DNA of 64,000 nt from Desulfuribacillus stibiiarsenatis (GTDB lineage: Bacteria > Bacillota > Bacilli > Desulfuribacillales > Desulfuribacillaceae), in NCBI RefSeq assembly GCF_001742305.1, contig NZ_MJAT01000001.1:1-64000 (forward strand). The letters are read 5' to 3'. The notes below the pieces were generated by a model. It did not search any database, was not told the DNA's origin, and worked only from the letters and a program-made list of their open reading frames with translations. Both the position numbers and the translations under genes were made by a program. Below are positions 1-64,000 of this stretch, one piece after another. How positions within the stretch are numbered: the first letter of the stretch is position 1; each line of letters starts with the position of its first letter.

Positions 1-180
1 CTTAGATGTATTTAGAAGACCATCAGGGCCTAGTGATAGATATGTTTGCCGCCATTGGTTGATGGATGCAAAGGTAACATCTAGCATAGAAGCTAAACGT
101 CTAAGGGAACCTTCTCCACGGAGATATTTTTCTACAGCAGCTATTTTTTCTGTTCCTGATATTTTTGATTTGTGAGACAC
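1..180 (-). CDS. IS3-family transposase OrfA (helix-turn-helix), partial
   Basis: The first 60 codons of a gene that runs off the window. The GTG start is preceded on the minus strand by AAGGAGGAG. The peptide is a single helix-turn-helix unit: a basic start, then EKIAAVEKYLRGEGS, a second helix around RRLASMLDVTFASI, then NQWRQTYLSLGPDGLL. This layout is that of the InsJ/OrfA DNA-binding domain of IS150/IS3-type transposases, which binds the inverted repeats of the element. The catalytic DDE partner (OrfB) would lie further left and cannot be seen, so activity cannot be judged. Family assignment is by motif pattern only. Confidence 0.7.
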   Translation of the reverse strand, partial: MSHKSKISGTEKIAAVEKYLRGEGSLRRLASMLDVTFASINQWRQTYLSLGPDGLLNTSK

Positions 181-232
181 AAAAATACTCCTCCTTGTAA
201 ATAAACAGTTTTATTATTTAAACTGTCTACCA
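1..232 (-). mobile_element. Partial IS3-family insertion sequence, left end
   Basis: The left edge of the window cuts through an insertion sequence read on the minus strand. It contains the start of a transposase OrfA-type gene. On the minus strand the upstream flank begins with TGGTAGACAGTT near position 232, a plausible TG-starting terminal inverted repeat of IS3 type. A perfect 7-bp inverted repeat with an 8-nt loop (205-226) lies between this end and the ribosome binding site. The other end and the target duplication are outside the window, so the boundary at 232 is an inference. Confidence 0.5.
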
Positions 233-351
233 CAAGGGGAGCATATCACTCCGTTAGTCTCTTTTTCTTGTCCAAAATAAGCATTTTGTCGGACACGTTC
301 CATGCTGCTTCATGGTATAATTAACAGTATTTAGAAGTGGGAGTGTAAATC
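233..351. promoter_or_regulatory. Leader of the first SLH gene with extended -10 promoter
   Basis: TGGTATAAT at 313-321 is an extended -10 element about 30 nt upstream of the SLH gene start. No good -35 is visible, as is usual with extended -10 promoters. A 5-bp hairpin (CCATG/CATGG) at 300-315 abuts the -10. Further upstream, 269-295 is an imperfect inverted repeat (TGTCC...GGACA with inner AAAAT/ATTTT). It may be a factor site or the end of an older transcript. Confidence 0.4.
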
Positions 352-2859
352 ATGGGATTATTAAAAATACATAAAGTTGGATTGATTTTACTTTTGGCTT
401 TGCTATTCAATGGATTCACTGGAGCAGAGGTTCAGGCTTCAGCTACAGTATCTGAATTAACGGTCGAACAGCGACTAGACATTCACTTTAAAGACATGCA
501 GCAAGCACCTTGGGCGGAGTCCGAGATACGAAAGCTTACGATTCGTGGAGTACTAGGCGGTTTCCCGGACGGTACGTATCGTCCAAACGCACCAATTAAG
601 AAAGTGGAAGCCATCGTTATGGCCGTACGCGCCCTAGGTCTGGAAGAGGATGCAAAAGATTTTGCATCGAGATCAGACTCCTTATTCTATCCGTTAGAGG
701 GACAAGGCCTAGAGTGGGCCCGTGGGTATTTGCGCGCTGCTTGGAGTAACGGTTTAATTACGGGATACATGCAAGAGTTGAGTTGGTACGACCCTGCCGA
801 TCGGGCGTGGATGGCGAAGTTGATGGTGCGAACTATCCGCAAAGAACAGCAAGCAATAGAGAATCGTTTTCCACTGTACTTCCAAGATCGACAGAAAATA
901 CTTCCGAACCAAACAGGCTACATCAATGTTGTGCAAATGGAGGGATTGATGGCGGGGTATCCAGATAACACATTTCGTCCCGATGCCACGATGACCCGTG
1001 CAGAACTGGCGGTCTTATTTGACAATTATTTCGAAAAATATATGAATGACTATACGTTGAAAAAAATCCAGTACGCGACAATTGAAGACTTCCAACATAG
1101 TTCGGGAGATATCATCATCCGCACAATGGATAAGGGACTACGAAAAGTAAAGGTTAATCTGAAAGCGCCGATTTTTTATGAATCACAAAATATACAGAAT
1201 TCTCGCCCGCAAAAAAGAAGTTATTCACAGCTACAAAAGGGACAGCAAATATCAGGGCTTTTATATGGCGAGCAACTGGTATTCGTTACAATTCAGCAGG
1301 AAGGTTTATTAGATTCTTTTACGGCACCTACGCCAGATTATTCGTTTACTTTTGAGCGCGAGCAACATATTGTAGGTTTTCTTACGGATATTGATAGCAA
1401 TGGACTAAAATTGACATTTGAAATGTTGAGCGGACAGAAAATGACGATTCCTTATGCAAGTAATCTGGCAGTAACGAATCTGAATGGTAGTAGCGGCCGA
1501 AATTCAATGCTTGTCGGAGCTCTATATGAACTAAAAGTAGATTCTAACAAAATCACGAAACTTACCGAGCAAGAAAGTCGTCGTAATAGCTATACAGGGG
1601 ATTTAGTCTCAATTAATCCGTTTACGTCGGAAACGATGATTCGCCATAGTTTTCAAGAATCGAAAAACTTTATAATTCCTGAAGGCTTAAAGCCAACCTT
1701 TGAGATGAATGATTACATTCGGGTGACGGCGTATGGGAAATACATATTTGAATATGAAATTCTGCGGCCTGGATCTGATGAAGGTTATTTCGTGAAGTAT
1801 GATAGCGACCGCAAAGAGATTTATCTTACTAACCGCCAAGGAAAAGAAGTGATTTACTCAGTAATCGATAACCCGCGCATTCAGGTTTCGCGAATTTCTC
1901 GTCCATTAATGAGTGATATTTATCAAGATGATTATGTGCGGTTGAGCTTTGACCGTTATGATCAGAACAATAATCGATTATTCGACGAAATTATTAACAT
2001 TCAGGTGGTTGATCAATTAGCGGGCACGATTATATCAGCTGGATCTTCTGAAATTAGGTTCCGCGATCAATACGGGTTGACCCGTGAGATGAGGGTTGCG
2101 ACTGCGGTGACATTGAATATAGTGAACGTTCGAAATGCCACTGTCTATGATTTGCGGCCCAATGATCAGGCTTCGTTTCGTATTCAGCAGGGGAGAATTC
2201 AACAGGTTAATGTGTACTCACGTACGGTTGATGAAGGAATCGTATTCGACATTCAAGATTTACCGAATGGAACGAAACAACTGGTTCTAGGAGAAAGTGC
2301 TTTATCCCAAAAGAAGTATGGGATAACCGCTCAAACGCGGGTAAGCTGGCATGATTTCCGAGACTTATCCTTACGAGAAGTAGGTACGGGGCAATATGTG
2401 CGTGTCTGGTACGATGGACCGAACGCCCTTGAAATTGAGATAATAGATTCGGGAATGGTGATTGGCCAGCTAGTAGCTCATAGCTATAATTCTATATGGT
2501 TGAAAGCGAGTGGCATCTCGAGAACTAGATTTATTATAGAACAGCAATTGACAAGCGGCCTAAATGCTCTTAAATATCAAACCGTTCAAATCGTATTCCG
2601 CAATGGAGTTGTGTACCGAATCGACCCTGTTCCGGTTGACAACCAAGAATATGTGGTCGTGGATTACAGCAGTAAGAAAGGCACAATATGGGTACGGGAT
2701 TCAGAAGGTAAGCACAGGATCTATTGGTTGTCCGATGACAAAGTCTTGTTTGAAGGGGATGAGCGCTCTATAGAGTATGTTGGTCAGCAAGTAACACGCA
2801 AATCTAAAGTCAAGCTGCAAATTGTTAATGAAATCGTTGTTGCTATAAGGCCAGTGTAA
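352..2859 (+). CDS. Exported protein with three N-terminal SLH domains
   Basis: An 835-residue cell-surface protein. A signal peptide (hydrophobic residues about 9-24, cleavage near QASA) is followed by three SLH repeats at about residues 45-100, 121-163 and 178-228. The first and third carry the typical GGFPDGTYRPNAP and AGYPDNTFRPDATMTRAE motifs. SLH repeats bind pyruvylated secondary wall polymer, so the protein should sit on the wall; csaB, which makes that ligand, is at 24564-25709. The remaining 600 residues are beta-rich with weakly repeated segments and no catalytic motif I recognise. It may be a structural or S-layer-associated protein. The start follows AGTGGGAGTG by a normal spacing. 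It is probably co-transcribed with the next gene, 76 nt downstream. Confidence 0.85.
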   Translation: MGLLKIHKVGLILLLALLFNGFTGAEVQASATVSELTVEQRLDIHFKDMQQAPWAESEIRKLTIRGVLGGFPDGTYRPNAPIKKVEAIVMAVRALGLEEDAKDFASRSDSLFYPLEGQGLEWARGYLRAAWSNGLITGYMQELSWYDPADRAWMAKLMVRTIRKEQQAIENRFPLYFQDRQKILPNQTGYINVVQMEGLMAGYPDNTFRPDATMTRAELAVLFDNYFEKYMNDYTLKKIQYATIEDFQHSSGDIIIRTMDKGLRKVKVNLKAPIFYESQNIQNSRPQKRSYSQLQKGQQISGLLYGEQLVFVTIQQEGLLDSFTAPTPDYSFTFEREQHIVGFLTDIDSNGLKLTFEMLSGQKMTIPYASNLAVTNLNGSSGRNSMLVGALYELKVDSNKITKLTEQESRRNSYTGDLVSINPFTSETMIRHSFQESKNFIIPEGLKPTFEMNDYIRVTAYGKYIFEYEILRPGSDEGYFVKYDSDRKEIYLTNRQGKEVIYSVIDNPRIQVSRISRPLMSDIYQDDYVRLSFDRYDQNNNRLFDEIINIQVVDQLAGTIISAGSSEIRFRDQYGLTREMRVATAVTLNIVNVRNATVYDLRPNDQASFRIQQGRIQQVNVYSRTVDEGIVFDIQDLPNGTKQLVLGESALSQKKYGITAQTRVSWHDFRDLSLREVGTGQYVRVWYDGPNALEIEIIDSGMVIGQLVAHSYNSIWLKASGISRTRFIIEQQLTSGLNALKYQTVQIVFRNGVVYRIDPVPVDNQEYVVVDYSSKKGTIWVRDSEGKHRIYWLSDDKVLFEGDERSIEYVGQQVTRKSKVKLQIVNEIVVAIRPV

Positions 2860-2935
2860 GGTGGAGATATGCTCTCGAAGATAGTTGTAGGTAGTGATTA
2901 ATAAGTTGGTATGTACCTAAGTTAGGAGGGTTTAA

Positions 2936-4978
2936 TTGGAAACTCTAAGAAACGTAAGTTTAGCGGGGAGAAGTTATTCGAAACTTGGAATGGCCCTTGT
3001 TGTACTTGTAACTATATTAATTTCAAGTGTGTGGCTGGGCACGTACCACCATGTGAATGCACAGGCAATTGAAGTATACCTAGATGGTGATAGGATACAG
3101 TTAGACGTATCTCCAGTCACGATTCAAGGCAGGGCATTGGTGCCTATGCGTGCAATCTTCGAGGCGTTGGGCGCTGAGGTCGAATGGGACCATTCTACGC
3201 AAACAGCAAAAGCTAGTAAGAATACGACACAGATTATTCTTGTGCGCGACCAAAACCAAGCGTGGGCAAATAGTAAACAAGTGATACTAGATGTTCCGGC
3301 ACGTACCATCAATGGCAGGTTAATGGTTCCGCTTCGTTTCATATCGGAATCCCTTGGAATGGGCGTGGCATGGAATGATAAGCTACAGAGAATTGACTTA
3401 ACAAGTGAGGTCGCTATGCAAAGCTGGGTTTCCTTTGGTGATACCCATTCTGCAGGAATTATCTTTGATACTCGTAAGCAATTTACGGATAATACGCCAA
3501 TCATCCATTACAATGTAACGATTTCGCTTTCTGATCAAGAGGTTGAACGACTGAAAACAGTTTCTAAGGAAAGCCGTTGGATTCCGTTGCGTACAGTGGT
3601 TACCACACCTAATGGGAAAATATTATTGGATCGTATCGATCATACCTTTGACTTATCGAATCACGATTTGGATTTATACAGTGTAAAAGAAACAAGACCT
3701 TTAGAAGTTCGTACCCATGCGCAAATTCCTGCACCTACTGCAATCACCAGTCAAAACATTTCAAAATGGGAATTGGGAATCTACCGAATTGAATTTTGGG
3801 GAGGGCAAAATAAAGTAGGAACGGATACGTTCGAAATCATACCTACGATTAACCAAATTGGATTATCGTCTGCCAATATGTACAATGGCGGATTAGTTGC
3901 GAGACAAGGAGATATTCTCTATTATGTTGGCGAAGATGGGGCTTTATACAAGGGTGAAATCCAAGATTCTAGTAAGAATGAAAAGCTGACGGAAGAACGA
4001 GCAAGTTTTCTCAATGTGCAAGGGCAATGGGTTTATTTTATTAATGTATCGAGGGAGCAAGTAATTAGCCGGATTCGATTCGATGGAAAGCGAGAGTCGC
4101 CAGACAATCCATGGATGACTAGGCAAGGGGAGCCGGAAACCCTTTCCCATGATCAAGCAGGGCAGCTACTGTTAATCGGCGATTGGATGTACTTCACGAA
4201 TCTCACGGATCAATCGTTTTTGTACCGCATGAAGACTGATGGCTCGAAAAAAGAGTTACTTCTAGCGGAGTCCATGGATCAATTCTATATCCGAGGGAAT
4301 GAATTATTCTATACGAGAAAAGCGAAAAAGCCGAAAGACGAGTTTAAAGACCGTAATCCAAATATGTTGCGAGATTACCAATTTCAACCAGATTGGGGTT
4401 ATGTCTATCGTGCTACTTTATCGGAAGTGGCTGGTACTGTAAGGCTTACGAATATTATAGCTCTTACTGATTTTGAAACGATGGGCTTCATTATTGACGG
4501 GGATTCTCTGTATGTGTTGAAGAATGCAGGCAATTATTGGGATAGCCGCATATCTGGCCGAATTCCAGGGAAATTATATCGGATAGCGTTGTCTAGCAGT
4601 AATAGCGCTACTAGTGTCAGTGATAACACTGGCAGTAATCGTAGTAGCGGTAGCATGGTAGCCCAGATGGTCGCAGACGATGTTGTGAATTTCCATGTGG
4701 ATAATGGTGTCTTGTACGTGCAGAAAAACTTAAATCGTGGCCGGGTTATCTATCTCTTGAATCCAGAGGGTACATTGATTCGAGAGTTTAATACGCAGGT
4801 GATTCGACGTGTCAACGATGTGCCAGATAACGTTCAATTATATAATCGCGGAACATTTCCGGTGACGTATATGAATGTACTGCATAACTGGTTATTCTAT
4901 TATGCTGGAAAAGAAACCGAGAAAATTACTGATAACATGCCATTGCGTACCGATGAGCGTTTAACGGTCAGATACTAA
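2936..4978 (+). CDS. Exported protein with copper-amine-oxidase-like N-terminal domain
   Basis: A 680-residue protein with a TTG start 6 nt after TTAGGAGGG. A signal-anchor segment (about residues 17-36) precedes one domain of the PF07833 type at about residues 45-155, recognised by GRALVPMRAIFEALGAEVEW and GRLMVPLRFISESLG. This domain is common in exported Bacillota proteins and does not imply amine oxidase activity. From about residue 310 onward the protein has repeated short units such as GDWMYFTN and GNELFYTRK. These resemble the beta-propeller-like DUF5050 repeats, which often follow this domain. The function is unknown; cell-envelope association is inferred from the domains. It lies downstream of an SLH gene and ends before a terminator hairpin. 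Confidence 0.8.
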   Translation: METLRNVSLAGRSYSKLGMALVVLVTILISSVWLGTYHHVNAQAIEVYLDGDRIQLDVSPVTIQGRALVPMRAIFEALGAEVEWDHSTQTAKASKNTTQIILVRDQNQAWANSKQVILDVPARTINGRLMVPLRFISESLGMGVAWNDKLQRIDLTSEVAMQSWVSFGDTHSAGIIFDTRKQFTDNTPIIHYNVTISLSDQEVERLKTVSKESRWIPLRTVVTTPNGKILLDRIDHTFDLSNHDLDLYSVKETRPLEVRTHAQIPAPTAITSQNISKWELGIYRIEFWGGQNKVGTDTFEIIPTINQIGLSSANMYNGGLVARQGDILYYVGEDGALYKGEIQDSSKNEKLTEERASFLNVQGQWVYFINVSREQVISRIRFDGKRESPDNPWMTRQGEPETLSHDQAGQLLLIGDWMYFTNLTDQSFLYRMKTDGSKKELLLAESMDQFYIRGNELFYTRKAKKPKDEFKDRNPNMLRDYQFQPDWGYVYRATLSEVAGTVRLTNIIALTDFETMGFIIDGDSLYVLKNAGNYWDSRISGRIPGKLYRIALSSSNSATSVSDNTGSNRSSGSMVAQMVADDVVNFHVDNGVLYVQKNLNRGRVIYLLNPEGTLIREFNTQVIRRVNDVPDNVQLYNRGTFPVTYMNVLHNWLFYYAGKETEKITDNMPLRTDERLTVRY

Positions 4979-5011
4979 TTGTATATAATAACAAAAAATC
5001 ATACTAATAAG

Positions 5012-5037
5012 AAAAGGGTGCCTCTCCGGCACCTTTT
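5012..5037. terminator. Bidirectional intrinsic terminator between convergent genes
   Basis: An AAAAGGGTGCC / GGCACCTTTT hairpin with a 5-nt loop, A-rich on the left and T-rich on the right. It sits between the plus-strand gene ending at 4978 and the minus-strand gene ending at 5045, so it can serve both. Confidence 0.8.
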
Positions 5038-5044
5038 CCCTGTT

Positions 5045-6787
5045 TTATAAGATAAGATAGTGTAAATTTGTACGATGCCTATACACAAACAAACCGCCTG
5101 CAGCTATAATCAGCACGCCAGCGCCAATATACAGATATGGCGTTTTACTTGATTGTTGTTCAACTACGTGCACTGTAAATTCTTTCTCGACTCTATGGAA
5201 TTGGTCGATTGCATCATAGAATTCGAATATGATTTTCCCTTGTATCAGACCAGCCTGTGTAGGAGTTATAGTGGCAACGTAAGAATTGCTCATTCCAGCA
5301 ACTAAATTATCAGTATAGTAACTGCGGTCCTGGGTGTTAAAATCTCCTTCCAGACGGATCATCAGGTTACGTATATTCGCTCTTCCAACATTATAGTATT
5401 CCGTAGAAATAGAAAATGGATGGCCAAGTACAGCCTCCGATGGTACTGCGATTTGACCTACCATAAGACGGATCTCTTGCATCACTGGAATTCCGATTAT
5501 TTCTTTGGTAGAATACTGATTCCCTTTACTATCCTCATATTGAATATCTAAGTGTAGGTTATGAGTCTTAGAAGGTGTATCGACTGAAGGGCGTAAGTGC
5601 AATTTATGCTCTGCACGCTTCTGAGGGTTAATCGACTTTATATAATAGGTACCAATAGAGTTCACAGGGGAGAAAACGTCTCCATCGGAACTTACTTGAA
5701 TCGTAAGATTGCGAATTTGCTCTTTCTCATGTGTATTGAATAATGAAAAGGACAGTGTGAAGTCTTTCCCTGCTTGCACATAATCAGCATCAAGGGAGTA
5801 ATTATCTAAAAACAGCTTTGAAGTTGAACCATTACTTGAATTATTGGCGTTGCTATTACTATTGACAATTACTATACCAGCCGTTGGAGAAGAGCTTTTG
5901 GGAGTGTGGTTACTACTACCAGAGCTTCCATCTTGCTTTCCTGGGGTTACTGGCTGTGTATTGCTTTGACTAGCGTCTTTTTTATTGATTACAGGTATAT
6001 AGATTTTGTGTGGGTTACTGTAAACGCCGTTGAATTGGTCCTTATAGGTGATGAGTACATCCAATGTGTAGACACCTGTTGCAAGCTTTGAACCAACAGT
6101 TACATCAAACACTGCACTATCGGTAAAGTGCCCAACCGGAAGCTGGGCTACCGTACTGGTATCTCGATTCACTCCTGTTAGATAAAAGGTGGTAGGGCTA
6201 AAACCACTGAGTCGTACTTCAATATCCTTCGCAAGGGCTTTCGAGTTATTGTGTAAATCGATAATGACCTTTCCTGTTTCTCCGGCAAATAAAGCATCAT
6301 TCGGAATTACAGTTTTATGAAGATTCACCCTTGGTTGTTCGAAGTCATTCTCAATTTTAATGTAAATTGTCTCGGAAGACTGGTATGCTACTCCAGTCGG
6401 TGATTGGTACTCAAAGCGCACAGTTAATGGATAAGTCTTCGCTTTAGCAGACGCTGGAACTTTGTAATTCAATACGATATCATCGCTGGAGCCAGCGTGT
6501 ATCATGGAAACACGAATACGTGGGACAAGATTTTCTATTTCAAAAGGATATACATCAGGATTGGTATTCACATCAATCCCCACATGGATATTCATGGCAT
6601 CTTGACCGCCGACGTTTCGTATGGGTATTACTAAACGAGCTTCTGCGCCAGCTTTGAAGACAGGCATTTTATAATTACTACTGATTTGAAGATTGGGAGG
6701 TACCCCACCGTTGGCTAAGGCGGTGTATGGAAGCAATATAGCAATACAAAGGCTTATAATTAATGTAAGGGATACCTTGCGTTTCAC
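5045..6787 (-). CDS. Exported CARDB/NEW3-like protein, shortened paralogue of the ABC-linked protein
   Basis: A 580-residue secreted, membrane-tethered protein. I take the GTG at 6787 as the start because AGGAGG lies 6 nt before it and the resulting N-terminus (MKRKVSLTLII) aligns with the paralogue at 8337-10394; an ATG 10 codons upstream would put that AGGAGG inside the gene. The order is signal peptide, two beta-sandwich domains of COG1361/NEW3-like type (to about residue 265), a Ser/Asn-rich linker (about 270-325), two more beta-sandwich regions, then a C-terminal membrane helix with a short basic tail. The paralogue has a full extra domain where this one has the linker. It probably arose by duplication and may cooperate with, or replace, the paralogue at the ABC transporter. 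No ligand can be named. Confidence 0.75.
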   Translation of the reverse strand: MKRKVSLTLIISLCIAILLPYTALANGGVPPNLQISSNYKMPVFKAGAEARLVIPIRNVGGQDAMNIHVGIDVNTNPDVYPFEIENLVPRIRVSMIHAGSSDDIVLNYKVPASAKAKTYPLTVRFEYQSPTGVAYQSSETIYIKIENDFEQPRVNLHKTVIPNDALFAGETGKVIIDLHNNSKALAKDIEVRLSGFSPTTFYLTGVNRDTSTVAQLPVGHFTDSAVFDVTVGSKLATGVYTLDVLITYKDQFNGVYSNPHKIYIPVINKKDASQSNTQPVTPGKQDGSSGSSNHTPKSSSPTAGIVIVNSNSNANNSSNGSTSKLFLDNYSLDADYVQAGKDFTLSFSLFNTHEKEQIRNLTIQVSSDGDVFSPVNSIGTYYIKSINPQKRAEHKLHLRPSVDTPSKTHNLHLDIQYEDSKGNQYSTKEIIGIPVMQEIRLMVGQIAVPSEAVLGHPFSISTEYYNVGRANIRNLMIRLEGDFNTQDRSYYTDNLVAGMSNSYVATITPTQAGLIQGKIIFEFYDAIDQFHRVEKEFTVHVVEQQSSKTPYLYIGAGVLIIAAGGLFVYRHRTNLHYLIL

Positions 6788-6925
6788 GTTAGACCTCCTA
6801 GAAATATGTTTTAGCATAGAAGTAATGGAGCACTAGGATGCTACATATTATATCATAATTTATAGCAAATTAGATATACGCTAGGTATTTACATTAATTT
6901 GGCAAGCTTTATTTCTAGGTGAATA

Positions 6926-6960
6926 CAAGAAGGCAGATTCATTATGAATCTGCCTTCTTG
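6926..6960 (-). terminator. Long perfect hairpin ending the ABC operon
   Basis: A 35-nt perfect palindrome (17-bp arms, core GGCAGATTCAT/ATGAATCTGCC) directly downstream of the permease gene on the minus strand. The U-tract is weak. It separates the ABC operon from the paralogue gene further along the same strand, so that gene needs its own promoter or read-through. Confidence 0.7.
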
Positions 6961-6985
6961 CTCGTACTTGCTCGTTTCTTGTTCG

Positions 6986-8344
6986 CTACTTATCGGTACG
7001 AATCGCATCTAAAGCACTGATATTCATGGCGCGACGGGCAGGTGAATATCCAGCAATTAAACCAATAAATGTTGCAAAGACAATCGCAACTAGAGATAGC
7101 TCAATCGGGATGACTGATAATCCTGTGGTGGAGCCGCCTGGCCCCATAGGCCCCATCATACTACTTCCGACTGTATTTAAGATCATCGATACGCCGTAGC
7201 TAAAGGCTACCCCTAAGAGTCCACCGAAGAAACCAATAAAGCCTGCTTCAATCAGGAACATCTTCTTAATATCGTCTAAGTCAGCACCAATTACTTTCAT
7301 GACTCCGATTTCTCTAGTGCGTTCGTAGATACTCATAATCATCGTATTGGTGATCCCAATGGCTGCTACGAATAAGCTGACGCCACCAATACCGCCAAGA
7401 ATCGCCTGCATCTTGCGCGAAGTCTCCTTCATCGATTTCAAGATATCTGTAAGACTGTGGGATTGAAAGCCCATCGATTTAATAATTTCTTGCACACCTT
7501 CCACTAATGTAAAATCCTCTACTTTTACAGAGATGCGCTCATACTTATTATCGTTTTGCGGATTCATATTTCGATCCTGTTGTTTTTGGTTGCGACGATC
7601 TTCCGCTTGTATCTTCTCTAAGGTATCAATATGCATGTATACATTGTGGTCCTTTTCACTAAAGCTTTCTGCTAGCATCCCGACGGCTTTCACATCGTAG
7701 GTTTTGCCAGGCTGAATGTTTTCATTTCCGTCATTGTTAAAATTGGAGCGAGGTTCCCCATAGTTCATGTCCGATGTAATCAATAGTTTGCTGGTCATGA
7801 GATCTATAGAGAGTGGTTGCCCACCGCCCATCCAACCGTAGTGCTGATTTCGCAAACGTGGATTATAGAAGTTGTAAGGGATGTTTTTGCCAAAGACAAT
7901 CGCATCCTTATCTGTCGCCATTAAGAGTCGTCCATCACTCACTTTGAAGTCGAAGGCTTCCATTACATCCGGGTCAATCCCGATAATTGACACATGACCT
8001 ATCATACGCCCAGCCCCCATTTTCATGTAAGCTGTTTTAATCGGCATGACTCCTTTTACTCCATCGATTTTTCTTAGGCTGGCGACAGCTTGATCATCAA
8101 GCTTAGGGGATTGGCTTTGCTTTTGCCCTGGTTCGACATATCCGTAGTTATGAATTTCTATTACTGTTAAATCGCCCATGTACGATAATTGCTCCTTAAA
8201 GCTCTGGTCCATGGCGAATCCTAGCGAAAGCATGATGACAATCGATGCGGTGCCGATGACAACCCCGAGAATCGTTAGGAGAGAGCGGGCTTTTCGACGA
8301 ATGAGATTGCCCACAGCCATTCTCAATAAATCTCGACTATGCAT
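6986..8344 (-). CDS. MacB/FtsX-type ABC transporter permease
   Basis: A 452-residue permease of the MacB family. An N-terminal membrane helix (about residues 20-42, after RKARSLLTILGVVIGTAS) is followed by a large extracytoplasmic domain (to about 320). Three more helices follow in the FtsX-like core, with EIGVMKVIGADLDDIKKMF between helices 2 and 3. MacB-type systems are mechanotransmitters that act on extracytoplasmic substrates and do not carry solutes through a pore. The ATG overlaps the end of the upstream exported-protein gene by 8 nt (ATGCATAG), implying translational coupling of transporter and exported protein. Glycine/methionine-rich stretches near residue 395 are unusual but do not interrupt the fold. 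Confidence 0.88.
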   Translation of the reverse strand: MHSRDLLRMAVGNLIRRKARSLLTILGVVIGTASIVIMLSLGFAMDQSFKEQLSYMGDLTVIEIHNYGYVEPGQKQSQSPKLDDQAVASLRKIDGVKGVMPIKTAYMKMGAGRMIGHVSIIGIDPDVMEAFDFKVSDGRLLMATDKDAIVFGKNIPYNFYNPRLRNQHYGWMGGGQPLSIDLMTSKLLITSDMNYGEPRSNFNNDGNENIQPGKTYDVKAVGMLAESFSEKDHNVYMHIDTLEKIQAEDRRNQKQQDRNMNPQNDNKYERISVKVEDFTLVEGVQEIIKSMGFQSHSLTDILKSMKETSRKMQAILGGIGGVSLFVAAIGITNTMIMSIYERTREIGVMKVIGADLDDIKKMFLIEAGFIGFFGGLLGVAFSYGVSMILNTVGSSMMGPMGPGGSTTGLSVIPIELSLVAIVFATFIGLIAGYSPARRAMNISALDAIRTDK

Positions 8345-10394
8345 GTAAGTCCACTTCCACTTCCGCTAATTCCAAACGGTTCTTTCTGCGTTTATACCAG
8401 ATAAAGCCAACGGTAGCAAGGATAATGATTGCTGTTGCGATATATACATATGTCATTTTATTTGTTTGTTGTGGCATCCCTTGATTCGGATCAAAAGGAA
8501 TCTCCCCGCCCATATAAGGGTCTTGGAACTCGGTTATGTTGACTGTGAACTCATTTTCAATCACGTGGAACTGGTCAATCGCATCGTAGAACTCAAAAAT
8601 TACTTTCCCTGTTAATGGTCCGGGTTTCGTAGGTGTGAGTGTGGCGTCATAGTAATTATTCTTGCCAGCATCCATATTTCCGACATAGTAGCTGCGGTCC
8701 CGCGTATCGAAGTCGCCTTCTAATCGAATAATCAAGTTGCGAATATTGGCACGCCCTGCATTATAATACTCCGTGGAAATAGGAATCGGATTGCCAATCA
8801 TCGCTTCTGGTGGAAGTTCAATTTGTCCCGCCATTAAACGCACTTCTTGCATGACAGGGATCCCGATAACTTCTTTTGTCGAGTGTTGTTTCCCTTCTGC
8901 GTCTTCATATTGAATATCTAAATGCAGATTATGTGTTTTGAAGGCAGCATCAATTGCTGGTTTGAGGGTTAGTGTGCGCTCCGCTCTCGATTGTGCGTCG
9001 ATGGCTTGGATATAAAATGTATTACTTGAGTTGACAGGTGAGAATACATCGCCATCAGCACTTACGTTTACGGTAATGTTACGGATACTTCCGCTGTTAT
9101 GTGTGTTCAATAAAGAAATAGATAATGCAAAATCTTTTCCTGCTTGCGTATATTCTGTATCAAGAGCATAGTTCTCAAGGATTAGCTTGGGTGTCATTTT
9201 ATTTTTTGGCTTGTCATCTTCATTATTTTCGATAAGGACTCCAGCAAATTGCGAGAAAGACTGGGTCGTTTTTGAGCTTCCAGTACCTGTTTCATATTCA
9301 ACAGTGAATTGAATTGGATAATTCTTGGTTTCGACGCCGTCCTTCGCAAACATCGCGAAATTGATATTGCGCGTTTCGTTTGTTTTTAAAGTAGTAAAGG
9401 ACTGAACAGGCATCGATTTCGGCAGGATCTCGCTGCCACCATTGACAGTAACTTTGACATTGCGAGCTTCCTCGGCACTTGTATTACGCAAACGAAAAGA
9501 AACATTGAAGTCCTGATTGACAGGTAAAGCGTTTTTCGGGAATGTAATACCCTCTAGAACAACTTGAGCGTTGGTTTGATTGGAATCTTTCTTGTTGATT
9601 ACAGGAATAAAGATTATGTGCTGATTACTATAGCTTACGTCAAATGGGTCCTTATAGGATATCGTCACGTCTAGGGTGTATACACCTGTTTCAAGCTTAG
9701 AATCAACGGTCACATCGAATTCAGCGCTGTCGTTATATAGTCCGATGGGCAGTTGGCTTATTTTCTTCGTATCGCGATTTACACCTGTTAGATAAAAGGT
9801 GCTAGGCGAAAAGCCGCTTAGACGAACTTCAATATCCTTCGCTAGGGATTTCGAGTTGTTATGTAAGTCGATGATAACCTTTCCGGTGTCACCTGCAGTT
9901 AACGCATCGTTAGAGATTATGGTTTTGTGTAGATTTACTTTTGGTTCCTCATTGTCATTTTCAATTTTCACGAAAATTGTTTCGGATGTTTGATACAGTG
10001 TTCCAGTCAGAGACTGATATTCTAAACGCAATGCTAGAGGATAGACTTTAGCCTTTGATGAAGAAGGAACCTTATAATATAGAACAATTTCGTCACTAAG
10101 GCTTGCGTGTATCATTGAAACACGGACCCGTGGCGCAAGATACTCGATTTCAAAAGGGTATACATCTGGATTCGTATTGACATCAACCCAGGCATGGATG
10201 TTAATAGCATCTTGACCACCTGCGTTACGGAGGGGGATTGCCAGACGCGCTTCTGTTCCTGCTTTAAACACAGGCATTTTATAGTTGTTGCTTACCTGGA
10301 GGTTAGGTGGCTCCCAATTTGCAAACGTAGTAAATGGCAAAAGTATAGAAATGGAAAGAGTAAAGATCAGTGCTATAGATAATGTGCGTTTCAT
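8337..10394 (-). CDS. Large exported CARDB/NEW3-like protein coupled to the ABC transporter
   Basis: A 685-residue protein with a clear signal peptide (MKRTLSIALIFTLSISILL), about five tandem beta-sandwich domains of COG1361/NEW3 type, a C-terminal transmembrane helix (about residues 647-668) and a basic tail. The start has AAGGAGG 6 nt upstream. Its gene lies between those of the ATPase and the permease and overlaps the permease by 8 nt. It is therefore probably an extracytoplasmic partner of the transporter rather than an independent surface protein. Domains around 30-150 and 395-620 are closely similar to the paralogue at 5045-6787; the segment at about 281-400 is absent there. Substrate or signal is unknown. 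Confidence 0.78.
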   Translation of the reverse strand: MKRTLSIALIFTLSISILLPFTTFANWEPPNLQVSNNYKMPVFKAGTEARLAIPLRNAGGQDAINIHAWVDVNTNPDVYPFEIEYLAPRVRVSMIHASLSDEIVLYYKVPSSSKAKVYPLALRLEYQSLTGTLYQTSETIFVKIENDNEEPKVNLHKTIISNDALTAGDTGKVIIDLHNNSKSLAKDIEVRLSGFSPSTFYLTGVNRDTKKISQLPIGLYNDSAEFDVTVDSKLETGVYTLDVTISYKDPFDVSYSNQHIIFIPVINKKDSNQTNAQVVLEGITFPKNALPVNQDFNVSFRLRNTSAEEARNVKVTVNGGSEILPKSMPVQSFTTLKTNETRNINFAMFAKDGVETKNYPIQFTVEYETGTGSSKTTQSFSQFAGVLIENNEDDKPKNKMTPKLILENYALDTEYTQAGKDFALSISLLNTHNSGSIRNITVNVSADGDVFSPVNSSNTFYIQAIDAQSRAERTLTLKPAIDAAFKTHNLHLDIQYEDAEGKQHSTKEVIGIPVMQEVRLMAGQIELPPEAMIGNPIPISTEYYNAGRANIRNLIIRLEGDFDTRDRSYYVGNMDAGKNNYYDATLTPTKPGPLTGKVIFEFYDAIDQFHVIENEFTVNITEFQDPYMGGEIPFDPNQGMPQQTNKMTYVYIATAIIILATVGFIWYKRRKNRLELAEVEVDLHA

Positions 10395-10475
10395 GTAGAT
10401 CCTCCTTATATAATAGCTTTGTTCTAATGTCGTTCGTTATAGTGTATTACATGAAAACTCAATGAAATGTGTCAG

Positions 10476-11186
10476 CTAAACAATCTCTCGCTGCTGATAT
10501 TCTTCACTCACGATATTGCCGTCAGCAATGCGAATAATTCGATTTGCATAGGTCGCAATATGCTGGTCATGGGTGACAATCATTAGGGTTTGCCCATTTT
10601 CGTTAGCGATTCGCAGCATCAATTGTATGACGTCCTCAGTAGTCTTGGAATCAAGATTTCCCGTCGGTTCGTCAGCAAAGATAATTGGAGGTTTGCTTAC
10701 AAAGGCCCGTGCAATACCGACGCGCTGCTGCTGGCCACCACTCATTTGTGAGGGTTTATGGAGAATATACTTTTCCAGTCCTACTGCCTTGAGCATTTCT
10801 GCAGCCTTCTCCTCGCGGATCTTCTTCGGCACGTCACGGAATGTCAGGGGCAGGCTAACGTTTTCTAGCGCAGTAAGGGTAGGAAGTAAGTTATACGACT
10901 GAAAAATAAAGCCTACATAATTTTGCCGGAATCTCGCAAGCTGCCGTTCGTTTAAGGAATCAATACGAATTCCGTTCACTTCTATTAGACCCTTTGTCGG
11001 CTTTTCAAGTCCTGCCATTAAGTTCAGTAGTGTCGATTTACCGGATCCGGATGTACCTAATAAACAACAGATTTCTCCAGTCTTTACACTTACGGAAATA
11101 TCGTCAATGGCAACAACCCGTTCTTTACCTATGCGATATACTTTGCGGACATTTTGCAGGTGCACGGAGTGTGTGATTTGTTTCAT
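10476..11186 (-). CDS. MacB/LolD-type ABC transporter ATP-binding protein
   Basis: A 236-residue nucleotide-binding subunit. Visible motifs are Walker A GTSGSGKST (about residues 44-52), the Q-loop FIFQSYN, the signature MSGGQQQRVGIARAF (about 148-162), Walker B PIIFADEP and the switch histidine in MIVTHD. I start at the ATG at 11186, preceded by AGAGGTGA; in-frame codons further upstream have no binding site and give an untypical N-terminus. It is first in a three-gene operon with the exported protein and the MacB-like permease and should power that complex at the inner face of the membrane. Confidence 0.92.
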   Translation of the reverse strand: MKQITHSVHLQNVRKVYRIGKERVVAIDDISVSVKTGEICCLLGTSGSGKSTLLNLMAGLEKPTKGLIEVNGIRIDSLNERQLARFRQNYVGFIFQSYNLLPTLTALENVSLPLTFRDVPKKIREEKAAEMLKAVGLEKYILHKPSQMSGGQQQRVGIARAFVSKPPIIFADEPTGNLDSKTTEDVIQLMLRIANENGQTLMIVTHDQHIATYANRIIRIADGNIVSEEYQQREIV

Positions 11187-11454
11187 TGGATTCACCTCTA
11201 ATCTAGTTAAATATTCCATCTGAAAACAGATACATATATGACGAGAATACTTGGATAAAGTTTCAAGAAAAATGGAAATTTCGTATGAGTAAGCAAATTT
11301 TTGGTAAAGTTGATATACTATAAAGAAACATTGAGATAAGTAACGTTCAATAATTAAACATAATTCAGAAAAATAACAATAAATATTGAGAATGGAAAAA
11401 AACATTGAAAATGAAAAAACATTAAAATGAAAAATTTCGTTAAAGGAGTAACAC

Positions 11455-11826
11455 GTGATGGATGACGCTAATTCTTTTGAAAAAGTTATTATTGTAGAAG
11501 GTAAGAACGACAAGGAAAAAATCCTCCAAGTATTAAAGGAGCCTGTGCAAATTATTTGCACCTATGGCACGCTTGGCGAAGAGAAGATGGACGAACTGGT
11601 TCTGCGCTTTGAACACGATGATGTATATGTCCTAGTGGACGCCGATGAATCTGGGAACAAAATCCGTCAATATATAAAAAGAACACTACCAAATGCTAAG
11701 CACATATATACAAGGAAAATGTATGGACAGGTTTCAAGCACACCCCTTGAATATCTTACTAAGATTCTTGATAATGCGCATTTTGAAGTCAATGAGTTTC
11801 AAGAGTTTCAAGAGTTTCAAGAATGA
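11455..11826 (+). CDS. Small Toprim-domain protein (YusF-like)
   Basis: A stand-alone Toprim domain of 123 residues, half the size of most Toprim enzymes. The catalytic-type glutamate is in IIVEGKND (residues about 9-16) and the DxD in VLVDADESG (about 60-68). These residues bind Mg2+ in DnaG primases, topoisomerases, OLD nucleases and RNase M5. B. subtilis has a comparable uncharacterised protein, YusF. GTG at 11455 and ATG at 11458 are both possible; AAGGAG is 6 nt before the GTG. The C-terminus is an EFQ tripeptide repeated three times, coded by a 9-bp tandem repeat. It stands alone, divergent from the ABC operon. Function is unknown. Confidence 0.8.
   Translation: MMDDANSFEKVIIVEGKNDKEKILQVLKEPVQIICTYGTLGEEKMDELVLRFEHDDVYVLVDADESGNKIRQYIKRTLPNAKHIYTRKMYGQVSSTPLEYLTKILDNAHFEVNEFQEFQEFQE
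11794..11820 (+). repeat. 9-bp tandem repeat at the 3' end of the Toprim gene
   Basis: GAGTTTCAA occurs three times head to tail, in frame, giving EFQEFQEFQ, and is followed by GAATGA containing the stop. The unit length is a multiple of three, so copy-number change would alter tail length without a frameshift. Confidence 0.9.
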
Positions 11827-12070
11827 TAGCATAAACATATAGCATTTATTATATATAGCATTTTTAATAACGTAATGGGTGCTTGTAGATAGATTTCAAT
11901 ATTTGTAAAGTAGTGTGATGTGATTGAAAAATTGTAGGAGGAATTAAACTGCGGGAGTCGAAATAGGAATTAAGATAACGCCATTGAGTTAAGTGAGCTA
12001 TGTTCAGATGGGAACGTTTCGCGAACGATTAATATGTAGAGAAGCAGAAAAAACCAGGAGGAGAAAAAAG

Positions 12071-13846
12071 ATGCAAGAATACAATCACTGGCTACAGCAA
12101 GAGGACTTAGATGTAGAGTTAAAACAGGAACTATTAAGCATTGAAGGCAATGAATCGGAAATTATGGAACGTTTTCATGGCAATATTCAATTTGGCACGG
12201 GTGGTCTTCGGGGTGTTCTTGGCGCAGGTATTAGTCGGATGAATATATATACAGTTCGCAGAGCAACGCAAGGTCTAGCCCAGGCTATTAATAATGAATT
12301 ACAGAACAACCCTTCAGTGGTAATCGCGTACGACTGCCGACATAAGTCGAGATTGTTTGCAGAAGAAGCTGCAAAAGTTCTTGCTGCCAATGGAATTAAG
12401 GCCTATGTCTTTGATGAATTACAACCAACACCAATTTTATCGTTTGCTGTTCGACATTTACAAGCTACCGCAGGGATTGTTGTGACTGCAAGCCATAATC
12501 CTCCAGAATATAATGGTTTCAAGGCGTATTGGTCGGACGGGGCGCAGGTAGCGTCTGAACGAGCAGACATGATTATGGCAGAGATCAATCAAGTAGAGGA
12601 TATATTCGATATACCTTTGATGACAATAGAAGCAGCGGAAGAAGCTGGACGGTTACGTTGGCTTACAATTGATGGCGAGGTTATGGAGGCATATTATAGT
12701 AAGGTAAAAGGTATTGTTCTGCAACCAGACCTCATCACTGAGCATGGCGAAGATTTGCGAATCATCTTCACACCTCTACACGGAACGACGAACAAGCCAA
12801 TTCGCAAGGTTCTTCGTGATATCGGCTTTCCGAATGTGACGGTTGTAAAGGAACAAGAGCTGCCAGACCCTAACTTCTCAACGGTTGCTTTTCCAAATCC
12901 AGAAGAGGCAGCAGCCTTTGCATTGGCGCTAGAGTACGCCAAGCAAGATGACGCTGACATCATCATTGGAACGGACCCTGATGGCGACCGAGTAGGAATT
13001 CTGGCGAAGAATCTTGAAGGTGAATTTGTCGTTCTAACAGGCAACCAAACGGGTGCTATTCTGTTGGACTATATCCTTAGTCAGCGAAAGGCACAGGGGA
13101 ACTTGCCAACAAACGGTGTTTTAATTAAAACTATTGTAACTTCTGAATTAGGGCGCGTGATTGCGAGTCATTACGGAATTGAAACGGATGATACACTTAC
13201 TGGCTTTAAATTCATTGGCGAGCGGATTGAAGAGTATACCAAGACTGGCGAGAAAGAGTTCTTATTCGGCTATGAAGAAAGTTATGGGTACTTAATTCAA
13301 GATTTCGCCCGGGATAAGGATGGGATGCAAGCAGCGGTAATGGCTGCGGAGGTTGCTGCGTATTATAAATCAATTGGCAAGACTTTGTATCAGGCAATGG
13401 AAGAGATTTATCAGAAGTATGGATATTTCAAAGAAGGACTTGAAACGATATCGCTCAAAGGTTTAGAAGGGCAGCAGCAAATCGTAAATATGATGACTAA
13501 GCTAAGGGAGCAACCTCTAAGAATCGTGGCAGACCTTGCTGTCGCAGAAGTAGATGATTATGAGCTTTCTGAGAAGCAGGTATTTATGGGTCTTCCGGAA
13601 AAGAAATTCACGGACGAAGACCTTCTAGATCAAAATAAGGCACTCGGAGTCACGAAGTATCGTCTACATTTGCCTAAGTCCAATGTGATCCGCTACACAT
13701 TAGAAGACGGTTCTTGGTTCTGCGTTCGCCCGTCAGGGACAGAACCAAAAATTAAATTCTATTTTGCAGTAAATGCAGAAACTAGCGAACAAGCAGACGG
13801 AAAGTTACTAGAATTAAAAGAAGATGTCATGGGATTTTTCCGATAG
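12071..13846 (+). CDS. pgcA: Phosphoglucomutase / phosphomannomutase (alpha-D-phosphohexomutase)
   Basis: A 591-residue enzyme interconverting glucose-1-phosphate and glucose-6-phosphate, the entry to UDP-glucose and dTDP-glucose synthesis. All family landmarks are present: the substrate loop FGTGGLRGVLGAG, the phosphoserine loop TASHNPPEYNGF (Ser141), the metal loop TDPDGDR (Asp302/304/306), the sugar loop GYEESYGYL and the phosphate-binding RPSGTEPKIKFYF near the C-terminus. ATG at 12071 is chosen because AGGAGGAG lies just before it; an in-frame ATG 26 codons upstream has no comparable site. It is monocistronic, ending in a terminator hairpin. It could feed the sugar nucleotide genes at the right of the window. 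Confidence 0.93.
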   Translation: MQEYNHWLQQEDLDVELKQELLSIEGNESEIMERFHGNIQFGTGGLRGVLGAGISRMNIYTVRRATQGLAQAINNELQNNPSVVIAYDCRHKSRLFAEEAAKVLAANGIKAYVFDELQPTPILSFAVRHLQATAGIVVTASHNPPEYNGFKAYWSDGAQVASERADMIMAEINQVEDIFDIPLMTIEAAEEAGRLRWLTIDGEVMEAYYSKVKGIVLQPDLITEHGEDLRIIFTPLHGTTNKPIRKVLRDIGFPNVTVVKEQELPDPNFSTVAFPNPEEAAAFALALEYAKQDDADIIIGTDPDGDRVGILAKNLEGEFVVLTGNQTGAILLDYILSQRKAQGNLPTNGVLIKTIVTSELGRVIASHYGIETDDTLTGFKFIGERIEEYTKTGEKEFLFGYEESYGYLIQDFARDKDGMQAAVMAAEVAAYYKSIGKTLYQAMEEIYQKYGYFKEGLETISLKGLEGQQQIVNMMTKLREQPLRIVADLAVAEVDDYELSEKQVFMGLPEKKFTDEDLLDQNKALGVTKYRLHLPKSNVIRYTLEDGSWFCVRPSGTEPKIKFYFAVNAETSEQADGKLLELKEDVMGFFR

Positions 13847-13928
13847 AATATCTATGATTTCATGTGATTCGTGTAATTCATCTGTAGTTCAATAGAAAAT
13901 ATCATATCAGAAAAGACAAATCAAATTT

Positions 13929-13965
13929 AAAGCGGATCTGTAAAATCACACAGTTCCGCTTTTTT
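13929..13965 (+). terminator. Intrinsic terminator of the phosphoglucomutase gene
   Basis: AAAGCGGA ... TCCGCTTT with inner CTGT/ACAG pairing, followed by a T6 tract. Confidence 0.85.
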
Positions 13966-14026
13966 GTTTACATTATCAGAATTCTTTTGTTTATAATTAT
14001 TTAATATTTTGTTAAGCAAATTGTCT

Positions 14027-14055
14027 TTGACTTCCGACTGGCCGGTCAGTAAAAT
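14027..14055 (+). promoter_or_regulatory. Sigma-A promoter with TetR-type operator in the spacer
   Basis: TTGACT (14027-14032), a 17-nt spacer and TAAAAT (14050-14055). The spacer contains GACTGGCCGGTC, a near-perfect palindrome of GAC-N-GGCC-N-GTC form, flanked by matching half-site bases. A repressor bound here would block RNA polymerase directly. The only TetR-family gene of the region is the last gene of the operon that this promoter reads, so autoregulation is the natural inference. Confidence 0.75.
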
Positions 14056-14125
14056 TAAGAAGTATTCCAGAAGATAACAATACATACAATCAAAAGGAAA
14101 TGTTTAATGGAGGGGAAGATAATCT

Positions 14126-15376
14126 ATGAATAAAGTAATACGTACGGTTGTGTTAGGATTTGCTATATTAGCGCTAGTAGCTACAGTTGGCTGTAATCCT
14201 AAGACGGAAGAGGTTACTGCCGAGCCTGAGGAGCGTATCGTTCCTATAACGGTAGCGGAAGTGAAAACAGGCATATTAAACGATTCCTTAGGTTATTTAG
14301 GAGAATTAGAGACTTATAGAGAAGTGAAAATCATGCCGAAAACACCTGGGAAAGTTACGCAGGTGTTCGTAAAGGTTGGCGACGAGGTCAAGCAAGGGCA
14401 ACGGTTACTGACCCTTGACACGACGGATACATTAAACCAGATGAAGCAACAAGAATCACAGATTACTTCTATAGAAGCGCAAATTCGACAGGCACAAGCG
14501 AACATGAAAACACAGCAAAGTAACGCCAATGTTCGTGTTACTAGCGCGAAAGTTGCCTATGAAGACGCGAAGAAAAACCTCGAAAGAACAGAAGCTCTTT
14601 ACGAGGGCGGAGCAGTACCATTACAGCAATTAGACACTGCAAAGCTACAATATACCAATGCGAAGAATAATGTAGAGTCTGCAGAAAAAGATGCTAAACT
14701 AGCAGAAGGTCAAGAAGCTATTGATGTTGTAAAAGCATCTCTTGAGCAAGCAAAGGTAAACTACGAAATTACAAAATCACAATTAGATAACATGACGGTC
14801 ACAGCCTCAATTGCTGGTACGGTATCTGATGTTGCAGTTGATCTCGGGGAAATCGCTTCTCAGCAAATGGCTGCTGTTACGATTATTAATGTAAATCCAA
14901 TTCTAGTAAAAATTCCCGTCCCAGAAAGTTCGATTAGCCAGGTAAAGGTGGGCGATAAGTTGCCTGTTTTCATTTCGGCAGTTGGCGAAACCCTTGAAGG
15001 GACTGTTTCGCAAATCGCATTAGCAGCGGATCGTCAGTCTAAGGCGTTTCCTGTAGAATTACGATTAGACAATAAGGACCGTAAGTTACGTGCAGGGATG
15101 ATGGCCCGCGTCGAATTTAGCACACGCAAAACAACACCAGTTCCAGTTGTGCCGAATGATTCTGTGATGAACGACGGGAAACAAGCAAAGGTATTCGTAG
15201 TCAATGGGGAGCGTGTCATTCTTCGTGAAGTTACTCTTGGAAGGTCTTCAGCGAAAATGACAGAAATTCTTGAAGGATTAGAAGAAAAGGAACAAGTAGT
15301 AGTAGGTGGAAAGAGTCTATTAAACGACAATGCAAAAGTGAAAGTAACGGAAGTGGTGGAAATCAATGAAAATTAG
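14126..15376 (+). CDS. RND efflux membrane-fusion (adaptor) lipoprotein
   Basis: A 416-residue HlyD/AcrA-family adaptor. A signal sequence ending in ATVGC (Cys23) suggests lipid anchoring, though the lipobox is imperfect. The split lipoyl-like domain is visible in VTQVFVKVGDEVKQGQRLL and later in TVTASIAGTVSDVAVDLGE, with an alpha-helical coiled-coil hairpin between them (about residues 100-215). The beta-barrel and membrane-proximal parts follow. In Gram-positives such adaptors support RND pumps without an outer-membrane channel. The gene is preceded by GGAGGGGA and overlaps the pump gene by 11 nt, so the two are translationally coupled. It is under the operator promoter at 14027-14055. Confidence 0.9.
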   Translation: MNKVIRTVVLGFAILALVATVGCNPKTEEVTAEPEERIVPITVAEVKTGILNDSLGYLGELETYREVKIMPKTPGKVTQVFVKVGDEVKQGQRLLTLDTTDTLNQMKQQESQITSIEAQIRQAQANMKTQQSNANVRVTSAKVAYEDAKKNLERTEALYEGGAVPLQQLDTAKLQYTNAKNNVESAEKDAKLAEGQEAIDVVKASLEQAKVNYEITKSQLDNMTVTASIAGTVSDVAVDLGEIASQQMAAVTIINVNPILVKIPVPESSISQVKVGDKLPVFISAVGETLEGTVSQIALAADRQSKAFPVELRLDNKDRKLRAGMMARVEFSTRKTTPVPVVPNDSVMNDGKQAKVFVVNGERVILREVTLGRSSAKMTEILEGLEEKEQVVVGGKSLLNDNAKVKVTEVVEINEN

Positions 15377-18300
15377 TCATTTTTCTGTCAACCGTCCCGT
15401 TGCTATTACGATGCTGGTCATTACCATATTAATCCTCGGGATGGTTTCGTTTACTAAATTAAACGTGGATTTATATCCAGAACTGGTATTTCCAATTGCG
15501 ATTGTAGCGACGAGTTATGACGGGGCTGCCCCGCAGGAAGTGGAAACGCTAATTTCTAGGCCACTAGAGGGTGTTCTAGGAACAGTTGAAAACGTCAAAC
15601 AGATTCAATCCGTCTCGCGAGCCGGGGCGTCCCAGGTAATCATCGAGTTTAACTGGGGCACCAATATGGATTTTGCCACGCTGACAATGCGTGAGAAAAT
15701 CGATATGATTAAAAATGCTTTGCCAGACGGTGCAGGCGATCCATTAGTTATTAAAATCGACCCGGCAGCGATGTCGATTCTAACCCTCGGAATCAGTGGT
15801 GGAGCAGATATCGTAGAATTGAAGAATCTTACAGACGACACCATTATTCCAAGGCTTGAGCGTGTGGCAGGGGTAGCTTCTGTCGGTGCGACTGGTGGGA
15901 AGAAGCAAGAAATCCACGTCGTTGTAGACTCGAATCTATTAAATGGATATGGATTAACTTTATCCCAAGTAACACAAACGCTGATGGCAGAAAACAGTGC
16001 GATGCCTGGCGGAGATTTAGAAAAAGGTCTAAAGGAAATGTATATCCGCTTAGACAATGAATATAAGTCGATTGATGAAATAGCAGAGGTGAATTTTCAG
16101 CTTCCATCCGGTGGGACAGTGAAACTGAAAGACTTCGCAACGATTCAAGACAGCTTCCGTGAGACGAAACAAATCACGCGATTGAACGGCGTTCCAAGTA
16201 TTGAGATTAATGTCTATAAGCAGACCGATGGTAACACGGTGAAGGTTGCCAATCAGGTTTCCAAAGCACTAGAAGAGCTGAAGAAAAGCGGGGCATTGCC
16301 AGATAATGTAGCGATTACCCCAATCTTTGACCAGTCTGTGTTTATCAAGCAATCGATTGAATCTGTTGTAAAAAATATGATTTTCGGTGGTGTCTTTGCA
16401 TTAATTATTCTGTATCTATTTATGCGTAGTTTACGAAGTACGCTAGTCATAGGACTTGCGATGCCATTTGCGGTGATTGCAACGTTTACAATGTTATATT
16501 TTTCAGGCCAAACCTTAAATATGATGACTTTAGGTGGTCTCGCCCTTGGGATTGGTATGATGGTAGATAGTTCCATCGTTGTACTCGAAAATATCTTCCG
16601 TCATCGTCAAATGGGTAAAAACCTTATTCAAGCGGCGAAAGATGGTGCCAGTGAAGTTGGCTTGGCGGTATTAGCAGGTTCATTTACCACAATTGGAGTA
16701 TTCCTGCCAATCGTTTTCGTAGATGGGATGGCTGCACAGTTCTTCCGTCCATTAGGATTAACGGTTTCGATTTCAATTTTTGCAGCTTTAATTGTGTCAT
16801 TGACGTTGGTGCCGATGCTTGCATCCCGCTTATTACGCGTGGATTTACATGATGAAAAGCCGAAGTCGCGCAATCCTTTTAAGAACCAACCAATCACCCG
16901 AGGCTTCGGACGAATGATTGATGGGCTGACGGTCAAATATAGCGGCTTGTTACGTTGGTCTGTTGGCCATCGCAAGACAGTACTTTTTATCACGACTTTA
17001 TTATTTATCGGCGCGGCTATGCTGGTGCCGTTCGTCGGTGCCGAATTTATGCCTGCGATGGACACCGGGGAGTTATCTGCTAGCGTTACGTTACCAAAAG
17101 GCACGCTGGTTGAAGAGACGGAACGTGTGACAAGTAGGGTAGAGGAGTTAATCTACCAAATCCCTGAAGTCGACATTGTACTTACTAGTATCGGTTCCGG
17201 AGGCGGTATGGATTTCAGTGGTGCTACGGTTACAGAGCGTGGAAGAGTCACCGTCAAGCTAGTACCATTAGCCCAAAGGGAGCGTAGTACAGCGGAAGTT
17301 GTTGAAGATTTACGCCAGAAGGTGAACACGATTGAACACCCTGATGCTGTTATCGAAGTGTCAGAAATGGATAACTCGGGTGGTCCACCAACGGCTCCTT
17401 TGGAAATCCGTATTCAAGGAAATAACTTTGAGGTATTGAATGATTTAGCGGGCATCATTGCAGAAGAAGTAAAGCTAGTAGAAGGTACGCGTGATGTCAA
17501 GAACTCTTTGGAGGAAGGTCGTCCAGAGCTACTGGTAAAACTTGATCGCGAGCGTTTAGCTCGTTATGGAATTTCCACGACTCAAATCATGAGTACGGTA
17601 CGTACTGCGTTCCAAGGGCAAGTATCGACTCAGCTGAAAACTGGGGAGGACGAAATTGATGTGCGCGTCATCCTGCCAGAGGAGCAACGTCGCAATGTCA
17701 AAGACTTAGAGCAGCTTGTCGTTCGTTCGCAATCTGGAGCGCAAGTAGCGCTTCATGATTTAGTAAGCTTCAATGAACAAACAGGTCCGTCCCAGATTTC
17801 CCGTCGCGCCCAAGTGCGTGAGGTGACGATTACGAGTAATATTTATGGTCGTGATTTAGGTAGTATTGTGGAAGATATTCGCGTGCGTGTGGATAACCTT
17901 GCAATTCCAGAGGGATACTTCGTGGAATATGGCGGCCAAAGTCAAGATATGGCAGAGGCATTTGGAAGCTTATTGATTGCTTTAGTCCTTGCCATTGTGC
18001 TTGTATATATCATTATGGCGGCGCAGTTTGAGGCATTTACGTATCCGTTTATCATTATGTTCTCGGTGCCAGTGACCTTTATCGGGGTCGTTGTCGGACT
18101 GTTCGTAACAGGTCGGACACTGAGCGTCACATCCTTTATCGGGTTGATTATGCTCGCGGGTATTGTTGTTAACAATGCCATTGTATTGGTGGACTACATT
18201 AACCGCTTACGTGCTGAAGGAATGGAACGTGACGAAGCAATTATTGCAGCAGGTCCAGTCCGTCTACGCCCAATCCTAATGACAACACTCACAACGGTGT

Positions 18301-18515
18301 TAGCATTAGTTCCATTAGCAATAGGCATAGGAGAAGGGTCAGAGGGGCAAGCTCCGATGGCAACAGTTGTTGTATTCGGTCTAACATTCTCGACTTTAAT
18401 TACCTTGGTGTTAATCCCAGTCGTGTATACATTATTTGATGATTTAGAGCGTAAGCTCGTGCGCTGGTTCGGCCCGAAGACGGATGTAGATGATGGGATC
18501 AAGCAACATGCATAA
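15366..18515 (+). CDS. RND-family multidrug efflux pump (AcrB/SwrC-like)
   Basis: A 1049-residue inner-membrane proton antiporter with the full HAE-type plan: a first helix (MLVITILILGMVSF), a porter domain, a cluster of helices around 335-480, a second porter domain (about 560-860) and a final helix cluster. The family motif GIGMMVDSSIVVLENIFRH, with its proton-relay acidic residue in helix 4, is intact. The second-half counterpart MLAGIVVNNAIVLVDYINR is also present. It should export hydrophobic or amphipathic compounds together with the adjacent adaptor; B. subtilis SwrC (YerP) is a comparable system. Its 3' end overlaps the TetR gene by 26 nt. Confidence 0.93.
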   Translation: MKISHFSVNRPVAITMLVITILILGMVSFTKLNVDLYPELVFPIAIVATSYDGAAPQEVETLISRPLEGVLGTVENVKQIQSVSRAGASQVIIEFNWGTNMDFATLTMREKIDMIKNALPDGAGDPLVIKIDPAAMSILTLGISGGADIVELKNLTDDTIIPRLERVAGVASVGATGGKKQEIHVVVDSNLLNGYGLTLSQVTQTLMAENSAMPGGDLEKGLKEMYIRLDNEYKSIDEIAEVNFQLPSGGTVKLKDFATIQDSFRETKQITRLNGVPSIEINVYKQTDGNTVKVANQVSKALEELKKSGALPDNVAITPIFDQSVFIKQSIESVVKNMIFGGVFALIILYLFMRSLRSTLVIGLAMPFAVIATFTMLYFSGQTLNMMTLGGLALGIGMMVDSSIVVLENIFRHRQMGKNLIQAAKDGASEVGLAVLAGSFTTIGVFLPIVFVDGMAAQFFRPLGLTVSISIFAALIVSLTLVPMLASRLLRVDLHDEKPKSRNPFKNQPITRGFGRMIDGLTVKYSGLLRWSVGHRKTVLFITTLLFIGAAMLVPFVGAEFMPAMDTGELSASVTLPKGTLVEETERVTSRVEELIYQIPEVDIVLTSIGSGGGMDFSGATVTERGRVTVKLVPLAQRERSTAEVVEDLRQKVNTIEHPDAVIEVSEMDNSGGPPTAPLEIRIQGNNFEVLNDLAGIIAEEVKLVEGTRDVKNSLEEGRPELLVKLDRERLARYGISTTQIMSTVRTAFQGQVSTQLKTGEDEIDVRVILPEEQRRNVKDLEQLVVRSQSGAQVALHDLVSFNEQTGPSQISRRAQVREVTITSNIYGRDLGSIVEDIRVRVDNLAIPEGYFVEYGGQSQDMAEAFGSLLIALVLAIVLVYIIMAAQFEAFTYPFIIMFSVPVTFIGVVVGLFVTGRTLSVTSFIGLIMLAGIVVNNAIVLVDYINRLRAEGMERDEAIIAAGPVRLRPILMTTLTTVLALVPLAIGIGEGSEGQAPMATVVVFGLTFSTLITLVLIPVVYTLFDDLERKLVRWFGPKTDVDDGIKQHA

Positions 18516-19170
18516 AGAAGTTCCGTCGATTCGACATCATGTCATTGGATGGGATTGTAGGCCGAAGGAATTAGATGCGCTACCGAAAAAAGAAGCCCGT
18601 GAGTGGTTGCGACGTGAGCAGATTGTCGCTGCTGCCTTTCAAGTATTTAGTGAAAAAGGAGTTCATCAAACGAAAGTTGAAGAAATTGCACTGATTGCTG
18701 GCATTGGCAAAGGTACAATCTACGAATATTTTGGGAGCAAACTAGAAATATTTTTCAGTATGATGCTGTGGATCTTTGAGCGATATTATAGCAAGCTTGA
18801 GGAGAATATCCCGAATGATGAAAGCGCGTGGCGTCAAATTGAGAAAATCACCGATAGCTTATTTGAAATGCATGATGATTTTAAAAAACTGCACGTCATG
18901 CTCATGAGCGAGTTCAAGCATATTCCGGATGATATGACACCGATTCTATTCCAGCAACGTGCGAAGAAGTTAGAGTTGATTCAGACGGTTATAAAAAAGG
19001 GGCAGTCCGCCAAGGAGTTTGACGGTACGGTAGATAGCTCGCTAGCTGCAGAAATGGTGCTTTGTAGCTTTGAAGGGATTATTGGGTATCGGTCATTGAT
19101 GAATACTGAACTTGAAATTGATAATACTAAGCTACAAATCCTCGCTATGATTCGGAAAATGCTACATTAG
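18490..19170 (+). CDS. TetR/AcrR-family repressor of the efflux operon
   Basis: A 226-residue regulator. The N-terminal helix-turn-helix is at about residues 38-85 (IVAAAFQVFSEKGVHQTKV, then IALIAGIGKGTIYEYFGSK), preceded by about 35 extra residues. The C-terminal two thirds are helical and unassigned, as is usual for the ligand-binding domain. Placement as the last, overlapping gene of the adaptor-pump operon and the palindrome inside the operon promoter suggest it represses the whole unit and is released by a pump substrate. The start is uncertain: ATG at 18490 or 18508 are both in frame and neither has a strong ribosome binding site, in line with coupling to the pump gene. Confidence 0.88.
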   Translation: MMGSSNMHKEVPSIRHHVIGWDCRPKELDALPKKEAREWLRREQIVAAAFQVFSEKGVHQTKVEEIALIAGIGKGTIYEYFGSKLEIFFSMMLWIFERYYSKLEENIPNDESAWRQIEKITDSLFEMHDDFKKLHVMLMSEFKHIPDDMTPILFQQRAKKLELIQTVIKKGQSAKEFDGTVDSSLAAEMVLCSFEGIIGYRSLMNTELEIDNTKLQILAMIRKMLH

Positions 19171-19214
19171 AAAAAAGCTGTCCTTAGGGAAATATCTCTA
19201 AGGGCGGCTTTTTT
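19171..19214 (+). terminator. Intrinsic terminator of the efflux operon
   Basis: AAAAAAGC-CCTTAG hairpin with CTAAGG-GCTTTTTT, starting right after the TetR stop codon. Confidence 0.88.
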
Positions 19215-19215
19215 G

Positions 19216-19263
19216 CTATAGTTCAGGTGTAGTAAAAAACTCCGTCTGAACTAAGTTTTCTGT
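19216..19263 (-). repeat. Interspersed structured repeat, copy A (5' part only)
   Basis: Read on the minus strand it matches the first segment of copies B-D: AGAAAACTTAGTTCAG, then a hairpin (GTTCAG...CTGAAC) with a T-rich loop. Everything 3' of the hairpin is absent. It lies directly after the TetR terminator. Confidence 0.8.
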
Positions 19264-19374
19264 ATCTAAAGTAGCATTTTTCAAAAAAACATGAAGTGGG
19301 CATAAAATCATCACGATTTAGCGATTGATGTATGATACAATATATAGTGATTCAAAATTTTTGGAGGTCATCTC

Positions 19375-22368
19375 ATGCTTTTCCTACGGGAGCAACGGAT
19401 CATATTGTGTATCATAATTGTATTACTACTGGTTGTGGTCCCTTTGGAAGCAACAGATTTTGTGCTGTCTGAATCGTCAATACCTACTGATGAGATTACG
19501 GAGGAAAAGATTCAAGACCATTTTCATGAGATTATTGTAAAATGGCGGGATGGTGTGAATCTACCAACGATTCCTGGCACTGCGCTGATTGATAAAGATA
19601 TGGAAGAAAGAATCGCGAAACTTGCTGTCCATAATCACTACAAGGTACAGGATGTCATGTACTCCGTTCAAAATCATGCAGATATAGAATATGTTCAGCC
19701 GAACTATCGATATAAAATACATGCAAGAGCTTCACAAACAAGTGTTAGACCTGTGCAAGCAACGGATCCAGATATTATGAAGCAATGGCATCTGGAGGCC
19801 GTTAGTTTGCCATCAGCTTGGACTTTGAGTAAAGGTAACTCGAATATTATCATTGCTATCTTGGATACGGGTGTTGATTTAGAATCCCCAGATCTTGCTG
19901 CGAATTTGGTGCCTGGATATAATGTTCTAAAGCCAGAACTCCCGCCAAAGGATGACTATGGCCATGGTACACAAGTGGCTAGCATTCTTGGAAGTATAGG
20001 GAATAATCAGCTCGGTGGCGCCGGAGTCCTGTGGAATGCAAAGATTATGCCCATCAAAGTACTGGACCGTGGTGGCGAAGGTGACGATTATAGTATCGGA
20101 CAAGGTATACGTTATGCAGTGCGTAACGGTGCGAAAGTTATCGTTCTATCTTTAGGTGATCGCTTATACTCGAAACACATGGATGAAGCGGTTCGTTTTG
20201 CCGAGAACGAAGGAGTACTACTCGTGGCTGCAACGGGGAATAATGGCTCGACAGTAAATTACCCTGCGGCTTTTCCGACAGTTCTTGCAGTTGGTGCCTT
20301 TGATCAAAATTACAAAGTTCCTGCCTATAGTAACTTTGGCCCTGAAATTGATGTGGTAGCGCCAGGGCAAGACATTTATACGACAACGTTAAGAGGTCAA
20401 TCGGTAGTCAATAGCGGGACATCGATGTCTGCGCCGATTGTAGCAGGCATAGCAGGACTAATATATAGTAAGTACCCGGATATGAAGCCGTGGCAAGTTA
20501 GGCAGTTATTGCGTCAGTCAGCTGTTGACATGCACGAGGCAGGCTGGGATCAACGAAGTGGCTATGGGCGTGTAGATGCGTATCGTGCATTGACTATGGT
20601 TCCGGAAATTGATATCTGGGAGAATAATAACACAGTGGAACAATCGAAGGTTTTTCCACGGGATACTAAGATTTATTCCGCGCTCCAAGGCGTCAATGAT
20701 GTGGATTGGTTTTATATTGATATCAAGCATCGTGGGAAAGTCAACGTTCCTTTTAACAGTGATTTTCAAGGGCTGGGCGTACAGTGGTTTCGCTACGTCA
20801 TGAATGAACAAAACGAGGCTGGTATCCTCACACCTGTTGCTTATTCGCCAGAAAGAAACTTTGAATCGGGTAGATATTATTTCAGGGTTTCTGTAGTCAA
20901 TTGGGATCGAATGATTGCTTCTTTACAACAAAAGTCTGTACATCCTAGCCAGTTTGACCAAACGTCTATAGAATATCAGCTTGAGCATCTGTTTACGGTT
21001 GCAGAAGATCAATATGAAGTGAACAATACCATTCATCAAGCAGCACTCATTGATATTATGAAAATTGAATATATTGAAGAAGGAAATCCGTATATCACGG
21101 TTCAAGGGACTTTGCATCGCGATGGAGATTTAGACTGGTATCAGTTAGATTTACCAAATCCCGGGGAAGTAATATTGGAGGTCGTTAACGACTACGGTAG
21201 ATTGGATCCAGTTCTAACCATATCACGAACATTAAGCTCAACTGCTTCGCGATATACGGTCATTGATGACCATCCCCAAGGGGCGGGGGAATACTGGCGA
21301 GGAAATGTCGAGGCGGGTAAGTTCTATTTCATGGTGACTGACTACCAACGCGCCAAACATCCGATTCCTTATGAAATTCGTATCACATACATTCAAAAGT
21401 ACGTCGATTCATGGGAGCCGAATAATCAACGCTACGTCGCGCCTGCCATTATGAAGGATCACGATGTCTATGCGTTTCTCAACGGAAACCAAGATCGAGA
21501 TTGGTTTGCTTTCTATATTGAAGAAGACACCTATGTTGACATTGATTTTACGGCATTAGTACCAAAGCATAATCTAGATGGTGTAGAATTTGCGATGAAC
21601 ATCTTCGAATCGACAAAGGGTACCTATACGTATTCGAAATCTGTGGCCAATATGCGCGAGTTGCTGTATCACAATATTTTCTCGCCGGGTGTGTACTATA
21701 TTGAACTGATGAAGAGTGGAGTAGAGTCTACGAATAACCTTCAGATTCCATACAAACTTCGTCTCACAAAGAAACCAGTAGGAGAAATCAACCGAGCGAA
21801 CATGAAGGTTGTGTTAAAGGATTTATACAACCCAGAATTAGAGAAAGCTGTTTATGAGTTAGTCAATCGAAATATAGTACAAGGCTTTCCAGATCAAACA
21901 TATAGACCATTAAAGCCATTGACCCGTGGAGAGTTAGTAACGCTCATACTTCGTTCAAAGAATATAGATATTACAAAAGAGGCACTAGCAATTCCAAAGC
22001 GTTTGACAAATCAAGATATACAATCGAATCATTGGGCCTATGATGCGATGAAAGTCGCAATGCAAAGAAAGATCATTGTTGGATACCAAGATCAGACACT
22101 AAGGCCCGATGCATTTGTAACGCGCGCAGAACTGGCAGTCATGTTACGTAGGGCGCATTCTGAATCGTATCAAGAATTAAAAGCCATCGGCAATCTACCT
22201 GCTATGCCTGATGTAGCGAAGCAACACTGGGCGCATTATGATATTTCTATCAATGTATGGATGGGTTTTGTCGAGAGTTTTGGTGATGATTACTTTAAAC
22301 CAGATAAAAATGCGGACCGAGAGCAAGTGGCTTTGGCTTTACACAGAATTTTAGAAAGAAAATTATAG
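19375..22368 (+). CDS. Subtilisin-like serine protease with C-terminal SLH domains
   Basis: A 997-residue exported S8 protease. The order is signal peptide or anchor (about 8-24), an inhibitor-like propeptide (about 45-115, VKWRDGVNLP...IEYVQPN), then the catalytic domain with Asp164 in AILDTGVD, His197 in GHGTQVAS, oxyanion Asn289 and Ser350 in GTSMSAPIVAG. Three PPC-like beta domains follow (about 408-540, 545-675, 680-810, each with a DxDWF/Y motif), then three SLH repeats at about 820-993 (GFPDQTYRPLKPLTRGE, GYQDQTLRPDAFVTRAE, then a divergent third). The SLH repeats would hold the enzyme on the pyruvylated wall polymer. TTGGAGG precedes the ATG. Possible roles are surface-protein processing or peptide feeding. 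Confidence 0.92.
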   Translation: MLFLREQRIILCIIIVLLLVVVPLEATDFVLSESSIPTDEITEEKIQDHFHEIIVKWRDGVNLPTIPGTALIDKDMEERIAKLAVHNHYKVQDVMYSVQNHADIEYVQPNYRYKIHARASQTSVRPVQATDPDIMKQWHLEAVSLPSAWTLSKGNSNIIIAILDTGVDLESPDLAANLVPGYNVLKPELPPKDDYGHGTQVASILGSIGNNQLGGAGVLWNAKIMPIKVLDRGGEGDDYSIGQGIRYAVRNGAKVIVLSLGDRLYSKHMDEAVRFAENEGVLLVAATGNNGSTVNYPAAFPTVLAVGAFDQNYKVPAYSNFGPEIDVVAPGQDIYTTTLRGQSVVNSGTSMSAPIVAGIAGLIYSKYPDMKPWQVRQLLRQSAVDMHEAGWDQRSGYGRVDAYRALTMVPEIDIWENNNTVEQSKVFPRDTKIYSALQGVNDVDWFYIDIKHRGKVNVPFNSDFQGLGVQWFRYVMNEQNEAGILTPVAYSPERNFESGRYYFRVSVVNWDRMIASLQQKSVHPSQFDQTSIEYQLEHLFTVAEDQYEVNNTIHQAALIDIMKIEYIEEGNPYITVQGTLHRDGDLDWYQLDLPNPGEVILEVVNDYGRLDPVLTISRTLSSTASRYTVIDDHPQGAGEYWRGNVEAGKFYFMVTDYQRAKHPIPYEIRITYIQKYVDSWEPNNQRYVAPAIMKDHDVYAFLNGNQDRDWFAFYIEEDTYVDIDFTALVPKHNLDGVEFAMNIFESTKGTYTYSKSVANMRELLYHNIFSPGVYYIELMKSGVESTNNLQIPYKLRLTKKPVGEINRANMKVVLKDLYNPELEKAVYELVNRNIVQGFPDQTYRPLKPLTRGELVTLILRSKNIDITKEALAIPKRLTNQDIQSNHWAYDAMKVAMQRKIIVGYQDQTLRPDAFVTRAELAVMLRRAHSESYQELKAIGNLPAMPDVAKQHWAHYDISINVWMGFVESFGDDYFKPDKNADREQVALALHRILERKL

Positions 22369-22438
22369 ACTAACGAAAATAGACAGACGAATTAAGATAA
22401 CTTGTGACGAGATAACTTCTAGATGGGGAGGAACAACA

Positions 22439-22996
22439 ATGAAGAAATGGACATCATTAATCGCATTTTCATTACTAGCTATGTTACTATTTGTGGGGCA
22501 TGCTTTAGGAGTACAGTTCTTATCAACAGTACCAGGGTCAACAGACGATCCACTTGTAACCAAGAGCTATGTAGATGAATTATTAAAGAGTTATACACCG
22601 CAACAGAATACTGGAAATATTACTGCGTTAGAGCAAGAAATGACACGTAAAATGACAGAGTACGAGCAGAAAATTCAGACATTGATTAATAACGCGTCGG
22701 GACAAATCGGAGGAAATGAATTAATAGTTGTACAATTGTTCCCGGGGGATATACTAATTGGTGTGGCTGGAACAGAAATAATTGTCCGTAGCGGCAAGAC
22801 GATGATTGTCGCAGAAGAAAATGGGATACCAGATGTAACAGCAGGAAAAGACTTGGGAAAAGGTACGGTTGTACCGCATAACCATCAATTATTAGTACCG
22901 CGGGCTGATGGCCGTGGAATCGTTGCAGATCAAGCGTCGACCTTGCCTGTATATGTGATGGTACGTGGTGGATATGAACTGCGCAAAGTTCAATAA
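22439..22996 (+). CDS. Small exported protein of unknown function
   Basis: 185 residues with a signal peptide (MKKWTSLIAFSLLAMLLFVGHALG). A PGSTDDPLVTKSYVDELL segment, seen in many uncharacterised surface-associated Bacillota proteins, is followed by a short coiled coil (about 60-85, ALEQEMTRKMTEYEQKI) and a compact beta domain (about 95-185, ending VYVMVRGGYELRKVQ). It follows the SLH protease by 70 nt with its own GGGGAGG site and may be co-transcribed. I recognise no enzyme motif. A wall or coat-associated accessory role is only a guess from the neighbour. Confidence 0.75.
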   Translation: MKKWTSLIAFSLLAMLLFVGHALGVQFLSTVPGSTDDPLVTKSYVDELLKSYTPQQNTGNITALEQEMTRKMTEYEQKIQTLINNASGQIGGNELIVVQLFPGDILIGVAGTEIIVRSGKTMIVAEENGIPDVTAGKDLGKGTVVPHNHQLLVPRADGRGIVADQASTLPVYVMVRGGYELRKVQ

Positions 22997-23041
22997 ATAT
23001 CACGCCTATAACAGTTTGAAGATTTTTTTCGACAATTTGTG

Positions 23042-23220
23042 ATAAAGAAAACTTAGTTCAGATGGAGTTTTTACTCCACCTGAACTCTAGTTGCACTTAT
23101 TTCGAAGCTTGGCGGCACTTATCTCCCGCTTTCACCTCAGGTACGTAATGGTTCTAACTATTTTAAAATAGAAGAACCATTCAGTAGAAGTGGGAGTATT
23201 AGTAAACGCCGCTGAGATAA
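23042..23220 (+). repeat. Interspersed structured repeat, copy B (complete, long apical loop)
   Basis: The longest of four related intergenic copies. The order is TAAAGAAAACTTAG; hairpin 1 (GTTCAG-TGGAG / CTCCA-CTGAAC, TTTTTA loop); TTGCACTTATTTCG; AGCTTGGCGG; then a long stem pairing CTTATCTCCC with GGGAGTATTAG, ending CGCCGCTGAGATAA. The tip of the long stem holds a further hairpin (AATGGTTCT/AGAACCATT) missing from copy D. It ends 3 nt before the metK -35 element. No open reading frame and no terminal inverted repeat is seen. Confidence 0.85.
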
Positions 23221-23223
23221 TCA

Positions 23224-23252
23224 TTGACATTGAAGGTTAAATACATTAATAT
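23224..23252 (+). promoter_or_regulatory. Sigma-A promoter of metK
   Basis: TTGACA, a 17-nt spacer and TAATAT, almost consensus. The predicted leader to the metK start is about 30 nt, too short for an S-box (SAM-I) riboswitch. Confidence 0.8.
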
Positions 23253-23287
23253 AAGCGCGATGCATAATGTTTAGGAGGGCTGCTATA

Positions 23288-24487
23288 ATGGCTGAAGAAA
23301 AGCGTAGATATTTATTTACTTCAGAATCGGTTACAGAAGGACACCCAGATAAAATTTGTGACCAAATTTCTGACTCAGTGTTAGATGCAATTTTTGCAGA
23401 AGACCCAAATGCTCGAGTAGCATGTGAAACATCAGCAACTACTGGACTTATCTTAGTTGCAGGAGAAATCACAACTGCCTGCTATGTAGATATTCCAAAG
23501 ATTGTACGTAAAACAATTAATGAAATCGGGTATAATAGCGATTTTTACTTTGATGGAAATACATGTGCTGTTTTAACAGCGATTGATGAACAATCTCCTG
23601 ATATTGCGATGGGAGTCGATAGAGCACTAGAAGCTAAAGAAGGCTTAATGTCTGATGAGGAAATTGAAGCAATCGGTGCTGGTGACCAAGGTTTGGTATT
23701 TGGTTTTGCAGTGAATGAGACAGAAGTACTTATGCCGTTACCGATTTACTTAGCTCATAATTTATCTCGCCGCTTAGCAGATGTTCGTAAAAATGGTACT
23801 TTGAACTATTTAGGACCAGATGGCAAAACGCAAGTAACTGTGGAATACGATGGGGACAAGCCTGTTCGTATTGATGCAATTGTTGTTTCTACACAACATA
23901 AAGCAGAGATTACTTTGGAGCAAATTAAGGAAGACATCCGTAAGCATGTAATCGATCCAGAAGTACCAGCGAACTTAATTGATGAGAATACGAAGTTCTT
24001 CATTAACCCAACGGGACGTTTCGTAATTGGTGGCCCTGTTGGTGATGCTGGGTTAACTGGCCGTAAAATCATTGTAGATACATACGGTGGTTATGCTCGT
24101 CACGGTGGCGGAGCTTTCTCTGGTAAGGATCCTACAAAGGTTGACCGTTCTGGAGCATATGCTGCTCGTTACGTTGCGAAGAATATCGTAGCTGCTGGCC
24201 TTGCTAGCAAGTGCGAAGTTCAAATCGCTTACGCAATTGGTGTAGCTCGTCCAGTATCTGTAATGGTAGATACTTTTGGCACTGGAAAAGTTAGTGAAAC
24301 TTTACTTACTGATCTAGTAAACAAGCACTTTGACTTACGCCCTGCTGGAATCATTAAGATGCTTGATCTGCGTCGTCCAATTTACAAGAAGACTGCTGCT
24401 TACGGACATTTTGGCCGTAATGACCTAGATCTTCCATGGGAAAAGACAGATAAAGCAGAGTTACTAAAGCAAGAAGCAGGTTTATAA
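23288..24487 (+). CDS. metK: S-adenosylmethionine synthetase
   Basis: A 399-residue methionine adenosyltransferase making AdoMet from methionine and ATP in the cytoplasm. The family signatures are intact: [21 protein letters not shown] at the N-terminus (divided here into [11 protein letters not shown] and SDSVLDA), [12 protein letters not shown], the P-loop-like [22 protein letters not shown] and the C-terminal YGHFGR. ATG at 23288 is selected because TAGGAGGG precedes it; an ATG 7 codons upstream lies before that site. It is monocistronic, with a strong promoter and a terminator shared with the convergent csaB. It supplies AdoMet to the methyltransferase and radical SAM enzymes in the flagellin glycan island. 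Confidence 0.97.
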
Positions 24488-24493
24488 AAAAAT

Positions 24494-24541
24494 AAAAGTG
24501 ATATTTAGAGGAGGGAACCTTTTCTCTAAGTATCACTTTTT
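24494..24541. terminator. Bidirectional terminator between metK and csaB
   Basis: AAAAGTGATA/TATCACTTTT outer stem and TTAGAG/CTCTAA inner stem, flanked by A- and T-rich tracts, between two convergent genes. Confidence 0.85.
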
Positions 24542-24563
24542 CTATTCTTTTTAATGCATGTTG

Positions 24564-25709
24564 TTATCTGCTGTTATTGGAACTGAAAGGCTTGTTTTTG
24601 TCCCTTAATATATTGAGGGCTAGTCTTGCACTTTCCTGGGCGGAAGGCTTAAGCTTTTGCACTTGCTCGACAAGGAAATTTCGCTGTGCTTCAAGGTGGT
24701 TGATTTTTGATGAGACATCATCTAATAACTTCTCTGTTGTGATTGTCTCTACGTGATCTGGCATTGGGTAGCCAACGCTTTCCACAAAGCGGTCAATCTT
24801 CGGATCATACGATAAAGCAGTAAATGGGATTCCTAGAATACCAGCAAGGATGAGCGCGTGAAGCCGCATTCCAATCATATATTGTACATTACCAATCATA
24901 CTAACGACATCGCGAAAGTTCATGTTCTTCTCGTCAATAAGGATAGCATCCTGGTAATGTTTCATTTTCCTTATGATTTCTTGGGACGGAGCTATATCCA
25001 TCGGATGGTGCATAGGGATGAATACAACTTTCCAACCTTGGGTAACAAGGGAATCCGCAGCGGCTGCAAGGCTGTCAAGATATGCTCGCTCCTTACGCCA
25101 GACGCGAATCGAAATTCCGGCAATACGTTCTGTCGAGTGAAGCCCGTATTTTTCAAAGATACGTTTCCCGATTGTTAAGTCAATGTGACTCGGATTAATA
25201 GCTAAAGCAGGGTCCGTCGTTAGGTACATCGGCGGATTGTGGATGCCCATGCCTTGAAGTTCCAATAGTGACTTGTAATCCCTTACGGTAATGATATCGA
25301 CTTTATTGGCCACATGTTTCATCAGGTGCTTACTGACAGAATGGGTAATAGGCCCAATTCCTTGGGCATAAAAAACAATCGGCTTGCCCATCTTTTTTGC
25401 AAGCCAAGCAATGCCAAGATAATATATAACACTACGCGGGCTTGTGACATCCTGTAGAAGGCTGCCACCACCCATAATTAGTAGGTCGGACTTTTTTAGT
25501 TGTTCGTAGATTTCTGATAAAGACCATCGGTTATAGGCTTGAATGCCAAAAAGTTTAGCAGTTAACTCAGGCTGATTCGACAATACAGCTAGTTCTAAAG
25601 ACGATTCTTCGGAATAGCCTTGCTGTAAAGCTGTAATAATTCCGTCAAGAACGGTATCGTCCCCAGTATTGTTAAAACCGTAATAACCGGATATTAGAAT
25701 TCGTGGCAT
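24564..25709 (-). CDS. csaB: Polysaccharide pyruvyl transferase CsaB
   Basis: A 381-residue enzyme of the CsaB/WcaK family that adds ketal-linked pyruvate to the secondary cell-wall polymer, creating the ligand for SLH domains. The N-terminus reads MPRILISGYYGFNNTGDD, the family's GxxGxxNxGDE-like start. Further on come LLIMGGGSLLQDVTSP, VFYAQGIGPI and MIGMRLHALILAGILGIP, all typical. I start at 25709, with GGAGG 7 nt upstream; in-frame codons further out lack a site. Two SLH proteins in this window are expected clients. It is divergent from the LCP gene with back-to-back promoters in the 200-nt gap. Confidence 0.92.
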   Translation of the reverse strand: MPRILISGYYGFNNTGDDTVLDGIITALQQGYSEESSLELAVLSNQPELTAKLFGIQAYNRWSLSEIYEQLKKSDLLIMGGGSLLQDVTSPRSVIYYLGIAWLAKKMGKPIVFYAQGIGPITHSVSKHLMKHVANKVDIITVRDYKSLLELQGMGIHNPPMYLTTDPALAINPSHIDLTIGKRIFEKYGLHSTERIAGISIRVWRKERAYLDSLAAAADSLVTQGWKVVFIPMHHPMDIAPSQEIIRKMKHYQDAILIDEKNMNFRDVVSMIGNVQYMIGMRLHALILAGILGIPFTALSYDPKIDRFVESVGYPMPDHVETITTEKLLDDVSSKINHLEAQRNFLVEQVQKLKPSAQESARLALNILRDKNKPFSSNNSR

Positions 25710-25755
25710 GCGTGCGCCTCCGTAGTGAAACTTGTCTGATAGCAAATACGTATAT

Positions 25756-25784
25756 AGTATATCAATAGAAAGAAAGTTTGAAAA
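25756..25784 (-). promoter_or_regulatory. csaB promoter
   Basis: On the minus strand: TTTTCA, a 17-nt spacer and TATACT, with TG one base before the -10 (extended -10). Confidence 0.6.
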
Positions 25785-25789
25785 GCGCA

Positions 25790-25818
25790 TTGCAAGATAT
25801 TCTAAATTTCGATAAAAT
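25790..25818 (+). promoter_or_regulatory. Promoter of the LCP-tagA genes
   Basis: TTGCAA, a 17-nt spacer and TAAAAT, about 90 nt upstream of the LCP start. Confidence 0.55.
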
Positions 25819-25911
25819 AGTATAGGCTTTAAATATGATGTAGAATTGTGTAATCCGCAATGATAATGAAGACTTAGTTTTAACATCAATGAATGAGGGG
25901 AAACAACTGAG

Positions 25912-26970
25912 ATGACGAGAAAGCGTATGCATAAAAAAACAAGGACTGCCCTCATTGTAATTACAGTGATTGCGGTTACGATTGTAGTAAGTGCTGTATT
26001 GGGCGTGAGTGTGCTAAAGGGATTTATGAAAGACAGTTATAAACCTCTGCCAGGTTCTACAGAAACACCAGAACAAGCAGCGAAAGATGCGAAGAAGAAT
26101 TTAGACTCTTTTACCATATTGTTATTAGGAGTGGACTCGCGAGAAGGTGAGCGAGGTGCTCGCTCAGATACTGTAATTTTGGCAACGGTCAATCCGCATT
26201 TAGAAGAAGTCATGCTATTGTCATTGCCACGTGATACGTATGTCAATATCCCGAAGTATGGGAATACGAAATTAAATCATGCGATGGCTTATGGTGATGT
26301 GCCACTCGTGAAGGAAACGATTGAGAATTTCCTATCTATAAAAATTGATCATTACATGACGATAGACTTTGAAGGTTTTCGGGAAGCTATCGATGTCCTT
26401 GGTGGCATTAATATAGATGTGCCTAAGAATATGCGATATTATGATCCGACAGATGGTACGAATATCAATTTAAAAAAAGGCTATCAGCTACTCGATGGGA
26501 AAAATGCGTTGGACTATGTAAGGTTTAGAGCGGATGCAGAAGCAGACTATGGCCGCATGCGTAGACAACAGGAGTTCATTCGAGCGATTGCGGAGAAAGC
26601 CACAGAATTCACATCTGTGACTCGTGTTATACCATTTATTGAGAAGGTTACTAGCGGTGTAAAGACGGATATCTATCCGACAAAGATGGAGTTATTAATC
26701 CGTAAGTTCTTCGGAGTGCGTGGAGATGCGATTCAATCGTTTGCGCTAGAAAGCCGTAGCTATATTGGCAACGATGGCATATGGTATGTAGATATCACGA
26801 AGCAAGAGCGTGAACGTATTCGTACTACACTAACTGAATTCAAAAAAATGAAGACAAAACCTGCACCTCTTCAAGAGGAACTATCAGATAAAGATACAGC
26901 AGATAATCAAAGTACTAAAAATCAGAGCAATCAAAGCAATAAAAAAGCAGGAGTGGAGGGGTCACGATAA
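25912..26970 (+). CDS. LytR-CpsA-Psr (LCP) family cell-wall polymer ligase
   Basis: A 352-residue protein with a short basic cytoplasmic tail, one membrane helix (about residues 12-36) and an extracytoplasmic LCP domain (about 60-230). Conserved features are LLLGVDSREGERGARSDTV, VMLLSLPRDTYV, KLNHAMAYGD, GGINIDVP, LDGKNALDYVRFR and YGRMRRQQEFI; the arginines and aspartates in these bind the polyprenyl-pyrophosphate head. LCP proteins transfer undecaprenyl-linked polymers to peptidoglycan. The C-terminal tail is Asn/Gln/Ser-rich and disordered. The stop overlaps the next start (TAATG). B. subtilis has an LCP gene (yvhJ/tagV) beside tagO and degSU, matching this position. Confidence 0.92.
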   Translation: MTRKRMHKKTRTALIVITVIAVTIVVSAVLGVSVLKGFMKDSYKPLPGSTETPEQAAKDAKKNLDSFTILLLGVDSREGERGARSDTVILATVNPHLEEVMLLSLPRDTYVNIPKYGNTKLNHAMAYGDVPLVKETIENFLSIKIDHYMTIDFEGFREAIDVLGGINIDVPKNMRYYDPTDGTNINLKKGYQLLDGKNALDYVRFRADAEADYGRMRRQQEFIRAIAEKATEFTSVTRVIPFIEKVTSGVKTDIYPTKMELLIRKFFGVRGDAIQSFALESRSYIGNDGIWYVDITKQERERIRTTLTEFKKMKTKPAPLQEELSDKDTADNQSTKNQSNQSNKKAGVEGSR

Positions 26971-27728
26971 TGGATCGGACCAATTCATCAGCCATTGCAC
27001 CGGCAGTTCCAACGGTCGATATCCTGGGGATTCCATTCTCTACAATGACATTGGAAGAGACTGTACAGTATTGCCAAACGATGATTGAATCAGGGCAACC
27101 ACATCACATGGTCACTGCCAATCCAGAGATTGTGATGATGGCTCAAGAGAATCAGGAATTTCGTAACATTATTAAAAAAGCGCAGCTAATCACTTGCGAT
27201 GGTACTGGGGTTGTCTGGGCAACACAATACACCGAATTCCCTGCACAGGAGAGAGTTACTGGCTATGATGTTACACTGCGATTATTCGATTTGTGCGAAA
27301 GGGACGGGTACTCCGTATATTTCGTTGGCGCCAAGCCTGCAGTGATTGAGAGAGCAGTAGTAAATGTTCAAAAAAAATGGCCAAAACTAACGATAGCAGG
27401 GTATCATCATGGGTATTTCGGGCCTGGTGATGAAGAGAAAATCTGTGATGAAATTATGGAAAAGAAACCATCCATTTTGTTTGTCGCATTAGGCGCACCG
27501 AATCAAGAGTTTTGGATTTCTAAATACAAAGAATTGTTGAATGTGCCATTGGCAATCGGTGTAGGTGGGAGCTTCGATGTGATATCTGGAACCGTTAACC
27601 GTGCACCTATGTTATGGCAGAAACTAAGGATCGAATGGCTATACCGCTTGATTCAACAGCCATCTCGATGGCGAAGAATGTTATTGCTACCAAAGTTCAT
27701 GATTGCTGTTTGGAAGGCCAAAAAATAG
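26970..27728 (+). CDS. WecG/TagA/CpsF-family glycosyltransferase
   Basis: A 252-residue membrane-associated transferase of the GT26 family. TagA adds N-acetylmannosamine to the lipid-linked GlcNAc made by TagO, forming the linkage unit of wall polymers. Typical blocks are VTANPEIVMMAQENQEFR, LITCDGTGVVWA, ERVTGYDV, YFVGAKPAVIERA, ILFVALGAPNQEFWI, VGGSFDVISGTVNRAP and the C-terminal LRIEWLYRLIQQPSRWRR. It overlaps the LCP gene by one base and is preceded by GGAGTGGAGG. With tagO 156 nt downstream it forms a short wall-polymer priming set next to csaB. Which acetylamino sugar is transferred here cannot be told from sequence. Confidence 0.92.
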   Translation: MDRTNSSAIAPAVPTVDILGIPFSTMTLEETVQYCQTMIESGQPHHMVTANPEIVMMAQENQEFRNIIKKAQLITCDGTGVVWATQYTEFPAQERVTGYDVTLRLFDLCERDGYSVYFVGAKPAVIERAVVNVQKKWPKLTIAGYHHGYFGPGDEEKICDEIMEKKPSILFVALGAPNQEFWISKYKELLNVPLAIGVGGSFDVISGTVNRAPMLWQKLRIEWLYRLIQQPSRWRRMLLLPKFMIAVWKAKK

Positions 27729-27884
27729 TACTAGTTTTTTACAAAAAACGTGTTATGATAGTATGGAATGTAAACAAGACGTCAACATATGATTAAGAGA
27801 ATGATAGTATAGTTAAGCAAATAACGATAGATAAAGACTTATCATTAGAAAAAAATAGAGACAAAACGGGGAAGGAATTACTGG

Positions 27885-29018
27885 ATGAATACACTTTTTG
27901 CTTATGCGGGCCTGTTTTTGATGGCTATTAGTATTGCGTTAATAGCTACGCCGCTTGTGAAAAAGCTAGCGATTTTAGTAGGCGCAGTCGATCAGCCGGA
28001 TCCAAGAAAAGTGCATACAAAAATCATGCCTCGTATGGGTGGTTTAGCGGTTTATATCGCTTTCATGGTGACATTAGCATTTGAACTTAAATTTAATATT
28101 ATAAATATTAATAGTGTGCTACTAAATACTACACAGTTTTACGGATTTTTACTGGGTGGCACGATTATCATAATCATTGGATTGATTGATGATCGCTACC
28201 AGATTTCTGCGAAATATAAGTTCCTAGGACAGATTATTGCTGCGGGCGTTGTCATGTATGCAGGGATTAAGGTTCAATTTATCACCTTGCCGTTTGAAGG
28301 AACATTTGAATTTGGATGGTTTAGTATTCCGTTTACGTTGTTATGGATTATCGGGGTTACGAACGCGCTGAACCTCATTGATGGGTTAGACGGTCTAGCA
28401 GCGGGCGTTGCATCGATTGCCTTGGCAACGGTAACGATTATCGGATTTGCTATGGGGAACACAGTCGTTGCATTTATGGCGCTACTGTTATTAGGTAGTA
28501 CCCTTGGATTCTTACGCTATAACTTCTTTCCAGCGAAGATTTTTATGGGTGATACAGGGGCCTTATTCTTAGGTTATAACCTAGCGATTTTCTCCATTCT
28601 TGGATTTAAGCATGTAACGTTGGTATCATTTATTATTCCAATTTTAATTCTTGGTGTGCCGATTGCCGATACACTTTTTGCGATATTACGTAGATATTTA
28701 TCGAAGCAACCGATTAGTATTGCAGATAAGAACCACCTTCATCACTGTCTATTGAAAAAGGGTTGGTCGCATCGTACGACTGTACTGATTATTTATGGAA
28801 TTAGTATCTTCTTTAGTCTTACGGCGATTATATTCTCGCAAGCAGAAGTGTGGGTAGCCTTTACGGTACTCGGAGTATTATTCGTAATCACAGCGATTGG
28901 TGCCGAAAGCATCAATATCCTGAATACAAGACGTCAGCCAATTATTCATTTTATTGAAGATTTGGTGAAATACGCAGACACGAAGCAAAGTTTAGACAAG
29001 CAGAATTTAAAAGGTTAG
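27885..29018 (+). CDS. tagO: Undecaprenyl-phosphate GlcNAc-1-phosphate transferase (TagO/WecA type)
   Basis: A 377-residue polytopic enzyme (about 11 helices) of the MraY/WecA/TagO superfamily. It starts lipid-linked polymer synthesis by moving a sugar-1-phosphate from its UDP donor to undecaprenyl phosphate. Diagnostic cytoplasmic motifs are DPRKVHTKIMPRMGG, IGLIDDRY (Mg2+ aspartates), NALNLIDGLDGLAAG, FPAKIFMGDTGALFLGY and the basic HLHHCLLKKGWSHR loop. The VHTKIMPRMGG start and HLHH loop favour WecA/TagO over MraY. AAGGAATT precedes the ATG. The 156-nt gap upstream holds a small A/T hairpin and could carry its own promoter. It ends in a bidirectional terminator. Confidence 0.92.
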   Translation: MNTLFAYAGLFLMAISIALIATPLVKKLAILVGAVDQPDPRKVHTKIMPRMGGLAVYIAFMVTLAFELKFNIININSVLLNTTQFYGFLLGGTIIIIIGLIDDRYQISAKYKFLGQIIAAGVVMYAGIKVQFITLPFEGTFEFGWFSIPFTLLWIIGVTNALNLIDGLDGLAAGVASIALATVTIIGFAMGNTVVAFMALLLLGSTLGFLRYNFFPAKIFMGDTGALFLGYNLAIFSILGFKHVTLVSFIIPILILGVPIADTLFAILRRYLSKQPISIADKNHLHHCLLKKGWSHRTTVLIIYGISIFFSLTAIIFSQAEVWVAFTVLGVLFVITAIGAESINILNTRRQPIIHFIEDLVKYADTKQSLDKQNLKG

Positions 29019-29074
29019 TTTAAAATCTTAATTCCAAATCTTATTTACAGATGTTAACTCCAAATATAATAATT

Positions 29075-29107
29075 AAACCCTAAAAGTGATTGCTTTTAGG
29101 GTTTTTT
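29075..29107. terminator. Bidirectional terminator overlapping a stop codon
   Basis: AAACCCTAAAAG / CTTTTAGGGTTT hairpin with a T6 tract. The stop codon and last codons of the convergent minus-strand deacetylase gene lie inside the right arm, so one palindrome terminates tagO and encodes the end of its neighbour. Confidence 0.85.
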
Positions 29108-30328
29108 ATCGTCATGTTGAGTTTGAAATAACGAATCTATCATATTCATCATTTTCGTAGCATCAATTGTTGGGTCTCCCACGTTGACTCTTGGGATCTC
29201 TTGTTGTACCGTTGCACGAGTTACAAGTGTTGCTTGGTTTGTAAACATATATTCGACTCCGGCCTTTTCTGCCATACGGATAACATTCATGTTGTACACA
29301 CCAAAAGGATACGATAACCCATTGGCACGATGAGGTTTGAGTTGATTTTCTAGATATGTTTTTCCAAGCGATACATCATGGTAGATACGGTCTAGGTATT
29401 CTTTTTCCGTTTCGATACGACCCAATTCGCGGCGATAAACACGTCCTGCCAAGGCGCTAATTCGCTTGTTGTTCACGCCTAACTCGTAAGAGTGTGTATC
29501 AAAGGTGTGAGACTGCACTTGAAATAACGGGTGACGGTTAATGGTGCGATATTCTTCCCAGCTTGCATGAGGAAAAGCGAGTTTCTCTGGTGTAGGTTCT
29601 TTCGCGCGTTTCGTGTATCCAACGATAATAAAGAAGGTTGCTGGGATCCGCTTATCCTTTAACGCAGGGTAAGCATAAGTGAAGTCGCTCTGATAACCAT
29701 CGTCGAAAGTAATGTGGTAGCCTTGCTTTGGCAAGGTTTTTAGAAACGAAAGACTATCATTGGCCCATAAATCCTGTTGCGTCGATAATTGATAGGATTG
29801 GTTTTCAGGAATCGAAGACAGTAAATGGCGCATTTCATTGGCTACCTTAATAAATTGCGTGAGTTGCTCATAAGTGATTGGCGCATAGGGGCTCTTTTCC
29901 AAGGCAATCAACTGTTCTTGAAAATGCTTAGGAGTAATTGACACTGGATTGTTAACTACGTTCGGGTCAATATGGTGATACGTCAAAACCACAAATGAAA
30001 TTTCACTTAAGAGTGCATGCAATTGGTCTAATATAGGATGGCTAAAATGTGTTTCCGCACCAGTATCATAGGCGCTATTTTTTGGTACTTGATCAATGGC
30101 AAGTTCGTTATTTTCTAGTAAGCTTGGGTTTTCTCCAGCTATATTCTCTACATCGGCGTCCGCCTGTTCTTCCACAGATGGCGCTACATTTGTTACAGTC
30201 TGTTGTGATACCAACTCAGTTTGCAATGCCTGCCATAAGATATATCCCATTAGGCTAATTGCGAGTACTGAGAAAATTATCAGAAACGATAGGATACTTG
30301 TATAAAAAACAGATTTCTTCTCTGCCAT
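29096..30328 (-). CDS. Membrane-anchored polysaccharide deacetylase (PgaB/IcaB-like NodB domain)
   Basis: A 410-residue protein with one N-terminal membrane helix (about residues 9-33), an acidic linker and an extracytoplasmic deacetylase. It opens with VVLTYHHIDP, followed about 90 residues later by ITFDDGYQSDF (metal aspartate pair). SHTFDTH then supplies the two metal histidines in the H-x4-H spacing seen in PgaB/IcaB, not the H-x3-H of most peptidoglycan deacetylases. LSYPFGVYN is the arginine/proline motif region. The likely substrate is an N-acetylated glucosamine polymer at the cell surface. GGGAG lies 7 nt before the start. The final four codons are within the terminator shared with tagO. 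Confidence 0.87.
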   Translation of the reverse strand: MAEKKSVFYTSILSFLIIFSVLAISLMGYILWQALQTELVSQQTVTNVAPSVEEQADADVENIAGENPSLLENNELAIDQVPKNSAYDTGAETHFSHPILDQLHALLSEISFVVLTYHHIDPNVVNNPVSITPKHFQEQLIALEKSPYAPITYEQLTQFIKVANEMRHLLSSIPENQSYQLSTQQDLWANDSLSFLKTLPKQGYHITFDDGYQSDFTYAYPALKDKRIPATFFIIVGYTKRAKEPTPEKLAFPHASWEEYRTINRHPLFQVQSHTFDTHSYELGVNNKRISALAGRVYRRELGRIETEKEYLDRIYHDVSLGKTYLENQLKPHRANGLSYPFGVYNMNVIRMAEKAGVEYMFTNQATLVTRATVQQEIPRVNVGDPTIDATKMMNMIDSLFQTQHDDKKP

Positions 30329-30638
30329 AAAATTACTCCCTCATGGTGTTACTACTTCTGTATATTGCATTCATTTCAATCTACAATTCAGTCATTTGAA
30401 TTCAATGCACATAGGTTCATAAATAGTTCGACATATGATTGCACTATTCCTGCATGTACCTTGTAATTCCTGTAGAAATCACTAGCATTCACTATTGTTT
30501 TTATCGCGTGATGGATGTATAATTAATAACTATTCATGTAAAAAGAATGCATATTTATCAGATGACAGGTATATTCCGTTAGCTAATTTTTTTGCACTTA
30601 TGCGGTGTTTTCTGAATCGAATGGGGAGGAATTTCTTA
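30329..30638 (+). promoter_or_regulatory. Divergent intergenic region with the gltB promoter
   Basis: A 310-nt gap between the deacetylase (minus) and gltB (plus). TTGTTT (30495-30500), a 17-nt spacer and TATAAT (30518-30523) make a good sigma-A promoter, leaving a leader of about 110 nt before the GGGGAGG site of gltB. Within the leader I see only weak hairpins (for example around 30533-30552) and no riboswitch or T-box motif. No promoter for the deacetylase is clear. Confidence 0.65.
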
Positions 30639-33600
30639 ATGGCTAAAGAGCATGATAGTTGTGGAATTTTCGCAACAGTAGAGAAGGATGGTCAACCGAA
30701 ACGCCATAATATTGACCGTACCATTGAATCCTTGATCAAAATGGAGCACCGTGCTGGATTTATTGATGGCGAAGGTGACGGTTGTGGGATACTAACAGAT
30801 ATTCCTCGTAAAATATGGTCGAACTTCTTAGAGGCAAATGAACGTGATCCAAAGATTGCGAATCATGAAGCTTTTTTTGTAGCGCACATTTTAATCCCTA
30901 AATCATTAGGAGAACACGGTGACTGGGTGAAGAACCAAATCCGCACCTTCCTTTATGACGCAGGAATCAAGGTGTATGTCGACATGATTGGTAACGTCGT
31001 TCCAGAAGCCCTAGGGCCTATGGCAAGAATGGAAGAGCCGGAGTTTTGGCAACTCGGTTGTCAGATTCGTAAGGCAGGCATGTCAGCCTATGAAATGGAC
31101 AAGCTGTTGTTTGACTTAATGGTACGAATTGAAAACCTTACACCTACGCATGTAGCTTCCATGAGTCGTTATTCTGTCATTTATAAAGTTATGGGAGCAG
31201 CAAGTGTTTTACCGGAATATTACCCAGATCTTAAAAATCCTGATTTCGCCAGTGCTGTAACGATTGGGCATAACCGTTACTCTACCAATACGTTATCAAC
31301 GTTTGAAAGAGTACAGCCTTTTTCCCTTTTAGGACACAATGGTGAATTAAATACGATTAGCCGTTTGCGTCAAGAAGCGAAAATGCTTGGCATTCCGTTG
31401 ATTCAAGATGCAAGTGACTCACAAGATTTAAACCGTACGATAGAGGCTTTAATTAATACAACTGACATCTCTCTTTTCGAAGCGATGGAATTGGTATTTC
31501 CGCCAATTGCCTATGAAATTAAGAGGTTTTCACCAAAGTTACAAAGCTTATATTCTTACTACCGTCAAATCCTAGGGCCGTTTGCTCAAGGACCTGCAGG
31601 TATCGTATCAAGACATCGCAATCAATGTGTATTTGCGGTAGACGCATTAGGTCTGCGTCCACTGTGGTATATTGATGCGGAAGATGCGTACTTCTTCAGC
31701 TCTGAACAAGGTGTTATTCCATTAGAAAGTGTTGTTAGTGAACCAGCACCATTAGCACCTGGTGAGAAGGTAGCGATTGAAATTCAATATGAAGACGCGA
31801 GCCTTCAAGCAACTGGCGTAAATCTATATCGCTACCACGATTTCCAACAAAAAGTGTATGATTTAGCACGTGAAAAATGTAATTTCGACGAGTATCATAG
31901 ATATGTGAATTTCGCTGCGGAAAGAAACTATTTAGAAACGGATGAGCAAATTGTTCAAGCCTTAAGTAGTCGTTCGATTGAGTTCGCAGACCACTCCGAT
32001 AGCCAGAAGCTTATGGAAGCGTTTGGTTGGGATGTTGACGACATTGAGCTCGCGAATCAAATGCAATTGACAGGTACAGAAGCCGTTCGTTCGATGGGCT
32101 TTGACGGTCCACTGGCTGCTTTGTCCCGTGAGAAGCAAAACCTTTCTGACTATATGAAAGAAAGCGTTGCTGTCGTTACGAACCCTGCCATTGACCGTGA
32201 GCGTGAGATGGAGCATTTCTCCACTCGTGTCATTCTTGGACAACGCCCAATACTCAATAACCAAGTATCGTCCGACTTCAAGCGTATTGAAATTCGTACT
32301 CCAATCCTATTAGGCGGCGAACGTAAAGGACATCCAATTGAACGGGAACAGTATCGCCAAATTGCAGAAAAGCTTAGCACGTATATGATTGAGGATTTAA
32401 TCTTGGAGTTTCCCAATGATAAAGCGAAGGTCATTTCCTCTACCTACTCAGGACAAGAGTCGATGCGTGATGGTATGCGCAGAATCCGTCAAGAGGCAGT
32501 GGAAGCTGTTGAGAATGGTGCAGAGCTGTTAATCTTTGATGATTGCGAAGCCTTTAAAAATAATAAAAAGTGGATTGATCCACTAGTGATTGTATCTGCA
32601 GTAGATATTCAATTAAAGCGACACTTCGACTCTGAAGGTGTCAACCTACGTAGAAAATGTAGTATCATTTTGCGCTCTGGTGGAATCCGTAACCTTCATG
32701 ACTTCATGATGGCAATGGGACTTGGCGCTGATGCAATTAACCCATACCTGTTATTAGAGTTCGTAGGCTTAGAAGAACCGAGAAAATCGATTCGAAATTT
32801 ATATAACGGTTTGCAAAAAGGGATTGAGAAGGTTATCTCTACCTTGGGAATCCATGAATTGCGTGGATATGCACGCCTATTCTCCAGTGTGGGTCTAAAA
32901 CCAGAAATCGTAAGATATTTAGATATTCGTAACTTTGCTGGTTCTGAGAAAGCCGGTTTAGGCTGGTCAGAATTAGAAAAAGACATGGAAGCGCGTTGTG
33001 CTGCATTCCAAGCACAAGATAAGCCGAAACTTGCGAAGACAAGCCGCTATTATCCAAAGATCTGGAAAGTTGCTGCTCAGGCGGCTCGCGGCGAAGGTTC
33101 TTATAGTGCTTACCTTGAGAAGTTAAAAGAGCTGGAAATCAATCATCCAATTAGCGTTCGCCACACTTGGGATTTAAAAATCAAACATGATGGCGAAGTT
33201 TCTACGGATAGTATTGATATCAGTGTGGGTAAGCATCGTCTTCCGTTTGTCATCAGTTCTATGTCCTTTGGTTCGCAGAACGAAATTGCGTTCCGTGCGT
33301 ATGCAGAGGCTGCTGACCGTCTAGATATGATTTCTTTAAACGGTGAAGGTGGAGAAATCCCTGATATGTTAGGGAAATACCGTAAGACTCGTGGAAAGCA
33401 AATCGCTTCTGGTCGTTTCGGTGTGAATATTAACTTGATGAATTCCTCTGATTTAATAGAGATTAAGATAGGACAGGGTGCTAAGCCTGGGGAAGGTGGA
33501 CATCTACCTGGTTCGAAGGTATCGGAAAAGGTTGCGATTGCGCGTAACGCTACACCTGGCGTTGACTTAATTTCACCGTCGAATAACCATGACATCTATT

Positions 33601-35228
33601 CGATTGAAGATTTAGCACAAATTATCGAAGAAGTAAAAGTTGCCAATAACGAAGCAAAAGTAATTATCAAGGTTCCTGTTGTTCCGAACATTGGAACGAT
33701 TGCTGTAGGTATAGCGAAAGCGGGAGCAGATATCATTAAAGTCAGTGGTTATGATGGTGGTACAGGTGCTGCGCGTGCCCATGCCCTTCGTCATGTTGGA
33801 TTACCAACGGAGATTGGTGTGAAATACGCCCATGATGCACTCTTAGATGCAGGCCTTCGCCAGCGTGTTGAGATTTGGGCTGATGGTGGTCTGAAAAGCG
33901 GTGTAGACGTCATTAAGATGATGCTGCTTGGGGCTGACCGTGCAGGGTTTGGTACGATGGCAATGGTAGCAGTCGGTTGCACTAGCTGCCGCGGTTGTCA
34001 TAAAGGGACTTGCCATGTAGGGATCACGACCCAAATCGAAACTGTCGAAGAAGCACAACGCAAAGGGTTAAAGCATTTCCAACCAAGAGATTACAACGAG
34101 GCTGTATCAGGGTTATGTACATTATTTGAGTACCTAGGTATGGAAGTGAAAGAGCTTACAGCTCGCTTAGGATTTAAAAATGTCAAGGATTTAGTCGGTC
34201 GTTGCGACTTATTAACACAGACTCGTGAACTTGATTGCATCGATACTTCGGAATTCTTGAAGCCATATACTATTGATAAAGCGCGTGGTGAACTTCTTCA
34301 AAACGTGTCTGTTAATTGGTACAAGAGCACAACATTACTGAATGAGCTTACGAAGAAAATTGCGAAGCAAGTGACGCAATCAGCACTCAATGGAGAAACA
34401 AGTGTCGTCATGAACTATGGATTAATTCCTAGTGAGGAGCGTTGCATTGGAACCCGCTTAGCAGGAGCAATCGCTAGAGGGAACTACGATAACCGTTTCA
34501 AAAACCTTGAAGGTACAGAGCTGAACTTCGCCAATGGTACAATCCTTGGAAATGGTGTTGCGGCGTTCAATCAGAATAAAGTATCTATTTTCACAGAGGG
34601 TGGAGCCCAAGATGGTGTTGGTAAAATGGCGTTCGGTGGGAAAGTCATTATCCTTAAAGGTAAGAACAAGTTCGGAAAGCGCGTCGGTGGATCTGTAGGG
34701 AAAGGTTTCGCTTATGGGGCGCAATCAGGACTGTTCATTGTGCAAGGGGATGCAGATTCGCGTGCTGGCATTCGTTTATCTGGTGCTGATGTCGTAATCG
34801 CTGGTCAAATCTCTAAGAAAATTGACGATAGCCTTGGTGTCATTGGTAGTCGTGCAAATATTAAAGGATTTGCCTTTGAATACATGACGAATGGTCGTGC
34901 GATTGTTATGGGCGATCCAGGTCCATGGATTTGCTCTGGTATGACGGGTGGAGTCGTTTACATTAAGTTAAATCCAGAAATGGGTCTTGATGAAGCGGCA
35001 ATCCAAGCGAGAATTGCACGCGGTGCTAAGGTTGCATTATCGAAGCTAGATGAAAAAGGCGTACGTGATGTGGAACAGCTTTTATCCACATACAAGGAAG
35101 TATTGATTAAGAGCGGCCAAGAGGAAGAAGCTAGAGAAATTGAAGAAATTCTTGAAGAATGCGAAGGACGTTTCGTACAGGTCTTCCCTAAATCTCAACA
35201 AGCCGACCAAAACCACGCAACAGAGTAA
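30639..35228 (+). CDS. gltB: Glutamate synthase large subunit
   Basis: A 1529-residue GOGAT converting glutamine plus 2-oxoglutarate to two glutamates. Start ATG follows GGGGAGG; the Ntn nucleophile would be Cys8 (KEHDSCGIFA) after removal of a 7-residue leader. The order is class II amidotransferase (about 8-400), central domain, FMN barrel with NGEGGEIPDMLGKYR and VSGYDGGTGAARA, the iron-sulfur loop, then the GXGXG beta-helix (repeats such as GGKVIILKGKNKFG, GGSVGKGFAYG). Cys1114, Cys1120 and Cys1125 fit the 3Fe-4S spacing; Cys1117 is additional. No small subunit gene (gltD) is adjacent, so the electron donor is either encoded elsewhere or is ferredoxin. In-frame codons upstream of 30639 have no ribosome site and overlap the promoter. 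Confidence 0.95.
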   Translation: MAKEHDSCGIFATVEKDGQPKRHNIDRTIESLIKMEHRAGFIDGEGDGCGILTDIPRKIWSNFLEANERDPKIANHEAFFVAHILIPKSLGEHGDWVKNQIRTFLYDAGIKVYVDMIGNVVPEALGPMARMEEPEFWQLGCQIRKAGMSAYEMDKLLFDLMVRIENLTPTHVASMSRYSVIYKVMGAASVLPEYYPDLKNPDFASAVTIGHNRYSTNTLSTFERVQPFSLLGHNGELNTISRLRQEAKMLGIPLIQDASDSQDLNRTIEALINTTDISLFEAMELVFPPIAYEIKRFSPKLQSLYSYYRQILGPFAQGPAGIVSRHRNQCVFAVDALGLRPLWYIDAEDAYFFSSEQGVIPLESVVSEPAPLAPGEKVAIEIQYEDASLQATGVNLYRYHDFQQKVYDLAREKCNFDEYHRYVNFAAERNYLETDEQIVQALSSRSIEFADHSDSQKLMEAFGWDVDDIELANQMQLTGTEAVRSMGFDGPLAALSREKQNLSDYMKESVAVVTNPAIDREREMEHFSTRVILGQRPILNNQVSSDFKRIEIRTPILLGGERKGHPIEREQYRQIAEKLSTYMIEDLILEFPNDKAKVISSTYSGQESMRDGMRRIRQEAVEAVENGAELLIFDDCEAFKNNKKWIDPLVIVSAVDIQLKRHFDSEGVNLRRKCSIILRSGGIRNLHDFMMAMGLGADAINPYLLLEFVGLEEPRKSIRNLYNGLQKGIEKVISTLGIHELRGYARLFSSVGLKPEIVRYLDIRNFAGSEKAGLGWSELEKDMEARCAAFQAQDKPKLAKTSRYYPKIWKVAAQAARGEGSYSAYLEKLKELEINHPISVRHTWDLKIKHDGEVSTDSIDISVGKHRLPFVISSMSFGSQNEIAFRAYAEAADRLDMISLNGEGGEIPDMLGKYRKTRGKQIASGRFGVNINLMNSSDLIEIKIGQGAKPGEGGHLPGSKVSEKVAIARNATPGVDLISPSNNHDIYSIEDLAQIIEEVKVANNEAKVIIKVPVVPNIGTIAVGIAKAGADIIKVSGYDGGTGAARAHALRHVGLPTEIGVKYAHDALLDAGLRQRVEIWADGGLKSGVDVIKMMLLGADRAGFGTMAMVAVGCTSCRGCHKGTCHVGITTQIETVEEAQRKGLKHFQPRDYNEAVSGLCTLFEYLGMEVKELTARLGFKNVKDLVGRCDLLTQTRELDCIDTSEFLKPYTIDKARGELLQNVSVNWYKSTTLLNELTKKIAKQVTQSALNGETSVVMNYGLIPSEERCIGTRLAGAIARGNYDNRFKNLEGTELNFANGTILGNGVAAFNQNKVSIFTEGGAQDGVGKMAFGGKVIILKGKNKFGKRVGGSVGKGFAYGAQSGLFIVQGDADSRAGIRLSGADVVIAGQISKKIDDSLGVIGSRANIKGFAFEYMTNGRAIVMGDPGPWICSGMTGGVVYIKLNPEMGLDEAAIQARIARGAKVALSKLDEKGVRDVEQLLSTYKEVLIKSGQEEEAREIEEILEECEGRFVQVFPKSQQADQNHATE

Positions 35229-35260
35229 TACCAATCGTATACTAAGGTTACTGCATTATC

Positions 35261-35286
35261 AAAGGAGAGCGCATGCTCTCCTTTTT
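35261..35286 (+). terminator. Intrinsic terminator of gltB
   Basis: AAAGGAGAGC / GCTCTCCTTT with a GCAT loop and a T5 run. Confidence 0.9.
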
Positions 35287-35400
35287 GCTATTTGTTCGTT
35301 TTTTTCTATACTATGCAATTTAGAAATTCATTTATCTCACTGGCGAACTAATACTACCTCTAAGTTTTCTTTATTTTTCTAAGGAGTTGTGAGAGAATAA

Positions 35401-35436
35401 TATAGATAAAATTATAGATAAAAATATAGATGATGT
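35401..35436. repeat. Three 12-bp AT-rich tandem units
   Basis: TATAGATAAAAT, TATAGATAAAAA and TATAGATGATGT in a row, 50 nt upstream of the next gene. It may be part of its promoter region or simple low-complexity sequence. Confidence 0.6.
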
Positions 35437-35486
35437 AATACTGAAAAACACCAACCAGAGAACAAAAATCGTGGAGGAACAGAAGA

Positions 35487-37343
35487 GTGAAAGATGTTAA
35501 TAGCAACTCATTTCAATCAAATAATGCCTTAATCATTGCAGTTATAAGTATTGTTGCTATTCTTGGTATTGCAATATACATAACAGATTTTTTCGCTCAA
35601 AATGAAGAACAATTGATTCAAGAACCAATTGTAAAGGAGATTGAAGTAAAGGATACCATAGAACTAGAGGTGGAATCCGAACGAGCGGTTCTTTGGCAAT
35701 TGCCACAATCGCTACAAGGCAAATTCGTTTTTCGATTGGCACTACCTTCGGACTCGAAATACCGTATAGTTGCTGATTCAGTAACAGTTTCGGAAGAACA
35801 ACTGATGACTTCATACCGTTACCCAATCTCGATTGTCAATGGCAATCCGTTGTTTCAAGAAAAAGATATAATCGTTAAGATGGATGTGCATTTGCGCCAT
35901 ACGAGTAATGGAGATGTTACATATTTTATTTCAGCACAAAAAACTACCTCAACGGAAATACGAGGTATAGAAGAACTATCGCAAGAATTGAATCTTACCT
36001 GGCAAGTCCATGAGACAATTGACCATATGAGAAATAACGACGAAACCGTCGATATGTATTATATTCATTATGACCAAGTGATTAATAACGCTGCAAGTAA
36101 ATGGCGCGTCATAGACAATGTGGCTTCTGCTAGTGTTTTTACGAATTCTCAGGTGCGGGTTGAATTGCCTAAAGCTGCCGTATATACAGAGCGTGTACGT
36201 ATTGGTCTTGTGGATATATTTTCAACCCTTCCACATCATGTGTTCGTAGAACATTACGAGAGATCACCTATAAACTGGCTTATTTTAGAAGATGGAAAAC
36301 GGGTTTGGAATGCACCACTCCCGATTTATGCAGAGGGTGATGAAAACTTCCATACAGAGCATTGGGGTATGGTATCTAGCGACATACTAGTGACGGAAAT
36401 TGCCAGTATTGGAGAGGCGGAAGTTCAAGATTCGAATCTGCCAAGCTCTTTGATTGATATTCGAGTAGCAGACCTTGACCGTTTTCGTAAATTTCGTTGG
36501 GATGGGATTTACTATGAAGTTCCTAGTTCTTATGAACCATATCAGCCAAGGTCGTTCTGGAGAGTTCCAGCAGAACATATAGGACAACGATTTATTCGCT
36601 CGATTCACGAACAATTAGAAGAGCGTGGGTCGGAGTATGCAATCAGTTCTTATTTAGAGACAATGATGGTATTAAGTATGTATCACAACATAGCACAGCA
36701 AAATGAGGGTGGATTCTGGATAACATCACCTCGTTCTAACTGGTTATTTAAAGATTATGGAATTGACGCAGGTTTTTACGATACTAGATTTTCTACGGAT
36801 GCAGCAGTCTTCCTTTTAGAAATGTATCAACAATACGGTACAGAGAAAGCCCTCGAAGCAGTCAATCGCTATCTAGACTTCTTACTTGCGTACGCCGTTG
36901 AATATTCTTTTGAGACTGAGAATAGTGGTCTACTAGTGCAGGATTATTTTCATCCGACCACTTCCCATGAACCTACACATGTTTCGCTGAATCATTTAGT
37001 GGCGGAGATGGAGTTTTTACTACTCTATCATCTTGCAACGTTGGAGAATGAATTTACCGTTGCGGAGGAAAGGCGCGCACAGATCTTGGATATTGCGTCT
37101 AGGATTCGCCAAGCTGTACATGATACGAACATGGACTGGGTCAAGGAGAATAATGATCTCTGGTATGCGTATCTGCCAAATGGGAAATACGGCCTTATGG
37201 ACTACCCGCATTTAACACGCAATGACTTACGACGCTGTGTGAAAATTATCGAAGAGGTATGGGGCGAAGATGATCGCATCTTCCGCCAATTGATTCATTA
37301 TAAGGAATTATATTTAAAAGAAAACAATTTACCTCTATGGTGA
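35487..37343 (+). CDS. Membrane-anchored protein with glucuronyl C5-epimerase-like C-terminal half
   Basis: 618 residues, GTG start 9 nt after GGAGG. One N-terminal membrane helix (about residues 13-33) is followed by a beta-rich extracellular region (about 60-330). The alpha-helical C-terminal half contains SYLETMMVLSMYHN, GFYDTRFSTDAAVFLLEMY, HVSLNHLVAEMEFLLLYHLA and WYAYLPNGKYGLMDYPHLT. Its helical-hairpin pattern and the SLNH motif recall the (alpha/alpha) toroid of D-glucuronyl C5-epimerases and related exported carbohydrate-acting proteins. That link is tentative and I cannot point to a proven active site. It is a single gene between gltB and degS, with no obvious operon partner. Confidence 0.6.
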   Translation: MKDVNSNSFQSNNALIIAVISIVAILGIAIYITDFFAQNEEQLIQEPIVKEIEVKDTIELEVESERAVLWQLPQSLQGKFVFRLALPSDSKYRIVADSVTVSEEQLMTSYRYPISIVNGNPLFQEKDIIVKMDVHLRHTSNGDVTYFISAQKTTSTEIRGIEELSQELNLTWQVHETIDHMRNNDETVDMYYIHYDQVINNAASKWRVIDNVASASVFTNSQVRVELPKAAVYTERVRIGLVDIFSTLPHHVFVEHYERSPINWLILEDGKRVWNAPLPIYAEGDENFHTEHWGMVSSDILVTEIASIGEAEVQDSNLPSSLIDIRVADLDRFRKFRWDGIYYEVPSSYEPYQPRSFWRVPAEHIGQRFIRSIHEQLEERGSEYAISSYLETMMVLSMYHNIAQQNEGGFWITSPRSNWLFKDYGIDAGFYDTRFSTDAAVFLLEMYQQYGTEKALEAVNRYLDFLLAYAVEYSFETENSGLLVQDYFHPTTSHEPTHVSLNHLVAEMEFLLLYHLATLENEFTVAEERRAQILDIASRIRQAVHDTNMDWVKENNDLWYAYLPNGKYGLMDYPHLTRNDLRRCVKIIEEVWGEDDRIFRQLIHYKELYLKENNLPLW

Positions 37344-37606
37344 GTTGGGATATTCTTTGACTATTCTTTGACAAAAACGAATCAACGTAACGATAAAAAT
37401 AAGGTTATTGCTATAGGCTAGAAGATGAATGATTGTATGAAACTTACGGTAAGCTAATATGTATAGGTCAAAATACCTACAAACTATATATTGGTAGATA
37501 TTTAGAATCAGTACTTATTTTTCTGATATAGGACAGGCTGAGGAAGGATTTTACCCAGTTGATGTGGTATAGTATACAGTAACGCGATGGAAAGGTTCGT
37601 GATTCC
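37344..37606 (+). promoter_or_regulatory. degS upstream region
   Basis: A 263-nt gap. A 10-nt direct repeat (ATTCTTTGAC twice, near 37351-37372) ends in TTGACA, a possible -35. Closer to degS, TGGTATAGT (37565-37573) is an extended -10 about 30 nt before the start codon. No terminator is visible for the preceding gene. Confidence 0.4.
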
Positions 37607-38788
37607 GTGGTAGAAAAGAAAAAGAAAGAAAAAGAGAATCAAGCAACCGAGATTAATTTGAAAATGATTGATACAGTCATTAAAAAAACTATGGGTGCCA
37701 TCGAAGAAAGCAAGAATCAGATTTATGAAATTGCTGAAGGTGCTCAAAAAGAAATGTTAAAACTGAAACAAGAGCTTACTCAAGTGCATCAAGAGGCATG
37801 TGAACTTGTAGATAAAGTCGATGAACTGGAGCGGGTATACCGTAAGTCGCGCAATCATTTAGCTCATGTGAGTAAGAATTTCCGCAATTATTCTGAGGAA
37901 GATATTAAGCGAGCGTATGAAGACGCGAATAACCATCAAATTGAACTCATGCTATCTCGTGAGAAAGAACAGCGCTTGCGTTTGCGACGCGATGAGTTAC
38001 AAATTCGTCTGAAGAATCTTGGAGACACCGTTTCCAAAGCTGAAACGTTTATCACGCAAGTCGGTGCAGTCCTCGGCTATTTAACTGGAGATTTAGCGAA
38101 CATCAGTGATTTCTTAGAAACGGCTCAACAGAAGCAGATGATGGGAATTCGAGTCATTCAATCACAGGAAGAAGAGAGAAAACGTGTTGCGCGTGAAATC
38201 CATGATGGGCCTGCGCAGCTTTTAGCTAATGTGGTACTACGTTCAGAAATTTGTGAGCGACTGCTAGATCGTGATATAGAGCAAGCACGGAAAGAATTGC
38301 ATGAATTGAAGGATGCGGTACGAAGTAGCTTGGCAGAAGTCCGCAAAATCATATTTGACTTGCGCCCGATGGCGCTAGATGACTTAGGACTCATTCCGAC
38401 CTTGCGCAAATACCTCATACAGTTTGAGGAGAGAAACGGCGTCGCTACGGATATGAAAGTCTATGGAAAAGAAGAGAAACTTGAGTCTGCGGTAGTCATA
38501 GCTGCATTCCGATTGATTCAAGAATGTCTAAATAACACAGCAAAACATGCGTATGCTAAGAATGTGAATTTGAAAATTGAGTTCCGAAAGGACAAGCTGG
38601 CGATGATTATTGCCGATGATGGAATGGGTTTTAAAGTAGAAGAAGCTTTAAGAGCTGGAACAGATAGCTTCGGGATAATCGGCATGCGAGAACGTATCGA
38701 TTTGTTGCAGGGTACGATGGAATATGATACAGACGTTGGAAAAGGTACGAAAGTATACTTTCAGATACCAATCCACCCGGTAGAGTAG
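37607..38788 (+). CDS. degS: Cytoplasmic sensor histidine kinase DegS
   Basis: A 393-residue soluble kinase with no membrane helix, as in B. subtilis DegS. The N-terminal sensor (to about 170) is coiled coil. The HisKA_3 dimerisation domain carries the phospho-acceptor His199 in RKRVAREIHDGPAQLL. The ATPase domain has the N box LIQECLNNTAKHA, G1 IIADDGMGF and G2 GIIGMRERI. DegS phosphorylates DegU, encoded 20 nt downstream, and controls exoenzymes, motility and competence. The GTG start is preceded by GGAAAGG. Synteny with degU, degV and comF supports the assignment. Confidence 0.95.
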   Translation: MVEKKKKEKENQATEINLKMIDTVIKKTMGAIEESKNQIYEIAEGAQKEMLKLKQELTQVHQEACELVDKVDELERVYRKSRNHLAHVSKNFRNYSEEDIKRAYEDANNHQIELMLSREKEQRLRLRRDELQIRLKNLGDTVSKAETFITQVGAVLGYLTGDLANISDFLETAQQKQMMGIRVIQSQEEERKRVAREIHDGPAQLLANVVLRSEICERLLDRDIEQARKELHELKDAVRSSLAEVRKIIFDLRPMALDDLGLIPTLRKYLIQFEERNGVATDMKVYGKEEKLESAVVIAAFRLIQECLNNTAKHAYAKNVNLKIEFRKDKLAMIIADDGMGFKVEEALRAGTDSFGIIGMRERIDLLQGTMEYDTDVGKGTKVYFQIPIHPVE

Positions 38789-38808
38789 AATAGAAGGAGG
38801 AGATATAG

Positions 38809-39495
38809 ATGATTCGTTTATACATTGCAGATGATCATGTCCTATTTCGTGAAGGGCTTGTCAGAATCTTTGAACTAGAAGAAAAAATAGAGGTAGTCGG
38901 TCAAGCCGCTGATGGGGAGCAAGCGATTCGTGAAGTAATGAGTATCCAACCGGAAGTCGTGTTGATGGACATTAACATGCCTAAGGTTACAGGCGTAGAA
39001 GCAACAAAAAAAATTAAAGAACAATTCCCTGAAGTGAAAATCATTATTTTATCGATTCATGACGACGAATCGTATATCTTTGAAACGATTCGAGCAGGAG
39101 CATCTGGATATTTATTAAAAGATGTAGAGGGTCGCGTATTACTGGATGCGATTACACATGTGGCAAACGGAGGGTCATTTATCCATCCGCGAGTTACTTC
39201 GAAAGTCCTTAAGGAATTTGCTCGTTTGAGCGAAGAAGCTGAATATAACCAAGAATTCTCTCGTACAGATGATGTACTGCAAGGCAGAGACTGGGAAGAT
39301 CTATTGACTCATCGTGAGCAAGAGATCCTTACCTTAATGGCTCGCGGAATGTCCAATCGCGATGTCAGTGAAGCGTTGTTCATCAGCGAGAAAACAGTGA
39401 AAAACCATGTCAGCAACATCTTCCAAAAGATGCAAGTCCGCGATCGTACACAAGCAGTTATACAAGCCATCAAACAAGGTTGGGTTAAGGTATAA
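38809..39495 (+). CDS. degU: Response regulator DegU
   Basis: A 228-residue NarL/LuxR-type regulator. The receiver domain has the acidic pair Asp8/Asp9, phospho-acceptor Asp54 in VLMDINMP, and the conserved Ser and Lys in the IILSIHD and YLLKD contexts. A 50-residue linker follows, then the LuxR-type helix-turn-helix with LTHREQEILTLMARGMSN and ISEKTVKNHVSNIFQKM. It follows degS with AAGGAGGAG just before the ATG. Known DegU targets in Bacilli include flagellar and competence genes, both of which lie just downstream here. Confidence 0.96.
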   Translation: MIRLYIADDHVLFREGLVRIFELEEKIEVVGQAADGEQAIREVMSIQPEVVLMDINMPKVTGVEATKKIKEQFPEVKIIILSIHDDESYIFETIRAGASGYLLKDVEGRVLLDAITHVANGGSFIHPRVTSKVLKEFARLSEEAEYNQEFSRTDDVLQGRDWEDLLTHREQEILTLMARGMSNRDVSEALFISEKTVKNHVSNIFQKMQVRDRTQAVIQAIKQGWVKV

Positions 39496-39598
39496 TTGTG
39501 TTATGTGAAGCATATAAGAACACTAGTATAAGATTGTAGTGTAGATAGAAATATCTAAAGTTTGGAAAGTGTAAGACTGATTGAAGGGATGGGTTCAT

Positions 39599-40456
39599 AT
39601 GTTTGGACTTGTAACAGATAGTACGGCAACCTTGTCTGAGGAAGAACAAAGCTTTAGCCAGGCAGCCATAGTGCCATTATCTATTTTATTAGAAGGTCAA
39701 TCGTTCCGTGAAGGAATCGACATCACCAATCATGAATTTTACGATAGGATTCAGAAGACGAAAGATATTCCGAAGACATCCCAGCCTGCCGTTGGAGATT
39801 TTATACAAGCATATAATGGCTTAAAAGAAAAAGGGATTTCAGAAATTTTATCGATTCATATTTCTACTGGAATCAGTGGCACATTGAATTCAGCAAAAGC
39901 TGCCGCGGAGCAGATTAAGGATTTGACTGTCCATTTCCTTGATACGAAGAGCCTTTCACGACCGATTGGACATTTAGTCATGAAGGCAGCGAATTTGCGC
40001 GAACAAGGCAAGTCGATAGAAGAAGTAAAGTCAACATTGCAGGAAATCATTGATTCGATTCGTGTATATTGTTCTGTAGGTGACTTAGAGTTCCTACATA
40101 AAGGCGGTCGAGTGAGTGGAGTCGCATATTTTCTAGGATCGCTATTGAATATCTGTCCAATTGTGTTTGTGAACAAAGAAGGCGTAATTGTTGCACATGA
40201 GAAGGTGCGTACATTTAAAAAAGCTTTAGATAAATTGGCAAGTTATGTGGAACAGGCAATATCTGAGGAGAAACGCCCAAATCTTCCACTAGTGAACATC
40301 CTTCATGCTGCTAACGAAAAGGATGCTTTGTCATTACAGAATATAATCCTAGAAAAATTCCCTAGCATTCGCACGGAAGTCCGTAGCTTGACGCCAGTGA
40401 TTGGCTCTCACACTGGTATGGGTACCATCGGTCTAGCGATTTTGTTCGATGAATAG
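39599..40456 (+). CDS. degV: DegV-family fatty-acid-binding protein
   Basis: A 285-residue cytoplasmic protein of the DegV/FakB type. FakB proteins bind a fatty acid and present it to the kinase FakA for phosphorylation; whether this member does is unknown. Family blocks are GLVTDSTATL, SQPAVGDFIQAY, IHISTGISGTLNSA and the C-terminal SHTGMGTIGLA. I take the ATG at 39599, about ten bases after AAGGGA; an in-frame TTG six codons upstream is less likely. It overlaps comFA by 8 nt. B. subtilis has yviA in this position. Confidence 0.9.
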   Translation: MFGLVTDSTATLSEEEQSFSQAAIVPLSILLEGQSFREGIDITNHEFYDRIQKTKDIPKTSQPAVGDFIQAYNGLKEKGISEILSIHISTGISGTLNSAKAAAEQIKDLTVHFLDTKSLSRPIGHLVMKAANLREQGKSIEEVKSTLQEIIDSIRVYCSVGDLEFLHKGGRVSGVAYFLGSLLNICPIVFVNKEGVIVAHEKVRTFKKALDKLASYVEQAISEEKRPNLPLVNILHAANEKDALSLQNIILEKFPSIRTEVRSLTPVIGSHTGMGTIGLAILFDE

Positions 40457-42152
40457 AAGCCCCTATCTCGTTCGTTGTGAAGATTTAGTTCGGAATCAAG
40501 GAAGTATTGAGACTAAAGTAGTTGCTCTTGCAACTGATAATGGGACGATGAAAGATTTAGAAATGACATTGGGTGATTCCGATATGTTGTTACTGAAAAA
40601 GAAAGTTCTTGGAATTCTAGGTGCGCGAAGACTGACACTACCTGAACTCGTCACTTCGATTCACCACGAAACGCAAGAAATGTTGCAAGGAAACCATGAG
40701 CCCATCTATCAAGTGCTAAATTTCTTGCATAAGCAAAATCACATAATCATTCAACCTGCCATTCAACAAGACAATAATGGCAGGTTTTTTTGTGGCCGCT
40801 GTCTTCAATTTACTCATATCATCATGCAACAATGTGGGGCCTGTGGAGAGCCCTGTCCTGTATGTACCGCCTGTGCTGTTTATGGGGAAACACGGGGTTG
40901 TATACCTCTGATTGCAGCACACAAGCGGAGCGCTCAGGAAGTGTTTAAGGGTGAACGACAAAACGGAGAACTACGCGAAGAACAAAGCAATCCGCTTTAC
41001 CCGCATCCATTATCCGACCTTCAGGTTACGGCTAGCAAACGAATTGCGACCATTGTTGAAAACGGAAAGAGTGGATTACTATGGGCGGTCTGTGGGGCTG
41101 GGAAGACGGAGTTGATTTTTGAGACAATTGCAGAAGAGAGAATAAAAGGGAAGAAAGTCCTTGTTACTACCCCGCGAAAAGACGTGGTCTTTGAACTATT
41201 TCCGAGATTTCAAGCCGCTTTCCCTAGCGATGTAGTACACGCAGTGTTTGGTGGTAGCCAGGACAAGCATAAAGCTGCAGATATTACGATTGCCACAACA
41301 CATCAACTGATTCGATATGTTGACGATGCTTTTGACCTAGTCATCATCGATGAAACGGATGCTTTTCCCTATGCTGGCGACCCGGTGCTCTATCAGCATG
41401 CGCATCGACTAGGAAGGCAATTTGTATATATGACAGCTACACCTAATCAAGACTTGATTCATCAAGTGGAGAAAGGGCAGTTAGCTTTGGTTACGTTATT
41501 TCAACGTCACCATCAGCAACCTTTGCCAGTTCCGACTTGGGTCCGTTGCACTAGCTATGAAGCAAATATTTTGTGCACGAATATCAAGGGTATGATTCGT
41601 AATGTACTTCAAATATTACAGTACAATTCAAAGAACCGACAAATACAGGATGCAACTAATAGTGCATCTCAGCATAGAGTGCCTCGCCTCTCAAGGGACT
41701 TTATAAAAGTATTAGAACAACTACCGTGCGAAGGCGTAGTGATGTTTTTCGTCCCTTCGATAGCAAAAGGCAAATGGTTACACAGCCAATTAAGTCTGTA
41801 TATAACTTCTGAGCAGTTGTCAATCGAGCTTACATTTGTATATGCCAGTGATCCGGAGCGAGTAGAGAAAATCAGTGATCTTCGTAATGAACGATATCAA
41901 TGGATAATTTGTACAACGATTTTGGAGCGTGGCGTAACAATACCGAATTCCCATGTAGTTGTAATCGATGCGGAACATAAGGTATTCACGAAATCGACAT
42001 TAATACAAATCGCCGGTCGAGTAGGAAGGACTGTAACTCACCCTAACGGCAATGTGATTTTTATGGGCAAGTATTTGCATAGACCAATTCAAAACGCAAT
42101 TGATGAGATTCAAGGGATCAATAAAGCGGCTGCTACACTGAGGACTAGATAA
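40449..42152 (+). CDS. comFA: Competence DNA-uptake helicase ComFA
   Basis: A 567-residue DEAD-box-like ATPase that helps pull single-stranded DNA into the cytoplasm. An N-terminal domain is followed by a cysteine cluster (CGRC...CGACGEPCPVC...C, about residues 116-155) for zinc binding. Walker A (AVCGAGKTE, about 212-220) and a DEAD-type box (IIDETDAFPY, about 300) come next. The second RecA domain has TILERGVTIPN and QIAGRVGRT. The comFB gene that follows comFA in B. subtilis is absent; a 119-nt gap without a terminator precedes comFC. Confidence 0.93.
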   Translation: MNRSPYLVRCEDLVRNQGSIETKVVALATDNGTMKDLEMTLGDSDMLLLKKKVLGILGARRLTLPELVTSIHHETQEMLQGNHEPIYQVLNFLHKQNHIIIQPAIQQDNNGRFFCGRCLQFTHIIMQQCGACGEPCPVCTACAVYGETRGCIPLIAAHKRSAQEVFKGERQNGELREEQSNPLYPHPLSDLQVTASKRIATIVENGKSGLLWAVCGAGKTELIFETIAEERIKGKKVLVTTPRKDVVFELFPRFQAAFPSDVVHAVFGGSQDKHKAADITIATTHQLIRYVDDAFDLVIIDETDAFPYAGDPVLYQHAHRLGRQFVYMTATPNQDLIHQVEKGQLALVTLFQRHHQQPLPVPTWVRCTSYEANILCTNIKGMIRNVLQILQYNSKNRQIQDATNSASQHRVPRLSRDFIKVLEQLPCEGVVMFFVPSIAKGKWLHSQLSLYITSEQLSIELTFVYASDPERVEKISDLRNERYQWIICTTILERGVTIPNSHVVVIDAEHKVFTKSTLIQIAGRVGRTVTHPNGNVIFMGKYLHRPIQNAIDEIQGINKAAATLRTR

Positions 42153-42271
42153 ATTATGATGACTCTGAGTTCAACTGAGTTCTGTGAGATATCACAAATT
42201 AGGAACATAATGGATCTAGGTGGAATGATCTAAGTTCTATATCGATTTTAATGCTATAGTGGAGGTTGGAT

Positions 42272-43147
42272 ATGGGAACTTTAAAAGATTGGTTACAAGT
42301 GAGTTTGGATCTGTTATTTAACGTACCACCAGATTGCTCCCTATGTTCAGGAAAAATCTCATCAAATCATTTTCTTGAATACCCGATCGATTCACTATCT
42401 ACAATTATCAATGGGCATAAAGAAAACTTAAAAATAGGGAAACAAGATTTACTGTATATTGCGAGGATTGAAGCAGATTTGAAGAATAAGGTCTGTCGCG
42501 AGTGTACTACACAGATTCCTATTATCTGCGGTTCTTATTGTGAGGTCTGCGGGCGCAAGACGGATCAACATATATGTAATGACTGCAAGGGTAATGGAGA
42601 ACGGAATTTCATATATTCCAGGGCCGCTACCCAATACTCTGAATTTATGCAGCAGATGATTCATCTTTGGAAATATCGAGGGAATCGCCAAGTGGGGATT
42701 TTTTTAGAATCATTAATAAGTCATGCGTACCGAAGATACTTTCATAGCATACCCATTGATAAGATTGTTCCAGTTCCACTACATAGGAATCGCTTGGCAG
42801 AACGAGGATTTAATCAAGCGGAATATTTAGCGAATGCTGTTTCGAAATGTAGTGGGATTCCGGTATGCACTCATTTACAGAGAGTTGAAGAAACGGAGAA
42901 GCAGAGCAAAAAAACGAAACAAGATCGCGCCCGCTCTTTGGCTGATGCCTTTCGTTATATTGAGTATATTAGTGATGATCGATGTAGTGATGATAATGTA
43001 TTTAGTTCTGATAAAGAGGATTTAAAGAATCAAAAAATTCTTATCATAGACGATATCTATACAACTGGGACAACGATAGACTCTTGTGCCAAAGTATTGC
43101 GTGACGCTGGAGCGTCAGAGGTGTATGCGTTAGTTCTATCGCGATAA
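42272..43147 (+). CDS. comFC: ComFC-type phosphoribosyltransferase-like competence protein
   Basis: 291 residues. An N-terminal zinc-ribbon-like part with four Cys pairs (CSLC, CREC, CEVCGRK, CNDC) is followed by a phosphoribosyltransferase fold. The PRPP loop is ILIIDDIYTTGTTIDSC and the other conserved block is VPVPLHRNRLAERGFNQAE. ComFC is needed for DNA uptake in Bacillales and probably partners ComFA; the enzyme activity is not established. ATG at 42272 has GGAGG 6 nt upstream, better than a TTG two codons earlier. A segment of about 25 residues near 230-255 (DDRCSDDNVFSSDKED) looks like a poorly conserved insertion. Confidence 0.92.
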   Translation: MGTLKDWLQVSLDLLFNVPPDCSLCSGKISSNHFLEYPIDSLSTIINGHKENLKIGKQDLLYIARIEADLKNKVCRECTTQIPIICGSYCEVCGRKTDQHICNDCKGNGERNFIYSRAATQYSEFMQQMIHLWKYRGNRQVGIFLESLISHAYRRYFHSIPIDKIVPVPLHRNRLAERGFNQAEYLANAVSKCSGIPVCTHLQRVEETEKQSKKTKQDRARSLADAFRYIEYISDDRCSDDNVFSSDKEDLKNQKILIIDDIYTTGTTIDSCAKVLRDAGASEVYALVLSR

Positions 43148-43155
43148 AGATGAAG

Positions 43156-43251
43156 AGTGCCGCCAAGCTTTACCCACAAGGGGTACAGGCGAAATAAGTG
43201 CAACTAAACTTCAGGTAGAGTAAAAACTCCATCTGAACTAAGTTTTCTTTA
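43156..43251 (-). repeat. Interspersed structured repeat, copy C (truncated, inverted)
   Basis: Read on the minus strand it matches copy B from TAAAGAAAACTTAG through hairpin 1 and TTGCACTTATTTCG. It then has a 19-nt insertion able to form its own hairpin (TACCC/GGGTA), then AAGCTTGGCGGCACT, and stops. The 3' long stem is missing. Read on the plus strand, hairpin 1 is followed by a T-rich run, so this copy could end comFC transcripts. Confidence 0.82.
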
Positions 43252-43271
43252 TTTTCAATCCCTAGGATAAG

Positions 43272-43280
43272 TGATATAAT
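43272..43280 (+). promoter_or_regulatory. Extended -10 promoter upstream of yvyF
   Basis: TGATATAAT, a TGnTATAAT element about 107 nt before the start of the next gene; no clear -35. Confidence 0.5.
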
Positions 43281-43387
43281 AGCCATAGTTCGATTCGGCA
43301 TTATTGATTGATATTTCTACATGATTCTATTCAGAGCTTGAAGATATTAGTATGTAAGGCATAAAAATGATAGGGGAGCTGACTTTC

Positions 43388-43801
43388 ATGGCACTTTCTA
43401 ATTGTCCACGTTGTGGAAGATTATTTGATAACACATTTAAAGATATATGCCAACAATGCACCCATGAAGAGGAACAGTATTACCAGAAAGTAAGAAAGTA
43501 TGTGAAGGAACACAAAGATTGCACAATTCATGAGGCAAGCGAAGCAACGGATGTGCCAGTCAAGTTGATTACTCGTTTTATTAAACAAGGTCGTATTAAT
43601 CTGAAGAATAACCCGAATATGCTGTACCCATGTGAAGGATGTGGTGCTTTTATTGCAGCTGGTAGATTTTGCAATAGCTGTATGACAGACTTACAAAAAG
43701 GACTATCAGAAGCTGGCAAAAAACCTGAACCTGAGCTTAAAAAGCCACGTGAAGGGGATAATAAGACTGGTTACCACTTCGATAGTTTTAAAAAGCGGTA
43801 A
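43388..43801 (+). CDS. yvyF: YvyF-like flagellar-operon zinc protein
   Basis: 137 residues. An N-terminal CPRCG...CQQC pair, a helical segment (about 28-70, including IHEASEATDVPVKLITRFIKQGRI, a helix-turn-helix-like unit) and a second pair CEGCG...CNSC are followed by a basic C-terminal tail. This is the TIGR03826-type protein that precedes flgM in many Bacilli and that has been linked to flagellar gene control. ATG at 43388 lies 9 nt after AGGGGAG; an ATG 7 codons upstream would include that site. The transcript should end at the hairpin at 43857-43897. Confidence 0.88.
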   Translation: MALSNCPRCGRLFDNTFKDICQQCTHEEEQYYQKVRKYVKEHKDCTIHEASEATDVPVKLITRFIKQGRINLKNNPNMLYPCEGCGAFIAAGRFCNSCMTDLQKGLSEAGKKPEPELKKPREGDNKTGYHFDSFKKR

Positions 43802-43842
43802 AGAAAGATTTCATGTTACATAAAAGTTTAAAATAAAAAGTG

Positions 43843-43869
43843 TAAACAATTAATGAAAAAAGCCGATAT
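43843..43869 (+). promoter_or_regulatory. Sigma-D flagellar promoter of flgM
   Basis: TAAA (43843-43846), a 15-nt spacer and GCCGATAT (43862-43869), an exact match to the sigma-D/sigma-28 consensus as I know it. It would read flgM, flgN, flgK, flgL and possibly yviE. The -10 lies inside the 5' arm of the yvyF terminator. Confidence 0.88.
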
Positions 43870-43897
43870 TACAAGTATAACTTGTATGTCGGTTTTT
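43857..43897 (+). terminator. yvyF terminator overlapping the sigma-D promoter
   Basis: AAAAAGCCGA / TCGGTTTTT outer stem with ACAAG/CTTGT inner stem and a TATAA loop. Initiation from the sigma-D promoter would begin near the loop or 3' arm, so that transcript escapes the hairpin. Confidence 0.8.
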
Positions 43898-43947
43898 GTA
43901 TTTTGTCGCAATAAGTAAGAAACCGATTGATGAAGGAGTGACGCATA

Positions 43948-44229
43948 ATGAAAATTAACGATTTAGGCCGTGTGGGAGCAATCCAGGCATATCAAAAAGC
44001 AAATAAGGCGCAAGGAGCAAAGAAGGCTGAAGCTAAAAAGGATGAGCTTCAAATTTCAAAAGCTGGGCAAGAACTATTGCAAGTACAGAAAAGCGATATT
44101 TTAAATCCTTCTAGCCGTGCGGAAAAAGTAGAGCGATTGAAGGAACAGTATGAAAGTGGAACATACCAAGTGAATTCTAAAGTTGTCGCTGAGAAGATGC
44201 TTCAAGAAAATTCGTGGTTGTTGAAATAG
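43948..44229 (+). CDS. flgM: Anti-sigma-28 factor FlgM
   Basis: 93 residues, mostly helical and charged. The C-terminal half (SRAEKVERLKEQYESGTY, then VAEKMLQ) is the sigma-D-binding region of the family. FlgM holds sigma-D inactive until the hook-basal body is finished and FlgM is exported. GAAGGAG precedes the ATG. It is first in the flgM-flgN-flgK-flgL run and is read from the sigma-D promoter, giving the usual negative feedback. Confidence 0.93.
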   Translation: MKINDLGRVGAIQAYQKANKAQGAKKAEAKKDELQISKAGQELLQVQKSDILNPSSRAEKVERLKEQYESGTYQVNSKVVAEKMLQENSWLLK

Positions 44230-44273
44230 TTTGATGTATCTCCAACCCGAAGGAACGGACAGGAGGTTTTTCT

Positions 44274-44774
44274 GTGAAATTTATTGAAAAATTTTATGAG
44301 ATTTTGCGCGATCAACTAGCTCATCACGAAAAATTATTATCCCTAAGTCAAGAGAAGAAGACGATCCTTATTAGTGGTTCTTTAGCAGACTTAGAGAAAA
44401 TTGTGAAAGAGGAGCACAAGTTGATTCAGGACGTTCGCTATATGGAGAAGGATCGCCATGCAATGGTCCTGCAATTAGCAGAATCTTTAAAGATTAGCCC
44501 TGACGATATTACTATTTCTTTTTTGACAAATGTAGTGCAAGATGAGGTTGTCAAACAAAGACTAGGGAAGATAAAATCGGATTTAGAAGAAGTTGTGCAA
44601 GAATTAGCAAAAATCAACGAGTTGAATGCAAAACTTTTACAGCAATCATTAGACTATATTCAAACAACTATTGAGGCAATTACAGAGGACCCGGACCAAG
44701 ATTTAACATATTCTAAACCAGTAGCGAATAGTAGTCTGAAAAAAGGTAAGAGTGTATTTGATGCAAGAACATAG
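44274..44774 (+). CDS. flgN: Flagellar export chaperone FlgN
   Basis: 166 residues, helical throughout, with the FlgN-type core LLSLSQEKKTILISGSLADLEKIVKEEHKLI. The GTG start is 7 nt after AGGAGG. FlgN escorts the hook-filament junction proteins FlgK and FlgL to the export gate, and both are encoded next. The 96-nt gap to flgK contains two direct 11-nt repeats (TGCAAGGACGC and TGCAAGGATGC, 44796-44824) of unknown meaning. Confidence 0.88.
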   Translation: MKFIEKFYEILRDQLAHHEKLLSLSQEKKTILISGSLADLEKIVKEEHKLIQDVRYMEKDRHAMVLQLAESLKISPDDITISFLTNVVQDEVVKQRLGKIKSDLEEVVQELAKINELNAKLLQQSLDYIQTTIEAITEDPDQDLTYSKPVANSSLKKGKSVFDART

Positions 44775-44870
44775 TAATTAATGGAACTTATATAATGCAA
44801 GGACGCCTCAATCTGCAAGGATGCAGACATTAGACGTAGTATAGACATAGATTGAGAGAGGTGTACTAGA

Positions 44871-46439
44871 GTGAGATCGACTTTTCATGGGCTTGAAGTA
44901 AGTAAACGCGGAATATTTGCACAGCAATCAGCCCTACATGTAACCGGGCATAATATTGCGAACGCGAATACAGAAGGCTATACACGACAAGTTGCCAATA
45001 TGAGAACTTCACCAGCCATACCTTACACTGGGATGCAGATGAGTAAGAATCCTGGCTTATTAGGTACGGGTGTTGACGTTGCTGATATTCTAAGACTGCG
45101 CGAAGATTACTTAGATATGCAATTCCGTGGTGAGCAAAAGCATCTTGGTTACTGGGAAGCTAGAAAAGATACATTATCTAAAGTTGAAATGGTTCTTAAT
45201 GAACCTTCCGATACAGGATTACAAGCAACACTTGATAAGTTTTGGACATCGTGGCAGGATTTAGCGAAAGAGCCTGAAGCTTCTTCTGCCCGTGCAGTAG
45301 TTCTCGAGCGTGCATACGCTTTGACAGAGACCCTTGGTGCTATTCGTACAGGTTTAGTAGAGCACCAGCGAGATATGAACTCGGTAATAGCGATTAAAAC
45401 AACAGAAATCAACTCAATCACAACACAGTTACGAGACATAAATGACCAAATTGGACGTGTGGAACCGCATGGCTATAGAGCGAATGATCTTAAAGACCAA
45501 CGCGATGTGTTAATTGATCAATTGTCACGATTAGTGAATGTTGATGCGGTTCAACCAGTGTTATTCCCAGATGGTAGAGATACTGGTATGGTTCGAGTTA
45601 TGGTAGGGGATGTTGCAATCGTTGACGGACGTCAAAGGGCTGAAATGACAGTAGCCGAGAACGAGGAAACTGGCTTATTCGATGTGAATCTGGCTGGCGC
45701 CCCTGTTCGATTAAACCGTGGAGAATTACAAGGTTTACTAGAGTCTAGAGGAATTAGTACATTAAATGACCCGGAAGACCCAGAATCAGGGTATGGAGTG
45801 AATGGGATTCTACCTGATGTTCTTAGGCACTTGGATATTCTGGCAACAGAATTTGCTTCTCATATTAATGAAATTCATAGTACGGGATTAACCCTAGATG
45901 ATATCAATAATGGTCGGACTTTAGCGGACGGCGATAAGCTGATGTTTTTTATTGATAAGGATCACTATAACCAAACAGGGGAGTATATTCAGCCGCGGAA
46001 TGCAGGAAGTTTTATGGTGCATCCGCATATTCAAGGGAGTCTGGATAAGATTGCTGCAGGTAGAGAAGTGATTCAGGCAGATAATACTTCTAGTCCATCC
46101 TATGAGGGTGATGGCAGGAATGCAAGTGCAATAGCTTCTATTAAATTTAAGATTATCGCAGGTTTACCTGAAACTGCAACTTTTGATGATTTTTATAGAA
46201 ACCTTATTGCTAGAATTGGTGTTCAGGCTACGGAAGCCGATCGCTTAATGAATAACTCACAAGTTCTCGCTGACCAAGTCGACAACCGTCGCCAATCAAT
46301 ATCAGGCGTTTCACTGGACGAAGAAATGGCCAACATGATTAAATTCCAACACGCATACAATGCATCAGCGCGTGCAATCACAAATATAGATGGCATGTTA
46401 GATACGATTATTAACAGAATGGGATTAGTAGGAAGATAA
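44871..46439 (+). CDS. flgK: Flagellar hook-associated protein 1, FlgK
   Basis: A 522-residue hook-filament junction protein. The N-terminal rod-type motif LHVTGHNIANANTEGYTRQ and the C-terminal SLDEEMANMIKFQHAYNASARAI form the coiled D0 domains that polymerise. The middle is the variable exposed part. The GTG start follows GAGAGGTG. It is exported by the flagellar type III system with FlgN as chaperone and followed by flgL after 30 nt. Confidence 0.96.
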   Translation: MRSTFHGLEVSKRGIFAQQSALHVTGHNIANANTEGYTRQVANMRTSPAIPYTGMQMSKNPGLLGTGVDVADILRLREDYLDMQFRGEQKHLGYWEARKDTLSKVEMVLNEPSDTGLQATLDKFWTSWQDLAKEPEASSARAVVLERAYALTETLGAIRTGLVEHQRDMNSVIAIKTTEINSITTQLRDINDQIGRVEPHGYRANDLKDQRDVLIDQLSRLVNVDAVQPVLFPDGRDTGMVRVMVGDVAIVDGRQRAEMTVAENEETGLFDVNLAGAPVRLNRGELQGLLESRGISTLNDPEDPESGYGVNGILPDVLRHLDILATEFASHINEIHSTGLTLDDINNGRTLADGDKLMFFIDKDHYNQTGEYIQPRNAGSFMVHPHIQGSLDKIAAGREVIQADNTSSPSYEGDGRNASAIASIKFKIIAGLPETATFDDFYRNLIARIGVQATEADRLMNNSQVLADQVDNRRQSISGVSLDEEMANMIKFQHAYNASARAITNIDGMLDTIINRMGLVGR

Positions 46440-46469
46440 TATGATCCTAAATAAGGTAGGTGAACGATA

Positions 46470-47411
46470 GTGCGCGTAACCCAATCAATGCTCAATACGA
46501 ATATGCTTCGCAACTTAAATAAGAGTATGCGAGGAATGGATAGATATCAAGAAATGCTAGCATCAGGGAAGAAGGTCAATAAGCCTTCCGATGACCCTGT
46601 TTCAGCTGTGCGCTCGATGTACCACCGAACGTCGATTACTGAAATTGAGCAATTTCAACGCAATACAACGGAAGCGTTAAACTGGATGGAGCTTACAGAT
46701 CAAACGCTTGATTCTGCAGTAAATGTGTTGCAAAGAGCACGGGAATTATTAGTGCGTGGAGCAACAGATACTATGGATGACGCATCGAAGCATGCGATAG
46801 CTCAAGAATTACGCCAATTGAAAGATCAGCTGGGGACGTTAGCGAATACTACGATTGGTGGTAGGTATATTTTTGCTGGGACAGATACGAAAACCGCACC
46901 CTATAATAATGCCGTTGTTGTCCCTCCAGGAGATCCATTATATAGTAAGATTCCTGGTTCATTTACGAATGAAAACCTAGCGGAGATAAAAATTGAAATG
47001 GGAAAAGAAATTTTCTTGCCAGTAAATATGCCTGGGGTAATACTATTTGGAGATTCCAGTGTACCAGGTGATGATCGAGAAAGTATCTTCCGAGTATTAG
47101 ATGACATTGTTCTAGCTTTAGAAGGGGACTCGAATGAAGATATTAGCGGTTTCATATCAAATCTAGAACAAAATCTTGATCATATTATCTCTAAGCGTTC
47201 AGAATTAGGTGCTAAGATTAATCGTATTCAGCTTGTTCAACACCGTTTAGTTGACAGTCATTACAGTTCGACGCAACTCCTTTCTGATGCAGAAGATGCT
47301 GATATCCCGAAAGTAATTACGAATCTTAAGAATCAAGAAAATGTGCACCGTGCGGCACTTTCGACAGGCGCTAGAATTATTCAGCCATCGTTAATGGACT
47401 TTTTAAGATAA
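46470..47411 (+). CDS. flgL: Flagellar hook-associated protein 3, FlgL
   Basis: A 313-residue flagellin-like junction protein. The N-terminus (VTQSMLNTNMLRNLNKSMRGM, then ASGKKVNKPSDDPVSAVRS) and the C-terminal ALSTGARIIQPSLMDFLR are typical, with GGRYIFAGTDTKTAPYN in the D1 region. The GTG start follows AGGTAGGTG. It forms the last ring before the flagellin filament. Confidence 0.95.
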   Translation: MRVTQSMLNTNMLRNLNKSMRGMDRYQEMLASGKKVNKPSDDPVSAVRSMYHRTSITEIEQFQRNTTEALNWMELTDQTLDSAVNVLQRARELLVRGATDTMDDASKHAIAQELRQLKDQLGTLANTTIGGRYIFAGTDTKTAPYNNAVVVPPGDPLYSKIPGSFTNENLAEIKIEMGKEIFLPVNMPGVILFGDSSVPGDDRESIFRVLDDIVLALEGDSNEDISGFISNLEQNLDHIISKRSELGAKINRIQLVQHRLVDSHYSSTQLLSDAEDADIPKVITNLKNQENVHRAALSTGARIIQPSLMDFLR

Positions 47412-47532
47412 ATTTTTAATGATTGTTGAAGGTATGCATTTCATATAATGTATATCTTTTTCTACATAACAGAAGATACTATTTTCATTGAGTATAAAGA
47501 TTTTGCTTGCTAAGCACGATGGAGGTGGTTTG

Positions 47533-48105
47533 ATGAACATCCCTATGATACAAATAACACAACAATCTGCTAAGTTACAAACAGAAACTGAGCAGGGTCA
47601 CTTCCAAATGCAACAAAGACCCGCAGATATTCAGATTCATCAAAAACCCTCAAACCTGAACATGCATACAGAGCACGCTAAGATTTTTATTGATCAACGG
47701 CAAGCTTTTAGTGAAGTTGGATTAAAGCATATTTTCTCTAAAATAAAAGAGTATGCGGATAAAGGTAGAAGTCAAGCGCTGAGGGGAATCGCTAGAATTG
47801 CTCAAGACGGGGATCGTATGGCTGCTATTCATATTCAAAGCAACCCTTTTGCAGAATTTGCTAGGCGAGATCAGACGAAACGAGTGGACTATAATATTAA
47901 GTTTGCACCGAGCTTTGGTTCTGTAAAATTTAATTACCAACCAACAAAGACGCATTTTAACGTAGAGCCACATCAAATAAATACAGATGTGAATATTAAT
48001 ATGCCTGCAAGACAATATACACCTGGCAAGGTAAAATCTTATCTAGTGCAGAAAAACCAAATCCATTTCGATGTAGCGGGTACTAATGTGAACACGAATT
48101 TTTAA
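47533..48105 (+). CDS. YviE-like (DUF6470) flagellar cluster protein
   Basis: 190 residues, unusually rich in Gln, His and Asn at the N-terminus (QITQQSAKLQTETEQGHFQM and QQRPADIQIHQKP). A stretch with SQALRGIARIAQDGDRMAAI and a beta-rich C-terminus follow. B. subtilis yviE occupies the same place between flgL and fliW; the function is not known. ATG at 47533 has GGAGGTGG just upstream, better than a GTG-type start 15 codons earlier. A hairpin follows the stop. Confidence 0.8.
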   Translation: MNIPMIQITQQSAKLQTETEQGHFQMQQRPADIQIHQKPSNLNMHTEHAKIFIDQRQAFSEVGLKHIFSKIKEYADKGRSQALRGIARIAQDGDRMAAIHIQSNPFAEFARRDQTKRVDYNIKFAPSFGSVKFNYQPTKTHFNVEPHQINTDVNINMPARQYTPGKVKSYLVQKNQIHFDVAGTNVNTNF

Positions 48106-48119
48106 AAGAAAATTACTAA

Positions 48120-48150
48120 GGCATTCCAATCTAAGTGAGATAGGAATGCC
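48120..48150 (+). terminator. Probable terminator after the yviE-like gene
   Basis: GGCATTCC / GGAATGCC hairpin followed by ATATTTTG, a weak U-tract. Confidence 0.65.
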
Positions 48151-48204
48151 ATATTTTGTTTACATAAACAGAAACATATAATTGTAAAAAAGTGCTTGTA
48201 TCTA

Positions 48205-48213
48205 TGGTATAAT
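48205..48213 (+). promoter_or_regulatory. Extended -10 promoter of fliW-csrA
   Basis: TGGTATAAT (TGnTATAAT) lies in a 260-nt AT-rich gap, about 155 nt before fliW. The long leader shows no clear structure. A vegetative promoter is inferred. Confidence 0.55.
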
Positions 48214-48367
48214 ACTAACTGTATATATTGTTATATTAGCAATCTTATATAAGAAATATTTTATTCGCAATCAAAATAAAGCTAGTATTGTATTTAATAA
48301 AAGTATCTCAATTTAGTGCGAAATATAATTCATAAAAATTTAGTTATACATTGAGAGGAGTATTTAG

Positions 48368-48847
48368 ATGAAGGTACTGTCTACAAGACTAGGAGCACTA
48401 GAAATTGCACAAGATCAAATCATTACATTCCCAAAAGGAATTCCCGGGTTTGAAGAAGAGAAGGGGTTCGTGCTAATCCCTGCAGGACAGGATAATCCTT
48501 TTAATTTCCTACAATCTATTCAAGAAGCGGATTTATGTTTTATATTAACGGAACCTCATTTGTTTTTTAATGATTATGAGGTGGAAATCTCAGAAGAAAT
48601 CCAAGAAGTACTATCGATTCAAAAAGCAGAAGACGTGCTTGTTTACTCCATCGTTACAATTAAAGATGATTTGCAGAAAGCTACAGCAAATCTCCAAGCG
48701 CCGGTAGTTATTAATATGAATAACAAACTTGCAAAGCAGTTTATTCTCAATGATCAACGTTTTACAACAAGACAACCATTGTTTCCTCAAAATGCATGTC
48801 CTCAAGTTGTTTCTAGTAAAGAAGCTGCATGTACGAAGGAGGACTAA
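48368..48847 (+). CDS. fliW: Flagellar assembly factor FliW
   Basis: A 159-residue beta-barrel protein that binds either flagellin or CsrA. When flagellin is exported, FliW is freed, sequesters CsrA and relieves repression of flagellin translation. Conserved blocks are ITFPKGIPGFEEEKGFVLI and TIKDDLQKATANLQAPVVIN. The C-terminal tail (from about 140) contains two extra cysteines (ACPQVVSSKEAAC), which I do not associate with the family. GAGAGGAG precedes the ATG; csrA starts 3 nt after its stop. Confidence 0.95.
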   Translation: MKVLSTRLGALEIAQDQIITFPKGIPGFEEEKGFVLIPAGQDNPFNFLQSIQEADLCFILTEPHLFFNDYEVEISEEIQEVLSIQKAEDVLVYSIVTIKDDLQKATANLQAPVVINMNNKLAKQFILNDQRFTTRQPLFPQNACPQVVSSKEAACTKED

Positions 48848-48850
48848 AGG

Positions 48851-49066
48851 ATGCTAGTATTGTCTCGTAAGAAAAACCAGTCGATTAAAATTGGAGATAA
48901 CGTTGAAATTAGCATATTAGGGATTGATGGAGACGTTGTAAAAATAGGGATAGATGCTCCGAAAAGCGTCTCTATTCTTCGTAAGGAGTTAATAGATGAA
49001 GTTACAGCGGCAAACCGTGAATCTGTAAGTTCGATGGTTGATATTAAAGATTTTAAAATAAAATGA
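48851..49066 (+). CDS. csrA: Carbon storage regulator CsrA, flagellin translation repressor
   Basis: A 71-residue RNA-binding dimer, [20 protein letters not shown] at the start and [10 protein letters not shown] near the C-terminus with the RNA-contacting Arg. In Bacilli CsrA binds GGA motifs in the flagellin leader and blocks the ribosome. The only strong candidate target in view is the hag leader 200 nt downstream. GGAGG sits at the fliW stop, so the two genes are coupled. Confidence 0.97.
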
Positions 49067-49158
49067 TTAAAAACATACTTTGATATGCAAAATAGAGAAA
49101 ACGAGAGATAAATGTGGTAATATCCATGTGGCACTGGAAAAACAGGGTTATTTAAGAT

Positions 49159-49185
49159 TTAATAGAAACTCAGATAATCCGATAA
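49159..49185 (+). promoter_or_regulatory. Likely sigma-D promoter of flagellin
   Basis: TTAA, a 15-nt spacer and TCCGATAA, a close but not exact match to TAAA-N15-GCCGATAT. It gives a leader of about 125 nt. Confidence 0.6.
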
Positions 49186-49280
49186 TAGAAACAAGAAAAT
49201 AAAACAGGGAATTGAGGCGGCCGACTCATGAAACTGTTTTACCTTAAATTTTGCAGCAATGCTGCTAATAAAACATCAAC

Positions 49281-49311
49281 CACATGGATGTGGGATGAAA
49301 ACTCAAGGAGG
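49281..49311 (+). promoter_or_regulatory. CsrA-binding region in the flagellin leader
   Basis: CACATGGATGTG (49281-49292) folds into a short hairpin that exposes GGA in the loop, the preferred CsrA target (ACANGGANGU). The Shine-Dalgarno AAGGAGG (49305-49311) supplies a second GGA 21 nt downstream, a spacing suited to one CsrA dimer. A further GGA lies at 49293-49295. Another small hairpin (GCAGC/GCTGC) lies near 49252-49264. Confidence 0.75.
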
Positions 49312-49319
49312 AATTTACA

Positions 49320-50156
49320 ATGAGAATTAATAACAACATTATGGCAATGAACTCGCACCGTAACTTAAGCATGAACAACGCTTCTGGTGCAAAATCAATG
49401 GAGAAATTATCATCTGGTTTCCGTATTAACCGTGCTGGTGACGATGCTGCTGGTCTTTCAATCTCTGAGAAAATGAGAGCTCAGGTTCGTGGATTAAACC
49501 AAGCGAGCCGTAACGCGCAAGACGGTATTTCTTTAATTCAAACTGCTGAAGGTGCATTGAACGAAACACATGCAATTCTTCAACGTATGAGAGAACTTGC
49601 TGTTCAATCTTCAAACGACACGAACGTAACTGCTGACCGTACAGCTCTTCAAAAGGAAGTAAATGAGCTAGCGAAAGAAATCAATCGTATCGCTGAGAAC
49701 ACTGAGTTTAACACTAGAGTACTATTGAGTGGTGCATCTGCATCTGCAGGATTAAAGATTCACATTGGAGCTAATCAAAGCCAAGAGTTAGAAATCAATA
49801 TTAACGATATGACTGCAAATGCATTAGGTGTAAGTGGTACTGTAGCTGGTACTGGTATCAGCATTTCAGGTCAAACATCAGCGAGTGCGGCTATCGATAC
49901 AATTAACTCTGCGATTACAACTGTATCTGAGGAAAGATCTAAGCTAGGGGCTCTTCAAAACCGCTTAGAGCACACAATTAAGAACTTAGACAATGCGTCT
50001 GAGAACTTACAAGCTGCAGAATCTCGTATTCGTGACGTAGATATGGCGAAAGAAATGATGAGCTTCACTAAGCAAAACATTCTTTCTCAAGCTGCAACTG
50101 CTATGTTAGCTCAAGCTAACCAAGCTCCGCAATCAGTACTTCAATTACTAGGATAA
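49320..50156 (+). CDS. hag: Flagellin
   Basis: A 278-residue short flagellin with complete D0/D1 domains and almost no D2/D3. The N-terminal MRINNNIMAMNSHRNL and SSGFRINRAGDDAAGLSISE, and the C-terminal RIRDVDMAKEMMSFTKQNILSQA and LAQANQAPQSVLQLLG, are canonical. The central loop (about 140-200) is Ser/Thr/Ala/Gly-rich (SGTVAGTGISISGQTSASAA) and is the probable O-glycosylation region for the Maf transferases encoded downstream. Codon use is biased to preferred codons, as expected for a very abundant protein. Control by sigma-D and by CsrA/FliW is indicated upstream; a terminator follows. Confidence 0.97.
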   Translation: MRINNNIMAMNSHRNLSMNNASGAKSMEKLSSGFRINRAGDDAAGLSISEKMRAQVRGLNQASRNAQDGISLIQTAEGALNETHAILQRMRELAVQSSNDTNVTADRTALQKEVNELAKEINRIAENTEFNTRVLLSGASASAGLKIHIGANQSQELEININDMTANALGVSGTVAGTGISISGQTSASAAIDTINSAITTVSEERSKLGALQNRLEHTIKNLDNASENLQAAESRIRDVDMAKEMMSFTKQNILSQAATAMLAQANQAPQSVLQLLG

Positions 50157-50184
50157 TAGTAAAAAGTAAATACTAAGATTAGCC

Positions 50185-50217
50185 ATAGGCTGACCAATTT
50201 GAAGTTGGTCAGCCTAT
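50185..50217 (+). terminator. Flagellin terminator
   Basis: ATAGGCTGACCAA / TTGGTCAGCCTAT perfect 13-bp stem with a short loop; the U-tract is weak, so some read-through into the glycosylation genes is possible. Confidence 0.85.
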
Positions 50218-50226
50218 ATTTATACT
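50199..50226 (+). promoter_or_regulatory. Possible promoter overlapping the flagellin terminator
   Basis: TTGAAG, a 16-nt spacer and TATACT. The spacer is mostly the 3' arm of the hairpin. It would let the glycosylation island be transcribed apart from hag. Confidence 0.35.
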
Positions 50227-50253
50227 ATCAGAATGTAGAAGGGAATTGATTGT

Positions 50254-50613
50254 ATGGATGTTAACAAGCAACTTATTGATGAAAGCATAGAAAGCTTTCG
50301 AGAATATCTGCCTAAACTCATTAAAGGTTCTGAACAAGTCTTAGAGTACTTCCAATCCCAACAAGATGGTGAAGCATTTTCGACGTTAGTTTACGTTATT
50401 GAAGGCTTGCAGTGGACGTTAGATTTAGTCTCTTTAATAAGTCCACATTTAGAAAGTAAAGGCATTATCATTGAAGAAAGTAGAATTACAGAAGTAATGA
50501 ACGATTTTCACCAAGCATTGGAAAATCAGGATTTAGTTTTAATATCTGACATTTTAGAGTATGAAGTATTGGAAATACTAAGAGAGTGGTTAAATTCATT
50601 AAATAAACATTAG
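50254..50613 (+). CDS. Small acidic helical protein of unknown function in the flagellin glycosylation island
   Basis: 119 residues, predicted all-helical, with many Glu/Asp and Leu (for example ESFREYLPKLIKGSEQVLEYF and DILEYEVLEILREW). I do not recognise a named family. Its place between flagellin and the first Maf gene, and its ending in an L-E-Y-E-x-L-E-I-L-x-x-W pattern that I associate with small proteins at similar loci, suggest an accessory role in flagellin handling or modification. It is not FliS or FlaG by sequence pattern. GAAGGGAA precedes the ATG; the Maf gene follows after 17 nt. Confidence 0.7.
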   Translation: MDVNKQLIDESIESFREYLPKLIKGSEQVLEYFQSQQDGEAFSTLVYVIEGLQWTLDLVSLISPHLESKGIIIEESRITEVMNDFHQALENQDLVLISDILEYEVLEILREWLNSLNKH

Positions 50614-50630
50614 AAGATTATGGTGATAAC

Positions 50631-52040
50631 ATGTATTTAAATCAAAATTTAACACTTTTAAAAATGTATAAATCTAGATTACATGATCAGTTGTTAATTA
50701 GGGCAATTGGTATAAGTACAGAGATAGAGCTTGAAACAACAAGGACTAATGAAACAACAGCGAAAGTTGCTTTGTTAAATCGTAAAATTTATTTGCATAG
50801 CAAATATGATCCTATAAAAGAAGCAGAGAAGTTTGCGATAGAGAATTATAGCGAAGAATTTGACGGGTTTTTAGTCATAGGATTCGGGTTAGGCTATCAC
50901 ATTAAAGAGCTACAAAAGAAATTAAAAATAAACCAAAATATAGATATCATTGAGAGTAATATAGACATCTTACGAACAGCGTTTGATGCCAATAATTTAG
51001 AAGAATTGATTATTGATAAAAGAATTAATATTTACTATGAGAATAGTATTCAGGGATATACTTATCGCTGCAAAGAATTGCTTGGGAAAAAGAATACGAA
51101 AATCCTGATTCATAATCCTTCTTTACAAGCATTTCCTGATTTCTTAACGGATATTAAATATCTAATAGAAGAATATAGGATGAAAGAACAAACGGCAAGA
51201 AGTCATTCTGATTTATTAGAATATAATTTTCATCATAACATTAAAAAATTCGATTATCCTGTCGACAGTATGTTTAACCAGTTCAAGTGTTTACCTATAA
51301 TTGTAGTGTCGGCGGGTCCGTCTTTAGATAAAAATAAGCATTTACTAAAACAATGTAAAAATAAAGCTATTGTTATAGTAGTTGGTCGAGCAGCTATAAC
51401 AGTAGTTCAATCTGGTTTAGTACCCGATTTCATTGTAATTACGGAGCCAAAGCCAAAGTCTTTTTATCAAATTCGCTCTATAAAAGAAGCCCAGGATATT
51501 CCTGTCATTGCCTTATCGTCTGCTGATAAAGAAATATTTGATAGCTATCCTGGACTTAAACTAATTGCATTTCAAACGGGTTTTCAACCGGCAGAAGAAT
51601 ATGCACTAAACAACAATCGCAAAATCAATGATACTGGTGGATCGGTAGCTACAACAGCCTTAGACGTAGCACTTATGTTTGGTGGTAATCCTATTGTTTT
51701 TATGGGACAAGATTTGGCGTATACAGAAGGCAGAACACATACTGAAGGAACATGGCACAGAAAAGTTGAAGATTTGTCTAATATGAGAGAAGTTCAAGGA
51801 TATTATGGAGAAAAAGTGTATACGACAAAAAACTTAAATATCTATCTTCGCTGGTTTGAAGATAAAATTTTGAGAAATCCCAATACTACGTTTATTAATG
51901 CGACTGAAGGTGGGGCTCGAATTAAAGGAACAATTCAAATGTCATTACAGGATGTAATAGACAAATTTATCATAAATAATAGTATTGATATAAAATCAAT
52001 CGTTACAAAGGCTATTCAAAAGTATAATAAAGAGAAATAA
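50631..52040 (+). CDS. Maf-type flagellin glycosyltransferase 1 (DUF115/MptE-like)
   Basis: A 469-residue motility-associated factor. The N-terminal part has LHSKYDPIKEAEKF and FGLGYHIKEL; the Rossmann-like DUF115 core has [34 protein letters not shown] and PIVFMGQDLAYTEGRTH. Maf enzymes transfer nonulosonic or other sugars to Ser/Thr of flagellin before export. No pseudaminic or legionaminic synthase is visible in the window, so the donor sugar is open. It has a weak GGTGATA site and is 20 nt before the next gene. A second, larger Maf gene lies four genes on. Confidence 0.85.
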   Translation: MYLNQNLTLLKMYKSRLHDQLLIRAIGISTEIELETTRTNETTAKVALLNRKIYLHSKYDPIKEAEKFAIENYSEEFDGFLVIGFGLGYHIKELQKKLKINQNIDIIESNIDILRTAFDANNLEELIIDKRINIYYENSIQGYTYRCKELLGKKNTKILIHNPSLQAFPDFLTDIKYLIEEYRMKEQTARSHSDLLEYNFHHNIKKFDYPVDSMFNQFKCLPIIVVSAGPSLDKNKHLLKQCKNKAIVIVVGRAAITVVQSGLVPDFIVITEPKPKSFYQIRSIKEAQDIPVIALSSADKEIFDSYPGLKLIAFQTGFQPAEEYALNNNRKINDTGGSVATTALDVALMFGGNPIVFMGQDLAYTEGRTHTEGTWHRKVEDLSNMREVQGYYGEKVYTTKNLNIYLRWFEDKILRNPNTTFINATEGGARIKGTIQMSLQDVIDKFIINNSIDIKSIVTKAIQKYNKEK

Positions 52041-52060
52041 TAGATATTGGATGTGATGTA

Positions 52061-53077
52061 ATGTTTGAAGGAAAGAAAATATTAATTACTGGTGGCACAG
52101 GAACAATAGGACAAGCAATGGTCGATCGATTGCTCCTAATGAAGCCCGAAGTGATTCGTATTTTTAGTCGTGATGAATACAAACAATTCCAGATGAAAGA
52201 AAAGTATCGCGAACATGAAAACATACGTTTCTTACTTGGAGACATCAGGGATAAAGAAAGACTTGGTCGTGCTATGAACGATATAGACGTTGTTTTTAGT
52301 TTGGCTGCTTTGAAGCACGTTCCGGCCTGTGAATACGATCCTTATGAAGCTGTGAAAACAAACGTTATAGGTACACAGAATATAATAGCCTGCGCCCTTG
52401 AACATAACGTTAAAAAAGTGATATATGCAAGTAGTGATAAGGCTGTTTCACCAACTAACACAATGGGGGCAACAAAACTATTAGCAGAAAGACTTGTATC
52501 ATCCGCTGATTATTCTAAAGGCAAGGCCAAGACTATATTTTCTGCTGTTCGTTTTGGAAACGTTATTGGTTCTCGAGGTTCAGTGATTCCTTTGTGGAGA
52601 GAACAAATTATCCGAGAAAAGAAGATTACTATTACAGAGCCTGACATGACGAGATTTATGATGTCTATTTCAGAGTCAGTAGAACTACTTTTGGAAGCTT
52701 GCGAAAAATCGTCAGGCGGCGAAATATTTGTACTTAAAATGCCAATCATTCGCCTGATAGATCTTGCTTATGCTTTGATTGATGTGATATGTGAAGAGGT
52801 CAACATCTCACCCTCAGAGATAACAATACAACAAATTGGACTGCGCACAGGGGAAAAGATGTACGAAGAGTTAATGACAGAAGACGAATCTTTATACGCA
52901 GTAGAATATGAAAAAATGTTCGCTGTACAGAGGACATATAGTAATAATCACACAAATAACAAAAGTCCTAAGAGCTATAGTTCCTATGGTCAAGATGTAT
53001 TATCGATTACTGAAATCTACCAGCTTATCAAGAGTGCATTAAATAGCTACTGCCCTATGATGGAGGAAGTTAAATGA
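52061..53077 (+). CDS. NDP-N-acetylhexosamine 4,6-dehydratase (PseB/CapD-type short-chain enzyme)
   Basis: A 338-residue extended short-chain dehydrogenase. NAD(P)-binding is GGTGTIGQAM (residues 11-20). The active site has Ser125-Asp126-Lys127 in SSDKAVSPTN and Lys139, with Met135 in place of Tyr (TMGATK), the arrangement of the PseB/FlaA1/CapD class. LRTGEKMYEELM near the C-terminus is also typical. It probably acts on UDP-GlcNAc, giving a 4-keto-6-deoxy sugar for the flagellin glycan; whether C5 epimerisation accompanies this cannot be seen. It overlaps galE by 4 nt (ATGA). Confidence 0.85.
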   Translation: MFEGKKILITGGTGTIGQAMVDRLLLMKPEVIRIFSRDEYKQFQMKEKYREHENIRFLLGDIRDKERLGRAMNDIDVVFSLAALKHVPACEYDPYEAVKTNVIGTQNIIACALEHNVKKVIYASSDKAVSPTNTMGATKLLAERLVSSADYSKGKAKTIFSAVRFGNVIGSRGSVIPLWREQIIREKKITITEPDMTRFMMSISESVELLLEACEKSSGGEIFVLKMPIIRLIDLAYALIDVICEEVNISPSEITIQQIGLRTGEKMYEELMTEDESLYAVEYEKMFAVQRTYSNNHTNNKSPKSYSSYGQDVLSITEIYQLIKSALNSYCPMMEEVK

Positions 53078-54048
53078 TTTTAGTTGTAGGTGGAGCGGGT
53101 TATATTGGTTCACATGTTGTTAAGCAACTATATAAAAATGGGCAAGATGTCATTGTGTTTGATAATTTTAAGAATGGTCATCGTGAATTTGCAAAATGGG
53201 GCAAATGTTTTGAAGGGGACCTTAATGATATACATACTCTAAATCAATTGTTTGAAACTAACCAGATTAATTCAGTCATTCATTTTGCAGCCTATGCTTA
53301 TGTGAATGAATCAGTTATGGACCCACAAAAATATTATCTAAATAATGTAATGGGAAGTTTGAATTTACTAAAAGCTATGCTTACCCATAATGTGAAGGAG
53401 ATAGTTTTTTCATCTACTTGTGCAACCTATGGAAATCCAACATATATACCAATTACAGAATGCCATATACAAAAACCAATAAATCCATATGGATGGTCGA
53501 AACTTATGATTGAACAAGTGATTAAAGACTATCACCATGCTTATGGTTTACAGTATGCAATCTTACGGTACTTCAATGCTGCTGGAGCAGATATTGAAGG
53601 TGAGGTAGGGGAATGGCATGAGCCTGAGACTCATTTGATACCAATTATTTTACAAGTGGCATTAGAGGAAAAGGATTCGGTTCAAATTTTTGGAACTGAC
53701 TACGAAACTCCAGATGGAACTTGTATTAGGGATTATATTCATGTTATGGATTTAGCCGATGCGCATATAAAGGCAATGAATTATATTAAAGGAACGCAAC
53801 AATCAGAAGTATTTAATCTTGGTACAGGGAATGGCTTTTCGGTAAATGAGGTTATCAATACCGCGCGAAGCATAATAGAGAAGCCGATAAGAGTTGTAGA
53901 GAGTCAAAGAAGACCAGGCGATCCAGCTATTCTTATTGCTAATAGTAATAAAGCAAATAACTTATTAAAATGGGAACCTCAATACAGTGACTTGAGAACG
54001 ATTATTAGCAGCGCTTGGAAATGGCAACAGATATTAAGTATGAAGTAG
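53074..54048 (+). CDS. galE: UDP-glucose 4-epimerase family protein
   Basis: A 324-residue GalE-type epimerase. The NAD motif is GGAGYIGSH, the catalytic region STCATYG with Tyr139 and Lys143 in [23 protein letters not shown] and [17 protein letters not shown] are GalE signatures. It interconverts UDP-glucose and UDP-galactose, or the N-acetylated forms; the substrate cannot be decided. It overlaps the preceding dehydratase and is followed 8 nt later by the decarboxylase-like gene, so it is translationally coupled in an operon. Confidence 0.9.
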
Positions 54049-54056
54049 GTGATGCA

Positions 54057-55049
54057 ATGGGTAAGAATATTCTAATTACTGGTGGAGCAGGTTTTATTGG
54101 TTCACATCTAAGTAAAAGATTAGTGAAAGAGGGCCATAATATTATCTGTCTAGATAATTGCTTTACAGGCAGCAAGTCTAATATTCAGGAATTATTACAT
54201 TTAAATAATTTTAATTTTATGTATCACGATATTACGAATCCTATAGAGATTGATGAACCAATTGATCAAATATATAATCTTGCATGCCCTGCAAGTCCAA
54301 TTCATTATCAACATGACCCTGTAAAAACTGTTAGAACTAATGTAATGGGTGCAATTAATGTATTAGAACTAGCGAGAAGAAAGAATGCTACTGTGTTTCA
54401 AGCTTCGACTTCTGAGGTCTATGGCGATCCCACTGTGCATCCGCAAGTAGAAGAATACTGGGGAAATGTGAATCCAATTGGACTTAGGAGCTGCTATGAT
54501 GAAGGTAAGCGTTGTGCAGAAACGCTATTTTTTGACTATCACCGTCAATATGGAGTCAAGATTAAGGTAGTTAGAATCTTTAACACTTACGGTCCTAATA
54601 TGCATCCTAATGATGGCCGTGTAGTTAGTAATTTCATTCTTCAAGCCATTCGTGGAGAGGATATTACAATTTATGGTGATGGGGGCCAAACTCGGTCATT
54701 TTGTTACGTCGATGATTTAGTAGAAGGTTTTATATGCATGATGAATTCAGACGAGGAATTTATTGGTCCTGTTAATCTTGGAAACCCAGGAGAATTTACA
54801 ATCAAGGAACTTGCAGACATTGTTATAGAAATGACAAATTCAGCATCAAAAGTTACTTATAAAGATCTGCCGCAAGACGATCCCAAACAGAGAAAACCAG
54901 ATATTTCTTTAGCAATGGAAATGCTTAAGTGGGAACCCACGATTCCTTTGAAAGAAGGTTTACTAAAGACGATTTCATACTTTTTAACTTTAGAGGGTGA
55001 TACAAGTGATGTTTTTACAAGAAAACCTGAAGTTATTAAAAGCGTTTAA
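54057..55049 (+). CDS. UDP-glucuronate decarboxylase-like (UDP-xylose synthase) enzyme
   Basis: A 330-residue short-chain enzyme. The cofactor motif is GGAGFIGSH, with [24 protein letters not shown] (Glu120) and [13 protein letters not shown] (Tyr147, Lys151). The S-C-Y-D-E-G-K-R signature is characteristic of UDP-xylose synthases, which turn UDP-glucuronate into UDP-xylose. The usual [14 protein letters not shown] is here [14 protein letters not shown]. No UDP-glucose dehydrogenase is in view to make UDP-glucuronate. ATG at 54057 follows AGGTGATG; an upstream in-frame start inside galE is less likely. The end overlaps the next gene. Confidence 0.88.
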
Positions 55050-57930
55050 TAGCGATTTATATGAGTTTGCAAAGAAAGATAATGAATATATTGGTAGTGA
55101 TGCAGCTAACATTATTACATCGAAAATAGGTATTCCTTCTCTTCAAATTCATAGAGAAAATAAAAATATGTTAATACATAGTAAGTATGATCCATTAAAA
55201 GAAGCTGAATCGTTAATTGAAAGAAGTAGTGAGGAAATAAAGCAATACACACATGTACTATTTTATGGTATGGGGTTAGGATATCATATTGAATATTTTG
55301 CTAAAGCTTATCCAGATAAAAGAATATCGATTTATGAACCAAATCAATCTGTATTTAATGCATTCTTAAATTCAAATTCATTAAATAAATTCCCATTAAA
55401 AAATATAGAATTCTTTTATATTGAGTCAGCAGAATCTGATTCAAACGCGTTCTTGCAGAATTTGGCTTACCAAATGTATGAGCCAGTTATGCTATTTGTA
55501 TTACCAAGTTACCAGCAGGTTTTTCCCGATAATATACAAAACTTTACAAAATGTTTCATAGAGATTATACGGAACCAAAAGCTTCAATATAAAGTTCAGT
55601 TAGCATTTGGAAAACGCTGGGTAATTAACAGTTTGTTTAATCTGCGCGAAACTTTCAACAGCAAAAACATATTTAACGATACTGATAAATATTTTCGAAA
55701 TAAACCTGTAGTAGTTGTATCTGCTGGACCTTCTTTAGAGGAAGAATATGAAAATTTACGCTATATAAAAGAGAACCATCTAGCTTTTATATTTTCTGTA
55801 GGGTCTGCTTATAAAGCATTATTAGCTCAAAAAATTATACCAGATGCTATTTTAACTTATGACCCGCAAAAGCATAACTATGAGGTTTTTTCGATGCTAT
55901 ATCATCAGAACATTACTCAAGTGCCATTGATTTATGGAACGAGTGTTGGATTTGAAACGTTAGAAATGTATAAGGGGCCTAAAATGCACTTTTTTACAAG
56001 TGCTGATACGGTTTCAAATTATTATTTAAAAGATATAAATAGCAAATCAACGAAAGTAATAAATGATGCTCCTACTATAGCTGCCATTACGATGCAAATC
56101 GTTGCTGAATTGGGCGCTAATCCAGTGATTCTAGTTGGGCAGAACCTAGGGTTTAAAGACAACAAGTTTTATGCAGGAGAAGTTGAATATCATAGTAGAA
56201 CCTCTTCGATAGTTGCAGAAGATTTAGAAGATCTTATAGAGGTCGAAGATGTGAATGGGGACAAAATTGCAACTAACCGTGGCTTTAATACCATGAGAAA
56301 GGACTTAGAAACATATATTGCATCATATCCCAATCTAAAAGTAATAAACACCACAAGAGGCGGTGTGAAAATTGCGGGGACTATCTATCAAGAGCTTACT
56401 GAGGTAATTCATAAAGAACTATTAAATAGCAATCTATCTATAGAAATAAATGAGTGGCACCATACTCCAGAATTACCATCTTATGATAATGTGTGTATTA
56501 AGGATAAAGTTGAGTCGATGGAATATTCCATCCATAATTTTCGAATTCAGTACAGAAAAATTAATAAATTAATACATAAGATGAGAAAAACAAATATATT
56601 ACAAAATGATAAGGATATACGTACTAATATAGCTGCAGTCAACAATGAAGTTAAAAGTCTCCTAGACACAGACTTTTTTAAGGTGTATTTATCGCTTCCT
56701 TTGAAATATCATACTGAAAATCTTGTAAAAAGAATTTTAGGGTTACAATTTATTGATGATTTACAAGTAAAATCGCCGAAAATTTTAGGTTATATCACTA
56801 GCTACTTAGACTACGTTAAGCAGACAAGCGAAGAATTAATCCCGTATATTCAAGTTGCAAGCAAGCAAGTAACGGATAAACATAACGAAAACAATCTATA
56901 TTTAAGTGACTCAGGAGTATTTTCTTATGAGGGTAAATGGAACTCTCATAATTATTTAAATGTAAAATCAGATAATCTAAGGTTAATTGAATACTACACA
57001 AATGAGATAGGGAGTAAATTAAAATTTAACTTCCAAGGCAAAAGTTTACGGCTCCTGGGATCTTTGAGGTCAGATCGAACTAGCAAAATTAAGTTGATTT
57101 TAGATGGAAATACATATGATTTATCGGAACAGAATGCTATTGATAAAGAGGATACGCCGAAACTAATGAGTGAGTTTTTTAAAGTTGATAATTTAGACAA
57201 GGGAAGAACGCATTCTGTAGAAATTGAAACTCTCGATGATAATATATTTACGTTTTATGGAGCGGATACTGATGGTAGACTGTTCCACTTAGATGAGGTT
57301 ACAGATATTAAAGATCTTGATTTAGGTAAACGTATCCGTTGCCATTATAGGGCAAATTACAATCAAGTTGGGGAATTTGGTGTGTTGGGAGAAAAAGTAA
57401 AAGATTTTATTCACCCGGAAGCTACGGCTTATCCAGATGGTGACTTCTATTTTATTATGGTTGATATTGATGAGTCTGGAAATAAAAAAATGATTGCAGA
57501 CCGGAACGTTCAACATAGTATTTCTTGGGAGACGTTAAATAAAAAAAATATGGTATTTGGCGATAAGTCTGAAAATCCAAGCTATAGATTACTTACTGGT
57601 GGACAGGCACCAATGGATCAAAATGGAAATGCTTATGAAGGAATTACAGACAATAAATGGGCATGGCCTACAACTAATGAATGGGATAGCTATATATATA
57701 GTGATATTTTTAATGAAAGCATTTGGAATTGTCAAAGTATAGGTTCGTGGTGTCAAGAACAGTCATTATTTTCGTTTGGTATTCGTGACATAGATAACTA
57801 TAAGGTCGTTCGAGGGCCTGTAATCTCCGATAAACATAAGAAAGTAATAACTTTTTCTGTATTCACTATAGTAGGAGTTAATCATCTTAGAGGATATAGA
57901 CCAGTTAGTATCATTAACTTAGAAAAATAA
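55009..57930 (+). CDS. Maf-type glycosyltransferase 2 with C-terminal surface-type domains
   Basis: A 973-residue protein. Residues 1 to about 500 are a Maf/DUF115 transferase: [54 protein letters not shown] and [19 protein letters not shown] helical linker (about 500-630) follows. Residues about 632-765 form a beta-sandwich-like segment ([41 protein letters not shown]). Residues about 768-973 contain [53 protein letters not shown] and a terminal [11 protein letters not shown]. The last two parts resemble domains I know from phage tail and exported Bacillota proteins, which is odd on a cytoplasmic transferase. ATG at 55009 is favoured after GAGGGTGA; GTGs at 54997 and 55006 are alternatives. 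Confidence 0.85.
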
Positions 57931-58052
57931 AGAAAACTTAGTTCAGATGAGTTTTTACTCCACCTAAACTCTAGTTGCACTTATTTCGAAGCTTGGCGGC
58001 ACTTATCTCCCACTTATAGTAGTGTGAGTATTAGTAAACGCCGCTGAGATAA
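57928..58052 (+). repeat. Interspersed structured repeat, copy D (complete, short apical loop)
   Basis: It starts at the stop codon of the Maf gene and matches copy B along its whole conserved length, including the CGCCGCTGAGATAA end. The tip of the long stem is a short CACT/AGTG hairpin, not the long insert of copy B. One base of hairpin 1 is deleted (GATGAG for GATGGAG). Confidence 0.85.
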
Positions 58053-58105
58053 AAGAGTGGCTAAACAATATAGATCCTAATTCAATTTAAAGCGAGGAAT
58101 ATGTC

Positions 58106-59119
58106 GTGAACATATTAGTAACTGGTGGGGCTGGATTTATTGGTTCAAATTTTTTAAATTTATTTGTACCTAAATACAATGAATATAATTTTATTAATAT
58201 AGACAATCTCACATACGCATCCAATTTACGTAATTTACGTAATATTGAAAACATGTCGAACTACATCTTCAGGGAAATTGATATTTCTAACCAAGAAGAG
58301 CTTTGCAAAGTATTCGAACAGTATAAGCCAGATTGCATTGTTCATTTTGCTGCTGAAAGTCATGTGGATAAAAGTATAATCGAACCACAGCAGTTCGTGC
58401 TAACAAATATTATAGGTACATTTAATTTATTGGAACTATGTCGACAATATTGGACTACGTTTGAGGGAAAATTATTTCATCACATTAGTACAGATGAGGT
58501 ATATGGTTCCTTAGGAAAAACAGGTCTCTTTACAGAAAATACGCCGTATAATCCAAGTAGCCCGTATTCCGCCTCAAAAGCATCCAGTGATCATTTAGTA
58601 AAGTCATATTATAAGACATATGGATTACCAGTAAAAGTAACAAATTGTTCGAATAACTATGGACCCTACCAATTCCCGGAAAAGCTAATACCAACTATAA
58701 TTATGAATGCACTTAATGGTAAACCATTAAAGATCTATGGCGACGGTTTAAATGTTCGTGATTGGCTTTATGTTGAAGACCATTGTAAAGCTATCTGGAC
58801 AGTCATGGAAAAAGGGGCAATTGGTGAAACATATAATGTTGGTGGTAATAATGAATGGACGAATAAAGATATAGTGATTAGAATTTGTGAACTGCTAGCA
58901 GAAGAAATAGGAGTAGAGACCAACGAGCTTCAGAAACTTATTGAATATATTGAAGATCGTCCAGGTCACGATCGGAGATATGCAATAGATTCCTCGAAAA
59001 TTATGAATGAATTAGGTTGGATGCCAGTAGAAAATTTTGAAACAGGTTTATTAAAGACAATTCGATGGTATATTACGAATCAATCCTGGGTTCAGCATCT
59101 TTCTTCTAGAAATATATAG
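58106..59119 (+). CDS. rfbB: dTDP-glucose 4,6-dehydratase
   Basis: A 337-residue RmlB. It converts dTDP-glucose to dTDP-4-keto-6-deoxyglucose. The NAD motif is GGAGFIGSN, with AAESHVDKSI, the catalytic Thr-Asp-Glu in STDEVYG (residues 129-131), Tyr154/Lys158 in YSASKAS, and NCSNNYGPYQFPEKLIP. The GTG start follows GCGAGGA. It is the first gene after repeat copy D and begins a run of tightly spaced genes with rfbA and the aminotransferase. rmlC and rmlD are not seen, so the product is probably an amino sugar and not rhamnose. Confidence 0.94.
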   Translation: MNILVTGGAGFIGSNFLNLFVPKYNEYNFINIDNLTYASNLRNLRNIENMSNYIFREIDISNQEELCKVFEQYKPDCIVHFAAESHVDKSIIEPQQFVLTNIIGTFNLLELCRQYWTTFEGKLFHHISTDEVYGSLGKTGLFTENTPYNPSSPYSASKASSDHLVKSYYKTYGLPVKVTNCSNNYGPYQFPEKLIPTIIMNALNGKPLKIYGDGLNVRDWLYVEDHCKAIWTVMEKGAIGETYNVGGNNEWTNKDIVIRICELLAEEIGVETNELQKLIEYIEDRPGHDRRYAIDSSKIMNELGWMPVENFETGLLKTIRWYITNQSWVQHLSSRNI

Positions 59120-59131
59120 GGGGTTAATATC

Positions 59132-59863
59132 ATGAAAGGTGTTATATTAGCTGGAGGATTAGGAACAAGATTATACCCGTTGACGAAAATTACTAATAAA
59201 CATCTTTTGCCAGTAGGTAAAGAGCCTATGATATTAAACCCAGTCAAACAGTTAATTTCGGCGGGAATCAACAACATTTTAGTTGTAACGAGTAAAGAGC
59301 ATATGGGAGATGTTGTGCGATTATTAGGAAGTGGTAGAGACTATGGCTGTAGCTTTACTTTTAAAGTGCAAGAAGAGGCGAAAGGTATAGCAAATGCTCT
59401 GTTATTAGCTGAAGATTTTGTAAACAAAGACAGTATTACCGTTATACTAGGTGACAATATCGCAACACATAGTATAAAGCCGTATGTTGATAATTTTATT
59501 CGTCAAGAGTCAGGTGCAAAAGTGCTTTTAAGAAAAGTATCTGATCCAGAAAGATACGGTGTTGCGGCTCTCGATGAACAAAACGTTATTGAAATCGAGG
59601 AGAAACCAAATAAACCTAAAAGTGATTATGCTGTGATTGGAATTTATATGTTTGATCATAAGGTTTTCGACATTATTAAATCTATTAGACCATCTTCTAG
59701 GGGAGAATATGAAATTACATCAGTTAACAACGTATATTTAGAGAAGAAAGAACTCACGTATGACATACTTGGTGGTGAATGGACAGATGCAGGTACATTT
59801 GAATCACTTCAATATGCTAATGAAATTCTCTTGAAATACGATAATACTATTATAGATTCTTAA
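59132..59863 (+). CDS. rfbA: Glucose-1-phosphate thymidylyltransferase (short form)
   Basis: A 243-residue nucleotidyltransferase making dTDP-glucose. The N-terminal ILAGGLGTRLYPLTK and KHLLPVGKEPMI, VILGDNI and the EEKPNKPKSDYAVIGIYMF block are RmlA-like. It is about 45 residues shorter than the usual RmlA and lacks the C-terminal dimer/allosteric helices. Short forms of this type occur in many polysaccharide loci. AGGGGG lies 9 nt before the ATG. Placed directly behind rfbB. Confidence 0.9.
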   Translation: MKGVILAGGLGTRLYPLTKITNKHLLPVGKEPMILNPVKQLISAGINNILVVTSKEHMGDVVRLLGSGRDYGCSFTFKVQEEAKGIANALLLAEDFVNKDSITVILGDNIATHSIKPYVDNFIRQESGAKVLLRKVSDPERYGVAALDEQNVIEIEEKPNKPKSDYAVIGIYMFDHKVFDIIKSIRPSSRGEYEITSVNNVYLEKKELTYDILGGEWTDAGTFESLQYANEILLKYDNTIIDS

Positions 59864-59884
59864 AACAAACACGGGGTAATTCGT

Positions 59885-60991
59885 ATGAGTCATAGTGATG
59901 AAAAATTATTCGTAACAAAAGCATTTCTACCACCAATAGAAGAATACATTCAATATTTACAAAGAATATGGACAACGAACCAACTAACGAATAACGGTCC
60001 ATTATTACAAGAATTAGAAGATAAACTGAAACACTACCTAGGCGTTAAACATTGCTTTGTTGTTAGTAATGGAACACTTGCATTACAATTGTCGATTCGT
60101 GCCTTACAATTAACAGGAGAAATTATTACTACGCCGTTTTCTTTTGTTGCTACAAGTTCTTCAATTGTGTGGGAACAATGTACTCCAAAGTTTGTTGATT
60201 TAGAGCAAGATCAAATACACGTAAATATTGGTCAGATAAAGAGTGCCATTAATAAGAATACCTCAGCTATTCTACTAACCCATGTATATGGGCAACCATG
60301 TGATGTATATGCTTTAGAGGAGCTAGCGAAAGAACATAATCTTAAAATTATATATGATGCTGCTCATGCATTTGGAGTTAAATTCAAAGGGAAATCACTT
60401 TTGACTTTTGGTGATATTTCTACTCTTAGTTTTCATGCGACAAAGTTGTTTCATACCGTTGAAGGTGGAGCACTACTTACTGAGAATGATGAAGTTGCAC
60501 AACGTATATCATGCTTGAGAAATTTCGGGATTTTAGATGCTGAAAATTTTGGCGGAATAGGAATTAACGCGAAGAACTCAGAGTTTCACGCTGCAATGGG
60601 TTTGTGCATATTTCCTTATTTAGATACTATCATTCAGTTGAGACGAGAGAAATATACTTTTTACTGCTCACTTCTTAAGAAGTATCAACATCGTATCCAT
60701 ATCCCAATTCCTAGGGAAGGAACAGAGAGTAATTATGCATACTTCCCGATAATTCTAGAATCTGAGCGATTATTATTGGATTTAATACAAGCTTTTCATA
60801 ACCATAACATTTATCCAAGAAGGTACTTCCATCCGTCACTTAACAAGCTGAGTTTTTTATCGAATTCCTGTAGCTTGCCTTCTGCAGAAGATGTTGCTTC
60901 AAAAGTCTTATGTCTACCATTCCATGCAGAAATAACCTATGATGAAATACTGAGGGTGGATCAAATTATTGAAGACGTTATAGGAAAGTAG
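59885..60991 (+). CDS. DegT/DnrJ/EryC1-family sugar aminotransferase
   Basis: A 368-residue PLP enzyme. SNGTLALQLSIRAL (phosphate-binding), TPFSFVATSSSIV, Asp158 in IIYDAAHAFG (pyridine nitrogen) and the Schiff-base Lys187 in SFHATKLFHTVEGGAL are all present. Family members aminate 3- or 4-keto dideoxy sugar nucleotides. With rfbA and rfbB immediately upstream and no keto-isomerase, C4 amination giving dTDP-4-amino-4,6-dideoxyhexose (viosamine-like or fucosamine-like) is most likely. The exact stereochemistry is not readable. It is followed after 8 nt by the ATP-grasp gene. Confidence 0.9.
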   Translation: MSHSDEKLFVTKAFLPPIEEYIQYLQRIWTTNQLTNNGPLLQELEDKLKHYLGVKHCFVVSNGTLALQLSIRALQLTGEIITTPFSFVATSSSIVWEQCTPKFVDLEQDQIHVNIGQIKSAINKNTSAILLTHVYGQPCDVYALEELAKEHNLKIIYDAAHAFGVKFKGKSLLTFGDISTLSFHATKLFHTVEGGALLTENDEVAQRISCLRNFGILDAENFGGIGINAKNSEFHAAMGLCIFPYLDTIIQLRREKYTFYCSLLKKYQHRIHIPIPREGTESNYAYFPIILESERLLLDLIQAFHNHNIYPRRYFHPSLNKLSFLSNSCSLPSAEDVASKVLCLPFHAEITYDEILRVDQIIEDVIGK

Positions 60992-60999
60992 GAAATCTA

Positions 61000-62274
61000 A
61001 TGAATGTACTAGTTTTTCCATGTGGTTCAGAGATAGGGCTGGAAATCAATAGGGCTTTATCTAATGTGAAAGGGATTAAACTTTTTGGAGCATCTAGTGT
61101 GTCATCAAACCATGGAAAATACGTATATGAAAACTATATAGGGGATGTTCCGCATATTCACAATGAAGAATTTATCGGGAGGCTTAATGAGCTCGTTGAA
61201 TCTTATGAGATTGACGTCGTATTTCCTGCTCATGATTCTGTCGTTTTAGAGCTATCGAAACATATCGACAAGGTAAAGTATAAGATTATTACTTCGCCTT
61301 ATGAAACGTGTTTTTTGTGTAGATCTAAGCTTCGTACATACAATTTCTTTAAAGACATCATTAATACACCGTATATTTTTGAAAATAGCGATATAGAGAA
61401 GAATTTCCCGATTTTTATGAAGCCTGATATCGGTGAAGGTTCACGGGGTGTTCATTTAGCTCATAACAAAGAAGATATTGATTTTTATTTAAGTAAGGAC
61501 CCGTCACTATTATTATTAGAATATCTTCCAGGAAGCGAGTACACGATTGATTGCTTTACGAATACAGCAGGGCAACTATTGTTTGTCAGCGGCAGAGAAA
61601 GAGTAAGAATTAGCAATGGAATCAGCGTGGAAACAAAACCTGTAGAGTTAACAGAAGTATATGAGATAGCTCATAAAATAAACAACTCTATTCCATTACA
61701 AGGAGCTTGGTTTTTTCAATTGAAAAAACGAAATAACGGTGATTTAGTGTTATTGGAGATTGCACCAAGGATTGCGGGTTCTATGGGATTAGTTAGAAAT
61801 ATGGGTGTGAATCTGCCATTGCTTAGTATTTATGATAAAAGTGGAATTGCCGTTAGTATTCTTGCTAATTCTTATGACATAGTGATGGATCGAGCCTTAC
61901 ATTCAAAGTATAAAATTAAAATAGAGTACAATCATGTATATATAGATTTAGATGATACTATTATATTTAATGGGAAACTGGTACCGACAGTGATGCATTT
62001 TATTATCCAATGCATAAATCGTGACATTAAAGTCCATTTGCTATCTAAGCATAGAGGAGAAATTATAAGTTATCTTGAACGGTATAGAATTAAGCAATTA
62101 TTCGATACTATTACTAGGATTGATGACACAGATGAGAAACATAGATTTATAAATCAACGGGATGCAATCTTTATTGACGATTCTTATCAGGAAAGAATAA
62201 GTGTTAGTCAGCGCCTAAAAATTCCAACTTTCGATATTAATTCAATTGAATCACTTATAGATTGGAGAGTTTAA
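61000..62274 (+). CDS. ATP-grasp ligase fused to a HAD-like phosphatase domain
   Basis: 424 residues. Residues 1 to about 300 are an ATP-grasp enzyme of the carbamoyl-phosphate-synthase-like type: a pre-ATP-grasp nucleotide fold (VLVFPCGSEIGLEINRAL), FPIFMKPDIGEGSRGV, LLEYLPGSEYTIDCF and VLLEIAPRIAGSMGL (metal-binding Glu). Residues about 315-424 are a small HAD unit: VYIDLDDTIIFNG (DxD), VHLLSKHRGE (Lys/Ser motif) and IFIDDSYQER (acidic motif). ATP-grasp enzymes form amide or ester bonds through acyl-phosphates. Next to an amino-sugar aminotransferase, attachment of an amino acid or acyl group to the sugar amine is a reasonable but unproven role. The fusion is unusual. Confidence 0.8.
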   Translation: MNVLVFPCGSEIGLEINRALSNVKGIKLFGASSVSSNHGKYVYENYIGDVPHIHNEEFIGRLNELVESYEIDVVFPAHDSVVLELSKHIDKVKYKIITSPYETCFLCRSKLRTYNFFKDIINTPYIFENSDIEKNFPIFMKPDIGEGSRGVHLAHNKEDIDFYLSKDPSLLLLEYLPGSEYTIDCFTNTAGQLLFVSGRERVRISNGISVETKPVELTEVYEIAHKINNSIPLQGAWFFQLKKRNNGDLVLLEIAPRIAGSMGLVRNMGVNLPLLSIYDKSGIAVSILANSYDIVMDRALHSKYKIKIEYNHVYIDLDDTIIFNGKLVPTVMHFIIQCINRDIKVHLLSKHRGEIISYLERYRIKQLFDTITRIDDTDEKHRFINQRDAIFIDDSYQERISVSQRLKIPTFDINSIESLIDWRV

Positions 62275-62278
62275 GTAT

Positions 62279-62815
62279 ATGAATGTAAGTGAAATCGATA
62301 AGCTACATTTACAAATTATTAGAAAAAATGTAGAGGACTTTCTCTTTCAATGTGCTTCTTCGTATGATATGTGCGATACACAACTATTAGAAATCGCACC
62401 CCAAATCCATGAAGGGGCTAAAGCTTTCTTTACAAAAACAACAATTTCAACTTTGGATATAGATTCTAGTTCTGGTGCGGATTTTATTGCTGACATATGT
62501 CAAGATAACTCTGCAATTATCTCGGCAGAGTCATTTGATTATATAGTTTGTACTGAAGTTTTAGAACACACATTAAATCCATTTTGCGCAGTTGATGAAA
62601 TCTATAGAATTCTTAGAAAAAACGGAAAAGCATTTATTACCGTACCTTTTAATTTTCGTATTCATGGACCCCTCCCAGACTGCTGGAGATTTACAGAGTA
62701 TGGGTTGAAGGAGTTGTTTAAGAAATTTAAGATTCTTGCTCTTGAGAAAATCGATACAACTGATCGAGACCTGATGCCTATACAATATACTTTAATCGTT
62801 GAGAAGGGGGACTAG
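62279..62815 (+). CDS. SAM-dependent methyltransferase (type 11, short)
   Basis: A 178-residue class I methyltransferase. The fold is compact: LLEIAPQIHEGAKAFF at motif I lacks the usual glycine-rich ExGxGxG loop, STLDIDSSSGADFIADI gives the ribose-binding acidic residue, and YIVCTEVLEHTLNPFCAVDEIYRILRKNGKAFITVPF carries motifs II and III (quoted in parts: CTEVLEHTLNP; RKNGKAFITVPF). The HGPLPDCWRFTEYGLKELF block occurs in sugar-locus methyltransferases. It probably methylates the flagellin glycan or its precursor. It sits 4 nt after the ATP-grasp gene and 2 nt before the radical SAM gene. Confidence 0.82.
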   Translation: MNVSEIDKLHLQIIRKNVEDFLFQCASSYDMCDTQLLEIAPQIHEGAKAFFTKTTISTLDIDSSSGADFIADICQDNSAIISAESFDYIVCTEVLEHTLNPFCAVDEIYRILRKNGKAFITVPFNFRIHGPLPDCWRFTEYGLKELFKKFKILALEKIDTTDRDLMPIQYTLIVEKGD

Positions 62816-62817
62816 CA

Positions 62818-63846
62818 ATGAAATTATCTTTTGCCGAAAAGAATAGTACTCGTATGGACTTGAAAACCATTGTACCTCTAAATATGCCATTAGGAATCTG
62901 CATTGAACCAACAAATGTATGCAACTTCAAATGCAAAATGTGCCCTGTAAGCTTTAATGATTTTTATGATATCAATGGTGGTAGAAATTTTATAGACTTT
63001 GAACTGTACAAAAAAATCATACAAGACGTATTAGAAATGGGAAGGCTAAATAACCTTAACTTATATGGGGATGGAGAACCTTTTTTAAATAAGAATTTAA
63101 TTGAAATGATTCGTTATGCTAAGGGAAAAGATGTATCGAATAATATTACAGTAACATCTAATGGCTATTTACTAAACGAAAAGCTTGCAGAAGAGACTGT
63201 CAAAAGTGGGCTAGATTATATTCGTTTTTCAATATATGGTTTTAATGATGAGGAATTTAAGTCGATTACACAGACTAAAAACGATAGTAACGTCATTTTG
63301 AATAATATAAAAAGACTTCGAGAATTAAGAGATGAGCATAATTCTAACTTGCATATCTATGTGAAAACTATTTTACCGCAAGACCAAAAGAATCTTGAGC
63401 AAGATTTTATACGAACGTTTACAAATATAGCTGATGAAATCGGAATCGAGCATCCTATGAACTGGAATGGGTATGACAATAGAAAGTTAATCTCGAATAT
63501 TGACGAAAATTGTTCCACAGACGAAACTATGATTCAGGGCTATTATAAAGAAAAAAATAAAGGCGGATATAAGAAAGTATGTACAACGCCTTTTACTAGC
63601 CTAAACATTAAATCAAACGGCGATGTAGTAATATGCATTGTTGATTGGAATAAAGGGACTAAAGTAGGGAATATCAAGGAAAGCTCTCTGAGTGAGATAT
63701 GGAATGGCGATACTTTAAGGGAATTTCGAAAAATGCATTTAATAGGACAAAAGCATGAAAATGAATCATGCATGAACTGTAAGCACATGTATAGTAATCC
63801 TGATAACATAGACGAAATCTCGGACATTCTCATGAGTAAAATATAG
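62818..63846 (+). CDS. Radical SAM enzyme with SPASM-type C-terminal cluster domain
   Basis: 342 residues. The radical SAM cluster motif is Cys35-x3-Cys39-x2-Cys42 in TNVCNFKCKMCPVSF, with YGDGEPFLNKNLIEM (the GGEP-type SAM contact) and TVTSNGYLLNEKL. The C-terminal part has VCTTPFTSLNIKSNGDVVIC, GNIKESSLSEIWNG and ESCMNCKH, the cysteine pattern of SPASM auxiliary iron-sulfur clusters. Such enzymes modify peptides or carbohydrates by hydrogen abstraction. In this context a sugar-nucleotide dehydrogenation, epimerisation or a modification of flagellin is possible. GAGAAGGGGG precedes the ATG. Confidence 0.88.
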   Translation: MKLSFAEKNSTRMDLKTIVPLNMPLGICIEPTNVCNFKCKMCPVSFNDFYDINGGRNFIDFELYKKIIQDVLEMGRLNNLNLYGDGEPFLNKNLIEMIRYAKGKDVSNNITVTSNGYLLNEKLAEETVKSGLDYIRFSIYGFNDEEFKSITQTKNDSNVILNNIKRLRELRDEHNSNLHIYVKTILPQDQKNLEQDFIRTFTNIADEIGIEHPMNWNGYDNRKLISNIDENCSTDETMIQGYYKEKNKGGYKKVCTTPFTSLNIKSNGDVVICIVDWNKGTKVGNIKESSLSEIWNGDTLREFRKMHLIGQKHENESCMNCKHMYSNPDNIDEISDILMSKI

Positions 63847-63861
63847 AGGGACGTGCTGCTG

Positions 63862-64000
63862 ATGGAAAAAACTAATACAATACATGAGATGGCTTTTTTG
63901 GAAGAAACGAGTAAAACTTATCGAGATTCTCTACAAAGTGATACGATTAGGAGGCTTGCTATTCAAACATTTCTTCCCTATTTAAATGGTGGTGTAGCGT
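63862..64000 (+). CDS. Start of a further island gene, truncated by the window
   Basis: 46 codons from ATG after GAGGGACG. The peptide begins with an Asn/Glu/Lys-rich helix and ends RRLAIQTFLPYLNGGVA. A helix followed by a glycine-containing strand start is what precedes the SAM loop in methyltransferases such as those in glycan loci, but the segment is too short to assign. It lies 15 nt after the radical SAM gene and continues the operon. Confidence 0.6.
   Translation, partial: MEKTNTIHEMAFLEETSKTYRDSLQSDTIRRLAIQTFLPYLNGGVA

Follow-up and report, generated by a model that had tools for sequence, protein, structure and literature searches.

The predicted terminator of yvyF shares its bases with the sigma-D promoter of flgM in Desulfuribacillus stibiiarsenatis and other families of its class

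What separates flgM, the gene for the anti-sigma-D factor, from the genes that run toward it? In the window, by which we mean the whole stretch of 64,000 nucleotides of D. stibiiarsenatis DNA that was analyzed (contig NZ_MJAT01000001.1, with all coordinates given on the forward strand), a comFA-like helicase open reading frame (ORF), assigned by eye, is followed in one direction by a ComF-family gene, yvyF, flgM, a 166-amino-acid ORF without assignment that occupies the flgN position, flgK, and flgL. Both genes at the junction of interest are identified by family models, yvyF at 43367..43801 (TIGR03826 YvyF, 135 bits, above the cut-off) and flgM at 43948..44229 (TIGR03824, 49 bits, above the cut-off, with a PF04316 match). 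In the gap that separates comFC from yvyF, a consensus scan found a sigma-70-like promoter with a TG before its -10 (43252..43280; 10/12 matches). It may serve yvyF itself and is a likely source of transcription from upstream; such sites are no commoner there than expected by chance.

Both a promoter and a hairpin sit between the yvyF stop (43801) and the flgM start (43948). The -35 element TAAA (43843..43846), a 15-nt spacer, and the -10 element GCCGATAT (43862..43869) exactly match the sigma-D consensus, and the -35, spacing, and -10 of a sigma-D/sigma-28 promoter (TAAA, 14 to 16 nt, GCCGATAT) are all present. Positions 43858-43897 read AAAAGCCGATATTACAAG-TATAA-CTTGTATGTCGGTTTTT, then a U-tract; in the folds the 5′ arm (43858..43876) is paired at 43858-43869 and 43871-43876, with 43870 bulged, and the 3′ arm together with the U-tract spans 43880..43897. 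The hairpin folds at -19.1 kcal/mol (z of -4.62), a value that 0/200 shuffles equal, and a second fold, at -18.0 kcal/mol, pairs the complete 8-base -10 within the 5′ arm. A stable G+C-containing stem, a short loop, and a U-tract together make this a predicted intrinsic terminator, although a simple terminator scan of the window did not list it. An Rfam search returned no match above the gathering threshold (best 20.6 bits versus 70). When the -10 was held fixed and the 67 nt downstream were shuffled, an equally strong overlapping terminator arose in 1/1000 trials for the window and in 0/1000 for the sister genome. The original prediction that the exact sigma-D -10 also forms part of the 5′ arm of the yvyF terminator thus holds in both the sequence and the folds, with the U-tract following.

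We found FlgM (PF04316) in 143 of the 200 genomes of the class and analyzed 131 upstream regions; the 12 genomes left out (G007, G073, G091, G113, G140, G146, G151, G157, G170, G178, G193, and G199) belong to families f7, f17, f25, and f43. The full hairpin finder placed the best sigma-D -10 within a terminator 5′ arm in 58/131 of these regions, and a faster test did so in 57/131 against 5.2 expected from 50 shuffles of each. With one genome per genus, 24/69 were fused against 2.44 expected from shuffles. We count 12 fused families among the 33: f1 (2/2), to which the window belongs, f2 (1/1), f4 (15/16), f8 (5/5), f12 (9/10), f13 (1/1), f14 (4/4), f20 (1/1), f22 (11/14), f35 (1/1), f36 (6/7), and f28, whose one genome (G035) was missed by the script, recognized as fused by eye, and included in both the family count and the stem test. 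A single case in f7 (G189, 1/6) was judged a chance hit and excluded from the 12 families, but it is counted among the 57. One f12 genome, G180, has two full-length FlgM matches among a total of four; the copy on C21 fits the fused pattern and the copy on C41 does not, and it is the unfused copy that entered the count. Some of the fused families have a weak -35 (TAAC, TAAT, TTAT). The 131 regions also show three other states: a terminator that stands apart, ahead of the promoter (13), a promoter without a terminator (32), and no good promoter (28). The fused layout is not indispensable, since 21/33 families lack it and these other junction states occur.

Is the hairpin itself selected, or is it an unselected product of chance or plain common descent? 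On a tree of 237 columns of YvyF and FlgM, the fused state is clustered (24/60 genera fused, at least nine changes), as descent would have it; because the tree has many weak forks, we make no claim of a single origin. The stem, however, has changed in a compensating manner between families. Across 24 genus representatives from the 12 families, several pair types occur at each position after CGAT, and swapping the 3′ half between families weakens the mean fold from -16.3 kcal/mol (native) to -8.8 kcal/mol, with 1.2% of between-family swaps reaching the native mean (G174, whose chosen promoter was off register, was omitted from this and the initiator test). A promoter alone requires no matching 3′ arm, so the pairing appears to be under selection in its own right. 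Together with the shuffle tests, this covariation makes an unselected hairpin scarcely credible and shows selection for the hairpin, though not directly for termination itself.

A second indication of selection on promoter and terminator alike, independent of the stem, is the position of the start. In 51/54 fused junctions (one of the 55 has no recognizable 3′ arm motif), CGAT-N8-TA places a TA, read as -1T/+1A, inside the loop or at its edge, ~7 to 8 nt past the -10, where a sigma-D start would be expected. In the window the TA lies at 43876..43877, and the loop of the predicted fold begins with A43877, the predicted +1. The -35 spacing peaks at 15 to 16 nt on the forward strand only, a peak that is biased by our having picked the fused promoters with a -35 term at spacings of 14 to 16; TA played no part in the picking. 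The same TA is present in 29/45 unfused flgM promoters of fair quality, a set whose choice was weighted toward TA, and so looks like a sigma-D initiator around which the hairpin was built. By folding, an RNA that starts at the loop is unable to form the terminator hairpin. The original prediction had set initiation near the loop and had the sigma-D transcript lack the 5′ arm, and both points agree with these data, the first as a matter of position; the check that it proposed, co-conservation of hairpin and -10 among relatives, was run and passed through the 12 of 33 families, the covarying stems, and the TA initiator.

These observations also bear on two other ways of reading the repeat. A hairpin with a U-tract ahead of flgM in many genomes could be taken for a leader attenuator that terminates the sigma-D transcript itself. 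An attenuator lies within the transcript that it regulates, and given the predicted loop start this hairpin does not; the conserved initiator in the loop and the missing 5′ arm make an attenuator highly improbable. Alternatively, the inverted repeat could act as DNA, either as a divergent pair of sigma-D promoters or as a palindromic operator, and the 3′ arm does resemble a reversed -10. The reverse strand, however, has no -35 peak and carries the initiator in 4/54 junctions, so that a -35 and an initiator are not found on both strands and a divergent promoter is rejected, and the T-rich tail is kept while the loop and the arm length vary; a role as DNA is accordingly very unlikely.

The overlap itself, the fact that it is conserved, the covariation in the stem, and the place of the initiator are directly established, whereas termination, the start site, and insulation are inferred. 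We consider it probable that at the yvyF-flgM junction a terminator and a promoter are fused, so that flgM is insulated and its transcription starts at the loop. Polymerase arriving from yvyF, or from comF further upstream, would copy the full inverted repeat, fold the hairpin, and stop in the U-tract. Sigma-D holoenzyme would recognize its promoter in that 5′ arm (TAAA-N15-GCCGATAT) and initiate at the loop TA; because a start there leaves only the 3′ arm in the RNA, the sigma-D transcript should escape termination. The G+C-rich sigma-D -10 (GCC) would suit the base of a terminator stem. The flgM gene and the late genes behind it would then be transcribed only while sigma-D is active. FlgM would in that case act purely as negative feedback produced by sigma-D, shielded from competence and housekeeping transcription.

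A less strict version of this scheme has the terminator act only in part. Either a protein (CsrA, for example) or the prevailing conditions would tune read-through, and transcription driven by competence or stress would sometimes reach flgM. A G at 43898 does interrupt the U-tract. We noticed no regulator binding site or antiterminator. In the window, AAACCGAT (43920..43927) can pair by folding with the freed 3′ arm of the sigma-D transcript, and both f1 genomes show pairing between that arm and the flgM leader, but such pairing is not general: at least 7 paired bases occur in 21/24 cases against 18.4 expected. We therefore regard a regulated junction as unlikely.

How specific to flgM is the fusion? 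A scan of all species (genome_contigs) required a promoter, an initiator, a 3′ arm, and a T-run at once; at least 119 stretches matched, and among the matches listed (80 loci) at least 46 have flgM directly downstream, mostly in Paenibacillus and also in Fontibacillus, Cohnella, Aneurinibacillus, and others; at one locus (L232, P. taihuensis) the sequence ends short of where flgM would appear. A looser pattern matched 52/200 genomes, with ~14 of the listed places at flgM and the others scattered, and run backwards as a control it matched far fewer. Overlap of -10 and terminator as a general trait of sigma-D promoters was considered and rejected. In G048 and G004 together, 3/30 sites overlap (two of them flgM and one weak), and among 22 sites inspected of 31 matches in the two f1 genomes, the overlaps are the two flgM junctions, one further locus (L348/L063), and a weak case at L331 (-10.2, 4 bases).

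That further locus (G000:C3:22928), in the genome of the window and outside the window itself, is a second fused case. Its spacer AACCTCC and -10 GCCGATA pair with TATTGC-GGGAGG-TTTTTTT, and CGAT-N8-TA is present. The 3′ arm stands directly before an ATG and is for that reason also a likely ribosome binding site; the gene downstream encodes a 360-amino-acid protein with an EF-hand-like stretch, as judged by eye. At fliD in both f1 genomes (L332, G000:C1:93633, and L337, G001:C5:45512), a terminator takes its 3′ arm and U-tract from the sigma-D -35 and spacer (CTAAACTTTTTTT), so its register mirrors that of the fusion at flgM. Across 41 fliD upstream regions this form occurs in those two genomes only, and one weak -10 overlap occurs in G115. 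Similar promoter-hairpin fusions are found in Lachnospiraceae (L273, L223, and L242), the first of them between a flgN-like ORF and flgK, as assigned by eye, and they suggest that the Lachnospiraceae fusions arose independently.

Overlap between a terminator and the next transcription unit is a known kind of arrangement, as in the Escherichia coli frd terminator/ampC attenuator, where, as here, sequence is common to the terminator of one operon and the region in which the next one starts. In frd/ampC, however, the second transcript carries the hairpin in its leader, whereas at the yvyF-flgM junction the second transcript would start in the loop and lack the hairpin. An ordinary terminator followed by a separate promoter, as in f3 and other families, would likewise insulate neighboring units, but it consists of two elements side by side, while here the bases are shared. 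A search of the open-access literature turned up no account of this junction, which older papers may note, and an excerpt of PMC2965389 does not mention flgM. What may be new here, among known terminator overlaps, is the conserved loop-initiating form.

The flgM sigma-D promoters of Bacillus have the same consensus -35 and -10 and the same yvyF-flgM order. Judged by FlgM sequence, the family nearest Bacillus subtilis is presumably f15. Its promoter lies 24 nt past the yvyF stop with no terminator between, so that the B. subtilis-like promoter stands alone where the window has a fusion. In B. subtilis, read-through from comFA into flgM reportedly raises FlgM and represses motility (Liu and Zuber 1998, as cited in an excerpt of PMC4793158). 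The terminator-less f15 junction fits this comF-flgM read-through, and junctions with and without the fused element would thus correspond to two wirings of FlgM.

If the account is true, it would explain why B. subtilis, from a family without the element, couples competence to motility. It is about an even call, in our judgment, that the junction is a conserved one-piece boundary element in the full sense, one whose -10 is the terminator 5′ arm and whose loop holds the initiator, which may be old in the class and maintained by compensating changes, and which renders FlgM solely sigma-D dependent; that its absence from the Bacillus lineage lets competence transcription shut off motility by read-through; and that sigma-28 promoters are predisposed to such fusions by their G+C-rich -10, with flgK in Lachnospiraceae and the second gene and fliD in the genome of the window as further cases. 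Hairpins of this kind could be mistaken for flgM attenuators. Across many families, stop and start signals share the same bases, and a start at the loop would let only the right transcript escape, which offers a testable explanation for the insulation that flagellar late genes may have from competence and housekeeping transcription.
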